Positions 1 through 64,000 of a stretch of DNA of 64,000 bases are shown piece after piece. Positions within the stretch are counted from its first letter, which is position 1; the number at the start of each line of letters is the position of its first letter. The position numbers and the translations under genes were made by a program. The DNA comes from Phaeotremella fagi (Eukaryota; Basidiomycota; Tremellomycetes; Tremellales; Phaeotremellaceae), in contig BCHU01000012.1 in NCBI GenBank assembly GCA_001599715.1, positions 930,001 through 994,000 of the forward strand. Reading direction: 5' to 3'. Under the pieces are notes generated by a model. It worked only from the letters and a program-made list of their open reading frames with translations, did no database searches and had not been told where the DNA came from.

Positions 1-1074
1 CGTAGACACTGTTTTTCAAGCGATTACGTCTTGTACAGCGCTTTACGACATACCTCGGTACCTGTCGAAGAAGCTGAATTGATTGTTCATCCAATATATC
101 AACCCGGTCAATGGTGCGGATACGATTCTGCCAAAGAAATTTGGGACGTTGCGAAACATTATCCTAAAAATATACCAATAGCTTTTGCTCTCACTCATGA
201 TTTTGGTGTACATTGGGATTTCGAATGGTAAGCCAGGTTCAGTGATTGGTGGTTACAAACACCACTAATTAAATTCTCAGGGATCCTTGGACATACCGTC
301 GACCACATACAAAACCTTTCCCCTTGGCACCTTTTGTCGATAGAAGTATCATTTGGTCGGTGAACGCAGATTATGACCTCCCAAGATCAAGAGGTCAACG
401 GGATGTAACGATCCCGACTCGATCATGTTTAACCTCCAAACTTGAAGCAGCTTTTTCAGATATCAATAAAGTCAAACCCATCTCAGAAAGGAAAACGTTC
501 ATCGATTTCGCTGGTACGATCTGGGGAGCTGGGATGTATCTCCGTCAAAGATTACAATGCGATAAAGGAGATAGTTTGGGTGAATCGAAACCTTACTATG
601 GACCTGATGATTTTTTGAATTTATTGAATGACACTCGTTTCTGTCCTGCACCAAGGGGAACTGCGGGTATGTACTGAAACCCAAAATGTTGAATTTATTG
701 ACCTCTCGTCAGGATGGTCAGGAAGAGCTTTGGACGCAATCTACGCCGGATGTATACCAGTTTTCATGGCAGAAGGTTCATTACCACCCTTCTCGGATCT
801 AATCGATTGGACCCAAATTTCGGTCAAAGTGGATTCACTAGATGTTGATCATTTAGAAGAGATCTTGTCGAAAATTCCTTTGGAGAAATTAGAGATTATG
901 CAAGCTAACCTGATGGTTATTAGAGAAGCTTTCATTTATCCCTCGAATGAACGTACGAAGGATGAATTGAATAGACGAGGTCCTCTCTTCTTTACTCTTC
1001 ATTCTACTAGAATGAGATTACAGACTGTTTATCCTTCAATTCGTCATGAAATGGATTGGGAACTTGGTTTATAG
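1..1074 (+). CDS. GT47 exostosin-like glycosyltransferase, 5' partial
   Basis: The reading frame is open from the first base, so the start lies outside the window. Three exons are joined across introns at about 230-281 (donor GTAAGC) and about 666-711 (donor GTATGT). The protein reads EEAELIVHPIYQPGQW, then DPWTYRRPHTKPFPLAPFVD, then a C-terminal block FCPAPRGTAG / WSGRALDAIYAGCIPVF. The last block (a small-residue turn, then R-x-x-[DE]-A-[IL]-x-x-G-C-[IV]-P-V) is the signature of the exostosin/GT47 nucleotide-sugar binding half. Members are usually Golgi type II membrane enzymes; the anchor would be in the missing N-terminus. Donor and acceptor sugars cannot be told from sequence. The call at family level is fairly secure. 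Confidence 0.72.
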
Positions 1075-1185
1075 AGGGTTTTCTGTTACTGTTTATATCG
1101 TGAATAAACATATATATTTTCTGGGATTTTATCATAGATTGATTGACACATGCATACATTTCTGATAGACTAATCCTATATCGAC

Positions 1186-2415
1186 CTACTCTTTCTCGAC
1201 TTCTACTGCATAAACATGACGTTGACCTTCCCAATTACCACTGAAAATCAACCATTTACCATCAGGAGTGAAATTCGCGTTTGGTTCAAGCTTGTAATCC
1301 TGCCCACTCAGATTGACCAATTTCTCCGATTCCATCACTTGACTCTTGATCAAACCTGGTGATGGATCACCCTGGATTCCTGCGACGGAGGGGACATCTC
1401 TAGGTTTAAGTAGGTATAACCACTTTGCGTTTTTAGCTCGTGCCACCATTTCTTCATCACTTCCATCGCCGGAGAATAAATGATTTGTTGGACTCGAATG
1501 ATAATGAACTGACCACTCGTCTCTTTCCAAATGACAATAAGTTCTCTGACCATCCGAAATTCTGTATCCCGCAACAATGAATTTTTCACCTCGAGGTTGT
1601 TGAACATCATACCAAACAGTTTCTCCATCATGTGACCACCATTCATGTCCAGCTATCTCCATCTCAATGGTTCTAGTATGAATCTTGATTGGAATTCGTT
1701 TATCCAATCGAATCATCCAAAGTCGATCAACTTTATGCCATGCACCTTCATGACAATACATCAAGAGATTCGGATCAGTCGGTGAAAAAAGTAAATGATT
1801 CAACCAATTTGTCGATGAATGGATATTCCTCCTTTCGCCCGTTTTGATGTTGAGTGTATAAATCGTCATTGGGATTTTGGCTTCTAAGCGTTCATTCAAC
1901 CTAACCTCTTTGGCGTCTGCATAAGTCATTGGTGTACCGTCTGGCCAAGTTCCTGCATAATCGACCTGATCAGTTCCGGGATTTCGTTTACCAATGCCAT
2001 GTAGAATTGGATGATCGGAACCAGGATCAACTTCAGTAACACCTAATTCTGTTTCATCGCAGTTGATATCTTGAACATGACCATGTTTGTATTCGACGAT
2101 CTTCCTTTGATCACCAGTATCGATGTCGACAGCATAGACTGTACCACCGTTCCAAGGATCTTCCAAGATAGTTTGCCAGTAAACCGTTCTAGTCTTTCTT
2201 CCAGTGAACAGAATTCTGAATGATCCTTCAATACTGCAAAGATGAGTTTCTGTAAAATCTGGTAGTGAAACCTTCGATATACCTTTGGGAGTTTGGATAA
2301 TGAGAATATCACCTTGAGGAGTGTATGCGTTGATGTTGAAGTATAGAGATGCTGAACCTGGGATCGACGATATGCGATGTACACGATGACCGGTATCTTG
2401 ATCGATCCAAGACAT
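1186..2415 (-). CDS. Oligogalacturonate lyase-like protein (PL22 family), intronless
   Basis: A single uninterrupted 409-residue frame. The N-terminus reads DQDTGHRVHRIS, then SLYFNINAYTPQGD, and later HEWWSHDGETVWYDVQQPRG and a seven-bladed-propeller-like series of strand repeats (TPDGKWLIFSGN near the end). This pattern is that of oligogalacturonate lyases, which cleave unsaturated or saturated digalacturonate in the cytosol by beta-elimination using Mn and a conserved His. No signal peptide is seen, which fits an intracellular enzyme. It is divergently transcribed from a sugar MFS gene 456 bp away, a sensible pairing of uptake and breakdown. Every other long gene nearby has introns; this one has none, which may mark horizontal origin. 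A general WD40-like periplasmic TolB relative is the main alternative. Confidence 0.75.
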   Translation of the reverse strand: MSWIDQDTGHRVHRISSIPGSASLYFNINAYTPQGDILIIQTPKGISKVSLPDFTETHLCSIEGSFRILFTGRKTRTVYWQTILEDPWNGGTVYAVDIDTGDQRKIVEYKHGHVQDINCDETELGVTEVDPGSDHPILHGIGKRNPGTDQVDYAGTWPDGTPMTYADAKEVRLNERLEAKIPMTIYTLNIKTGERRNIHSSTNWLNHLLFSPTDPNLLMYCHEGAWHKVDRLWMIRLDKRIPIKIHTRTIEMEIAGHEWWSHDGETVWYDVQQPRGEKFIVAGYRISDGQRTYCHLERDEWSVHYHSSPTNHLFSGDGSDEEMVARAKNAKWLYLLKPRDVPSVAGIQGDPSPGLIKSQVMESEKLVNLSGQDYKLEPNANFTPDGKWLIFSGNWEGQRHVYAVEVEKE

Positions 2416-2871
2416 TTCTGCGACTTGTCCTCTCTCTCCCCAATTCAGGATGATTAAAATCGAGACTGGTATCCTACATACTTGAGTGATCTACAACACG
2501 AGGTGGGTTCCGATGGTATAAAGCTAAACCGTGGGCTTTTCATTTGGATATACAAGTCTAAACATCTCCCGGGCCATCTAATGTTTTGGAAATACGTTTC
2601 GAAACGGGCCGCATCGTATCTCGTCGGTCCGTTTCGTTAAACAACTGTAGTGTTATCTTGTCGTTCCTTTCGAAAAGCCAAGCTTATGCCCCACCGGGGC
2701 CAACGCTAAAAATGTGATTATTATTAGAAGTAGTGATCACCTGACGATCCACACTCTCTTCCGGACGGTTTATCAATTGGCCGTCAACAAATTTGGAGCA
2801 GCGACCGAGAGCTATAACAATGTCATCATTATCAGAGAGGTATCTCACTTTTCCCACCCCTCATCCCCAAA
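2416..2871. promoter_or_regulatory. Divergent intergenic region between PL22 and MFS genes
   Basis: This 456-bp stretch holds no gene. It contains a GC-rich palindrome GCCCC-ACC-GGGGC ending at 2700 followed at once by CAACGCTAAAAATGT (2701-2715), a 15-mer that recurs exactly at 26172-26186. CGAAACGGGCCG near 2610 and CGTTTCGTTAAAC near 2630 are imperfect CGTTTCG-type repeats. It probably contains both promoters. Confidence 0.4.
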
Positions 2872-4882
2872 ATGGACACCAAAGATTCAATAGCTCTGAA
2901 GGCTCTTCAGACATCTCATAACTTGATGGCTGACGATGTCAAGCTTCAAGAAACCATTTCTCATCAAGAGATGGTGGATAGTTATGACGATACAGTCATG
3001 CGTTCACCTTTCGATGATTTCGGTGCCTGGAAAACTGCCAAAATATTCAGAAAAGCTACTATGGTCGCCCTCTTTGCTGCTTTCTCTGCCTGTGCTGAGT
3101 GAGTCTCATCTTATCGACCAGTGTTGACCTTCATTAGTGGTTTCCAAATTTCCATGACGAACACTATCATCGCCAATCTAGGTTTCATCAAACAGTTTGG
3201 CTCTGTTACATCAACAGGTGCTTATGCTTTGGACGCTAGAGTAATCTCCATTTGGGGTGGAATCGGAAGTATGGGTCAAGGATTTGGGATGATCACCATG
3301 CATTTGTGAGTCTTAAATTTGAGATTTACGACTGATAGATAGTATCGCCGATCGGTTCGGACGTAAAACCGCTTTCTACTGCATTTGGGTGACGTTACTT
3401 ACCTGTATTTGTTGTGAATGCTTCGGACGAGTTTGGCAAGTTTGGCTTATTGCCAAGCTCACCTCTGGTTATGCCGTTGGAAGTGTCCAATTCCTTACTG
3501 GAAGTTACGTCACGGAGATTGCACCTGTACGAATTCGTGGTTTCTTACTATTGTTCTATTCTGTTTGGTATGGTCTCGGACAACTTTTCGCCACGATTTC
3601 ACTCAAAGTTCTTTCCGTCAATGATCCTTACAACTATCTCACTCTGGTTTACACTGAATGGGCTGTCCTTGGAATTATGGGAGTCGTTTATGCACTCATC
3701 CCAGAGTCACCTTGTGAGTTAACTTACTCTGCTGAAAACTAACCTGGCAGATTGGCTTGCAAGTCACGGTCAACACGAGAAAGGTCGTAAAGTGATTCAA
3801 TTCTTGAATGGAGGTATTAAAGACTACGATGTGGATTTCCATTACGGCCTTATTCGACGCCACATTGATATCGAAAAACGCAAAGCGAAGGAAGATCCAA
3901 ATCACGGGAAACCATTCTGGAAGGATCTTTGGGACACAAGAGAGATCTTCAAGGGTACCGATGGAGTAGGTCACTGTCTAGCGATATCCTCTGACATTAG
4001 TTCCGAACTTTAATCGCTTTCATGCCAGCCGGGGTACAACAGCTATCAGGTCTGGCTGTGTTGTCTGGTTACTCATCCTACTTTGCGCAACAAGCTGGTT
4101 TTGCTGAGTGAGTGACCTAAGAGATCAAGCTCACAGTTCAAGTCCTTTCTTGTTCAGTCTACTCTTAGCTGTCATGGGATTAGTTATCACAATTATAGGA
4201 GCATTCGTGCTTGATCTTGTCGGTCGTCGTTCAACATTCCTCTTCGCAGTGGGAGCTACATGGACTTGTCTCATTGTAATTGGTGGTCTTGGTCTGGTCC
4301 AAAACCCTTCAGCTTCTTTGAACAAGTTCGTTCTCTTCGTCGCTCTCATGTGGCGAGCGGTCTCTACCTTACTCGGTGATCTTGGTTGGTCTTACGTTGC
4401 CGAAACTGGCTCTTCTCGACTTAGAGCGAAAACCGCTGGTTTCGCTGCCGCAGGAGGTGTTTGCATTGGTTTGGTCTTCAGTACATCAGTCCCCTACATG
4501 CTATCAGCACAATACGCCAATTGGGGACTCAAGACTTGTTTCTTCTGTAAGTGACGGTTCCTAGTACGCTCCTGTCGCTCAACTGACAATTTCCTCAGTC
4601 GCCGGTATCTCAGCACCTCTCATGATCTCAACCTGGTTTATAATGCCTGATACCTCCCGTCGTACACCAGCAGAGTTAGATGAACTTTTCCAGAAGAAGG
4701 TTCCTCCAAGAAAGTAGGTTTCTTTTTCCGAACCTCGAACTGACGCCTAGGTTCCGAACTTACGTTACGGATGCTCAGAAAGCTCTTCAAGCCGAGCGAA
4801 ACATGGTTGAATCAGAAGATGTTGCCGCGATACAAGCTATGGCGCACACCACTCAAGGAGGAGTGACCAATCAGACAGTTTA
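2872..4882 (+). CDS. MFS sugar transporter (alpha-glucoside/maltose permease type)
   Basis: The ATG at 2872 opens a multi-exon gene with introns of 35-50 nt (first donor GTGAGT at about 3100). Joined exons give a protein of roughly 500 residues with about 12 hydrophobic segments. Family marks are the loop motif IADRFGRKTAF after TM2, IAPVRIRGFLL after TM4, PESPYWLASHGQHEKG between TM6 and TM7, QQLSGLAVLSGYSSYFAQQA in TM7, DLVGRRSTFLF after TM8 and a terminal DTSRRTPAELDELFQKKVPPRK. Such proteins are plasma-membrane proton symporters for maltose, sucrose or other glycosides. The cytoplasmic N-terminus is long (about 60 residues), as in maltose permeases. The exact substrate is not readable, although a pectin-derived oligomer is possible given the divergent PL22 gene. 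Confidence 0.85.
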
Positions 4883-5188
4883 GGTTTCAATTTGGGGTTT
4901 GTAGTCGTTATACATGATGTTTTGTTGGTTTTGTAATGATCGGTATCAAATGGAAATGCAAAATCTGCCTCTGACTGTTGCCTCATCGGAATCAAATCGG
5001 AGTATGTAAATGCAAGTAGCTTTGTTGTCACTAACGTAAGTGAATCATCGCAATCAACAAATCTATCAAATCAAATCAAATCAAATCAAATCAAATCAAA
5101 TCAGCAAAGTTGTTGAGGGTTCTGAGGAGAAGCAATAAGACCACAGCACCTGCAGATCAGATCTCATTGGAGAAAATTTCTTCTCAAT
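4883..5188. other. Intergenic stretch with pentanucleotide repeat
   Basis: No gene is seen. About nine tandem copies of the pentamer ATCAA (5066-5104) lie about 85 bp upstream of the zinc-cluster gene start, in its promoter or 5' UTR. Confidence 0.6.
5066..5104. repeat. (ATCAA)n pentanucleotide microsatellite
   Basis: Tandem ATCAA units run without interruption for about 39 bp. The unit length is not a multiple of three and the repeat is outside coding sequence, so copy-number change would not affect a protein but could alter promoter spacing of the gene starting at 5189. Confidence 0.8.
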
Positions 5189-7736
5189 ATGAGCTCTGTC
5201 TCTAGCTCCAAACGTGAGTCCGTTTGAATGATGGGACGCTAAAACCTCCTTTAGCACTTAAAAGGTGAGATGATCATCATTGATACGACTGACATTCAAA
5301 CAGAGGAGACGCTTGTCTTGCCTGTCGAAAACGTCGAATTGTACGTACTACAGAGTCGTTTATCTTTTATACTAACTCTGTCCCAGAGATGCGACGGCGA
5401 AAAGCCTGCTTGCGCAACTTGTGCTCGTCTCCATAAAGATTGCGTTTATGAAACTGTAAAATCTTCCAGTAGAATCGCTGTTCTGAAAAACAAAGTCGGT
5501 GAGTCGACACTTCTCAATGACAGAATGAGTCGCTGATGTCTTTAGCCCAACTCGAGCGACAAATTCAACAATCTCATTCTCAAACACCGCCTTCCTTCGG
5601 CGACAACACTGAAGCTGGTCCTTCACGCTCATCCAGCGGATCATCCCCTAATGTAGTTCCTTCTTTCAATCAGACTGCCAACAACGTTTTCTTTCCCGAT
5701 CACAATGGATTGGACTCCATGACGTCCATAGCACCCAATCAAATTTTCAATGTCTTACCGTCAGCGCCGACGATTCCGCTTCCACCTCTCGAAGACAATG
5801 GTCAGCATTCGTTATCACAATCCTTCATACCTCAAACCGTAAACCCTCGTCCTCTTCAATCACCAGACCCTACCTTCGATTTTGACTTTTCGTTCTTGGA
5901 TAACGCGATGACCGGTTTGAGCAATAACTTGGAATACACTGAATTGTTTCCGTTCAGAGATCAAGATGAAGCACAGTATCCTGCGGCTGCCAACAGAAAT
6001 CGCGACCGGGACATAGGAGAGTTCAAATGTATCAACGAAACTTCGCTAGCGGTCATCAATTCTCAAGCGGATTCAGTAGTTGGTGGATGGTGGGATCCCA
6101 ATGATATCCCACCTCATGTCAGAGATCATCTCCTTGATCTTTATTTCAGTCGTAACGGGATATTCGAATTGGAATTTCATGTTCCAAGGTTCTATGCCAG
6201 ACTCACTCAACTACCTTCAAAACGGCCTCATCCCTCTCTTCTTTATGCCATCGTGAGTGATGACTGGGATGCTCATGCTAATATTCCAGTACCTCATTGC
6301 CTCGCAACGATCAACTCAACCTGGAATTCGGGCTCTCGAATCTCAATTTTATGATATCGCCGATAAACAAATCAAACAAGCCATACTCAAAGTTGATAGA
6401 ATATTGGATGCAACTAGGGCGACGGTTATACTGGTCACTTACCTATTGATGAAAGAACGGTTTCAATCTGCTTACCAAATGGTCGGATCCGCTGTCAGAT
6501 TGGCGATATCATGTGGATTGCACAAGATCAAATCGTCCGTTTGGCAAACACCTCCAACTCAAAATCCAATTCTTCACTTCACACTGAGATCAGGTGGATA
6601 TCTGTTGGAACCACCGGAAGATGTAGTAGAATTGGCAGAAAGAATTCATACATTGTAAGTGATTTTCAGATACCTACTCTCGAGCTAACGATCCGTTTGC
6701 AGCTGGCCAATTTACGAACTTGACCAGTGTACTTCTATTGCCTATCTGTGGGACTCTGGATTTCATCTGGAGGACATTATCACACCATTCCCTAAACCAA
6801 TGTTCGACTACGATTTGGGTCTCGCTAGCCCTGCGGATGATTACTCGATACCATCGGTTCTTTTCCCTCGACCAGACGATAAACACCAAGATTTCTCGTT
6901 TTGCACTTTACGTATGAAGGCTTTGGCATTGTCGTCACAAGCAAATCGAATTCGAGGGATTCCAGCAGAATATCACGATATGATATCCAGTTTAGATGGT
7001 TCACATTTGGGTGCCAACATCCGAACCCCTGTCGCATTTGACAAGCTCAAGTATGCGCTTGATACATATTCTGATAGACTGCCTGAAGATCGACGACCAC
7101 CTTGGAGGAGATGGGATGAAGGAACGGAGAACAGTATTCCTCAGGGTGGTATGAGGAACGATACAGCCGTTTTGGTACGTGTTCATCCGTCGATTCTGCT
7201 CATACAATCATAGCACTTTTTGATCGGACACGCTTATATGGAATTATGGAATACCCGTGCGCTGCAGAACGAGAATATTCGAGCTGTCTTTGTTGCAAGA
7301 CGAATGGTAAACATCCTATATCTGTTTCAAACGCAAAGGGTAAGAACACTCCAACGTCAGGATGAAGCTAACGGATTGTAACAGATGTCGAGTGGTTACG
7401 ACGTTTTTATCATTACAATGTAAGTTTTACATATCAAAGCGAGTTCTGATTTGTCAGCTGGAACGATGTTGCCATGGTTTTGCTTAGAGAACTGAAGCGC
7501 TTGCAACTCATGGGATCGTCGGGCAATGCCTTTGAAATCGAGAAGGATCTTAACGTGGTGACGAACGCTCTCAACAATTGGGCATCTTTAGCTGTTAGCG
7601 AGGAACACAGTCAAGATACCATCGACATTGCCGCGCTACACAGTCAGATGCTTGATAAACTACGAGCGATGAATTTTGAGCAGTGGACAGAGGCATTTGC
7701 GGAGTCTGAAAGGAGATTTGGTTTGAATTACCGATA
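5189..7736 (+). CDS. Zn(II)2Cys6 fungal transcription factor
   Basis: The ATG at 5189 starts a short exon, followed by a 10-nt microexon (CACTTAAAAG) and then the zinc cluster: CLACRKRRI joined to RCDGEKPACATCARLHKDCVYE, giving the canonical C-x2-C-x6-C-x5-6-C-x2-C-x6-C spacing at about residues 20-50. A short linker and a likely coiled coil (LERQIQQSHSQ) follow, then a Ser/Pro/Asn-rich region and the fungal-specific regulatory domain (LLDLYFSRNGIFELEFHVPR, later YQMVGSAVRLAISCGLHK). The last exon ends at 7736. It should act in the nucleus on CGG-type sites. Its closest neighbours are the sugar MFS gene upstream and allantoinase downstream (convergent), either of which could be a target. The internal exon borders around 6240-6340 and 7330-7460 are less certain than the ends. 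Confidence 0.88.
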
Positions 7737-7899
7737 GGTCTAAGAGTAACGCTACCGCTAGATACAAAGGGACTACAATTTAATGAGCATGCAGCAGAGC
7801 TGCACGATGCATAGATATCTATATGTTTGCCTTTTTGGGTATCGTCTATGCTATGGGGTATACGTAGCTGTTGTTTGAGATGGTCTGAATGCTCGTCCT

Positions 7900-9497
7900 T
7901 TACAGCAAACGACGTTCTGCATCTGCGACCAGACCAGTTCCGTTCCAAGCAAGTTTACCTCGAATGTACGTTTCTAAAACCAGACCCCGAAGTGTGCGTC
8001 CAAGATATGGCGAGACTTTGTTACGGAACAAGAGGGTTTCCTAGAGAGATATAAGATTTCACTCATAACAGAGGAATGTATTAACTCACATGGGTAACAA
8101 CATAAGACGCAGTTGAATCGAATATCACAAAATCGGCGTCGGCACCTACAGCCAAGACACCTTTCCTTCCACCCAATCCAACCTGCTCAGCTTGTCGAGA
8201 GGCTAACCAATGCATGATTCTGCCTAAACCAGCTTCTTCGCCCATTTCCGTCCAGATCAATGATAAACCAAGACCTAGAGCAGAGATACCGCCCCATGCT
8301 GACATGAAGTCGCCTTGTTTCATTTCTGGTAAACAAGGTGAATGATCAGAAACCACGAAATCTATCGTTCCATCTAGAACGGCTTTACAAATCGCTTGAC
8401 GATTGGCCTCGTCTCTGATAGGGGGGCAGCATTTGTATTGAGTGGCGTCCCTGGGGATACCTTCTGCAGCCAGACAAAGATAATGGAAACAAGTTTCTAC
8501 TGTTAAATTCGATACTCCAGATGCTCTGGCTTCCTTGATGATAGGTACAGCTGATGCCGCTGAAAGATGAACAATGTGAAACCTCAGTTCTGGATATCGT
8601 CTACAGTATTTTAGTATTAGATCGAGGGCTGATAACTCCAATGCTGGCGGTCTGGAATCTAGGAAAGTTGAATAGTCTGATGCGTCTGCTGGTACCGAGT
8701 CAGGATGAAGATGACCGTGAGCTTCGAGTTCGGCGTGGAACAGGATTAAAGCGTTGGTTCCCTAGAATTTAGTTGAGTCTCATAAGTGAACTTACCTCTA
8801 ACGCAGCACATGCCTTCTCGACGTCTTCTTCCGATACGTGAGGGAATTCCTGTGGATAGTCAGTTTTTTCGAGAGTTCGTTAAGACTTTGATGCAGATTG
8901 ACTGACCTCCACACCAGAGTTGATCAAGAAACATTTAAAACCTTTCACTCCAGCTTTCAATAGGGGCACCAAATCATCCTGGTTTCCTGGTATGATACCT
9001 CCCCAGAACCCAACGTCACAATTAACGCCAATGGCCCTTGCTTCCGCTTGTTTAGCCTCGAGATTCTTCACCGTCGTTGTTGGCGGAATGGAATTGAGTG
9101 GCATATCGATCAAAGTGGTAACACCGCCACTCATAGCAGCTGTTGTACCGGTCTGGAAACCTTCCCACTCTGTTCGACCAGGTTGATTGAGATGGACATG
9201 AGTGCTGTAGAATACGTTAGTTATTATGCTCCCCCTTTGAAATCTTTTCGATTCCTCAAAGTAGGACGAAACGACTCACTCAACAAGACCTGGTAGCAAG
9301 ACATGATCCGACTCTAAATGTAATGTCTTGTAAGAACTCTCATGAAAGTGGTCCAAGCTAAGCAAATTCGGGTGCACCGCCGTTATCAAACCAGATTCCA
9401 GGTCTACCTCGATTGTAGCAGGTCGAGGTGCATCCTCGTTAGGTAGTATAGCCTGTGAGGCGAAGACCACAAGTTTAGAGGGGGACATGGATGGCAC
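7900..9497 (-). CDS. DAL1: Allantoinase
   Basis: Minus-strand gene with introns. The joined protein begins [20 protein letters not shown] (a second Met lies three residues in) and carries the cyclic amidohydrolase metal set: [16 protein letters not shown] (His-x-His), [10 protein letters not shown] (the Lys that becomes carboxylated), [21 protein letters not shown] and [12 protein letters not shown] (Asp). The last exon, found past a short intron, reads [13 protein letters not shown] and ends at 7900, so the gene is complete at about 480 residues. The enzyme opens the hydantoin ring of allantoin to allantoate, in the cytosol, in purine-nitrogen catabolism. It converges with the zinc-cluster gene at 5189 and is divergent from malate dehydrogenase. 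Dihydropyrimidinase is the alternative, but the HLNQPGR motif favours allantoinase. Confidence 0.92.
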
Positions 9498-10085
9498 CTC
9501 GCAACTGTAGATGTGAACTGAGATGTCTGCAACAAACTAATGTCGATGTGTATGTGCGAGCTTAATCCGAGCAGACCGGAACACTAACCAGCGAGAGAGA
9601 TGTTGTCTAAATGAGATGGAGGAGATAAGGTCGTATGAACAAGGTATGCTGCAAGCAAAGATATTAACGGATTGAAACAGACCAGATCGGAACAAATCAA
9701 TATAAACAAGAATGAAAGAAAAGATGTGATTTAAAGAAAAAGCGCTATCAAAGCAAAGATAACTCAAAGAATTAATTGGCTCGAGTTAGACTTTGAGATT
9801 ATGTATCCTATCCTGGCTGATCTGAACTTATCTATTGGACAAAATTAAAGTGGCACTCAGCTAGGCTTAAACAGTGCCTGGTCAGTAAGGGAGGGTCCTT
9901 TCTGGTATTCGGCATTTCGGCTATTTAAAGGAGCTCAATCATTGTGGCGACTTGTCCGGCTAAGTTTGGGGTGGAGATCCGTCACCACCCACTCACCCAC
10001 TTCACCCACCAATCCACCTTACCTCCTCTTTTTCTATTTACATCTTTTATCTTCTTCTTCATTCTCTACATCCATTCTCTCCATC
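9498..10085. promoter_or_regulatory. Divergent promoter region, allantoinase / malate dehydrogenase
   Basis: 588 bp without a gene. The side next to malate dehydrogenase is strongly pyrimidine-rich (about 9990-10083, CACCCACTCACCCACTTCA and CTTCTTCTTC tracts), a common feature of strongly expressed basidiomycete promoters and 5' UTRs. No clear GATA cluster was established by eye on the allantoinase side. Confidence 0.5.
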
Positions 10086-11558
10086 ATGTTCGTTCGTCAA
10101 GCTATCTCAAAATCTGCCATTGCTACTCGTGGCTTTGCCAGTTCAGCCGTTGCCAACAGAAAGGTTGCTGTTCTTGGTGCCGCTGGTAAGTTGATTTCTT
10201 TTGATTTTAATTCTCCGGATCATTTAGGAAAAGTCATTTACATGTCCGTTCTTAGGTGGTATCGGTCAACCCATGTCACTCCTCCTCAAATCTGATCCTC
10301 TCGTTACTGCTTTATCACTCTACGATATTAGAGGTGCCCCAGGTGTTGCTGCTGATATCAGTCATGTCAACACTCACAGTACCGTCAAAGGTTACGAACA
10401 AGCTCAGTGAGTATACCTCGTACATTCCGTGAACATTCTTCAACATTTCTGATCGTTTCTTTAGAATCAAAGAAGCTCTTACCGGTGCTGAGATCGTCAT
10501 CATCCCCGCCGGTGTCCCCCGTAAACCTGGTATGACGTGAGTGATAAAATATTTTGTGAAACTTGAGAAACGCTCGCTAACCTCTGATGCAGTCGTGACG
10601 ATCTTTTCGTGAGTCATTGCACTGAGCATCACGATCGAGCGAAACATGTCAGCTGATTCGACTATAGAACACCAACGCTTCCATCGTCCAAGGTCTCGCT
10701 GAAGCTGCTGCTGAACATTGCCCCAAAGCTATCATCGCTATCATTGCCAACCCAGTCAACTCAACCGTTCCAATCTGGGCTGAGGTCTACAAGAAGAAGG
10801 GTATCTTTGACGAGAAAAAGTGAGCATCAGCTTTTCTTGACTTATTCGACCAATTTATTGACTTCGATAGAATTTTCGGTGTCACCACCCTCGATGTTGT
10901 TAGAGCATCTCGTTTCCTTGGTGAAATCAAAGATGCCGACCCCAAGGACATCCAAGTCACCGTTGTTGGTGGACACTCCGGTGTCACCATCGTCCCCCTC
11001 CTCAGTCAAACTCCTTTGGGCAAAGATGTCAAGGGTGAAGCTTACAAAGCCCTCGTTAAGAGAATCCAATTCGGTGGTGATGGTCAGTATATTTCTCAAG
11101 AATATCGGGCATGGTTGACTGATCGGTTACTGCAGAGGTTGTCCAAGCTAAGGCTGGTACTGGATCAGCTACTCTCTCCATGGGTTACGGTAGGTTTCAC
11201 CACATTACTTTCCCCTGCAAAAGCTCATTTCATTGTCAGCTGGTGCACGTTTCGCCAACTCTCTTATCCGTGCCCTCAACGGTGAAACCGGTGTTGTCGA
11301 GCCCACCTTTGTCAAATCACCTTTATACGAATCTGAGGGTGTAGAGTACTTCTCCTCAAACGTCGAATTGGGTCCAGAAGGTGTCAAGACCATTCACCCA
11401 GTCGGAACCCTTTCAAGTGAAGAGCAAGAACTTCTTAAAGCTTGTCTCCCAGAGTAAGTGGTCGGCGCGTCGATTCAGAAGACTACGTATATTAACCAGT
11501 CACACTTAGCCTCGCCAAGAACATCAAGAAGGGTGAAGAATTTGTCAACTCCAAGTAG
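10086..11558 (+). CDS. MDH1: Mitochondrial malate dehydrogenase
   Basis: Nine or so exons join into about 340 residues. The N-terminus [20 protein letters not shown] is Arg/Ser/Ala-rich with an RGFASS cleavage-like site, a good mitochondrial presequence. It is followed by the NAD fold [20 protein letters not shown], the mobile-loop arginines in [29 protein letters not shown], and the catalytic His in [16 protein letters not shown]. The stop is at 11556-11558 after [11 protein letters not shown]. It interconverts malate and oxaloacetate in the TCA cycle. A five-residue-scale exon (CGTGACGATCTTTTC, around 10595) is unusually small but keeps the frame. Codon choice is C-rich at third positions, as in highly expressed genes here (compare transketolase). 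Confidence 0.95.
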
Positions 11559-11644
11559 AAGTAAAATTAACAAGTTGCCATTCGACTAGCGACAAAGATG
11601 CATTATGTTCTTGCTGTCGCTTTTTGTGTATATAATATCTTGCT

Positions 11645-12255
11645 TTATTCTACCAATTGCACATTCAGAGCTACCTCCCACTCCTCCGGTGACCCCAAAG
11701 CTTTCACAATAGATACAGTGTTTATTGCTACCGTCCGAGGAAACGTTCCAGTTTTGACATTGACCTTTGCAGAGATTCCATCACGTTCCTCCTTTGAGAT
11801 ATCACCATACAGTAAGCTCAAATGTGGGAAGAATGGATGCGATGGTGTCACTTTGAAGCTTGTCTCACAAGCTTGGCGCAACGCGAGCAAGCTTGCTGTT
11901 GGAGTAACGGGCGAAAGAACAGATTGGTAGTAATGTGATCCACTTTGAGCAGGTTGCAATTCTAGTCGAAAGTCGTCTAGAGGGTGTTGGATTCTAGTTT
12001 TCTCGACAGCTTCTTTAAGGGTTGTTTCAATCTCCCAGATAGGGACTGTTAAAGAAATAGGAAAGAGAAGAGTTATGTGAGGGGCAAAAACTGGTGAACC
12101 AGGTGTTTGGGATGCGAGGTCTTTGATGAGCGTTTGAAGGTATTCGGCGTCTGATCCAGAAGGCGAGAGCCAGAGGCAATATCCTGTAGATGTTAGTAGG
12201 ACATTATTACTGATATGATTGAGGACTAACCATCCAAATTGGGTGCTGAACTCAT
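11645..12255 (-). CDS. CPD1: 2H-family cyclic phosphodiesterase (Cpd1-like)
   Basis: Two exons, with a 47-nt intron (about 12185-12231). The start chosen is the ATG at 12255, giving MSSAPNLDGYCLWLSPSGSD; a more upstream ATG would leave the wrong frame after splicing. The two catalytic tetrapeptides of the 2H phosphoesterase fold are visible: HITLLFPI and HLSLLYGDIS, about 90 residues apart. Total length is about 190 residues, normal for yeast Cpd1, which opens ADP-ribose 1'',2''-cyclic phosphate formed during tRNA splicing. It is convergent with malate dehydrogenase and divergent from the next zinc-cluster gene, only about 160 bp away. Confidence 0.85.
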
Positions 12256-12414
12256 TTTGTTGTGTAAGGAATGTGATATTACGTGGAGACGTATGTTGCA
12301 CAGAGGCAACGGAAGCAAATGAGCCTACACTATGGCCTCTCGGAATTCATCCGGTCATCCGCACGTCAACCAAAACAATAACAAAATCAAACCACATATA
12401 GATATATATCCCGT

Positions 12415-15390
12415 ATGATGAAAGAGCTCGACTACGCCTATGGACCTAACAAGGTTCGGAAATTACAGGAGGGTCAAAGCGCTTCTGGCTCTGGCGCTGG
12501 TTCCGGTTCAGGTTCATCCCATTCGAACAAACCCAGGCGAGCTGCTCGAGGTGAGTGAAACCTCTCTTTTTGATCGCACTCGGAATGTTAACTGACTTGG
12601 GGCAGCTTGCGAACAATGTAGAAGCAGTAAACTTCGCTGCTTAGCTCCAGACCCATCTTCAAGTGAGACACGATGTGGTCACTGTGTAAAAATGGATCTG
12701 GTCTGTCAATATACTCGACCTCCGGTGTCTTCCGAGGGAGCCATTAATCAATTTCGTTCTGGTGAAGATGATCGATTGTTGAAGCTCGAAGAGAATGTTT
12801 CTAGATTGTTACAAGTGATGGAAGGCAGATTTATCCCTGAATCAGTCTCGCAGAATTTTGATCGAGGTCAGGGTCAGATCAACTACTCTTTCAACTCAGG
12901 TGCCAACTATACACAACTTGACGTCGACCCAAGATTGAGACCAGAGGTATCGACATCATCTCTCAACGCCCTGGCTGACTTTGCAATCTCAGGTGATCCA
13001 TCCTCCTCCAACTCCGGTCCTCAATGGTTGCCACAAAACTCCAACGTGCAATCCTTATCCAATGACCAGTTTCAGATGACGGTTCCAGGATCAGCCAGTA
13101 CTGGTCTAAGTCAACATCGTTCACCTCCAAACATTGGCTATTACTCCACCGCTATGCACAATCAATCAGACGTTCCCACAAATATATTCGACGATTCTCC
13201 CAATGTTCGATCCGATGCTGGCCTGTCTCATCAATCAAATCGCAGCGCTCAAGGACAACAACAAAACATGTCCAGTCGAGACTACGGCTCGTCTCAACCC
13301 CGGCCGATTCCCAAAGTTGCTACTTCAAGTCGAATGGCGGCTTTCACAGAACCGTCGTCCCATGAAGCTCCCTTCCGATCACTGACGTTCAACCCTGATA
13401 CTTTCAGAAACGCTGAGATCTCCAGGGAAGGGTCTGGGGAGGCTCAGGAGGGAGGGAATGTTCAAGGTGAGAGGGATTTTGGGAATGGACGTAAGACTCC
13501 TAAACAAGGGGGAGCAGACCCTATTGATCGAGGAATACTGTCAGAAGACAATGCAAGAGCTCTTTTTCTCTTGTGAGTGTTCGTTACATCTATCAAGATA
13601 TTCTGTGTCCCAGCTGATTTGACTAGTTTTCATCAAGAGATTCATTTCTTCTTGCCAATCCTACAAGAACCAATATCGTTCGATTTCGTCCGACATCGCT
13701 CCTCTTTCTTACTTTCCACCATCTTGGCTATAGCCAGTAAATACTGTTGTGGAAGTAAACTGTCTGGCGACCACAATGTCGGAATGCAAACTTCAGTTCT
13801 TACCGATTCGCAGAAACATGGAGTAGAACCGGTGACTGAAGAGAGTTGGCTACAAATTCGGGCTTTGGCAATGTCAAGCTATTTTCAAGCGTTGATATCA
13901 AAAGTTCACTGCTTGGGTAAGTGTCTGATGCTGTTGTTGTTCCGTAACGCTACTGAACCTGGTTTTAGAGGATGTACAAGCCTCACTTCTGCTCAGTGCA
14001 TTTGGGCTTGCAGACCGGGGTGGTTCACCGGATCCTTGGCTTATGACTGGGTCGGGTTATAGATTGTCCAGAAGGCTGGGGATCCATCTGGCTGCATCAA
14101 CACTCAAAGCCGGTTTGAAAGCACCAACAGCAAGACTTGTCGCAAGTTATAAAACATATCTGGCGTTGTATTCATTTGATAGATTGTGAGTGGTGCCACG
14201 AACTCGTTCTCACCAAGTCCAGCTTGACGGTTGGTTTTGGGCGCCCTGAGACGGAAGGCTATAAAGCGGAGACCATCGACACATCGTTTTTGCAAAATTA
14301 TCTAGATCAGGAAATCGCAGGAAAACCGACTGGAATCGATCTTTACATCACTCCTGAATCAGCAGCATGTATCATTGCTTATGTGGAACTCGCAAATATT
14401 GCCAGGGATTATAGTCAATTTGTCAACGTTACACTCAAGGACAGTCCCGCTTCATGTCTTTCAGTGATGGAGGGCATCAGTCGAAAATTGGACGGGTTTT
14501 CGTCAAAATGGCTTCGTGCACGTAAGTTTGAAAAATGACTGTTCTTCTAAAACATCATAGGCTCACCATTGGTTCTTAAACTTGGTCTTTCTGCTCGGCC
14601 CGTGCGAATGCTGTATAATCATATTCGACTTTGCCTCCATTCCGTACCTTTGAAGCCCATGTCGCATCCTGGAAGTCAAATATTTCTACAAGAGACACGA
14701 TTGGCTACGACTGAGGGTTCTGAATACCTGACCCAATGTTTACGAAAGGTCAGTCTCCCTACATGGTGCCTGCTCCTAACCGTTTCAGACCGAAGACTTT
14801 GCGACTGCGGTTATTCAAGCATTTGTCGATGACATTCGTGATGATGAAGATCCTGTCTTGTGCTACGCTTACGATTATGCCTGTATGGTCATCGGACATG
14901 CGGCTGCAGTGCTCCTCCGTTTAGCGAAATCGCGTGTTTGCGGGATAGAACTGTCTCGACCGATCGATTTCATGGATGGAATACCGCTTAAAACAAGACG
15001 AGATGTTGGGGTAGATCTGATGACGGCGATGCGGTACTGTGGAATGACGATCACTTCTTTGATTGAATCAAATCGCTCAGCTAATAAGTTCCCGTGCGAC
15101 ATGGCCGGGATTCTTTCCATGATAGCGAAAGAGAGTGGAATGATCATGACAGATTGGACTAGTGATAAGGTGATTAAGGTTTTAGAGGAGAGGACTGCTC
15201 CTCCAGAGTAGGTTCTGGGTTTCTCTCTGCGGAATGGATCAAACTGACCTGCTTTAGTCCTAGTCAACTGTGGGTCTTCCCCTTAGCAGAGGACAATGAT
15301 TTCCCTCCAGCTTTCGATTTTACCTTATTCACGGATTTTGACATGTCTCTTCAATCGAGTGTGTTTGACGATAATAATTTCATGGCATAG
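12415..15390 (+). CDS. Zn(II)2Cys6 transcription factor with extended cysteine loop
   Basis: The ATG at 12415 begins a Gly/Ser-rich leader (QSASGSGAGSGSGSSHS), then after one intron the cluster ACEQCRSSKLRC followed by a 12-residue loop and CGHCVKMDLVCQY. The first half is canonical, but the middle loop (LAPDPSSSETRC) is twice the usual length. A leucine-containing coiled-coil linker (LLKLEENVSRLLQVMEGR) follows, then a long Ser/Asn/Gln-rich region, and a fungal-specific domain (HQEIHFFLPILQEP, SFLLSTILAIASKYC, GYRLSRRLGIHLAAS). The true C-terminus is past a small intron at about 15208-15256 and ends DNNFMA at 15390. The 30-bp gap to the convergent dehydratase gene means overlapping 3' ends. 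Confidence 0.86.
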
Positions 15391-15420
15391 ATCAAAGGTA
15401 CATACGTGTGGAATGCAACA

Positions 15421-17080
15421 CTACTTCATAGGACTTGTTTGTTCAGCTGCACATCCTCTCCATGGATCATTCAACATTAATTGGCCTTTTTCCGTTTGCC
15501 AGAATGAGCCTTGGGGACACTCAAATTTACTAAATGCTTCATCAGTGATTTGACAAGAGTAACCTGGATCTTTTGGCGCGATGAAGTGACCATTCGCAAA
15601 CTCTGCTGGGTGGGTGAAGTACTCGTGACAATGATCGGTGTATTCTAAAAGTGTCAATGAAGAGTCTTAACAATTCACTCACCCAAAATTGACTTTTTGC
15701 CTGAGATGGCAACAAAGTCGAAATGAGAGATGTGATTACACAACTCTGGCATACCAGTGCCTCCAGAATGGGGGACAACGGGAATGCCAAACTTGGCAGC
15801 GAGGAGACAAACCGATAGAATCTCGTTGATTCCTGACAAACGAAGAGCGTCGAGTTGTACTGCATCAATTGCTTCTGCTTGCAACAACTGCTTGAACATG
15901 ACACGATTGTTGACATGTTCACCAGTAGCAACTCCGATTCCGTGGGGTTTGAGAGCTTTTCTGATTCTTGCATGACCAAGAATGTCGTCTGGTGAAGTTG
16001 GTTCTTCAATGAACCAGAGGCCAAGGTCCGCAAGTTTGGGCATGTATTCGATAGCGTACTGATTGATAAGCTTTTTGATCTTGAACCAGTACTTACGTCG
16101 ACATCCCAAAGTTGATTGACATCAGTCATGATGACCGCCTCAGGACCAACGACTTTTCGGACCATACCCAAACGTTTTCGATCGACATCAAGCCCCAATC
16201 CAACTTTGAGTTTGAAATGCTTGAAGCCAGAGTCTACAGCCTTTTTCAAGCCAGCTTCAACAACATCGTCAGGTAAACCCAACCAACCAACGCTGGTGTT
16301 GTAACCTGGAACCGCCTAGACAGTCTCAGTGAAAAGCCATTACCACGTTCTCACCTTGTTGTTAAGAGCTAGATCCATTCTCTCTTGTTTGGTTTTTGCC
16401 GTTTCCTTCAACATGGCAAGAGCTTGTTCTGGAGTGAGCTCGTCGGTGATGTATCTGAAGTCGATAACGCTAACGAGCTGCTCTGGGGTGAAATCGCAAA
16501 CGAGCTTCCAAAGTGGTTTGCCTTCAACCTTTGCCCACAAATCCCAAACTGCGTTCAAGATCGCATTGGAAGCGAGTTGCATGACTCCACGCTGGGAAGT
16601 TGGTCAATTGAATTCCGACCACCAACTCACCTCAGGAGACATGAATCGCGTTTGACCTCCCAAGAAGTTTCTGTGGGTCTCGGCAAAGTTACTTGTAAGC
16701 TGTGAGAGCTTTCTTCCAACAAATCTAGGAGCTAAGGCTTTGATGCCAGCACAAAGGACCCTGACGTTCAGCTCTGCTACCAAGGTGACACTCACTCATT
16801 ACCCTGTCCATTGCTGAACGACCATCCGACACCTTCTAGTTCTGTGTCTGTATGGTATACAATATAACCATGAGCATTTTCACCAGACGTGCTGCTCAAT
16901 ATCAGTTCTCATGAAAATTGCTTTTAGAACTTGTGTACTCACTTCATAGGATCACTCCCGATAGAATCAAGAGAGGTAGGGAAGCGAAGATCGCGAATAG
17001 TGAAGCCGGTAATCTTTGGATCAAGAGGCTATAACAAGTCAGCTCGTCACCTCAAACAGTGCTTATGCCTCACTCACCAT
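15421..17080 (-). CDS. L-galactonate/L-fuconate dehydratase, enolase superfamily
   Basis: The first coding exon is only the ATG (17078-17080), split by an intron before PLDPKITGFTIRDLRFPTSL. Later exons give VMQLASNAILNAVWDLWAKV, FRYITDELTPEQALAMLKET, the catalytic FKHFKLKVG (K-x-K), metal ligands in TDVNQLWDVD, FIEEPTSPDD and GVATGEHVNNR, and the catalytic His in VPHSGGTGMPE. The C-terminus reads FANGHFIAPKDPGY. These match the fuconate dehydratase/ENOSF1 subgroup, which includes fungal L-galactonate dehydratase (LGD1) of the D-galacturonate pathway. Which sugar acid is used cannot be decided by eye; the PL22 gene 13 kb away makes galactonate attractive. The usual GRGND turn near residue 55 appears here as NGQGN-like, an oddity. 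Confidence 0.85.
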
Positions 17081-17511
17081 GATGGTCACAATCTGATTGA
17101 AATCGATCGTTGATAAGATTAAGTTGATAGATTGGGTGTTTACAATATGATGTTGTTTTCTGAAGAAGCAAGTGAAGCAAGTTACGAGTACAGTAAGGTA
17201 AGTCAGATGGACAAATTGAAGTGGGTACTGACCTCCGGACCGCTCCCGGTTCCGATCCCGAGTTAGTGGTAGGACAGATCGGAATATGTTCCGCAGAAGC
17301 CGAGGGTCAACAAGCTTTGAAGTTAAATTAGCATCTTTTCTGAAGAGTACAGTATGTAATGGATGGTAAGGAAGGATTGCTACGTGGGACCCAAAAACTC
17401 TCGATGCAGACAAATTCACTCCGTCGAACATGAATATGCATTCATACCGCAACACGCATGGACGACTACGAGTACGACTAAATTCCCTAACGGCTTGCAA
17501 TCAAGCTACAA
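17081..17511. other. Intergenic region upstream of the sugar-acid dehydratase
   Basis: 431 bp between the dehydratase start and the end of the next minus-strand gene. It should hold the dehydratase promoter. CGGACCGCTCCCGGTTCCGATCCCG around 17236-17260 contains several CGG/CCG triplets that could be zinc-cluster sites. No gene is seen. Confidence 0.4.
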
Positions 17512-18930
17512 TCAAGCCTTCGACCATACTTGTTGTCTTTCAGCCAAGCTCTGGGTCATAGCGACGCTGAAGAATTATCAGCCAAAAATAAAAATACATT
17601 AAGAGGAGAACTCACGCTGTATCTCTTTCAGAAGTGGGTTTGATGCCCAAAACTTGATAAGAGTGGGAGCAGTCAAACCAATTGATGATAGGTACCTCAG
17701 CTCCGGTCGTACCACGAGTGACATTTGGGAAGACTTCGACAAGTTTGGTATTGTGAGGTTCAAGGACATGATCCAACAAAACTTGAATATTAAAGGTTCC
17801 TATAGATATGAACGTCAATTGAAGCCGTTGATATCTGTGCACCAACTCACGCGTCGCAACGCCAAATCTCTGTCCAGCTGCCTCCGGTAAAAGTAAAGCT
17901 TTCACATGGCATTCTGCGACATCACGAACATCACACAAAATACCTGCAGCTGCCACCGCGTCCTCAGTGGTCTTCTCACCTTGCAAGTAGGAGTACCAAT
18001 TGGCTACGGCTAGAGAAGCAAATCTTAGTTGACTGGCAGCGGGGCGTTGTTGAAACTCACAGGTGTTCAAGTTTTGAGGGGTGGATGCTTCATGAATGAT
18101 AGGGCCAAGCACGTAAGGAGGACAGATGGTGACAAGGTCGAATCTTAGAGACTATCAGTGGTTATCCACGTATTGACTTACGAGGATTTGTTGTCCTCAA
18201 CATATTTCCATGCCGCTCTCTCGGCGAGAGTCTTGCTTGCTCGGTACCAGTGCATTCTCCATGCATCCACTCCTTTCTCTTCCACTTCGTCAAGCGATTG
18301 CTGATTCCAGTCCTTTTCGGTGAAGGTCACAGTTCCAGGATCTTTGTTCTCCAGGATTCTGATACGATCGCCTCAGCCCAAACATTTACTCTAAACTCAC
18401 GATGCGTAAGAGCTGGTAATAACAACTCGACGAACTTTAGGCTCTTTTGAAGCCGCTTTGAGAACAGAGACAGTACCAGCAACTGCAGGCTTGATGAAAT
18501 CGTCGGGTTTGTCAACGTTCCAGTGAAAAGGTGAAGCAGTGTGTACAACAGCGCTGAATGACACGTGTGAGTAAAGCAAGCTCTTGAAATCCGCCATCAA
18601 CTTACTCGACTCCAACGATCGCTTCGTCGAAAGCGTTGTCCTAAATCTCAACATAGTGTTTCGCAGATATAACTTACGTTCTCAAGATCTGAGACTATCA
18701 CATAATCATATTTTTTGAAACCTTTCCCAGCGTACATTTGCTTCATCCACTCGCCTTTGGCAGCGTTTCGAGTGGTACCCCGAACTGAGTAGCCTTGCTC
18801 CAAGAGATACAAGCTAACCCAGCTGGCAATAAAGCCACTAGCACCCGTGACAAGGACTACAGAAGTTGTCAGTGATGATAGATTTCCGTCGATGAAGCTC
18901 ACCAAGTGATCCAGAATTTGGTACAGGCAT
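17512..18930 (-). CDS. NAD(P)-dependent reductase, extended SDR (dihydroflavonol-4-reductase/GRE2 type)
   Basis: The start at 18930 gives [20 protein letters not shown] after splicing; the glycine-rich [10 protein letters not shown] is the Rossmann cofactor site. Downstream are [15 protein letters not shown] (Arg expected to bind NADP phosphate), [20 protein letters not shown], and [13 protein letters not shown] preceding the Tyr-x3-Lys region, which falls in the exon around 18190-18290. The end is at 17512 after a last small exon reading [17 protein letters not shown]. Family members reduce ketones and aldehydes in the cytosol. It shares a 235-bp divergent promoter with a sugar transporter and lies next to the sugar-acid dehydratase. 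It is not of the aldo-keto reductase type used by GAR1 in galacturonate catabolism. Confidence 0.83.
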
Positions 18931-19165
18931 TTAGACAAGCGTGGAAAATTGGATATGGGGGAAAGTGGGAAATGAAAAATGCGATGCCATTTCATTATCA
19001 CGGATGTATCCATCTAGGGCACGAAAATGCCGAGGCTCCAAAAGGGTCAACTGACGACTGCTGGTCAAAGAATCGGGATCTCATCCCGCATTCCGTTCCC
19101 AGGCATATATAGACCCATGGGGTCCCAGTACAGAGGTTCCCATCCCAATTTCTTAAATTAATACA

Positions 19166-21262
19166 ATGCACACATCGTTTTCTCATCTCTCTGTAGGTGA
19201 ACCTAGATTCATGCCACACTAACTGTTCTTTTCGCAGAACAATACCAACGAAACATGGTGGCGAGATCCTTGTTTGCGAAGGAATGTGCTCCATTGTTTG
19301 GGTATCTCTCTTTGTGTTTACTACATCGGTTGTAAGTGAAAGCAATCACACGTTCATGTCGAGTTCGAATCTTACATTTGTTACACAGATGATCAAAATT
19401 TATTGAACGGTCTTCAAGTAAGCGAGGCTTGTGTTTCTCCCGTTCACAACTAATCCACCAACCTTGAAGGCGATACCCCAATGGAAAGCTTATTTCGGTA
19501 GTCCTTCTGGTAGTATACTTGGTCTCGCCACAGCCAGTATCTTCTTCCCCGCTGTTGCAACAGCATTCTTGGGCGACTTTGTCTCCAGTCGTTACGGACG
19601 TAAATGGGGAATTCGTCTAGGATCTATCTTGATTGTAAGGACTATACACGTTAAACGTACAAAATCTGATTGCCTCAGTTCATCGGGGCTTTTGTCAATG
19701 CCTTTGCTCCTAACTTCAATAGTGAGCTTAGTTTAGCATTTTTTCTGATTGCTGCTAACTGTCCCAGCGTTCATCGGTGCTAGATGGATCATTGGTGCTG
19801 GCGGTGGTATCACCAAAGTTTGTGCACCTGCTCTACTGCATGAGATCGCTCACGTAAGTTTGACCCTTCATTCGTTTCACAGGACTCTCCCTGAGACTTC
19901 TTAGCCTCGACTTCGAGCCAACCTTGGAGCTACCTACTATGCGTTCGTATTATCCCTTCGTCCTATCTTACATCAGCTTACCCAACTTACAGCTTTGCAT
20001 ACGTTGGAGGAGTCTTCGCTGCATGGCTTTGTTTTGGAGGTCTCTACATCGCAGGTGATTGGTCTGTAAGTAGAGTCTCCTGTAATTTCATTCTGTCTCT
20101 GACGGGTTATCATTCTTGACAGTGGAGATTCCCCACCCTCTTCCAAGTAGCTGGTCCTGTCATTGTAGTTGCTATACTTTTCGATGTCCCAGAGTCACCG
20201 CGATTCCTTTTACAAAAAGGCAAAGATGAAGAAGCTCTCAACGTCCTGGCCAAATTCCATGCGAATGGTCAGAGAGATGACGCTCTCGTACTTCACGAGA
20301 TTCAAGAAATAAAAGCAGCTTTGGCCGCAGAAGCTTCAACCAAGCAAGTGTCTTATCTCGACTTCTTGCGAACCCCAGCAAACAGACGTCGACTCTTTGT
20401 AGTCGTTTTCATCTCATTTGGAACCAATTGGCTTGGAAATGGTGTAGTCAGCTAGTAAGTCGTGTCAAGAGCTGTTACCCTTAGCCTTCGTGCTAATCTC
20501 TATAGTTATCTCACGCCTATCTTGAATCTCGTTGGCATCACCAAGCCGGTTGAAATCAGTGCAATCAATGGTTGTCTCGCGCTATGGAATCGTAAGTGTT
20601 TATAATAAACTTCATTGACCTATTTCAGTGATCATTGCGACTTCTGTTGCACAATTTGTCGACAAAATCGGTCGTCGTCCACTTTGGCTCATAGCAACAA
20701 CTGGGATGTTGTTTTCCTATGTCATCATCACTGCACTCTCAGCCACCTTCGCAAATACTCAAGTCGCTGCCACTGGGATTGCTGTCATTCCCTTCCTTTT
20801 CATCTTCTTTGGCTTTTACGATATCGCTTGGACAATCCAATGTTATTCATACACAACTGAGATCCTGCCTTACCACCTCAGAACCAAAGGTCTTGCTATC
20901 TTCGTTTGCGTCCAGAATCTTGCTTTGGGTGAGTTTGGATGATGGAACGGAGTCAATCATGTTGTATCTACTAATGCCCTTTTTGTTTTCTTTCCGCAGC
21001 TTTCAACAACTATGTCAACCCTATAGCCTTAGCTGCTATCCAGTGGCGATACTACACTGTCTATATCGCTACTGCCTCGGTCGCAGTCGTCGTTATCTAT
21101 TTCGTTTTCCCGGAAATCAAGGGTTTAACGATCGAAGAGATTTCACTGGTATTTGACCGCGGTGTACGCGCCGATCGCAAAGCAGTTGCTCAAGAGCTAG
21201 CCGCTCAACAAGTCGAAGGAGATGAAGTAAGAGAAGAAGGTGATCATAAAGTGGAAGCCTAG
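19166..21262 (+). CDS. MFS sugar transporter (hexose/lactose permease type)
   Basis: The start at 19166 (MHTSFSHLS) is chosen because splicing at GTAGGT puts NNTNETWWRDPCLRRNVLHC in frame; the ATG further down is out of frame. Transporter marks are GYDQNLLNGLQ in TM1, SSRYGRKWGIRLGS after TM2, IGARWIIGAGGG in TM4, DVPESPRFLLQKGKDEEAL between TM6 and TM7, DKIGRRPLWLI after TM8, and TTEILPYHLRTKGLAIF after TM10. The tail is FPEIKGLTIEEISLVFD with a charged C-terminus ending VEGDEVREEGDHKVEA. PF00083 family, plasma membrane, proton symport or facilitated sugar uptake. It is divergent from the reductase at 18930. Confidence 0.9.
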
Positions 21263-21879
21263 ATAGGTTTAACTTGGTTACGTTTGACGGTCATATTTAT
21301 GTTTTTAGGATAGGATGGGTTGATTGATGAGTGTCGATGCAAATGTCTCTTTTCGTTTCGTGACCCCTGGTCGTTGATGAATAGCATAGTTGTTGTGATG
21401 CGCTGCCTGCTGCGATGCACTCCGTTATGACAAGCTTGATAATCCGTTCAGTCCCCAAAACAGCCAGTGTTGACCTACTTATCGCCACATGCGAACGGTA
21501 TAAGGTCCTGCCAACTCAAAGCCAAGTTCTAACTTCTACTCCCAATTTCAAAAACCTTGGATCGAGAATGAAAAGTGGAGATCTCGCGCTCTTTGACACT
21601 TGGCGCGTTATATGTTGCAACAGAGAAAACAGTAGGTGTAGCAGATGGTGGAGCTCGAGCCACAAATTGCGCAAGTCTGATCTGCACTTTCATTCTGATT
21701 ATTGCAGACAATGGCAAAATCAAGAATGTCGTCGATGGAAAGGGCCCCGTCACACTGGGGCGCAAAGTGAAATACTGTAGATCAAGAAAAAGTCATGCAT
21801 TCCCAACAGACGTATACAGTACAATGTTATTACTAGCTAGAGTCTAAGATGTAATTCTAAAAGCTCTTTCTACAAAACC
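21263..21879. other. Convergent intergenic region, no gene seen
   Basis: 617 bp between two convergent 3' ends. The frames here are short, overlap antisense and have no recognisable motif. I see terminator-type T/A-rich runs only. Confidence 0.5.
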
Positions 21880-23636
21880 TTAAATAGTGTGACCCTTGTC
21901 ACCAAACTTCCAGCGGGCTGCCAAAACTGCGAGGCCAGAGACACCAAGCAGAGCACAGGTGATGGCGAATCCCATGTGGTACAATGGTGCATCGGTTGAT
22001 GGCCAGAAGAACGATCCGTAAACGGATGAAAGGTTACCAAAGCCATTGATCAAAGCAATCGAAACAGCACGTTTTTCACGACCATCGAACATGGTAATCA
22101 TCCAACTGAGGAAGAGTGGGATTCCAGTCCAGATCCCGGCACCACCGAAACACATAAAGGCGTAACTGAGTTGGAATCAGTGCTGTGACAAAAAACCCTG
22201 AGACAGAGTAACTTACCGAACTTGGTTACTTGGAACAGTAGCACAGATGATGAAAGAGACCAAGGCAAGACAGATTGCTCCGAAAAGGAAGAAAGCCTTT
22301 TGCCCAGTTCGATCGGCGAAAAATCCAGTAGTAAGAGCAATGATAAGAGCAACAATATAGATAGGTACGGTCATGTCTGAAAGTCAGCGATGTTTATCAA
22401 GCAATACTTACATTGAACCATGGAACCAGTGTATCCTAAAGAGCCCATGAGGGTGGGGAAGAAGTAGGAGATGGTACCAGTACTGTTGAAAACGTTGTAG
22501 ATGAACAAGAAGGTCTGCAAGAAGTGTCAGGACACGGCTAGAGATTTAGTAACGCTACTCACCCAGGTTTTAGGATCCTTGCAAGCGGCGAAGAACGCTT
22601 GTTTGTGTGAAAGAATAGCTGCGTTGGGGTCGTCACCTTGAGTGAGACGAACGACTGCCAAAACCTTTTCTTCTTCATTGAGCCATTTGGTGTTACCAGG
22701 GTAGTCTGTGATATTTGCATGAGTTACAATTCAGATTCAGATCATAACTTGACTCACCTGGAAGGATGAAGAATGCAACAACAGCTATGCACATAGTAAC
22801 CAAACCCTCGATGATAAACAACCATTTCCATCTGAGCCAGTCAGTATGATAGATACAAGCGAAGAGATATTTAATACTCACCCTGCCGTACCCGCAACAC
22901 CATCAAGACCAGAGATGATACCACCAGCAAGAAGTCCACCAGTTGCACCGGAAACTAATGACGCTGTGTAGAAGCCCGCAACACGCTTGGATAGCTCAAG
23001 AGGTTTATACCAGCAGGAGAGGAGTAACATGACACCGGGGAAGAATCCAGCCTCAACTAGCCCTAGCACGAATCTGAACGCGACCATACCACCAGTGGAA
23101 GTGACTCCCTTGGCTCCAATAGACATGCCTCCCTGAGACGAGATCAGCCAACGTCAAATCAGGATATAAATAAATGGACTTACCCAGCAGAACATGAGGA
23201 TTGGTAGGAAGATACTAGGTTTGGATCGAGCCAAAAGCATGTTGGATGGAATTTCATTCAAAAGATAACCCTGAATTGTCAGCTCAGCCTTGAAGAAGTT
23301 TACTCACGACGAAGAAAATAGACAGAATCAAGGAGTAATCTGCAGAGCTGAGGTTCAAGTCGGTTTGCATACCTCCAGATTTAGCGTTCTACTCGGGTCA
23401 ATGATGCACTGCGTGTGAGAAATTGAATGACTTACACCTATATTGGTACGATCGATATAGTTGAAAACATACATCAACCAGAGACATGGCAACAGTCTGA
23501 TGTCGATTTTACGAAGAAGTCGCTTCTCAGCATCTGTACCGGGAATGTAAACAGGTTCGTCGTTGTTCTTGAGCTCGGTTGGTTGAAGATCGATGTGTTC
23601 GATATCAACTTTACTATCTGATTGACGAATAGACAT
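21880..23636 (-). CDS. MFS anion:cation symporter (DAL5/TNA1-type), intact
   Basis: Seven or so exons join into about 490 residues. The N-terminal cytoplasmic region ends RKIDIRLLPCLWLMYVFNYI, followed by DRTNIG, the hallmark of the ACS family. Then come YLLNEIPSNMLLARSKPS, RFVLGLVEAGFFPGVMLLLS, GWKWLFIIEGLVTMC, TGFFADRTGQKAFFLFGAIC and GREKRAVSIALINGFGNLSS, with the last helix GFAITCALLGVSGLAVLAAR. Relatives carry allantoate, ureidosuccinate, nicotinate, pantothenate or dipeptides across the plasma membrane. A CGGGTT...AACCG palindrome lies 68 bp upstream of the start (23704-23721), like those near the oxoprolinase cluster. It is a useful intact comparison for the broken paralogue next door. 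Confidence 0.9.
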
Positions 23637-24150
23637 AGTGAGTGTGAGAAAGAGAGATAAGTGGGGAAGAGACGAGCCAGATAACCTTACTTATACCTTG
23701 TGCCGGGTTTATCAATAACCGCTTGTTTCAGGGGCTTCGTGGGCCTGGTTCACAGGGATCAATGAAATCGGCTGGAGTCTCCGGAGCGATATTCAGGGGC
23801 CTTGAGATCCCAAGGCGAAAAGGCTGAGGAAGGAGAGACTGTATAAGCGGGGTAGTAGGTGGAGGTAAACCTTGAAGTCTGGACACGAGCTGGGATGATT
23901 TTAATAAAAAGCTCAGCGATCCTACGGTACACTTGTTTGTGCAGCTAAGCGACAATGCGGTTATGGACGGATTGGTCTTGGCGCTTCCATTTAAACAAAC
24001 CTCGGTATATGATCTGTGCGCGACCAAGCACCGGTGTGATCGGACCATATTAGAAACGGACTAAGATTTTTGCGAAGCGAGAAAGCATCTAAAGTATGAA
24101 GTGTCTACCCCTTTTTCCCCAGTCCAAATTAACCCCTAGTGCACCAACCA
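23637..24150. promoter_or_regulatory. Upstream region of the DAL5-like gene
   Basis: 514 bp with no convincing gene. It contains the palindrome at 23704-23721 and the 14-mer TTGTTTCAGGGGCT (23723-23736), which recurs exactly at 26457-26470 upstream of the broken paralogue. AGGGG is a stress-response-element core in yeasts; its use here is inference. Confidence 0.45.
23704..23721. promoter_or_regulatory. CGGGTT-type palindrome, copy 1
   Basis: CGGGTTTATCAATAACCG: arms CGGGTT and AACCG in inverted orientation, 68 bp upstream of the DAL5-like start. Inverted CGG triplets are typical zinc-cluster sites. Confidence 0.45.
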
Positions 24151-25748
24151 CTAGTACACCAAATCCTCCTTTAAAATCTCTCCTCTTTTCCCTTTCTCAC
24201 GACGTAAAGCTGCAACGCGACGGACTTCCTTTTCGATGTCGTACGTGAGGTACCAAATGAGCACAACAGTTAAAGCAGACGCTGCTGCAAAACCGAGACG
24301 CGAGGGCGGCAGCCCGAGCAGCAATCCCCAAACACCCCCTCGCGGCAGCGAGGGAGGAGGTGACCACCGGTCACTGTTCTGGTGGCAACCAGAACACGTG
24401 ACCGCCACAACGGGTGGCAACCCGTTTAAACCAGGTGGCAACCTGACGGGTGGCAACCCGTACCGGCAGGTACACACCCGTGACCCTTTGCGGGTGGCGA
24501 TTGCTGTAACACCGAAAGTGGCACTTATCTCTTAGTAAGTAATGTGTCGAACAGTTTCCGTTTCGATTGCAGCGTGTGTTGTGTGTGTGTGTGCTTTTCG
24601 CTCTTGAGTCGTCACTTACCAGCCCTTCTAGAAACTGGTTGCCACCAGTAATCAACTGTCACGGTTGCCACCGTGGATTGGACCGGGCTGCCGCCCTATT
24701 TTTATCTCAGTGGTGTTGCTCGGGCTGCCGCCCTCGCGTCTGTTCAAAAGTTGACTTGAGGCAGTTGTCGTCAGACCAAAGCCAGCAATCAAAGTCGGCA
24801 ACCAGAAACTGACCCCGGTGGTTGCAGAATTGGCAAGGAACTGAGCTCCAGCGAAAGCGTATAGCAGAGGGGATTTCAGCTCTTCTCTGATAGACGGCCA
24901 ATCGAAATTAGCGTCTCCAGAACGAGCTTGTCCTGGTGGTAGACGGGCTACCATGAAAGCACCTTCTTCTGGAGTCAAAAATTGTCGACGCGAAGGAGGT
25001 GAATCAGGGTAATCGGGAAGGAATAAAAACAGGAGAGCAGCGACGATCAAACCAATGACACCAATAACCACGTAGGTCCATTGCCAACCTGCCATTCCTT
25101 TCCCACTAGCGAACGAGAAACCAAAAGTAATGAGGGCATCACAGATACCAGAGAATTGACCCAACAGACCTAAACAAGCTGCCCTCACTGCAAGTTCATC
25201 CGGACGATACCAGAAGAGCAGTTGAAATAGGATTCCAGGATAAAGTCCCCCTTCTAATAGCCCGAGAAGAAATCGACAAGCTAAGAATGAAGCTTGATTT
25301 GTACAGGCAGCGGTACACGCTACAACTATGGACCACGATCCGAGGATGCGAACAAAATGAAGCTGCAGAAGTTTATCAGCCAGGGGCAACGTGTTTTGCT
25401 TACCCTCGGTGTAGACCATTTGATCAAAAAGTTACTGGGTACCTCCGAAATCGCAAACCCCACTGTGAACACGGTCGCTACCAGAGCGTATTCATCCGAT
25501 GTCATGTTGAGCATTGTCAAAATATTGGTTGGAGTACCGGGATTGATAGTTTTCACGTAACTGGTAATGTTGCCATCGATATTTTTGATCAGATAGGCGA
25601 GGATGAGTAGAGGCAGGAGGTGCCAATCAGCTTTTCTTTTGAGACGTCGGGCTTCTTCATATGAATGGAGGCGACGTATTTCAGCCAAATCACCGTCAAC
25701 AATTTCTGTGTCCTTAGAGGAACCGAGTTTTTCTTCGAGGTCGCTCAT
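24151..25748 (-). pseudogene. MFS anion:cation symporter interrupted by a hairpin-rich element
   Basis: The N-terminal part is good: MSDLEEKLGSSKDTEIVDGD, RKADWHLLPLLILAYLIKNI (the usual D-R-T-N reads D-G-N-I), FLACRFLLGLLEGGLYPGIL, GWQWTYVVIGVIGLIVAAL, and TM7 NSATTGVSFWLPTLIAGFGL to SSQLLN. There the frame enters the GC-rich element at 24741 and stops inside it at 24652. Past the element, from about 24295, the same strand resumes with GFAAASALTVVLIWYLTYDI and a normal charged tail ending KEDLVY at 24151, aligning to TM12 of the intact paralogue at 21880. About 115 residues (TM8-TM11) have no counterpart, so the gene was disrupted by replacement rather than by simple insertion. A spliced chimera is possible but would lack four helices. 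Confidence 0.75.
24296..24741. mobile_element. 446-bp TIR element built of GGCA/TGCC tetraloop hairpins
   Basis: The two ends, 24296-24320 and 24717-24741, are perfect 25-bp inverted repeats (outer left end AGACGCGAGGGCGGCAGCCC). Inside are at least eleven short perfect inverted repeats, each with a 4-nt spacer GGCA in the left half (for example 24337-24354, 24375-24396, 24409-24426, 24432-24445, 24446-24461, 24460-24473) or its complement TGCC in the right half (24634-24649, 24660-24675, 24685-24696). Arms differ from unit to unit but stay self-complementary, the longest being TGTTCTGGT/ACCAGAACA, extended outward by GGTCAC/GTGACC with one bulge. No protein-coding frame is credible and no clear target-site duplication is seen. 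It is much richer in GC than its surroundings and lies inside an MFS gene. Confidence 0.7.
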
Positions 25749-27520
25749 GTCGAATTGTTGGTTCTGCTTGCGAATGTTTTGGGGAGGTCACACATATATA
25801 TGTGTGTGTGTGCATCGTTCGTCGCTTTCTGGCGATATCTCTCTCCCGGATAGAACAGTCACATTGCGTGCTTCTCATGGGGTTAACCAATGATCACTCA
25901 AACGTTGTGTCTCAAAGATGTAAATGATTGCAAAGAGTCGGATTTTACGATGTTTATCCGCCTGGTCATTAAAGAAATTCATTTGTGGCAAAATTTTGAT
26001 CAGCATTGCGCCATTGATGCCACTGGATTCGCCATAAGACAAGCGTTCAATCAATGAAATTTGAAATTAGTGCACCAGCAGAACAGCATTACGATGAAAA
26101 ACGCGATAGTAATTTTCCGGTACGCAGTTAGTCACTGATTGAGATTCGTCATCGGCAAAGGCGCCAGGAGGCAACGCTAAAAATGTTCCGAGGATGTTTT
26201 CCTCTAGTTTCGATGCCCATGTATCGATCTATAGATACGTGATTTGACCTTCGCTCTTGAAAAAAGAGGTCAGCGATTGTAATTTTGATAAGGGTCAGCC
26301 AGACTCAGAGTTTTGTAGATATCACTCTCCGCTTCCTTCTTTGACCTCTTGATATTTTTAGACAAAATACGTCAGTTTGTCCATTGTCAATTTCACAACG
26401 TGAAAGAGCAGGAAACGTTCCGTTGTGAAGGAATCAATCAGACCAAGTAAACTTCTTTGTTTCAGGGGCTCTTACTCTAAAGCCGCGCAGATAAATCAGT
26501 ACAGCAGCATCGATTATTCATCGGGCGATACAAAGGTTGTTTTCCGGGCGACGTACTTCACATTCTGATCATCTGGATTTGGTTCATGTACTATTTCATG
26601 ACGTCCCTGCATTATGTAGAGATTGCACCGATGAAGCGCACTCCCCAGAGTCTAAAGAGTCTAAGAAGCAATCTGTGTGGTTCAAAGTCGAAAAGGAAAT
26701 ATAGCAACATATCGTGACATCCAAACATTCAGTTTTCTACCTCAAAGTTCGTAAGACAACGGAGTATAAACGACATACAGGACCGAGGAGATTCATGGGA
26801 TTAGTGAGAGTTTCTAGACAAAGAAGAGCCATTGGATAAAGAGGCACTGTTAATGGACCAGTCAAAATCGAGTGATCAATCAAGTTGAATGTTACAACCC
26901 TGTCGAACACTAGTATATAATTGAATTTCAATCCACTACCATTGATTAAGATATTGTTGGTCAAGTGGTACCGTTGCAGCCTGTATATGCACGGTCATCA
27001 CATTGAATTTGTGGAGCCCAACCAAATTTTATCTCCGTTGAGCCTACCAGTACAGCATACCGCTGGCTGTGGAGGCGCCGGTCAAGGGGCTATAACGAGG
27101 GCTTGCCTTTCTACAAGATGTTCCATTATTTTGAAGCAAAGGGCAATAAACAAACAGACGAAATTCTAATGGGTATATACGGCCTTTGTCTGTCAGCACA
27201 CGTACATATCAAGGCTTGGCCATTGGGTATAGATTATTGTAAACTACTCAGGACAAGAATGTTCCAGGCCGTGTAAAACTTATAAACACTGATTCCACCT
27301 GAGGTTAGAATTGCGACCGTTTGCCATTATGCTTTCCCAGATGGAGTGGCAGTTCAGGCCCACTTAGAATGTTAGAATGTACAACATTTACAATTATGAC
27401 GTCCATTCAGGCATGGTATCATTGGACGGAATCAGTCCCTTCGTCAAACGTTCACATGTGATAAACGTCTGTATCGTCTCTCATCTTCTTTTCCTCAATG
27501 AATTTCTGCTGCAGTCATTT
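25749..27520. other. Gene-free region at the left of the repeat island
   Basis: About 1.8 kb with no credible frame. It includes a (TG)n/ATATATGTGTG tract near 25795-25812, the 15-mer CAACGCTAAAAATGT at 26172-26186 (also at 2701-2715) and TTGTTTCAGGGGCT at 26457-26470 (also at 23723-23736). The last two match positions upstream of other transporter genes, so part of this is probably promoter of the broken MFS gene. Confidence 0.45.
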
Positions 27521-27521
27521 G

Positions 27522-27903
27522 CAGGACTTGTCTGTAGAGGTATGAAATTGTTTTCTTCTAGACTTGTGGAGTTGGTCAAAGTATAGACGAATAACCTAGA
27601 ATGATCTGATAGGCTGACATTGGTGATGCAGGTAATGATGTTGTTCGTGAGAGAGGTAATAGATACAGAAGACTATGAATCTGTCATGATTGCGTAAATT
27701 GGATCCAAGTGGCAGGCGACATGTCACGCTGGCGGGTAGGCAGGTGTGGCGGGGTTGGGTGGTCACTGACTTGCCGTAGTGAGGATAGGACACGGACTTG
27801 CAGTGGGTGGCAAAGTTAACAAGTAATAAAATAAGATAGGTGAAAGTATAAGGGATAGTAGGGGGAAAGAACTATGAACAAAGAGGGGAGGATTGAAGAA
27901 GTG
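27522..27903 (+). repeat. Degenerate LTR-like copy A
   Basis: CAGGACTTGTCTGTAGAGG begins a stretch that follows the same order of words as the copy at 28954: GACTTGTGGAGTTGGTC, then CCTAGAATGATCTGATAGGCTGA, then ATAGATACAGAAGACTATGAA, then a GGGTTGGGTGG tract. It is strongly diverged and is cut at 27904 by a TIR element. Confidence 0.5.
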
Positions 27904-28104
27904 AAGGGTTCAGACCTTCTGAATGTGAGATCCAAAGTTGGGAAAAAGAAAAGGAAAGTATGGAAAACATTGGCCTTTAAAAATATCTGTCCCTCGGGGT
28001 TCAGGATTCAATGAGTGTTCAATGAGGACTTGAAGTGAATTTAATGGAATACCAAAACAACAATACAACAAAAATGATGATGATGATGTTGATGATGATG
28101 ATGA

Positions 28105-28428
<324 letters not shown>

Positions 28429-28953
28429 GTTGTTACGACTTTGTTCCCCGTAGTTGTGGAAACCTGATGATGAAGTAAAAGGCAACTGTTGTGGCGCGAT
28501 CTCGAGTTACGATGAAAGGTAACTACCAAACTTGTGTTGGTCGTGTGGCGGAATTCTTGGAAGGATTTATAAAGAAAGTATGGCAAGTAAAAAGGATGTC
28601 GAAGTATTTACAAGAGCGATTTGAGGAGTCGTTCGAGAGTTACAACTGTAGAACGTAACTTACATTTCGATCCTTGGGAAGGATCAAAAACTACAAATCT
28701 ATCGACTATTGATATGTCTGAGAATGTTTCTGTGCGGAAACGACGGAAGGGTTTGCATATGGGAACGCAAAGTTGATCTCACAACAGAAGGTCTAAACCC
28801 TTTGTATTTTATCCCTTATTCTTTACCCTTTATCAGTTCAATCTTCTTTCTTCTTTCATTTAAAGGATCATTCCATCATTTCATTTTATCCATTCTTTTC
28901 TCATTTATTCTAAATAAGTCATTCCATTCCGTAGTGGTACTTTACACACCTTG

Positions 28954-29609
28954 TGTCAGGACTCGTCCCTAGAGGTGAGCAGAGACGTGTACGACTGATA
29001 AGGTGTACTAAGCTTGAGGTACGACTGACTAAGAGTACCTTGTAGACTTGTGAAGATGGTCGACTGATATAAGATATAACCTAGAAGGATTCTGTAGGTT
29101 GAGATTGACGATGAAGGTGATGATGTTATGTCTAAGTAAGATAGATAGTAAATGTATAAGACTATGAACTACTATGTAAACTATATACTAAAAGGGTGGA
29201 TGGGTGGGCGGGATGAAAGAAGTGGAAGAAGTGGAAGTGTGAACTGATTGATTGATCCTTAAAGAAAAGAAGAGAAGAGAGATACACATCCAAATAATCC
29301 GGCTTTATATACCTTGTCTAACGATCATATGATCAATGATTGAACAATCAATGATGAATCAATCAATGATCATTCAATCAATTATTCCTCTTTTTAAGTC
29401 CTATGAAATCCCCTCTTTAGTATGTGGATTATGACCTTGTCATAACACCTTGTTGATTGTACATATTGTTTATTATATTAGTCTACTAGATCCTTCTAGA
29501 CATCTATACCCACAGTCGATCAACTCCACAAGTCCGCGGGTGACACCTCTTCAGTTGTAATCCTAGCTTAGTAAACATTATCAGCTTCCACTCAGGACAA
29601 GTCCTGACA
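28954..29609 (+). mobile_element. LTR-like repeat copy B (TGTCAGGACT ... AGTCCTGACA)
   Basis: 656 bp bounded by the perfect inverted ends TGTCAGGACT and AGTCCTGACA, the TG...CA form of a retrotransposon LTR. Near 29303 it has a TATA-like GGCTTTATATACC, as expected of an LTR promoter. The last 150 bp also read, in reverse complement, like a diverged version of the first 150 bp (CTAAGCT, GACTTGTG, TCGACTG, TCTAGAAGGAT), so it may instead be a long-TIR DNA element or two fused copies. Flanking 5-mers do not match, so it is not a clean solo LTR. Confidence 0.55.
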
Positions 29610-29970
29610 GGTTTCCGTTATGGAACGTATGAAGACTAAGGATGCAGGGTGGTAACAATAGTAGTAATAATTATAATAGTAACAATAGTAATAATAGTAA
29701 TAATAGTAATAACAAATCTGTGAGAAGATGAGTTGGCTCACACTATGAATAGACTACGATGTTGACGAGATGTCAAATATCGTCCTTAGTGGAGATTAGA
29801 ATACAACTAACTAAGTAGTTGGAGATGAAAACAGAATGGGAATATGATGCAACCAAGTAAGAAGACTATGAAAAAAAAACTGACTACAATGTAGACAAGA
29901 TCTATGTATGTATAGTTGATAGTATTAGTCAAAGAGTAAAGACTATGAGCTAAAGTGGGATAAGGATTAG
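29610..29970. other. Spacer between LTR-like copies
   Basis: 361 bp with a TAATAGTAACAATAG-type degenerate AAT repeat at 29652-29714 and no coding frame of note. It could be the remnant interior of a small non-autonomous element between copies B and D. Confidence 0.4.
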
Positions 29971-30018
29971 TGTCAGGACTCGTCCCTGGAGGTGATAGAT
30001 CCGACAGAGACGTGTACG
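29971..30018 (+). repeat. LTR-like 5' fragment, copy C
   Basis: TGTCAGGACTCGTCCCTGGA begins a 48-bp fragment that ends AGACGTGTACG, exactly where another copy starts with TGTCAGGACTCGGCCCTAGA. This is a tandem or nested duplicate of the LTR start. Confidence 0.65.
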
Positions 30019-30142
30019 TGTCAGGACTCGGCCCTAGAGGTAAGCAGAGACGTGTACGACTGATAATGTTTACTAAGCTTGAGATACTACTGACGAAGGG
30101 TACCTCGTAGACTTGTGAAGTTGGTCGACTGATATAAGATAT

Positions 30143-30266
30143 TGTCAAAATCGTGATCTGCCTCACTCTGTAAGTCCGCATAACGCCGTCTGTGCCGTCT
30201 CTATTATTTAGATACCTTTGTACTCTCTCTTTCTTTATGCATTCATTATTTATCTAAATCTTCACA
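30143..30266. mobile_element. Short solo-LTR-like insertion with 5-bp target duplication
   Basis: Bounded by TGTCAAAATC and CTTCACA and flanked on both sides by GATAT (30138-30142 and 30267-30271). Comparison with copy B shows the uninterrupted site, so the insert is real. TG...CA ends plus a 5-bp duplication are the signs of an LTR retrotransposon solo LTR; 124 bp is short for one. The ends are also weak inverted repeats (TGTCAA/TTCACA). Confidence 0.65.
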
Positions 30267-30525
30267 GATATAGATGATTAATCTAGAAGGATCCGGTAGG
30301 CTGAGGTTGATGATGAAGATGAAGATGTATAAGTAAAGAGAGATAGTAGATGTATGATACTATGAACTACTATGTAAACTATATACGAAAGGGTGGATGG
30401 GTGGGTTGGATAAAAGAAGTGGAAGTGTGAACTGGAGATGTGAACTGATTAATTGATCCTTAAAGAAAAGAAGAAAGAAGAGATAAAGATAAATAAAATC
30501 GGCTTTTTATACCTTAGCAAACGAG

Positions 30526-30627
30526 TTTTGGTTCAATGACCTTTGGTTCAATGACCTTTGGTTCAATGAACTTAGATTCAATGACTCTAGGTTCAATGAG
30601 CTTTGGTTCAATGAACTTAGGTTCATT
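30526..30627. repeat. 15-bp minisatellite CTTTGGTTCAATGAC
   Basis: About six to seven head-to-tail units with substitutions, just downstream of the TATA-like box of LTR-like copy D. At the matching place copy B has a different ATCAATGA-type repeat (29326-29390). Confidence 0.8.
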
Positions 30628-30699
30628 TTATGTAATCCTTCCCTTTACAACTTTATATAATCCCCCTTCTTAGGACTTGTGTTATGGCTGGTCATAACA

Positions 30700-30930
30700 G
30701 TACGACTATGAAGGTTTACTTAAGCTTGAATCACAATTGATGAAAGGTGATCCGTGGACTTGTGAATTGATCGGACAGCAATAATCATATATTATAATAT
30801 ATACGAAGGTTAAATAATAGGTATAAGTATTAAGAAGTGGAATCTGGGTGAAGGATTAAAAGAACTGATATTTAAGATCTCTGGGGAAGAACAAATACTG
30901 GTCAAATATCCCCTCCTTATATATGTCTGT
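30700..30930 (+). repeat. Degenerate LTR-like copy E
   Basis: TACGACTATGAAGGTTTACT, then TAAGCTTGA, GTGGACTTGTGAATTGATCG and AAGAAGTGGAATCTGGG follow the order seen in copies B and D but with heavy divergence. The element start is missing. Confidence 0.45.
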
Positions 30931-30937
30931 ACTATCC

Positions 30938-31068
30938 TTCTAGAAGAGTGATTTCTCTTCTAGAATAACGTCTTCTAGAATAGATTTCTCTTCTAGAACA
31001 CTCTTTTAGAATACTTTTCTAGAGTAGTTTTTCTAGAATAGATTTCTTCTAGAAGATTGTTTCTAGAA
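30938..31068. repeat. Array of seven perfect TTCTAGAA palindromes
   Basis: Perfect TTCTAGAA occurs at 30938, 30958, 30973, 30991, 31031, 31047 and 31061, with two near copies between. TTC-n2-GAA is the inverted unit of the heat-shock element. Spacing is irregular (14-40 bp), so this is not a simple tandem repeat. It follows LTR-like copy E. Confidence 0.8.
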
Positions 31069-31176
31069 TGACGTATACTATTCTATAAAGTAAAAAATAC
31101 TGTCTGATAAGCAGCTTGAAATGATGTGTGATACTATGGCATAACCGAGTCATGACAATTAGGGATGAAAAACAAT

Positions 31177-31602
31177 GGCTCAGACCCTCTGTCGTGAGAT
31201 CCAAAGTTAAGGGAAAAGAAATGAAAGAAGTAAACACAGTGTCATATAAATATGTATGCACAAGGGTTTCATATGAAACTTTCTCGTGAATAGCAGTATT
31301 GTCACTATCTGTGTGGAAGTTTCATCAGAGTGTAGAAGTATTGATTTGTGGAGAAAAATACGCGTGGTACGCCAATCTGACAATAATATCCTGATTTCGT
31401 GTTACGTCTTCAGCGTACTCATTACGTAGGAGTAGTCTAGAATGATACAGTACTCTACGTGGATGTTTGAAGACTGATTATAATTCACGTGTTCTAAATG
31501 GGACAATTAATTCAAGAAGATATATAAAGGCACATTATTTGGGTCTTGTCTCTTTTTTTTCTTCTTCTTTAACATTGGATCTCACAAATAGAAGGTCTGA
31601 CC
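31177..31602. mobile_element. TIR element (family 2, copy b)
   Basis: Left end GGCTCAGACCCTCTGTCGTG then AGATCCAAAGTTAAGGG; right end in reverse complement GGTCAGACCTTCTATTTGTG then AGATCCAATGTTAA. These are imperfect inverted repeats of about 40 bp matching the ends of the 27904-28802 element. Length 426 bp, no coding frame: MITE-like. Confidence 0.6.
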
Positions 31603-32438
31603 ATTCACTTCTTCATCCCTGCTCCTCTTCCCTTTTAGCTTATAGATTTAGTAAATAGTTTAACTATATATATACATATATCTAGTCATAAAACGTATAC
31701 ATTTATATGTTTCTATTACTATCTACACCCATACCCAGTAACAGAATCATGGCATGAGTACTCAATCAATAATTAAAGCCCTACAATGGGATATTCGATA
31801 ATTGAGGATGAGGTCGCTTTCTTTCGGATCACTGGTGATTTGAGAACACCCCCATATGTTAACATCCTTTCACTTGTATCACGTCTTAGTATTTGTGTGA
31901 CAAACCAGTTGATCAAAAAAAAATAAAAAAAATTCAAGTCAATAGGATCAGTGAGCAGTCAATGACCTCCAGTCAGTCAAGTCATAACGGAGACCACCAC
32001 GGAACAAAGCCACGAAAGTCTTATCATGACCTACCTGTCTTCTTCTTAGTTTAGAACTGGGATCGTTCGACAGAACTGAACATGGGCTGATTGCAAGATC
32101 ATCAATGCAAAGAAGAGAACAAACATGGGATTCGCGTTCTTTGTTAGCAAACAATCGAATTTTGGCAATCACCTGTAGTTCAGAGTCATGTCTTACAGCG
32201 TGAATGTTATGAGGCAAATTTGCCTATCAATCTAGTCAATCATACGGAGGTACACAATATGCCTCCGTATGGCAACTGCATAGATCATTGTTATTCTGTA
32301 GACATTCTCCACTGAAGTTTGACAAATTTCTAGCGGAAAAAGCGGCCTTGTATCAAAATACACCTGCATGAGCGGGGTGGCCACTAGCAGCTCCCCCTGT
32401 TCCCTTACTCCCAAAATGCACATAGACGAAAATCTCAT
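31603..32438. other. Non-coding stretch right of the repeat island
   Basis: No convincing gene. It includes TATATATATACATATAT near 31665 and an A-rich run (31916-31930). A minus-strand frame at 31948-32217 has no recognisable domain and lies in the 3' flank of the zinc-cluster gene. Confidence 0.4.
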
Positions 32439-34980
32439 TCATGCCCCATTCAATGCGAAATTATCGATTGTTTGCGCATAGCCAGTGTCCATGAACATTT
32501 GGTCCAAACCTACACTGGATAACCAAGCCTCAAAATCGGCAACATCAAAAGTTCCTGTGTCTCCTGTATCATCCACTGTATGCTGTATTGCGGGAAGCCA
32601 TTCGTTCCGTAATCGAAGTAAAATGTCGATTTCAGCATTGGCTGGCGTCCACGTGAGGGCTGGAGGTTCAGCTCAGCCTTTTTCAATAAACATACCTTGT
32701 CGACGCATGAAATCGATCTACATACCAGGAGGCGAGGCGTTAGTCACTGTGATACCAGTTACCGTTCAACTCACACACACGTCTACCATATCCCGACCAC
32801 GTTGAACCTCGCTGCTATCGTGATCGTGCTCTACCGCTTGCAGTAGGAAGATAGTTGCAGTGTGAAAGGTCACTTGCGCTATACATCAGCTGGAGCTGAG
32901 ATCCACGAACTCACACAACGTTGCGGGAGCATTTTGCACTCCGTGAAGATCGTCGAACATCTGAGCATTAGCCCTGGTTCAGAGCTGTACCCACCTTCAA
33001 AATATCCATTATTGTAGACGCGGCAGCTTTACACTTTTCGGCGGATACGGACAACAAGGTTGTCCTAAAAAACGGACGGTGAAGATATATGACCACCAAG
33101 TGATATAGAAGGTGAAGCATCAGGATATGCGGTAATGGTCGAATCGAGTAGTCTGACAAAGGTATGTGTCTATACCAACTGTCTAGGCGACGCACCAATG
33201 ACGGCGGTGGCACATTAGGACGAGATTCGTCGCTTTTAGCGGAATATCTGGGAGGGTTAGATTGCATTCCTCAGAAGTATAGCTCACAGTGATTCCAAAA
33301 TGGCCCGTAAAATAGTGCCCAGTTTTGCCGTCCAGTGAAAGACAGTTGATCGAGTACTAGGCAGCCCCGACAAACACTGCACTTGAGGTCGACAGGTTGC
33401 AAGTATACTAGCAGGAAGATTCCATGGTGCAGCGTCAACCACGGGATCGATGACTGGTAAAACGCTTCCATACGAGTCGGGAAGCATGGGTGACCGACCA
33501 AGAGCGAGAGCTCGTAGCTTTCAGGTTTAGAGATGAGCCAATTGAAAAGCGACTCACCAGGTCTTGAAGGTAGATGGTCCATAAAGCTCGAGTGCGAGCA
33601 TCCCTTTCATTCACATTCATCGTCCCCCTCTTGACAGTCATATCAGAAACTGCGTTTCTAAAATTTAATCTACACTTACATTGACGTTCAAGCCCAACTA
33701 ATGCAATCTAAGCAGCGGTAAAGATACATAAAACTTACAGTTTGTACCATAGAAATTGTCATTCCGAAATGAGCATAGCCAACTTCAATCTCAAAGTTCA
33801 GACAACTGTCAAATCAGTCCCTGAAGGATATTCTCGACTCACGAAGACATCAAATTTAAGGCCAATGGGGTTGTCATTGACGGCCGAGCACATTCCACCA
33901 GTAGTAGTTGACCGCAATGTGCTTGGAACCAATTCCACAGGTCAGGCGGAGAAGACACACCATTTTGATGTGTAAGACAGAGTCCAATGAAGAGAGCAGC
34001 ACAGTGTAGTAGAGGAGAATATGCCGTAGATCTACGATCAACCTCTGTTGTATTCTGTAAAGAAGTCAAATCCGACATAAATGATGGCATATCAACCACC
34101 AGACACCATGGGGCATAGTACGCAGCAAATACCTCCAAAGCAAAGTCGTGGGTGTGCTGAGTGATTGGAAGTCCCACAGGTAGGTCGATAGTCCAATCAA
34201 GCATCTCATGTATTCTCGACTCTCTCTGAGGCGGTCCAAAGTGTGAATTATGATGGACATCATGAGATCTAATGGAAGATGGCCCGTACTGTACCAATCT
34301 ACCGTCTGAACTCCTCTACAAAAGTAAGTAAAGCAACAATAACAGTTAGACCTACCTTTAGACGTTGGGCTGAAGTTGTGATTTTGAATGCCTCTGGCGA
34401 TGTGTTGACCTCGCATAATGGTGAAAGACTATCATCAGTGCTCTGCCCTTCGAAATTGAATTCGCCAGTCAGATTAGAGGATGAGGGATGCATTTGGGCA
34501 TTATGGAAAGACGGGACCTGCGGGTCAAGAGTGTTGCCGCGATGAAAGTTAGACTGAGTTACATGCGATGGGTTGGGTTGGGCAACCAAATGTTGAGGCT
34601 GCATTTGCTGTGAGAGTAGATGATGGTTGTGTACCTGATGGTGCCCAATTAGGGCAGGAGATGAGGATAGGGGCACCACTTGCTGAGAAGCGAGGGAGTT
34701 CTCTAGTAATGTCAGTCGAGTGCGAAGATCCTTCAGTTCAGTAGCGCTCCTTTCGTCAGTCAAGAAATTCTTTATTATTTACTGTCGACCATCTTGGTCT
34801 GCGTATTCGCAAGTCCAAGCACGGGTTTTGCAAGTTTTGCAAATGGGACGAATACCGTCACATTTCGTTCGCCTAGCAAATTGTGAGCTTGAGATTCCTC
34901 TAATATGTGACATACCGGCGCCTACAGCTATCACAAGCTCTTGACACATGTGAGACGCTTCTGTTGGTATCTTTGGGCAT
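32439..34980 (-). CDS. Zn(II)2Cys6 transcription factor, divergent from the oxoprolinase-type gene
   Basis: The start at 34980 gives MPKDTNRSVSHVSRACDSCR, then, across an intron inside the cluster, RRRTKCDGIRPICKTCKTRA and WTCEYADQDGRQ: the canonical C-x2-C-x6-C-x5-C-x2-C-x6-C. A heptad-like linker LKDLRTRLTLLENSLASQQ follows, then a Gln/His-rich region and the fungal-specific domain (AAYYAPWCLVVDMPSFMSDL, AYSPLLHCAALFIGLCL, RDARTRALWTIYLQDLVSRF). The last exon ends FALNGA at 32439. Its start lies 229 bp from the divergently transcribed oxoprolinase-like gene, with a CGGGTT/AACCCG palindrome between them. It is the natural candidate regulator of the following cluster; that role is inference. 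Confidence 0.88.
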
Positions 34981-35209
34981 GTTAGATTGAAAATGAGAAA
35001 AGGACGACAATCCCGTCCGGGTTATAGATCACTAAACGGTTTTTCACCCTGAAGTTTTTTGGTGCCGGGTTTATTAACCCGATCGCAGTTTAGGTGGCAT
35101 TCGGCGTATCATAGATATGAACAAGAAAAGGTAGTGAATTGGATTTTCCACAAAAGCTTTTCCACTCAAACGTTTGTTGACAAACCCAAGTTCAAGTTCT
35201 TGTCTCATA
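34981..35209. promoter_or_regulatory. Divergent promoter, regulator / oxoprolinase-type gene
   Basis: Contains CGGGTTTATTAACCCG at 35066-35081, arms perfect with a TATT spacer. It sits 86 bp from the regulator's start and about 129 bp from the enzyme's start, suiting autoregulation plus control of the enzyme. Confidence 0.5.
35066..35081. promoter_or_regulatory. CGGGTT-type palindrome, copy 2
   Basis: CGGGTTTATTAACCCG, the most perfect of the five copies; inverted CGG triplets separated by 10 nt. Confidence 0.55.
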
Positions 35210-38200
35210 ATGCCAATAGCTATAGAAGCAAAACCACAGGAGAAAGTAAGGATATGTATCGATCGTGGGGGTACATTTTGCGTAAGTGGGATCAAATCTT
35301 TCAATTACTGATCTTCAGGATGTCATCGCCATGACAGAGACGAAGGGAAATCATCTAGTAAAACTTCTATCAGTCGATCCATCACAGTGAGTAGTGATAG
35401 AATATATATGCTGATATTTAGTTATCCTGATGCTCCTCGGGAAGGTGTTAGACGAGTTTTAGAGTGGTTCACTGGAAAAACAATCTCCAGAGATGAACCG
35501 ATCGACACGTCTGACATTGAATATCTTCGAATGGGAACTACTGTAGCGTAAGTGAGAACAAAGAACACAAAACCTCTGAGTGCTAAAGATTTCAGTACAA
35601 ATGCTCTCCTTGAACGTAACGGGGAGCGAAGTGCTCTTCTCATAGTGAGTGTTTGGTAGACACTGATTCCTAACTGAAACCTTATCAGACCAAGGGATTT
35701 CGAGATGCGCTAGAGATTGGAACGCAGACTCGACCATTTCTCTTCCAACTTGCGATAAAAAAGGTAAGTCGGACAGAAAGTTCAAACTGACAACCTAGCC
35801 GGATGTTCTGTACAGTAAAGTGATTGAAGTGGAGGAACGGGTCATTCCCGAATGGATTGAAGACTTGGATTTAGTTCCAGAGAGTCAAGAGACAGGAGAG
35901 GTGGTGGAAGGTGTAAATGGACGAAAGATCAGGATAATTCGAACTTTAAATATCGACCAAGTGACTTCAGATCTGCAAGAACTTTATGCGGAAGGCTACA
36001 GGTCAATAGCTATTGTTTTGGCTCACTCTTATCTTTACCCCACTCACGAGAAGATGGTCGAAACTGTTGCCAAAGAAGTCGGATTTCCCCATATCAGTGT
36101 CTCCTCCGATCTCCAGGCAATGATAAACATGGTCTCAAGAGGAATGTCTGCTACTGCAGATGCTTATCTCACCCCAGAAGTCCGTCGTTATCTAGACGGG
36201 TTTGCAGCCGGTTTCAGGAATCAACTTCAAGACTCTAGCAGCTGCAGAGTTTCATTCATGCAATCGGACGGATCTTTATGCGATTTCAGACAATTCTCTG
36301 GTCTCAGAGCTATCCTTTCCGGTCCCGCAGGTGGAGTGGTGGGATATGCTCGCACTGGTTTTGATCCTGTCGATCGAACACCTGTTGTAGGGTTTGACAT
36401 GGGAGGAACCTCGACAGATGTGTCTCGTTTTGGGGGGAAATACGAACACGTCTTCGAAACAACGACAGCGGGGGTCACCATTCAAACTCCTCAACTAGAT
36501 ATCAACACAGTTGCCGCTGGAGGTGGTAGTATTTTAACATATCGTAACGGAATGTTTACTGTTGGTCCAGAATCTGCTGGAGCACATCCGGGTCCAGCTT
36601 GCTATCGTAAAGGTGGACCACTAACTGTGACCGATGCAAACTTATTCTTGGGACGTTTGCATATTGATTCTTTCCCTAAAAGTGAGTTCGTGAGGCTGTG
36701 GCGACTGACATTGCTAGTTTTCGGTCCTTCAGAAGATCTTCCTCTGGATTACACCATCGTCAAAGAGAAATTCGACCAAATAACAGCTACAATCAACCTT
36801 GAAACGGGTATGTCGTATTCACCCTTCGAGGTGGCTTGTGGATTCATTAACGTTGGTATGTCACTTGATTACCTGCCCAGAATCACTGCTAATCCTTACA
36901 GCAAACACGGCAATGGCTCGGCCAATCCGTGCTTTGACAGAGCAACGTGGATTTCAAACAAGTGCTCATAATTTGTCGTGCTTTGGAGGCGCAGGTGGTC
37001 AACATGCTTGTGCTCTCGCTGGTATTCTGGGGATGCATAACGTGATTGTTCACAAGTGAGTGTGTATCATTTTCCAAGCTCTAACTTTGGCAGATATTCC
37101 TCTGTCTTATCAGCATACGGTATGGCTCTTGCCGACGTTGCTGTAGATCTCAGCGAGCCACTTACTATTCAGTACACAAAAGGCGGATCGTCATTGATCG
37201 AGGAACGGTTCGTTGCATTAAAGGCAAAAGGTTTACAGAAATTACTTGCCCAAGGTGTCCCAAAATCGAAGGTCGACTACGAGTGCTACTTGAATATGCG
37301 CTATGACGGCTCGGATACCAAACTGATGATCCTACAACCTGCCGATGGATCAGATTTCGAATCAGAATTCGTTGCGCAACACAAGAGGGAGTTTGCTTTT
37401 GTCTTGGATTCTCAAATCATGGTAGAGAATGTGAGAGTACGTGCGATAGGTCATGGGGAGAACTCTCAGGAAGATGAGACGTTCGTAGCCGACCTGGGTT
37501 CTTTGAAATTCACACCTGTATCAGCAAATCAACACCTGGAAACGCAAGAGATTTTCTTCGAGGAAATAGGGGCGATGACAAGGGCTCCCATCTACAAATT
37601 GGCTGATCTTGAAGCTGGAACTATTGTATCAGGTCCTGCTCTCATTATTGATCAAACTCAAACGATTTTGCTCCACCCTCAAAATGAAGCTCGAATGTTA
37701 CAACGACACATATATATCAACATAGGAAGTGGGGGTCAGAAACAATTGGACACCAATTCGATAGACCCTATACAACTTTCTATCTTTGGTCACAGATTCA
37801 TGGGAATAGCTGAACAGATGGGGAGAGCGTTACAAAAAACTTGTGAGCTTTCATACCTGTTTCAATTCTCTGACAACCAGCAATCTCTGTCCAAATCAAA
37901 GAACGATTGGACTTTTCTTGTGCTATCTTTGGACCTGATGGCGCTCTGGTTGCAAATGCCCCTAACGTGAGTTATCAATGAAGCTGCAAACAACTAATCT
38001 TTCAGGTTCCTGTACATCTTGGCAGTATGGAGTACGCCGTTCGAGCTCAAGCCGAGCTACTGAAAGGTCAGCTGCGTAGAGGGGATATTATCGTTGCAAA
38101 TCACCCCAAAGTTGGTGGCACTCATCTTCCTGACATAACTGTAGGTCATTTGAAGAATCGCAACCACTGACAAAATAGGTAATGCAACCCATTTTTACTG

Positions 38201-39875
38201 AAGGGGATGATAACGAGATAGTTTTCTGGGTCGCAGCTCGTGGACATCATGGAGATATCGGTGGTCTTGACGGAAATTCAATGTGAGTCACAGTGACTGA
38301 TCTCCCTACTTACATCAACAGGCATCCCAAAGCTACAGAGAGCTGGCAAGAAGGTGCTCATATCATGTCTGAGTTCCTCGTTCGTGATGGCATTTTCAAC
38401 GAGGAAGGAATGCGAAAGATCTTCGCTAAAGCAGGGGAGTATCCTGGCTGTTTACCAACTAGACAAATTGAGATGAACTTGTCCGACTTGAAAGCTCAAT
38501 GTTCAGCCTGTGCTGTCGGTTCAGCGCAAATCGTTTCTTTGTTTGAAGAGTAAGTGACTTACACATGAATGCAACCAATGGCCTAACAATGTAGATATGG
38601 GAAGGATGTTGTTCAACATTACATGGCTGCAATCCGTCTCAATGCTGAACTTTCAGTTCGCGACTTCCTCAAATCCCAGAAGAATACTCTCTTGTTTGGA
38701 AAGGACTATATGGATGATGGAACACTTATCAGTCTTCGGATTGACATCGACAAAACGAATGGAACTGCTGTCTTCGACTTCACTGGAACAGGCCCAGAAA
38801 CACTCTCGATGTTGAACGCACCGCAATCAGTCACGAGATCAGCTCTTATCTATAGTTTGAGAACTTTGATCGGTACAGACATGCCTCTTAATTCAGGAGT
38901 CTTGGCTCCGATATCGTTGGTTATACCTGAAAACTCAATTATCTCTCCATCGCTGGATGCAGCTGTCTCCGCTGGGTAAGCCTATCCTACTGTAACCCGC
39001 TGATCTTTTAGAAATACGGAGACATCTCAGCGAATTGTGGATGTAATCCTAAAAGCCTTTGAAGCCTGTGCAGCATCCCAAGGCACTATGAATGGTGGGT
39101 TTGTGAAGAAAATTCTCATTAACGTCTAGGAACGGGTTTCAACTTCAAGAAGTGGTCGTACGGTGAAACCAGTGAGTGGACTGTTTTTGAATCTGACGCA
39201 AACTGACTTGGCTTAGTCTGTGGTGGAGCAGGAGCTGGACCTACTTGGGCTGGTCAATCGGCTGTTCAAATCCATGTAAGTAGGCTGCTTTATACATTGC
39301 TTACGACTCAGATGACCAACACACGTATCGGCGATGTGGAGATCGCAGAAACTCGTTTCCCCTTGCTTCTGAAAGAGTTCTCGATTCGAAAGGGCTCAGG
39401 TGGTAAAGGGTTATACGATGGTGGGGACGGAGTTCATCGAGAATACCAGGCAAGATACGAGATGGAGGTGAGTGCGTATTCTGGACCAATTGCTGAGCAA
39501 GAAGGTCTCTCACATTGGTGAACGCCGCGTAAATCAACCGTACGGAATGGCCGGTGGTGAACCTGGACAGCGTGGAGCTCTATACTGGCTTCGCCGAAAC
39601 AACGATGGCAAAGGCTTACGCAAGATTAAGATGTCTGGGAACTCAACGTGCAAGTGAGTAACTCGCCTAATTCCCTGCTAATTTTCAGGATGTCTCCTGG
39701 GGAAAGTGTTATCATTCACACACCAGGAGGTGGAGGTTATGGTTCACCAGCAGACAAGAACGACCTTTTGAGAGGCAGCTTGGTCCCAGCGAGCCCGAAC
39801 GAAGTGAAACGACCATTACCCAGGGCAAACGGTAGCTTAGCTCAGTACGCCGCCACGCAAGAGAGTTGTGATTGA
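35210..39875 (+). CDS. 5-oxoprolinase / hydantoinase (HyuA-HyuB fusion type)
   Basis: The ATG at 35210 gives [20 protein letters not shown] then GTFCDVIAM, the N-terminal phosphate-binding motif of the hydantoinase A half. Further on: [56 protein letters not shown] and [14 protein letters not shown] with [18 protein letters not shown]. The B half starts with [18 protein letters not shown] and includes [54 protein letters not shown] and [20 protein letters not shown]. Many introns; total near 1,280 residues, the usual length of eukaryotic 5-oxoprolinase. The reaction is ATP-dependent ring opening of 5-oxoproline or a related cyclic amide, in the cytosol. Substrate choice between oxoproline and hydantoins is unresolved. 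It heads a same-strand series with the oxidase and transporter. Confidence 0.92.
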
Positions 39876-40339
39876 GAGTATTGTGGAGTGGTAATAGACC
39901 TTGAACAAAAACCCATAAATTAGTTTGTTTCGATGTGATGCATATTCAGTGATAGTTAGATTTGCTTCGCACAGTGCAGCCGTGCTTCAACACAAAGGGC
40001 CATTTCACGAATGGTGAAGCCAGTGAGCAGATTGCTTTGGCACTCACTGGAAACTTTGGTTGCTCGCTGAGGTCATTCTTCTGGAATCACAGGGCTACGA
40101 AGATGGCTTCCTACTGTTCCACCGCTCACCTTTCGAATTGAGAGTTCGTGATCTCGGATTGAGGTAATACTTGATGAAACCCGGGTTTACGACCCGTTTG
40201 GGAGTGTGATCCGAGAACCATTCTGGTATCTTTAATCACCCTATTTAGCGGTTGGGCGCACTGTCTCCATCTTCATCCGCTACTACCAAAGAAAGCACAG
40301 GAACAAAACACTCAGAAACGAACGAACAGATAGATTCAA
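39876..40339. promoter_or_regulatory. Intergenic region with CGGGTT palindrome, upstream of the oxidase
   Basis: 464 bp without a gene. CGGGTTTACGACCCG lies at 40182-40196, about 144 bp before the oxidase ATG. Confidence 0.45.
40182..40196. promoter_or_regulatory. CGGGTT-type palindrome, copy 3
   Basis: CGGGTTTACGACCCG, arms CGGGT/ACCCG, inverted CGG triplets separated by 9 nt. Confidence 0.45.
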
Positions 40340-42052
40340 ATGTCACCTGCTCAACCTTTTGGACCAGATATCCTGAATGATAAATGGGTTCCCTCATGCT
40401 GGCAACGTTCAGTTGAAGGGGACGCCATGGTCAACCATGGAAAGACTTCACCTCTACCGAAACAAGCTGATGTTGTAGTCATTGGAAGTGGTTTGGCAGG
40501 TAAGAAACAATCTTCAATGGCTGCACTGATATCAAGGGTCTTACACTGCTTTTAACTTGATTCATGACAAGGATCGACCAGAATCTGTCGTAGTGTTGGA
40601 AGCGAGAGAGATCTGTTCAGGTGCCTCCGGAAGAAATGCAGGGCATTGTCGCCCTGATGCATATCGTGGCTACAGTTCCTATGCAAGAGTTCATGGTTCA
40701 GCGGAAGCGAAGATGATTCTTGAATCTGAAGCGACCACTCTGAAGAGGTAGGTCACAAAACGCACTACAAGTTCTGATCTCGAAAGAGTTTCTGCTTTCA
40801 TCGAAGAACACCAAATCGATTGCGAGTTCACTCCTCGTCCCACGGTCGACCTTTGTATCTCCCCCGAGTTCGAAAGTTATGCGAGAGACGCTTACGAAGG
40901 TGCAAAGGCTGCCGGAGTTGACGTCTCGCAAATCGAGGTTCTCAATGCGGAACAAGCTCTTAAGTGGGGGAGAGCACCAAAAGCCTGTGGAGGATACAAA
41001 TGGGAAGCTGCCAGTCTCAATCCTCTCAAGCTTGCACATGGTATTCTCAGGAAATGCCTAGAGAAACCAGGGTTTCAGCTGTTTTCTTGGACTCCAGCAA
41101 CATCCGTTACAGCTTCTGAAAACTCTGATTATCCTTGGAAGGTTTCCACCACCCGTGGCGAAATCTTGGTCAAAAAGGTGGTGTATGCTACCAATGGTTA
41201 CACTAAATTGCTACTCCCTGAACTTTCAAGCGTCGTTATGCCATTCAAAGGTGGGTTTTCAAAATGAGATGGACACTAATTCATCGAACAGGCCAAGGAG
41301 TGCAGCTCGAATTGCCTCCGGTTGGACTTGAGAAATTTCCGAACTTTGTTCCCTCTCTTTCTCTCAGATACGCTCTTCAACAGTACTACAGTATGTAAGT
41401 ATGCGATGTCGAAATGCGCTGATGAACCAGTGCAACACGTCCCAACGACAAGGTGGTCATGGCAACTCCACGAAACTGGTAGGTGCATCAGAAGAAATTC
41501 GTATTGACTTCCAGCGATCTATTGACTCGTGCTGATTACGAAAATCTTTTTGGCAACATGAATGACTCTGTACCAGACGACGCACGAGGCAAGGATGTGA
41601 TCGATTTTGTAGCCTCAACTTTCCCCCAAGCAGGATACGACTCAAGTGTTTATGGTGATGGCTTAGGAGGTTTCGATTACACTTGGGCTGGGATCATTGC
41701 ATTCGTGAGTCATTCTAAGTGACTTACGTTGACTCGATCCTAGACCCCCGACATGCTTCCTCTCGTAGGGCCAATACCAGGAAAAACAGACCAGTATATA
41801 ATTGGGGGCTTCAACGGACACGGTAAGTTGTCAAACAATGATTTAGCACTGATCATTGCAGGTATGGCTCGTATCTTTCATTGTGCTCCTTGTTTGGCAA
41901 GTGTTGTTCTACGTGGGGTGGATGGCTGGGATGCCACAGTGCCCAGGTCATTCTTTTTCTCTGAAGAAAGGTGGAACAGGCTTGCCGCAGAGGTAGATGC
42001 GGTCGATGGCACTTTTGCCGAGAAAATGGAAGCTACAACTTTCAGAACGTAG
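40340..42052 (+). CDS. FAD-dependent oxidoreductase (DAO family)
   Basis: Begins MSPAQPFGPDILNDKWVPSC; the dinucleotide-binding motif is ADVVVIGSGLAG, split by an intron, followed by SVVVLEAREICSGASGRNAG and HCRPDAYRGY. The SGASGRNAGHC block is the FAD-contacting signature of fungal DAO-family oxidases related to glycine/sarcosine oxidases. Later blocks are VYATNGYTKLLLPEL, FDYTWAGIIAF with TPDMLPLVGPIPGK and YIIGGFNGHG, where the substrate and FAD ring meet. The protein is about 470 residues and the ends are clear. Members oxidise amino acids or secondary amines. Placed after the oxoprolinase-like gene, it may act on the opened product; this is inference. Confidence 0.85.
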
Positions 42053-42332
42053 TGTACTCATATCATAGTTATCCAATGCATTTCCTGTATCTTTTTGAGT
42101 TTTTGAGAATTCGGGGTGTTTTGCATCCTGTATCATACTGTTTCTCCAGCGACTGAATGTGATGGACACATCGTGAAATCTTATCATTCGAAGACAATAG
42201 CCTAAAGTTCACGATAACTGGGAAAGGGGATACCGCATCAACCTACAAAAATATACGCTGTAGCCATGCAGTGACTTTGTTTATTTCAGATTGTGCTATC
42301 CAATTGGGAAGGTTTGATTCGCTTAATTAAGC

Positions 42333-42347
42333 CGGGTTGAAAACCCG
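42333..42347. promoter_or_regulatory. CGGGTT-type palindrome, copy 4
   Basis: CGGGTTGAAAACCCG: perfect CGGGTT/AACCCG arms with a GAA spacer. Confidence 0.5.
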
Positions 42348-42372
42348 ACGAGATCTTTCCTGCGTATCGCAT

Positions 42373-42387
42373 CGGGTTTTAAGACCC
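42373..42387. promoter_or_regulatory. CGGGTT-type palindrome, copy 5 (imperfect)
   Basis: CGGGTTTTAAGACCC: the right arm is incomplete (GACCC followed by T). Half-site quality is lower than in the other copies. Confidence 0.35.
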
Positions 42388-42514
42388 TGTCGAATCTTCC
42401 GGGAAGAGAAACACGATCTCAATTGAACACTCATCCTTATCTTCAGTTTACCATTAAAAGGCCCAACATGCTCGCCAATAATTTATTGCACAATTCTTTC
42501 TTCTGACATTCATC

Positions 42515-44461
42515 ATGGGAATCTTTTTTGGACAAAAAAGCGGGCAAGCTTATGAAGCTTATCAGAACAATACAAATTCAAGCTGGTGGAAAGATCCTGG
42601 ATTGCGACTTAGTGTTTTCACAATCTTCACGTCATGTGTGAGTATATAATGTGATAGCCAAATCTTATTTCCACGAACAGGTTATTCAAGCATCTGCCGG
42701 AGTTGACAAGAGTTTGAACACGATTCAACAATCACTGTAAGTTCTCTGTACATATATTATGATCGAAAACTAATTTATCATCAGACCATTATGGAAAGAA
42801 GGTATGATAGTGGTATATGAATCTAGCTGACATGCCAAGCTATGGGCAATCCTGATGCAAGCTCCTTGGGTCTAATCACTACATCACTTTACATTGCTGG
42901 TTTCCTCTTCGCCATCCCCTCTCAGCAGCTCATGGATCGGTATGGTCGAAAAGTTGCTTTGAGCGTAGGCATGGCTATTCGTAAGTAAAAACACCCGGAA
43001 GACTTGCTCACTTATTTCCAGTGATTGTCGGTACTATTTTGGAGACAGCTGCTCAAAGCAGAGGAATGTTTATTGCAGGTCGTGTTATCATTGGTGCTGG
43101 GCTTGCGTTTTCAACCACCGTAGCTCCTGTCATGGCTCAAGAACTGGCTCACCCCCGTATGCGTGGTACAGTTGCCACCATGTTCAACGTCGTCTATTAT
43201 GTAGGAGCTATCTTCGTCAGTTGGGTCGGTTTTGGGACTTCGTTCCTTACCACCTCGTCATGGTGCTGGAGGTGAGGACAAGAAGCGTTGGGCTGAGCTG
43301 ATCCCTCCAGAGTTCCGGCTTTGGTCCAGATCATCCCAGTACTATACATTTGCGTGACTTTACCTTTCATTCCAGAATCCCCAAGATGGTTGATTGCCAA
43401 TGGTCAAGAACAGCAAGCTCTGGAAATGTTGGCAAAGTATCACGCAAACGGTGATCTCCAGGATGAATTGGTCCATTTCGAGCTGGAGGAAATGAAAGAA
43501 GCAATGTCACAAGAGGGAAAGGCTGCTGCTATTTCCTGGAGACATGCCTTTAGCACTCCAGGAAATCGTAAGCGTTTCTTGATGATTACTTGTGTATCTG
43601 TGTTCTCTAGTGAGTTTCATATAGTGGGCTGCGAGCTGATGTCAGATTGGAACGGTACAAATGTTGTAACCTACTACCTTGCCAGTGTCTTATCCTTGGT
43701 CGGCATTAAAGGCTCAACTCAACAGACTGGTGTCAATGGAGGTCTCCAAGTAATGAATTTCCTCGTCTCTCTCCTTGGAGCCTCATTGGCCGAGTCAATG
43801 GGTCGTCGACCTTTATGGCTCGCTTCGTTCATCATCATGTTCATAGCCAATGTCATCCTCACGTCGACTACTGGTGTCTACTCTACGTCTCCTTCTACAG
43901 GTCTAGCGGGAGGTGTTATCTTCGCTGTCTTCTTATATGACGTCGGTTATAATATTGGTGAGTGGATCGTTTTGATGACTAGAAGGTCATTGTAGATAGT
44001 ACGCTGACGCTTTTGTGAAGCTTGTACACCCCTTCTATACGCATACGAAACCGAGATCATGCCATTCCATCTTCGAGCCAAAGGGATGGCTTACTCTGTC
44101 ACCATTGGTCAGTTGCAAGGCATCATCTTCCAGTACTGCAACTCTATTGGTTTGGCGAACTTAGGATGGAAGTATTATTTGATCTTCACCTTCTTCCTTA
44201 TTGGTCAAAGTAAGTCGCCTTCAACCTCATTTCCGCTTGTAAAATTTCTCTGACGCTACTCAAGTTATCGGAGTATACTTTTTCTTCGTAGAAACAAGTG
44301 GAAGGACACTCGAGGAGGTCGCAGCTCTTTTCGACGGGGAAGATGCTATCAAGCAGATCGAGCTTTCGGCAGCACAAACAGTAGCAGCGGAAGAAGGAAA
44401 GAAACATGGTGAAATTGCGGACAAGACTGAGTCTCGAGTTCATGTCGCCACACTCGCCTAG
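42515..44461 (+). CDS. MFS sugar-type transporter
   Basis: Starts MGIFFGQKSGQAYEAYQNNT then SSWWKDPGLRL. In TM1 the usual GYD region reads IQASAGVDKSLNTIQQSL. Further marks: MDRYGRKVALSVGMAI, GRVIIGAGLAFSTTVAP, LAHPRMRGTVATMFN, FIPESPRWLIANGQEQQALE, a small intron correctly restoring WCWR to VPALVQIIPVLY, SMGRRPLWLASFIIM, YETEIMPFHLRAKGMAYSV and VETSGRTLEEVAALFDGEDA. About 520 residues, PF00083. Two CGGGTT palindromes lie in its promoter, linking it to the upstream oxidase and oxoprolinase genes. Despite the sugar-porter fold the substrate may not be a sugar. Confidence 0.9.
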
Positions 44462-44935
44462 ATTTCGCCATATTCGCGTAGATTGGACTTCGGGATGTTG
44501 AGTGACGGTTCAAGGTGTCGATGTGCAGAAGTAGAGATTGTTGTCTGAAGAGTGCGGAGACTGAATACAGGGTGACGTTTTGTTCGGGAGGCAAGGAAGG
44601 ATCCAGCGAGGTCAACTTATGTTGCTCGGGTGGGAAGCGGTGAAATTGGTGCGAGGGAAGGGAAAGTACTGTTCATTTTTGTAATGTCTAGGTATCTAGG
44701 GTCTCTATGTTGTCATGCATCCATATTGGGTCAACGTTGAAAGGGAACAAATGGTGAAAGATGGATGCTAGTGGATGAAAATTGTGCCACTAGTAGGTGT
44801 TGTAAAGTTAGAAACTACACTGAGTGGAATGACGTCATATCACAATGCTCATATAAACTACACCAAAGAGTTCAAGTACCTTCATCCCATCTCTCATCTC
44901 CCATCCCTCGCTTCACCCATCCCCTCTCAATCACC
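44462..44935. other. Intergenic region, no gene seen
   Basis: 474 bp between two same-strand genes. A C/T-rich tract (CATCCCATCTCTCATCTCCC, from about 44883) immediately precedes the next start. Confidence 0.5.
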
Positions 44936-46270
44936 ATGTCTACACCTAGTTCCAGTACCCGTCAAAGATCATCTAAATCTAAACTCTCCAAAACAGGAGA
45001 CGCAATCGGTGAATCAGCTAAGCGTCAAGTCACAGAAGTTGCTGGTGTTGCACAAGATGCTGTCACCAGCGGTGCTTGGGCTTATCCAGTTCTTGTGAGT
45101 GATTTTTTGCAATCCGTACTCTTCACTATGATCCTGCTCTAACCATATCATCAATCCATAGGGCATCTTTTACCTACTCTCCCGTACGTCAAACAATCCG
45201 TTAACACTTTGCAGCTACTGAATTCAGCCAGATCCCTCCCTTATGCAACCGTTATTACCAACCCTATTCAAGAGTGCAGTCATGTCCCTTGCGGTCATAG
45301 CATTTATGTTCACTTTTGCTTATCTTCCTCAAGTCGCTTTTCTAGCCTTTGTTACAGGTCCTCTAGGTAAGTTATCATATTCTCAAGTTTGTCGTATTAA
45401 CACCATTTCTCAGCGTTCGTTGCTGCTGTACCACTAGTCTTGGGTGAATCATACGTCGTCATCAGCTTCCTCGCCAAATCATTCTTATTAGGTCAGGTCG
45501 GCACTGATTTGTTCGATGCAGTGGGTTGCTTGTTTAGCTCATCATTATTTCGCTGATTAAGTCATCAGGTCCTGCTTGCAAAGGGACAAACTGAACTGGT
45601 GCAGAGAGGCCGTACAGTATCCTCGTCTGGTGGTACTGGCAAACAACTCGGTAAAATCCTCTCCAAGCCTTTGTCAAAGTTTAGCACCGTAAGCAGTATT
45701 CATCCAGCCTCAACTAACAGATATCAGGATAATATAGTTCGTTATGTTTTGAGTTTACCTTTAAATCTCATTCCTGTTGTTGGGACAGTTTTCTTTTTAG
45801 GGTAAGTCGAGAGATTTCAACTGGCCCAAGAATCCAGCGCTGACTTTGAACAGGTACAACGGTCTCAAAGCTGGTCCAGGCTATCATGCTCGGTATTTCC
45901 AGCTTAAAGGTTTTGACAAGGAAAGAAGACAAGCAGCTATCAAGAAGAGGCGTGGTGCATACACGGCGTGAGTAATCATATTTTACATTTAACGACAAGA
46001 CTGACGAAAGCAGGTTTGGAACCGCTGCCACTGCCTTGAATTTGATCCCTGTAATCTCAATCTTTTTCACCTGTACGTTAGTGTTCGCTTCTGTTGAGCT
46101 TAGCTAATTCACGAGCAGTTTCTTCCTCTGTCGGTGCGGCACTTTGGGCTGCTGATTTGGAATCAAAAGCGGGGCCATCTGCAACGCAACAGTTGTCTGG
46201 AGCGAAAGCTCGCGTTCCTCAAAATGAAGAGGTAGAGGTTACTTTACCTACGGATAAGAAAGAACTTTGA
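44936..46270 (+). CDS. EI24/Rrt8-like integral membrane protein
   Basis: About eight exons; begins MSTPSSSTRQRSSKSKLSKT, a charged Ser-rich cytoplasmic head, then several membrane segments (SAVMSLAVIAFMFTFAYLPQ, AFVAAVPLVLGESYVVISFL, DNIVRYVLSLPLNLIPVVGT, FGTAATALNLIPVISIFFT). Repeated LPLNLIPVVGTVFF and ALNLIPVISIFF motifs plus YNGLKAGPGYHARYFQLKG are typical of the EI24 domain and fungal outer-spore-wall/lipid-droplet Rrt8-Lds family. Likely in the ER or lipid droplets. Length is around 300 residues. The biochemical role is unknown, and the assignment to the EI24 superfamily is by motif shape. Confidence 0.7.
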
Positions 46271-46528
46271 GCTTTGTAAAGAATCAAGAGTATACGAGTA
46301 GATAGAGATTATACGATTATATACGAGAAGAATGAACCAATACCTGATGAATGTCATAGAATGAAACAGCTTATTGTACCCAGGTTATTGCCACACTGTT
46401 TATTTAGGAAGTGGAGGTTGCGTAATTCAAAATAAATTCAAAGGCCAGATGCAAGAAGTTTCTAATTCCTTCTCTTACAACATTTCACTTGCCATCTTCC
46501 TAAAATCATCATTGCATTGATCTTCACA

Positions 46529-46957
46529 ATGGTAAGAACAGAGTTTATATGAGCATCTACAAGACTACCTGTTAACCATCATCCATTCATTTAGCCTCCT
46601 GCACCAACGCTCGTTCAAATACAATCTCTCTACTCGGCAACCATCACCGCCGCTTCTCGATTTACATCGTACAATTTCCACAACTACTTCATCAGAAGGA
46701 CGGATGAAACATTCAAACCAATTCTACAATCATTGAATCCACCCCCTGGATCGACACCCGTTTCTCCACCTAATCCTAATACCCTTGCTAAATTCTACGA
46801 AGAACAACAGATGGAATTGGAGGTGTTGAAAAGAGCAGCTGAGGTCAATAGAATGTTTGAAGGTCCAAAGCTAGTGGTTGAACATGCGAGACCTATCACT
46901 AGTGGTGGTGGAGCGGGTATGGAAGCTAGTGCTGGTGGTGGTGGTCAACCAGTTTAG
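46529..46957 (+). CDS. ISD11: ISD11/LYRM4-like iron-sulfur assembly protein
   Basis: The start codon itself is the whole first coding exon (46529-46531, then GTAAGA); exon 2 begins PPAPTLVQIQSLYSATITAA and continues SRFTSYNFHNYFIRRTDETF. The pattern L-Y-x-x-x-x-x-A-x-[RQ]-F-x-x-Y-N-[FY]-x-x-Y-x-x-R-[RK]-T matches ISD11, which stabilises the Nfs1 cysteine desulfurase in the mitochondrial matrix. The LYR tripeptide reads LYS here. The C-terminus has an unusual Gly-rich tail (SGGGAGMEASAGGGGQPV) absent from typical ISD11. About 118 residues. The gene lies between the EI24-like gene and transketolase, all on the plus strand. Confidence 0.8.
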
Positions 46958-47859
46958 GGTTGTTGGGCAGGGTGGTAGGAGTTTGTGAGATGTCCTCCTT
47001 GGCGTATCCATTCAAATGTATAATTTTGACTATGTCAGATTGGCTTCCTCTTCAAACGTTATAACATTAGGCGCGAGCTACTCTCCATTAACGATCTAGC
47101 TTGATTAACTATCTTCTCATTCGCTAATCCGATCGAAAATTCTAACATGAACTCTACTGATTAGGGTTTCATCATTCATGCAAACAGGCTAGTCATTCAG
47201 AGGTCGACCTGTACTCTTGAGTCACACGTCAATTACAATAATGTAGGTTGAAATCAACCAAGGTAGCTTTTGAAAATCCCTCCAAAGTAGGCAAGATCGA
47301 CAACGAGACATCTGTTATGATGATGCTGTTGTCATTATGAACTTGATTGTACAGTTCAAGGATTGCCTCGTTTCGAGCTTGGGGAAATGATCGTCACGAC
47401 CTGTAAAAGAGTTCACTTTGTGATGAGATGTGATATGGTGAGAAGTCTACATCTGATCTCTAGCCAACATGATCTTTTAAGAGTATATATATATAGCCAG
47501 ATCTAAGCTGAATCGATCTCCATCTCCACGTGCAAAGGAAAGCACTGACTTGCCACAATCGGAGTTTCGGGCCGGGTATAGGAGCGACGTTTGCGACCCT
47601 GAATCCAACATCCGCCCCAGCCCAGCTGCAGGCTACAGTACCAGTGAGCTCAGCATCATGGAGGTGGAAGGTGAACTCAACCTTGGTTATCTTTTTATCT
47701 TTTTTTAAAGAAGTCTACTGTTTTTACCTTATACTTCTACTTCTATTTCCTATTACCCTCCTCTTTTATATCGTAAGTCAACTCCAAGGTCACCTCCAGT
47801 ACCATCTACGTTCTCCCTGTCATCCACTAACCTCACCCCTTCTCATAGAAACACACACA
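46958..47859. promoter_or_regulatory. Long upstream region of transketolase
   Basis: 902 bp without a supported gene. Features seen: CACGTG at 47527-47532, a TATATATATATAGCC tract near 47486, and long T/C-rich tracts (47690-47770 and 47820-47855) next to the start codon. A frame running through 47530-47967 is the promoter read into the first exon and is not a gene. A 5' UTR intron is possible but not shown. Confidence 0.45.
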
Positions 47860-50766
47860 ATGGCTCAATTCGTAAAAGGTGACGAAGTCGCTGTCAAGTA
47901 TGTCGATTTCTTATCTTCTTTTCATATCTTTCGTAGAAATGCATTTCTCCCTCTCTTCACATTTTGAAATCTGACAACTGACCTTCTTACCTCACAGCAA
48001 CATCCGTACCCTCGCTGCCGATGTCGTAGCTAAGGTAAATCAATTTCGATCATCCTAGAGGAAACTCCCACTCACACGTTTTCGTTTCTCACAGGCAAAC
48101 TCTGGTCATCCAGGTGCCCCAATGGTAAGTAGACTCACGCAAATTACCTTCTACTCGCAATACTAACTGCTTCATTAGGGTATGGCTCCCGTTGCCCACG
48201 TTCTCTTCTCCAAAATCTTGAAATTCAACCCAAAGAACTCCAAGTGGTACAACCGTGATAGATTCGTTCTTTCCAACGGTCATGCGTAAGTGTTTCTAAA
48301 CGTCTACGTAGACAGCAAGCTTACTTTCCTCCGCAGATGTGCTCTTCAATACATCATCTTACATCTTGCAGGATACAAGGTTTCAATGGATGACTTGAAG
48401 TCCTTCAGACAAATCGGTTCCATCACCCCAGGTCACCCAGAAAACGGTGTCACTGACGGTATTGAAGTTACCACCGGTCCTCTTGGTCAAGGTTAGCATT
48501 TCTGCTTTTACTTTCAGATGAGATACTTATCGGTTTTACTAGGTATCGCTAACGGTGTTGGTCTTGCCATTGCTCAAGCCCACATGGGTGCTGTCTTCAA
48601 CAAGGACGGTTTCAACCTCTTCGACAACCACACTTTCGGTACGTTGCGCTTTAGGCCAAGCTGGTTGCGTGCTGCTCCTGACACAATCTTTAGTCTTCCT
48701 TGGTGATGGATGTCTCCAAGAGGGTGTCTCATCTGAGGCTTCTTCCCTTGCTGGGTAAGTCCATTTTTGTAATTCGACGATTGATCTCTAACGCCGATCA
48801 TAGTCACTTGCAACTTGGTAACTTGATCGCCATCTACGATGACAACAAGATCACCATCGACGGTGACACTGCTGTCTCTTTCACCGAAGATGTTGAAGCT
48901 CGTTACAAATCTTACGGTTGGCAAGTTCTTCACGTTGAGAAAGGTGACGGGTAGGTGGATTCTTCTTCCATATAGCGTTGTTCTGACTTTGCAATAGTGA
49001 CTACGCCGCCATCTACGAAGCTATTGTCGAAGCTAAAAAGAACACCACTCAACCCACCATTGTTAACTTGAAGACCACCATTGGTTTCGGTTCCCTCAAG
49101 GCCGGTGGACATGATGTTCACGGTGCTCGTAAGTTTACAGCCCATTACTGATAAAAACAAGATCACTAAACCTCATTGTAGCTCTCAAGGCTGACGACAT
49201 CAAACAACTCAAGACCAAGTTTGGATTCAACCCAGACGAGTCATTCGCTGTCGCCAAAGAAACCTCCGACATCTACGGCGCTGTTGCTGAGAAAGGTGCC
49301 AAACTCGAAGCTGACTGGAACGCTCTCTTCAAATCATACTCAGAGAAATACGCACACGAAGCCTCCGAGATTACAAGAAGAATGGAAGGTCGTCTTCCAG
49401 AAGGGTGGGAAAAAGCTCTCCCAACTTACAAAACCACCGACGCCGCTGTTGGATCAAGAAAACTTTCCGAGTCCACCATCACCGCACTTGCTGAAGTTCT
49501 TCCAGAACTTTTGGGTGGTTCAGCTGATTTGACCGGTTCCAACTTGACCAGATGGAAGGGTGCTGTCGATTTCCAACCACCATCAACCGGTCTCGGTACC
49601 TACGCTGGTCGTTACTTCAGATTCGGTGTCCGTGAACACGGTATGATTGCCATCTGTAACGGTCTTGCCGCTTACGGTGGTATCATTCCATTCTCCGCAA
49701 CTTTCCTCAACTTCGTCTCATACGCTGCCGGTGCCGTTCGTCTTTCTGCCTTGTCTCATCTCCGAGTCCTTAACGTCGCTACACACGATTCCATCGGTCT
49801 CGGTGAGGATGGACCAACCCATCAACCTGGTAGGTTTATCGTTTCTGTCGATACAGGTTCATACTAAATCTCTTCGCAGTTGAGGTCGCTGCTTGGCTCC
49901 GTGCTATGCCCAACCTTCAATTCTGGAGGTGAGTTCATACCTATCTAATCTGATTTTGGGAGAATGTTCTGACCAATGTTCTAGACCTGCTGACGGTAAC
50001 GAAACCTCTGCTACTTACCTTGTCGCCCTTTTGTCCCAACACACCCCTTCAGTCTTGGCATTCTCCCGTCAAAACGTGAGTGTGGAACGAACTTTTACCA
50101 TTGTACTGTGAGACTAACATTTTCTCTTCAGCTTCCACAACTCGCCAACTCCACCGTCGAGAAGGCTGCCAAGGGTGGTTACGTTTTGGAAGACGTTGAG
50201 AACCGTAAGTTCTGCACACACAAATTGAGATAAATACTAACTGTACCATCTAGCCGACCTCACTATCGTTTCAACCGGTTCTGAAGTTTGTCTCTGTCTC
50301 GAAGCCATCCAAAAACTCAAGGAGCAAGGACTCAAAGTCCGTATGGTCTCTATGCCATGTACATCCGTCTTCGTAAGTTTACTTCAAGTTTTATTGGATA
50401 CGGAGAGCTAATCTCTTTATCATCGCAGGACGCTCAAGACCAAGCCTACAAGCTCAGTGTCCTCCCATCTGGTGCTCCAGTCTTGTCCGTTGAAGCTTAC
50501 TCCACCTTCGGTTGGGGAGCATACTCTCACGACCACTTCGGTCTCAAATCCTGGGGTGCTTCAGGTCCTTACGACAAAGTTTACGCCAAGGTGAGTTGAA
50601 CTTGGCAGTTTTTGTTGAGATTTTTGACTAACTTGGCCGTCAGTTCGATCTTACACCAGAGGGTATCGCCAAGAGAGGAGCAAAGGTTGTCGCTTTCTAC
50701 AAGAAGCGTGGACACCCCGTTTACTCTCCTCTTATCTCTGCTTTGGATGACATTAGCGACGAGTAA
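47860..50766 (+). CDS. TKL1: Transketolase
   Basis: About 13 exons give around 690 residues starting [20 protein letters not shown]. The thiamine diphosphate domain shows [56 protein letters not shown], and the metal-binding [20 protein letters not shown] with [10 protein letters not shown]. The pyrimidine domain shows [32 protein letters not shown] (catalytic Glu) and [20 protein letters not shown] (His). The C-terminal domain includes [20 protein letters not shown]. It transfers two-carbon units in the non-oxidative pentose phosphate pathway, in the cytosol. Strong C-ending codon bias and the pyrimidine-rich leader fit high expression. An 8-nt-scale exon containing CCAATGG (around 48115) is very small but keeps GAPMGMAP in frame. 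Confidence 0.97.
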
Positions 50767-51071
50767 AGTACTCTGGTTAACAGAATTAAGAATGAAGACG
50801 TGGTATAGTGTAGTTTAGTCGGTTTAGTCGAAATATGCACACTTGTTAGATGACTCGCTGTTTCTTTCTGTCTCTTCCTTGCCGTGATTTTCCGACGGAC
50901 TCTTGGTGCCGGTCGATCCCTTGAATGTTCAAGCTAAAGTTGTGATACCTGTTCTTGAATTTGCAGACTCTTTTCGTTCATTCCACAAGTATCTGCATTG
51001 GCATATCCTCTACTTGTGAATTTCCATCTCCATTTAATCTTCCATTGATAATCTAAAAATCTAAAGATATC
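50767..51071. other. Intergenic region, no gene seen
   Basis: 305 bp between transketolase and the decarboxylase, same strand. Nothing beyond ordinary UTR-like sequence is seen. Confidence 0.5.
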
Positions 51072-53270
51072 ATGAACGTCGAAGAGTGAGTGATTTCTGT
51101 CCATCATCAATCATTCACTGATACTCGACTGCTCGGCAGATTTCGAAAGGCTGGTGAGTGGATATTAAGCTTCGTCATTCCGTCCACTTTTAAGCAATGG
51201 TCTCAGGATATGCTGCTATCGATTCGATATGTGACTATTATACTACAATCGGCGATCGTACGGTGAAGGCTCAAGTTCAACTAGGTTATCTTTTGGAAAG
51301 TCTTCCGAGTGAGTGGATACGGCGTACATCCAAATTATATGAAGGCTACTGAATCCTTGCCAGAGGAAGCACCTGTCAAGGGCGAAGCTTTTGAGAACAT
51401 GGCAGCCGACTTTCAATCTTTGATCATGCCTGGTAGGTTGATTCAACTTGGTTGATTTGAACTAACGGTTTGAAGGTATTACTCATTGGCAACATGGACA
51501 ATTTTTCGGTTATTTCCCAGCAGGATCTACTTTTGAAAGTATCCTTGGGGAACTGTATTCAGCCAGTATCAGTAATCCTGGTTTCAACGTGAGCTCTACT
51601 TCACAATGATCAAGATCGTCCATGGAAAGCTAATCAAACTTCAACAGTGGTTGTGCTCCCCAGCGTGTACGGAGTTGGAGCAGGTCGTTTTGGACTGGAC
51701 GGCTAAGATGTTTGGTTTGAATGACACATTTTTGACAAGTTCTGGTAGAGGTGGTGGAATCATTCTGGTAAAGCGAACACTTGAAACTTGACTGACTTGG
51801 AGTAGGGATCTGCATCGGAATCTTGCCTAACAGCAGCTATCGGTGCAAGAGAACGAGCGCTACGATATCTCACTTCGACTTCTGTCAACTCGGAGCTCGA
51901 CAAAAGTACTGTGTTGGGAGTGTCTGAAGCTGTCAGATCAGAGTTTGGTCAGAAACTCGTTATTTATGGCAGTACACAGACTCACAGTTTGGGAGCTAAG
52001 GTATGTGTAGGAATATCGTGAATGAGGAAAAGTTAATATCCTATCTTTTCCTTCAGGCTGCAGTTCTACTCGGGTTACAGTTTCGTGCAGTGCCCGTCAC
52101 TGAGAGTGATGGGTATTCACTGCGAGGTGAGAATCTTAGAAAGGTTATAGAGAAGGATGTTGCGGCTGGTTTCGTTCCATTTTTCGTTGGTGTGTTAATC
52201 GTCGCAAGTGACATACTTCCTTGTCTAACATCAAGACAGTGGCTACTGTTGGAACTACATCTTCAGGAGCTGTAGATAGGATAGCAGAAATTGGAGAAGT
52301 TTGTGAGTGATTCAGAACTCAATCGCTGCAGACATTCGGCTAATGTTCCAACAAGTGAAATCCTACCCCACGACTTTCCTTCACATTGATGCAGCGGTTG
52401 GTTCTCTGTTAAACTCCGTCGATCGAGATCTGACCCATTTCAGTGGGCTGGGGTTGCTTACTCTCTACCGGAGTATCGAGATAAACTACGACTAGAAGAA
52501 TTGAATACTTATGCCGATTCCTTCTGCACGAATGCACATAAATGGGGCTTGACAGGTTTTGATTGCTGTAAGTCTCCTTCGAAAGTATATGGTTAAAGAA
52601 ACTGACAAAGTTACAGCTTTCCTCTTCGTCCGAGATCGAAAAGATCTTACAGAAGCTCTGGACGTTACGCCTGTAAGTATCCCGATAGTAAATCATTTCA
52701 TAGTCTAATCTCAGATAGGCCTTCTTAAGAACTAAAGAAGGGGATGCTGGAGCTGTCATTGACTATAGAAATTGGCAAATTGCGTTGGGTCGACGATTTA
52801 GAAGTTTGAAACTTTGGTTTGTGCTTCGAAGCTTTGGTGTAGAGGGTTATCAGAGTCATCTCCGAAGAGTAAGTCTTGTGGGTGATATCCACTAACATGC
52901 GTAGGGTATCTCGCATTGTTCAGAGCTCGCATCTATCGTCAAAGCATCACCTAATTTCGAACTGGTAATTGAGCCCTCATTGGCGCTGTTGGTATTCCGT
53001 CTGATCCCCAACAAACCAAATACACTTCCAGACGTGGAACTGAATCTGCTGAATCAGCGTCTAAATACCAGACTTGGATCCCGTTACGATGTTATGTTAA
53101 CTCAAACCGTGTTGCATAGCGTGGAGAGGGAGGTGTTCTGCATACGATTCGCTATGGGTGGTATCAAGACTCAACTCGACGATGTCAAGGCAACTTGGTC
53201 GATCATTGAGGAAGAAGGTGCTAAGGTTTTGAAGGAATGGGATGCAGGTCGTAAAACTGAGGGGATTTAG
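51072..53270 (+). CDS. Aromatic-L-amino-acid-decarboxylase-like PLP enzyme (group II)
   Basis: The ATG at 51072 is followed by two very short exons, together MNVEDFRKAG, then [11 protein letters not shown], the normal N-terminus of the family. Key blocks: [51 protein letters not shown] for the phosphate site, [58 protein letters not shown] (Asp to the pyridine N) and [20 protein letters not shown] with the Schiff-base Lys. The usual NPHKW reads NAHKW. The C-terminal part [20 protein letters not shown] carries the family arginine. About 500 residues. Substrate could be Tyr, Trp, DOPA or, given variant residues, an aldehyde-forming reaction. Confidence 0.87.
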
Positions 53271-53485
53271 AGATAGAATAGAAATGCCGAGTAGAATGAA
53301 CATCTGAATCAAAATTCAAGATGACGATATGCCAAACTGCCATTACCATGCCGAAATCGTGAATGTGATGGATGCCTCAAATTGTAAACATGCTTTATCG
53401 ATTCTATCCTTCTACTTCATTCTTTTTCCAGACAAATCTTCAATCTTCGACTGTACTATTGAATTCATCACTTATATATATAAAC

Positions 53486-54228
53486 ATGGAGTAGGTCATC
53501 ATCAGACACTGAGTTGACACCAATGCTAATGATCCACTCGTTTTCAGAGCTTTTTACCAGCAAATCCTTCCTCATCTTCCCCTTAATTTACAAGCGATCA
53601 TTCTCGATCCTCCATCCCTCTCGAATCCTTCCTCATTCATTCCAGTGATCAAAGCTATCATACCGTACACCCAGTATGTTGTAGTTCTCATTGCCTTCTA
53701 CATCGTCTGGTCCGTCCTCTCAGGATTATTTGGTTATGTTTCTCGATTCATGAGATTCGCCTTAAAAGTTGGTCCCATCCTTGGTATCATTGGTTGGTTC
53801 ATGGCGAATTCCGGTCAAGGAAGTATGGGAGAATTAGTGGAGTTAGCGAAACAATACGCTGGTCTTAGTACGAATAATGGTGGGAACGAATCTCCAGGTA
53901 TTGCTCAATTGGCTGGTCTTTTTGGTGGTGACTCGAAATCGAAAACCAAACGTAGGTTTACATTTCTTATCCTTTCATTCCAATGTTTATTGAAAGAATT
54001 TTTCTTATAGCTCGTACACGTAGTAACAAGAAGAAATCCGCTGAAACTAACCCTGACTTCATCTCTTCGATCATCGAATCCGCAACTGGATTAGGGGGAG
54101 ATCAGGTGGAAGGTGTTCAAGGTTTCGTTCAGGATTACGTCAAAAAAGCTGTTGCTAAAGCTGCTGGATTAGATTGGTTAACGAATGACGAGGCAGAGAA
54201 AGATAAGAAGAAGAAGAGAACACGCTGA
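53486..54228 (+). CDS. Small fungal membrane protein, function unknown
   Basis: The best model starts at ATG-GA (53486) split by a GTAGGT intron, giving MEAFYQQILPHLPLNLQAII LDPPSLSNPS; a Met at 53645 is the fallback. There are two hydrophobic segments, YVVVLIAFYIVWSVLSGLFG and RFALKVGPILGIIGWFMANS, then a Gly/Ser-rich segment and, after one more intron, a basic tail ARTRSNKKKSAETNPD ending with DKKKKRTR. About 200 residues with lysine-rich C-terminus, likely cytosolic-facing in the ER or nuclear envelope. No family recognised. Confidence 0.62.
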
Positions 54229-54450
54229 GTATGAAGATGGTTGGATATATACTGCTTATGTCTGTCTTTGGGGAGAAAGATGTGCTTGATCAGTCGCTTA
54301 TTAAAACAAACAAACATTTGTACCATCAGTTACTCAATCAAACATGAAGCATTACTTTGTCTCTGAGTTTACTGTTCTACATTTCATTTGCAATTTCAAT
54401 TTTCGTCCTACGTTCATGAAGAACTTCATCAGTTGAATCCTTGTGTCACC

Positions 54451-55665
54451 ATGCCCGTCCCAGTCGACAACATAGAGGATTCGGATATCTCGACATCAAC
54501 CGTCATCTTGAAAGGTAATCAACCTCGTGCAGAAGATTATCAAATACCCGGTATCCCACCTTTGGGTTTCTAGTCAGTATCATGTCTTGAGTCATCTCCA
54601 GTGAAACAGATGCTAACCCTCCGACCAGCGTACCAGATTTCATCACCTCTGAAGAAGAAGAATACCTTATAAGAAAGGTACGTCATCGTCAGACGACAAT
54701 ATTATGGTCACTGTGTCGCATTGACTTTTTGAATTTTTTGATTGACAATTCTAGATCGAAGAGAGTCCACAACCCAAATGGAAGACCGTAGGAAGTGGTA
54801 GAAGATTACAGTACTGGGGTGAGTCTTTATTCATTACCTTCTGAAAATGTCTGATCAAATTTAGGTGGAACTCTCTCCAAGTCAGGCGTACTCTTGCCAG
54901 AAACCATACCCCAATTTCTCACCACTTTGTCAGTTTGCTATTTCAAATCAATGATAATCTCAAACGTTCTCGACACTGATGAACAACAGTCCTGCCATTA
55001 TTGAAAGAATAGAACTTTTTTTGAACGAAATCTTGAAACCATCAGGTGCAGGAGGGTCAGACAAGGTCTTAGATATCAATCAAGTCCTCGTCAATGAATA
55101 TCAACCAGGTCAAGGAATATCTGTACGTATCTGTTGCTGAACTCATAAACTGTATTAATACTGTCTCTCTCAGCCTCATGAAGATGGGGGAGCTTTCCAA
55201 AATCTGGTAGTCACTCTTTCTTTAGGTTCTCATACAGTACTTGACATACATCATTACCTATCAGATACATCGCCTTCTCCTCCCATGACCACCTCGACAC
55301 CTAGAAATGATGATTCATCAGATACTCCTTCTGAAGGTCGACCAATCGCCGCCATTCCCTTAGCTCATATACTTCTTCTACCAAGATCCCTGTTCGTCCT
55401 ATCATCATCCTTATACACCTCCCATCTACACGGCATCTCCTCCAGAACAACAGATCTTATCCTTCGTGAAACGTCAAAAGACGGTTCGGAAAAGGGGGTG
55501 ACTATAGCAAACGTTGATCTGCTAGGTGAAGCTACTTTGATCGACCGGCTTCGCGAAGAAGGACGATTGGAGCTCGAAAGAACGACCAGAACTAGTTTAA
55601 CTTTTCGCCATGCCAACAAGGTATTGAAAGGTGGAGCCTTCAATCTTGGTATCAAGAGGACTTGA
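54451..55665 (+). CDS. ALKBH6-like 2-oxoglutarate/Fe(II) dioxygenase
   Basis: Six exons; starts MPVPVDNIEDSDISTSTVIL. Family blocks in order: IPPLGFYVPDFITSEEEEYL, WKTVGSGRRLQYWGGTLSKS, VLVNEYQPGQGISPHEDGGA (metal ligands His and Asp in H-x-D), FQNLVVTLSLGSHTVLDIHH, LLPRSLFVLSSSLYTSHLHG (distal His) and a terminal SLTFRHANKVLKGGAFNLGI with the 2-oxoglutarate-binding Arg. This order is that of ALKBH6 rather than ALKBH1 or AlkB proper. The family removes alkyl groups from nucleic acids or proteins; the substrate of ALKBH6 remains poorly defined. A Ser/Thr/Pro insertion (SPSPPMTTSTPRNDDSSDTP) lengthens the middle. Convergent with the next gene. Confidence 0.85.
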
Positions 55666-55790
55666 ACAGTGTCCTGTGAAGGAGATTTTTGTCGTAGAAA
55701 TGCGACTAAGAGTGTAGATATAGGTCTGATGTAGCCTATGCCTGTTATCAGATATCGATTCCAATCACCCAAATGCAATGCACTTACAAA

Positions 55791-56531
55791 TCACGTTGTA
55801 ACGTCCAAACCAAATTCATCCATCATGTCCTGTAAGACAGTCCTACTCTCCCCATCTGAACGAGTAGATTTTGAATTGTTGATTGCGAGAGAGTCAAAAT
55901 GAGGCGTCAATGATTGATTGACCTTGCTTGCCAACGTTGACGATGGATTGTTCGTCCAAGCATGTTGAGCTTCAGAAACGCTGTGGCCAATAGAGACAGT
56001 CTTGGATCGATTATTCGAATCTCCAGTAAAAACATCTGCAGTTGGCGAATATGTAGTGATTGGACCATTCGTAAAGAGCGAAATATCAGGGGATATCGGA
56101 CTGGGTAGACTTGATGAGGTGGTATTGTCATCCACGCTGAGCCATATCTCTTCCGTCGTCTCAACTTCAACCTCAGGTGAAGGTACACGGATAATAATTC
56201 CTCTCCGTTTAGCAACCACAACCAAAGCCATCACTACAACGGCCAACTCTGCTTCTCCTCCTTGAACGATCTTGAGTGGATCAACGACACTGAGATCCAA
56301 ACTCAAGACGTCATCTGCTAAGACCCCCAAGACACATTTGATGACCGCAACTTCTTCCGTGATGTTGGAACATTTACGAATAGCGTATGGAAGTGGTAAA
56401 CGTTGGTTGAGTAAACTCTCCAAAATCAAAAGTAAAAGAGAGGGCGAGGTTGCCGATAAAGTTCTTGGATGAATGGGGATGGAGAGAGCGTCGACCAGTT
56501 GATACAAGAGAGGTAACGATGGTGTTGGCAT
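55791..56531 (-). CDS. DUF5745/CH-like domain protein, intronless
   Basis: A single 246-residue frame. The N-terminal half, about residues 5-110 (LVDALSIPIHPRTLSATSPS, LLILESLLNQRLPLPYAIRK, then VIKCVLGVLADDVLSLDLSV and DPLKIVQGGEAELAVVVMAL), has the helix pattern of the calponin-homology-like DUF5745 domain known from CEP95-type centrosomal proteins. The second half is Ser/Thr-rich and disordered, ending LQDMMDEFGLDVTT. The function is unknown; a spindle-pole or microtubule role would follow from the domain only. The domain call is from pattern, without a profile search. It is convergent with the ALKBH6-like gene. Confidence 0.62.
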   Translation of the reverse strand: MPTPSLPLLYQLVDALSIPIHPRTLSATSPSLLLLILESLLNQRLPLPYAIRKCSNITEEVAVIKCVLGVLADDVLSLDLSVVDPLKIVQGGEAELAVVVMALVVVAKRRGIIIRVPSPEVEVETTEEIWLSVDDNTTSSSLPSPISPDISLFTNGPITTYSPTADVFTGDSNNRSKTVSIGHSVSEAQHAWTNNPSSTLASKVNQSLTPHFDSLAINNSKSTRSDGESRTVLQDMMDEFGLDVTT

Positions 56532-56819
56532 CGACTTGGCGCCAAATCAATGTTTCAAGATACAAGAAGAATGAACAGTAGATGAAGACAAACAAAGTGA
56601 CCGTGAAAGAGAAGAAGAAGAAACGCTGCAACAACAACAGTAACTTACTTTATTTACTTGTCAACAACATTCACGTGTTTGCTGGTGAATTAATTAAATC
56701 TGCATGAACAGTGGAATTATGGATGCTCATTTTTCTTGTTTCGTCTCTATATATATTTCTGGATATCATTCCCTTCAAATCGTGAATTCCACCTCGACTT
56801 CCTCGCTTAGTCCCTAAAA

Positions 56820-59331
56820 TCAAACCTTTACTCCTTGTCCCTCTAAGAATCGCTTGACATCAGCGAGGAGTTCGAGCTGTTCTTCCGTTGTAAGGGACGT
56901 AACGATAGCTTGTAAAAGACCGCCAACAGTCACGTTTTGAATCTGTTGAGGAGTATTAGATAGTTCCTTAACGAATAAAAAGACTCACTCTGATCAAAGA
57001 ACTGTAATAGACATAGGAGAACATGCCCATCATGAATCTACGAGTTTGATTAGCTTGAATCGATTTTCGAGCAAAAAACACCTACTGGCAATCCATACGG
57101 TCGGTCATTCCTCCATGTCCAGGGATAGAATGGCCAAAGTCCTTGATGTTGAAGGCTCTCTTGAAACCTGAAGCAAAGAATCCACCAAATGGCGCGACTA
57201 GAGAAGCAAAGGTGGCCATGACAAGACAGTGGAGTTGGAACGGTGCGTAGGAAATTGCCGGAGGTGGATGACCGAGCTAAGAGAGGCGTTCAGCGAAACA
57301 TTGCGGATAAGTTCAACGTTTTTCCACTTACAATCGTTTGAAGGATCGCCTTAGCAGGTCCACTGAAGTGGAAGTCGCGCCATAAAAACACAGGATTCGG
57401 TTTGCAGGTGACCTGGGAGAGAACATTGGTACCAAGATCTCTTGCTGGACATATCATGTATGGGAAACGCATGAAAAAGGTTCCCCACTGTAAGCTTGGT
57501 AAGTGAAATCTAAAGGTTCCACGAGCAGTAAACTTACAGCAAGAGCAAAGATCAACGTGCAAATGAAGGCTCCCACGAATCCCTCTACAGTCTTCTTTGG
57601 GCTCAGCTTGATCAATGGTGTACGTCCGAACGCCTTTCCTAATGAAAGTTCAGTACTATCTTCACACGCACTAGAATCTTTACTCACCACAGATATATGC
57701 CATAACATCATTACAAATTACCAATGATGCTGGAATGAAGAACCAAATCAAACCTTCGAGAATGTTGTTGATGATGAAATGGCTGCAAGATTCAGTTTTG
57801 CGGTGTGTTAATGACCTACCTTGAAACAACAATGACCAACAAACTCATATGGACCCAGCAGAAAAGGGCAAATTGCTGACGTAGATATTGCTTTTGAAGA
57901 TTAGCGACAAAGCCAACGAATCCTAACAGGACGTGAGTAAGTGGCAACCTTAGGAATCAGAGCTGTACTCACCCACGACGTAAAGCATGAAACTGATGAA
58001 ACGGTGATTCTTGGCAAATGGGATAAAGTATGCGTCGACAAAGACAATGTGTTTGAAGTAGTAGATGATTGATTCTCCGTACAAGAAGTAATTTGTAACC
58101 ACGAAGAAATACCTGAAGTCTTAGCGTTTACTAGATGATGAAGACGTACCAATTAAGTGTTTTACTCCATTTATCCTCTGAATCTGGTTTGGGGGACCCT
58201 TCTAGAAGCAGAGTCAGCAAGAGAATGTTACTATAGCCTTACGATCTCTTAATTCGAATAGAGCAGTGACTTCCTTGTATACCAATGTTTGACATAACAT
58301 GACTAAAATGATCATGTATGGATGACCAAGACATAACAAAGCTAGAGGTTAGCGCCAGCCGGACCACTCGACCTACTGATGAAACCACCAATCATAATAA
58401 ACGTCCAAACAGTCCTTTCAATCATGTTACGATCCTTCTTAGGTGGGGGTGTAGGAATGACTGTTTCCCCTTCTTTCCCTTCACCAGGTATAACGCCATC
58501 TTCGAATTTGACACTGCTTTTACTTGGGCTGGAAGGGGTGACGAGTCCAGAAGGACCTGACGGAGAGAAATCGACAGGAGTTTTACGTTTTCTGTTAGAT
58601 GGTAATGGATCTCCTTTAGGTTGAGGTAATTTGTCGGGAAGTTGAGGATTGAATTGAGAGGAGCGAGGGCTTTTGAGAGCCGAAACGGTTTCGACTGCTG
58701 ACGAAGCGAGCGAGGATGGGGGCGGTAAAGACTTGACAGTATCCGTGACGGAGACACTAGCTGTCTCTACAGTTGATTTGGCTGATTCGACAAGATTCTC
58801 AAGTGCTGTGTTGACTTTGGAGATCGTTTGGGGAGCTGAATCAACCACTGTTTCGATAGCGTTCTTGGTACCGTTAATGACGTTTGTTACAGTGTCCTGG
58901 GTGACCTGCTTGACATCCTCTGCACTCTCGGTGGTAGAAGCATCTTGAAGGTGATTTATTCCCTCTTTCACTTGTTCCTTGCCATTGGCTAAATGTTTTG
59001 ATCCGTTCTCGATAGTTTCGGTGACAGCTGCTGCAGTTTCCTCTACCACTTCCGAGGGAGTTGACGGAATTTTAGCTTGTGCTTTGGCCAATCGCTTCTT
59101 TGCGGACTTTGACAAAGTCTCAGCTGGTTGTGCTGAAGATTGGACACTGGATGCCGCAAGATCAATACCAGTCAATGCTATGTGGGAGACAAATTAAACG
59201 TACGGTTGTTTGTCAACCAACTCTTCTTCCTCTTCCTCCTCGACATCCTCAATTCCCTCGGCATCATCGTTGAGTACGTCAAACATACTCTTGGAGACGA
59301 AAGGATTGGATCCTGCCTTCTTTGAAGCCAT
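56820..59331 (-). CDS. CDS1: CDP-diacylglycerol synthase with long N-terminal extension
   Basis: The start at 59331 gives [20 protein letters not shown] and an acidic run, then after a 57-nt intron a helical region of about 120 residues rich in Val/Thr/Ala ([40 protein letters not shown]), then a Ser/Pro linker with basic clusters. The enzyme follows: [110 protein letters not shown] and [17 protein letters not shown], the CTP-binding signature. It ends at 56820 after FLEGQGVKV. It makes CDP-diacylglycerol from phosphatidate and CTP in the ER. The N-terminal extension, about 260 residues with amphipathic repeats, is much longer than in yeast Cds1. Confidence 0.9.
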
Positions 59332-59707
59332 AATGGATGCTTTGTTGTGTGGATTAAGTAGAGAAATGTAATAGAAATGACTGAGAAGGAGAAAGAATTC
59401 TAGAAATTCCAAGTACAGTTTATGTTGTAAGAAGTTTCGATGACGTGGTGGAGCACGTGGTAGTCAATACACAGTCTGTAAGTTAAGCTTATAAGCTGTA
59501 CTGGAGTACACCCTGGTAAATACTTGCATCAAGACGTGCTAAGTTGCTGCATTACTAGGTCGGAGCAGTGCTTCATGCCTCCAGCCATGCAAATTTCAAG
59601 CAGATAAATCATTGACACATTGTAAGTTCTATCTAACGACTTCATTATATATATTTTCTAATTTAATTTTCCTTTTCGAAACAGCCACAATCTCGATTTC
59701 GTACATT
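59332..59707. other. Intergenic region upstream of CDS1
   Basis: 376 bp with the CDS1 promoter. CACGTG occurs near 59451 and an A/T-rich tail toward the permease 3' end. No gene seen. Confidence 0.45.
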
Positions 59708-61690
59708 TTAAGCGTCGAGGACGTAGGCGTGAGGTTCAACCTTGTTTTGAGAATCAAACTTCTCGTTACTTCCATCATCATTGTACGTGGGTTGACCACC
59801 GTATTTTGAACGCATGATTTCATCGATTCTTTGTTCTCCAAGAGATTCGTCCACTTCCTCAAAGTGGCGATTCATTCCTGGTGGAGGACTGAAATAACAG
59901 CAGAGGTAATAGGCAAGACCTGAGATACCTGTACCGGTAATCCATGACTGTGGGTAGAGGTTAGTCAAGCTCAGTAGTAAGACTCGGTAGACTTACCAAA
60001 GAGTAGATACGAGATGCTGCAACGTTGACAGTGACTGAATCACTGAGAACACCAATGAAACCTGGAGCGTTGATGGCGAAACCACTGAAATAGAACATTA
60101 GTTTTGAAAAAGCTTAGACTCGCAGAACTTACCAAAGGTAGGCTACGTAAGCTCTCCAGTTGATTCCCCAGGTGTAGTGGTACCATCCTTCCGAGTCTAA
60201 AGTGTAAAGATCATTGATACGGTAGTGACCACGTCTAACGAGCCAGTAGTCGGTAATCATTGGACCAGCGATACATGACAAGAGAACACCATAGGCACCA
60301 AGGTAGTTACCGAAAGTAGCGGAAGACTTGTACAAAAGCCATGGGCACATGGCGATACCGACAACAGCAGCGATGTAACCACCTCGTCTAATGTTGATGA
60401 ATCTTGGGAACAATGCAGTCAAGTCACACCCGGCTGAGACTGAGTTGGCAGCAACGTTAAGTAACAACTGGACGTAAATGAAACCAGCAGAGATGAAGAT
60501 TAAACCAGCACGAGTCTTAGAATCACCATTTTCATCAAGCATTCGGTCCATGATTTTGACGACGTCCCAGATTTGTTCACCGAATTGAGGAACAGTAGAT
60601 GACGCAATGACAATACCTAGGAAGGAAGTGATTGAGAAACCAATTGGCATGGCGATCATTTGTGGCCAAACAGCTGCAGAGGGAGATTTAGCTCTTGAGG
60701 CAAAATCGGGGGCGTTGGTAATCAAAGTGAACATGTTGTTGAAAGTTGAAGAGATTGAGATGACCATTTGCCATGCAAGATCTGAACCTTGAAGTTTTGC
60801 TGGGGTACTGAAAACAGGACCGATACCACCGGCACGAGTGATGGACCAACTTCAGGATCAAGTCAGCTATTTATACTAACCAATTTTCAGGAGATATAAA
60901 CTTACCCGAAGAAAGCGAAACCGACGATAGGACCGACAACAGCCTTAGCCATGAAAAGCCAACGAAGCTTGTGGATGGGAACATAGATTGTTGGGAGTGA
61001 GAGCAACCAATAAATGAAGAAAGAGAGGACATAAGCTAGAAGGTTTAGCTTTTGGTTCGCCGGTGTAAACGAAATACTAACCAGTTGTTGTCTCTGAGGA
61101 TGCTGGCATACTGTTGGGTAGATTGACGAAAGAAGGCCATAGAGCTCTAATGAGAACATAGACACATTCGCCTCCCAACCAAGCTTGAACACCCCACCAG
61201 ATACAAGCCATACCAGCACCTGTCATTGGGTTAGAGAAGACGCTTTCTTTTCCAAAGATGGAGCTTACGATTGAAGACTGGCCATAAGGAACCGAATAAC
61301 CCAAACGTGGTTCTGTTGACAGCTGGGAAAGTGATACCGAAGATGGCACCTGGTCTGGCGTTGAGAACAAGCATTGGACCAACGAGAGAGTAACCGATGA
61401 TGACACAGATAAGAGCCTGCCACCAGTTAAGACCGGCAGCGATCATTGAAGAAGCGATTGTGAAAGTGTTCAAGTTGAAACTGTCAGCAATCCAGAAGGA
61501 TACCTATGTGGTCGTCAGACAAGGTCAAGGAGTGTGAGAAAAAAAAATGACGTACGAAATTCCAAGCATCCCAAGTTTTCTTTTCAGGAGTGACTGGAAG
61601 AAGATCCTCGGTAGCAAGGAAGAGTTCAGCATGACTGAGACCCTCTGGATGTTCAGTTTCGAGTTTACGAATGATTTGACGAGCTCTCAT
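59708..61690 (-). CDS. NCS1 family permease (uracil/allantoin/uridine type)
   Basis: The ATG at 61690 is preferred over a TTG five codons upstream; it gives MRARQIIRKLETEHPEGLSH. After TPEKKTWDAWNFVSFWIADS come SSMIAAGLNWWQALICVIIG, ARPGAIFGITFPAVNRTTFG, ACIWWGVQAWLGGECVYVLI, KAVVGPIVGFAFFGWSITRA then GGIGPVFSTP, NMFTLITNAPDFASRAKSPS and CIAGPMITDYWLVRRGHYRI. The NxPDF/SRYAK-like block and the W-x-x-x-x-W start are diagnostic of NCS1 Fur-type transporters. About 560 residues, 12 helices, proton or sodium symport of uracil, allantoin, uridine or hydantoin at the plasma membrane. It is divergent from the hydantoin racemase-like gene. Confidence 0.93.
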
Positions 61691-62354
61691 TGTTTCGATT
61701 GTCAAGACAAGAAATGAAAGGAATATGAGGGAGCGGAGGGTCAGAAGGGGCCTAACTATATATATGTAAGGTGAAAATTTATGCTATCAGGCTCCACTTT
61801 TTTTCATTGGCTTGAAGATCTGGAATAAGTCTCGCATAGATAAGAGAAATTTGCATTTTTCTGTGAATTAGCTTAGAATAAACTTTATCCCTTCGTGAAA
61901 TCAAATTGATTTGCGCCATGGTCGGAGTGCCGACACGAAAGGATCAACACTTTCACCAAAATAACGAGAGCCATAGATAAGGACTGATCTCCACCAATGA
62001 GTCTTCGACAAATTCAGCTCAGGAACAACTAAGCTTACACCATGTGAGAGCGTCATACGAGCAGCATCATCTTGGCTGTCGCTGGGCTACCACTGGGCAA
62101 CGAGATTCGCTCGCTTCGGGCTGCTTAACATGATCTCAATTTCCTTCTTATCATTTCCTTATCATTCTAGCTAGGTCGAAAAAGCTTCTGGGCTTTTAAG
62201 TTGAATCTGTGATTAGCTTCCGATGGATTATCTTCTCTTTACGTAGCCAATGACGTCTCGTCAAATTTCACCTTCGCTATGAAGCTAATCGTAAGTAACA
62301 GAAATTTTACTGCTGTCAGCTTTCCTTCGACTGAATTGCTTTGTAGCCTGCAAG
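61691..62354. promoter_or_regulatory. Divergent promoter, NCS1 permease / racemase
   Basis: 664 bp. TATATATATGTAAGG lies about 65 bp upstream of the permease (near 61757). CTTATCATTTCCTTATCATT near 62145-62168 has two TTATCA (GATA-type) boxes, in a region expected to be under nitrogen control. No gene is supported; the ATG at 62279 is in a short frame overlapped by the first exon. Confidence 0.45.
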
Positions 62355-63165
62355 ATGGCCTCCCTACCAAAAATCTTGGTAATCAATCCAAACGCGACCG
62401 AGGTGAGTCTCTAAAGAATGAAAACCATTTTTATATGTATGCTGATATCACCGAGGCTTTCTCGGTCGCGATGGAAAGTAGTATCCAGTGCGATGGTGTG
62501 ATATTAGAGTTCTTCACTGCGCCAAGCCCCAGTGCACCTCTCTCAATTGAAGGTTCTTTCGATTCTGTCATGTCTGCTGCAGCTTGTTTATCAAGTTTGC
62601 GAGAACAGATATCGAAATGGGATGGCGTGAGTCGGCCTCAATGAACAGCTCAATGCTGAGAGATTAGTTCGTTGTCGCATGTTTTTCAGCTCATCCCCTG
62701 ACTCACGCTTTACGTGAACTTACCTCTGCACCTGTGATATCAATCTTGGAAGCTCCTTTACTTCTAGGTTCCACCCTAGGGTCAAAAACTGGAATATTGA
62801 CAACCTCACCTCGTTGGGTACCGTTACTCACACACGACATAAGTTCGCTTCATCTATCAGGTCTTAATGCTGCAGGTGTGGTCTCCTCAGGGATGTCAGT
62901 ACTTGACTTGGAACATTTACCTAAGGAAGATGTATTGAAACGTTTGGGGGATAAAGCGAAAGAAGAGTTGGTTGGTGATAGAGGAGCAGATGTCATTGTC
63001 TTGGGTTGTGCTGGGATGGCAGGTTTAGATAAAGCAGTCAGTGATGCTTGTGGAGAAGGAATTATGGTTTTAGATCCAGTAGCATGCGGAGTTCAACTAT
63101 GTGCGAGCTTGTTGCGTCTTGGATTGAAGACGAGTAAATCTGGAATGTATGCAAGCGTAGTGTAA
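62355..63165 (+). CDS. Asp/Glu/hydantoin racemase family protein (Dcg1-like)
   Basis: Three exons, two introns (about 62403-62456 and 62628-62668). Joined: MASLPKILVINPNATEAFSV, KWDGFVVACFSAHPLTHALR, PVISILEAPLLLGSTLGSKT, ILTTSPRWVPLL and VIVLGCAGMAGLDKAVSDAC with VLDPVACGVQL. The paired cysteines in ACFSAHP and LGCAGM are the two catalytic bases of the family; ILVINPNAT is the usual N-terminus of hydantoin racemases and yeast Dcg1. About 240 residues. It would racemise a hydantoin or related ring in the cytosol. Being divergent from an NCS1 permease suggests uptake and use of the same ring compound (inference). Confidence 0.87.
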
Positions 63166-63476
63166 ATCTGTATGTCTAACTTGAAGGTTGATTGATGATT
63201 GATGGACTTGAAACGCGAAACCATATTTGAGAGACTCCTTCCATCAAATCATTACATTTCTTGTTTAAACCTAAAGCTACGTTCCTTCTTTCTCCTAATC
63301 TCTATACACCTCTAGTCCTCTCATCACTGTATATTTACTGTCGACATCTGGTGTGGATATTGCCACCCGTCTACATCTCCCACCCCTTTCCCTCGTCAAC
63401 TCCAGAATCCCTTTCCCTCCTCAAACCCCATCTCCAAAACCTAAACTCGATAGTTCGACACAACCAACTCCCCACA
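63166..63476. other. Intergenic region, no gene seen
   Basis: 311 bp. C/T-rich tracts (63350-63470) just precede the next start codon, as with other promoters here. Confidence 0.5.
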
Positions 63477-64000
63477 ATGCCTCCTTGGATCGATCATTTT
63501 CGAAGATCAAAACATTCTCAGTCGTCCCAAACAGCTAATCAACCGGAAACACAACCTATCCCAAGCTCAGGTTTATCTCAGCAAATCCCATTCAATCAAT
63601 CTCGACCCTCGGTAAATGCTGCTGATAACAGTTCTTTTCAACAGAATAGTTTAGACGAATACGCATTTCTTTCACTTAACGGAACCAGGGGTGACTATAG
63701 TGAACCATCTTATTTACGAGTTCCAAGGTCTCATGTCAATTCCAATTACACCCATCCCCGCGATATTCAAGAAATCCTATCCAGTTTGAACGAAGTTTCA
63801 CCATCTCCTTCAGATCAGTTCCATCCCATCATGTCCAGCAGTCCAGGTGACAGATCTCTTCCCTCGTCTGGACCAACCATAATGACCATCCAAGAGATTC
63901 GGCAATCGTTAAGAACCGTCGTTAACCCACGTCAACCAAATCCTCTTTCATCGCAAAATCGTCCCAATTTTCAGCAACATTTTCCTCAGGTTTCTCATCC
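63477..64000 (+). CDS. Ser/Gln/Asn-rich protein, 3' partial
   Basis: The ATG at 63477 (context CCCACAATG) opens a frame that stays open to the window edge, at least 174 residues: MPPWIDHFRRSKHSQSSQTA, then Gln/Ser/Asn/Pro-rich sequence with SLDEYAFLSLNGTRGDY and a repeated-looking RDIQEILSSLN / MTIQEIRQSLRTVV pair. No domain is recognised; the low-complexity N-terminus is common in fungal regulators, kinase-associated or ubiquitin-ligase proteins. No intron is visible in this part. Confidence 0.6.
   Translation, partial: MPPWIDHFRRSKHSQSSQTANQPETQPIPSSGLSQQIPFNQSRPSVNAADNSSFQQNSLDEYAFLSLNGTRGDYSEPSYLRVPRSHVNSNYTHPRDIQEILSSLNEVSPSPSDQFHPIMSSSPGDRSLPSSGPTIMTIQEIRQSLRTVVNPRQPNPLSSQNRPNFQQHFPQVSH

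Follow-up and report, generated by a model that had tools for sequence, protein, structure and literature searches.

In yeast, mitochondrial GC clusters are flanked by AG or ACT direct repeats and are able to merge and shuffle, and an 18-nt yeast piece equals the end of cluster GC42, according to the available text of the work (PMC4478555). The double-hairpin elements of fungal mitochondria, described in fission yeast as adjacent G+C-rich hairpins, are thought to be mobile in the part of the paper available (PMC10085805). Palindromes of Volvox carteri occur in mtDNA, ptDNA and the nucleus, carry a mostly 4-nt loop of TAAA or TTTA on stems that range from 4 to 37 nt in mtDNA, and build composites of up to 633 nt, the nuclear copies being judged inert in the available account (PMC2670323). 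Of the Lobosphaera mtDNA repeats, LIMP has an invariant 7-nt loop in either orientation and HyLIMP has complementary stem changes (PMC4524435, available part), while sponge repeats show more variation in their loops than in their stems (PMC2800124, likewise in part). The titles and abstract openings of open-licence papers, a partial coverage of the literature, yielded no nuclear fungal hairpin family, and the words "hairpin" and "palindrom" are absent from the portions available of two tremellomycete mitogenome papers. MITE and foldback transposons have terminal inverted repeats and arms of repeated inverted sites, with no gene inside.

The locus described here lies in the window, the stretch of 64,000 nucleotides analysed (C12:930001-994000), in an assembly of 22.6 Mb and 24 contigs. 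The preliminary description had reported an element with 25-bp perfect inverted repeats at its ends and eleven perfect stem-loops, the loop being GGCA in the left part and TGCC in the right. These features are all present (Table 1): the ends match perfectly over 25 bp and with 96% identity over 28, the eleven hairpins start where they had been placed, with stems of 4-9 bp, and seven GGCA loops are followed by four TGCC loops, a mirror order that has a 0.6% chance under random orientation. The extension of hairpin 3 past a bulge is also real, with 16 pairs in the fold where 15 had been counted. Hairpin 1 gains two further pairs past a 2x2 G.A mismatch and then spans 24300-24319; the 20-bp core of the left end at these positions, GCGAGGGCGGCAGCCCGAGC, recurs singly on contig C2. 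The hairpins occupy 168 of the 446 element bases and reach 70% G+C, compared with 58% for the element and 44% for the window, and the spacers between them are at about 50%.

Table 1. Features of the hairpin element and of the interrupted MFS gene (window coordinates)
Feature	Position	Strand	Details
MFS gene 3' end	24151..24294	-	GFAAASALTVV...ILKEDLVY*; matches five paralogs; too short for own Pfam match
Whole element	24296..24741	.	446 bp, 58% G+C
Left terminal inverted repeat	24296..24320	+	25 bp, holds hairpin 1
Hairpin 1	24304..24315	+	stem 4, loop GGCA
Hairpin 2	24337..24354	+	stem 7, loop GGCA
Hairpin 3	24375..24396	+	stem 9 (16 with one-base bulge), loop GGCA
Hairpin 4	24409..24426	+	stem 7, loop GGCA
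Hairpin 5	24432..24445	+	stem 5, loop GGCA
Hairpin 6	24446..24461	+	stem 6, loop GGCA
Hairpin 7	24460..24473	+	stem 5, loop GGCA
Centre without such hairpins	24474..24633	.	160 bp, 49% G+C, (GT)n stretch
Hairpin 8	24634..24649	-	stem 6, loop TGCC on + (GGCA on -)
Hairpin 9	24660..24675	-	stem 6, loop TGCC on +
Hairpin 10	24685..24696	-	stem 4, loop TGCC on +
Right terminal inverted repeat	24717..24741	-	25 bp, holds hairpin 11
Hairpin 11	24722..24733	-	stem 4, loop TGCC on +
MFS gene exon 2	24742..25362	-	open through ...LTTTASSQLLN; Pfam MFS_1
MFS gene intron	25403-25363	-	41 nt
MFS gene exon 1	25404..25748	-	frame as read

Within the element, 11 of the 12 GGCA or TGCC words act as loops on a perfect stem of at least 4 bp, against 2 of 338 in the remainder of the window, and the perfect four-base-loop hairpins of the element with such stems are exactly the eleven, with no other loop. 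Over 2000 dinucleotide shuffles of the element the GGCA/TGCC loop class had a mean of 0.03 hairpins and a maximum of 2, no loop class of any kind exceeded 2, and hairpins of mixed loops averaged 2.1 per shuffle and reached up to 11. Folding the element as a single strand, a check that the preliminary description had proposed, gave a structure far more stable than its shuffles (z = -11.1 as DNA of the + strand, against 100 shuffles; z = -10.1 as RNA of the - strand), to which pairing between the two ends and between the two arms contributes in part.

When the hairpins are aligned in the GGCA direction, only the loop is common to all of them and the stems differ. Every hairpin closes its loop with T-A or C-G, the core GGTGGCAACC is present in 6 of the 11 sites, and GGCA closed by C-G presumably belongs to the stable DNA loop class d(cGNNAg). 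An alignment of nine stem pairs in ten distinct hairpins (90 cells) has 64 paired cells, with 23 two-sided changes, one outer T-G pair being entered among them, and no one-sided change; entry into the alignment required a perfect inner stem, which left no room for one-sided changes in the four innermost pairs. The covariation score and the count of two-sided cells were reached by none of 500 shuffles, whereas the number of two-sided pairs was matched by 12 and the number of pair types by 20. The unbiased evidence lies in the word-as-loop counts and the shuffle counts and not in the covariation cells, and with perfect stems of differing sequence around nearly every such word the earlier claim that structure is kept and not letters is borne out. 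A fixed loop on free stems suggests that the hairpin itself is recognised. Rfam families had no match in the window at gathering score and none in 24200-24850 up to E = 5, and an RNA gene reading of the element was dropped on this ground.

Two observations go beyond the preliminary description: an MFS transporter gene is split by the element, with an intact part directly on either side, and the terminal hairpin of the element occurs alone on C2. The part of the gene upstream of the element matches Pfam MFS_1 with E 7e-16 and is 81% identical to the relative P0003 over 118 residues; the nearest named proteins are from the tremellomycete fungi Naematelia (66%) and Saitozyma (57%). The outer ends of the terminal repeats fall on the gene break, at distances of 0 bp (last N codon) and 1 bp (first G codon), so that the gap between these codons measures 447 bp, of which 446 are the element, and the letters are contiguous across both junctions. 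P0003 has 123 residues between the same two points, and these are gone from the interrupted gene. In six paralogs, which are among the closest of many (11 loci were measured, 5 being repeats of the same genes), the gap is 432, 466, 475, 479, 543 and 543 bp; the similar length of the lost segment and of the inserted element may be a coincidence. A query with the 123 residues of P0003 found six places in the assembly, all with at most 44% identity, and on these matches the notion that the gene segment had moved rather than been lost was dropped. That the element encodes the missing residues was likewise discarded, as there is no meaningful similarity. The remaining exons are free of stops and frame breaks as read, and judged from this reading the insertion looks recent. 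The element is placed in a 1.05-Mb contig and within a gene with a spliceosomal-type intron, hence not in mitochondrial DNA.

The surroundings of the gene offer some further observations. Adjoining it on the minus strand, more MFS transporter-like frames lie at 21880-23690 of the window, so that the interrupted gene is apparently one of a tandem pair of transporter genes. An oligogalacturonate lyase-like ORF of 409 aa occupies 1186-2415 on the same strand; the best named match among the 120 listed is Sphingomonas (58%), followed by Kwoniella (57%), an order from which an old transfer from bacteria to these fungi seems likely. For a gene of the window other than the interrupted one, Kwoniella, Dioszegia and Saitozyma are among the matches. 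A region of about 4 kb rich in A+T includes ATG/ATA/AAT microsatellites at 28074-28426 with a 100-N gap at 28232-28331, and at 30937-31069 there is an irregular tandem array whose units contain TTCTAGAA and resemble what we take to be heat-shock-element motifs.

The third copy of the terminal hairpin is found alone at C2:918688-918707 and agrees with the element over 22 bp exactly, the matching 22 bp being precisely the end repeat. By our own arithmetic, an exact 22-bp genome match to some part of the 446-bp query has a chance of about 1 in 1000. The host gene of this hairpin is that of an HpcH/HpaI aldolase, with the hairpin inside a 65-nt intron (GTATGT...TAG), and the flanking frames match Pfam HpcH_HpaI positions 86-144 and 143-217, the second below the family cut-off. 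The other two introns read in this gene have 38 and 36 nt, and the lengths of introns predicted by pattern in the window have their peaks at 35-39 and 45-59 nt; a length of 65 nt is thus long, not unheard of. TAAC stands directly on both sides of the exact 20-bp hairpin, and the intron without the hairpin and one TAAC would have 41 nt. Of 63823 window positions, 559 have a 4-bp repeat at the same spacing, or about 1% by chance. Around the inner hairpins of the element no direct repeats above 2 bp were found, and at its outer edges there is no target duplication, the nearby CAAAA lying off the edges.

Searches for further copies did not support the idea of a family. Neither a DNA search, which matched the whole element once, nor a paired-core pattern found a second array in the 22.6-Mb assembly, for which the preliminary description had proposed a search for arrays of GGCA hairpins with stems of 4-9 bp, and the centre (24474-24633) searched alone gave one copy, such a search yielding lower bounds. 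The first DNA search did not return the C2 copy, which indicates that short relatives can escape it and need patterns. A 19-mer of the end with up to 3 mismatches matched the two ends of the element and C2, with nothing else, and an 18-mer matched the ends and C2, one place inside the element and five elsewhere at 3 mismatches (control 2); the 25-bp end thus has no other pair in the assembly and one solo hairpin on C2. All six matches of the paired-core pattern are within the element (control 0). The motif BNNNGGYGGCARCCNNNV occurs 24 times, of which five are in the element and one is the C2 solo, against 58 for the reversed control, and GGGTGGCAACCC with up to one mismatch occurs 28 times, two in the element, against 48. 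A dispersed nuclear hairpin family was rejected, since the reversed control outnumbers the motif genome-wide, and a nuclear family of arrays is not supported, with no second array found and the motif undispersed. At C12:397142 there is a perfect 7-bp GGCA hairpin inside a long open frame, which was taken as chance. Two loci, L326 and L327, have near 1501-1522 19 of the 22 bases of hairpin 3 (control 0); these places have broken stems and no long open frames and are possibly decayed relatives.

Outside the fungus, the exact element ends had no match in IMG/VR or in GTDB contigs. The two-core pattern matched 38 IMG/VR stretches, of which one has two GGCA/TGCC hairpins with a stem of at least 5 bp, nine have one and 28 none; the two are within 89 bp of each other in a coding repeat of a phage (L065). 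In that contig, positions 1454-1542 hold iterated palindromes TGTCGGTGGCAACCGACA within an ORF of the phage; they may be repeats of the origin type, the gene then being that of an initiator. The three-core pattern matched at least 119 GTDB and 102 IMG/VR stretches. A scan of hairpin density over 254 loci (L061 to L314, seven of them from the fungus itself) found such hairpins absent in 200 among the matches listed; the maximum within 500 bp was one in 42 loci, two in 5, three in 3 and four to seven in 4, and the four richest (L206, L107, L212 and L154) are repeated copies of one unit. At 2887-3001 of L154, from a Ruminococcus MAG, four tandem GGCA-loop hairpins show two-sided stem changes, TCAG/CTGA versus TCGG/CCGA, and form a bacterial array similar in style to the element. 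We think that the bacterial and viral GGCA hairpin arrays reflect convergence and not kinship with the element, and viral and prokaryotic relatives were rejected with the exact ends absent and the dense loci read as convergent. That the segment could be part of a known vector or repeat, a possibility raised earlier, found no long match behind it in the plasmid and phage collections: 13 plasmid records, the best 8 of which cover at most 8% of the query with E = 1 to 5, and two phage records covering 4% with E = 5.

Among the described systems, the Volvox palindromes share with the element variable stems around one 4-nt loop, composites of several units and nuclear copies, but there the mtDNA repeats are A+T-rich and the nuclear stretches number hundreds and resemble organelle DNA, while here the loop is GGCA, the hairpins are G+C-rich, and one array and one solo copy were found. 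LIMP shares the constant loop in both orientations and HyLIMP the two-sided stem changes, although in the accessible text their loop has 7 nt, their stems consist of a repeated pentamer and they are mitochondrial with 19 copies (PMC4524435). A constant loop on variable stems is thus common to the element and to the Volvox and LIMP palindromes. Yeast GC clusters, in what is available of their description, are mitochondrial and present in many copies, with loops more variable than stems and repeats of 2-3 bp, in contrast to a nuclear element in which the stems vary, the loop is fixed and a 4-bp repeat is seen at one place. Many dispersed copies, a trait of these clusters, are not seen in the nuclear assembly, where one array and one solo were found, and of direct repeats above 2 bp beside units the TAAC pair of the solo is the one seen. 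The double-hairpin elements, as described in the available text, are dispersed mitochondrial doublets and not an inverted-repeat composite of eleven hairpins. The likeness to GC clusters and double-hairpin elements drawn in the preliminary description can be retained in the sense of G+C-rich hairpins that work alike, and not for location or abundance, as the element is nuclear and its copies are few. With MITE and foldback transposons the element shares terminal inverted repeats, 25 bp and perfect, and it differs from them in its perfect stems of differing sequence and in that no target duplication, other copy or partner was found.

We tentatively propose, at somewhat less than an even chance, a recent nuclear insertion built of short GC-rich hairpins of a mobile type that works like organelle palindromes. 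What moves would be one GGCA-loop hairpin at a time, and the 20-bp terminal hairpin is seen at both ends of the element and once alone in the C2 intron with a 4-bp repeat, which a staggered cut could have made. Such hairpins would move as units by way of a putative enzyme and join, in inverted arrangement, to form a composite of the foldback kind, which would then have replaced about 430-540 bp of the MFS transporter gene, loss and insertion probably being one event. The donor would be DNA outside the assembly, most likely mitochondrial: no nuclear donor was found, and the COX1 and cytochrome b families had no match in the assembly (the positive controls being prokaryotic only), which makes mitochondrial DNA, seemingly absent from the assembled sequence, the natural suspect. 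For mobility, which the preliminary description had left as a surmise, the solo hairpin with its TAAC direct repeat is the one piece of evidence. Against mobile hairpins stand the single solo copy and the chance of about 1% for a 4-bp repeat at the given spacing, a composite without target duplication whose inner hairpins lack direct repeats above 2 bp, a motif that is rarer genome-wide than its reversed control (24 vs 58; 28 vs 48), and spacers at 50% G+C, which look unlike mitochondrial DNA. Moreover, yeast GC42 and sponge hairpins show greater variation in loops than in stems, the opposite of the pattern here, as far as the available texts go (PMC4478555, PMC2800124).

The mirror order of the loops is better accounted for by the main rival, a non-autonomous DNA transposon of the MITE or foldback type, which we consider possible but doubtful. 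Its 25-bp ends and subterminal palindromic sites would be bound by a transposase as double-stranded DNA, and after insertion in the MFS gene an outward deletion from one end would have taken the gene segment together with one target duplication. Perfect terminal repeats at both junctions, the sorting of the loops into seven GGCA followed by four TGCC (0.6% by chance) and the core shared by 6 of the 11 sites fit a transposon well, but one copy was found, with no other end pair, partner or target duplication; for binding sites there is no need of outer stems that differ in sequence yet pair perfectly, and a lone end with a direct repeat exactly at the hairpin edge is unexpected. Quite unlikely, in our view, is a single capture of organelle or plasmid hairpin DNA during repair of a break in the MFS gene, the captured DNA being inert in the nucleus. 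Such hairpins live in organelles and the nuclear copies of Volvox were judged inert in the available text (PMC2670323), mtDNA is seemingly absent from the assembly, and neither a nuclear donor nor the lost gene segment was found in it; yet a random fragment would not start and finish with the same inverted 25 bp, the centre and the spacers are near 50% G+C, and for the 20-bp solo copy one would have to assume a second capture, this time of exactly one hairpin. An assembly or library artefact, with alien or chimeric sequence put in a gap of the gene, is very improbable: it would agree with the single copy, the lack of long homology in what was searched, a gap of 447 bp close to the length of the gene segment replaced and a 100-N assembly gap 3.5 kb away, whereas the letters are contiguous over both junctions, the C2 intron, itself well formed, holds an independent copy of the 22-bp end, and an artefact would not yield perfect differing stems around one loop. 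Least credible of all, in our view, is that the hairpins were made in place by foldback synthesis during break repair. Short templated inverted insertions at yeast breaks are real (PMC11724301, available part) and would produce perfect stems of any sequence, but the process explains neither the eleven-fold recurrence of one constant loop nor the mirror order, nor the solo copy on C2.

Extended beyond this locus, our reading of mobile hairpins leads to a conjecture that is more speculative than the reading itself and on balance improbable: some tremellomycetes could carry nuclear mobile hairpins of about 20 bp, recognised by the GGCA loop and not by the stem, that make a 4-bp target duplication and pile into gene-disrupting foldback composites, a nuclear counterpart of the mitochondrial GC clusters. 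A fungal gene is broken here by a sequence that conserves shape and loop, and not the letters of its stems. For organelle hairpins, GC clusters and double-hairpin elements among them, it is still debated whether movement goes through DNA or RNA (PMC4478555). With one nuclear copy in a gene whose remainder reads as intact and a solo unit in a short intron with an apparent duplication, such movement would become testable by the comparison of strains.
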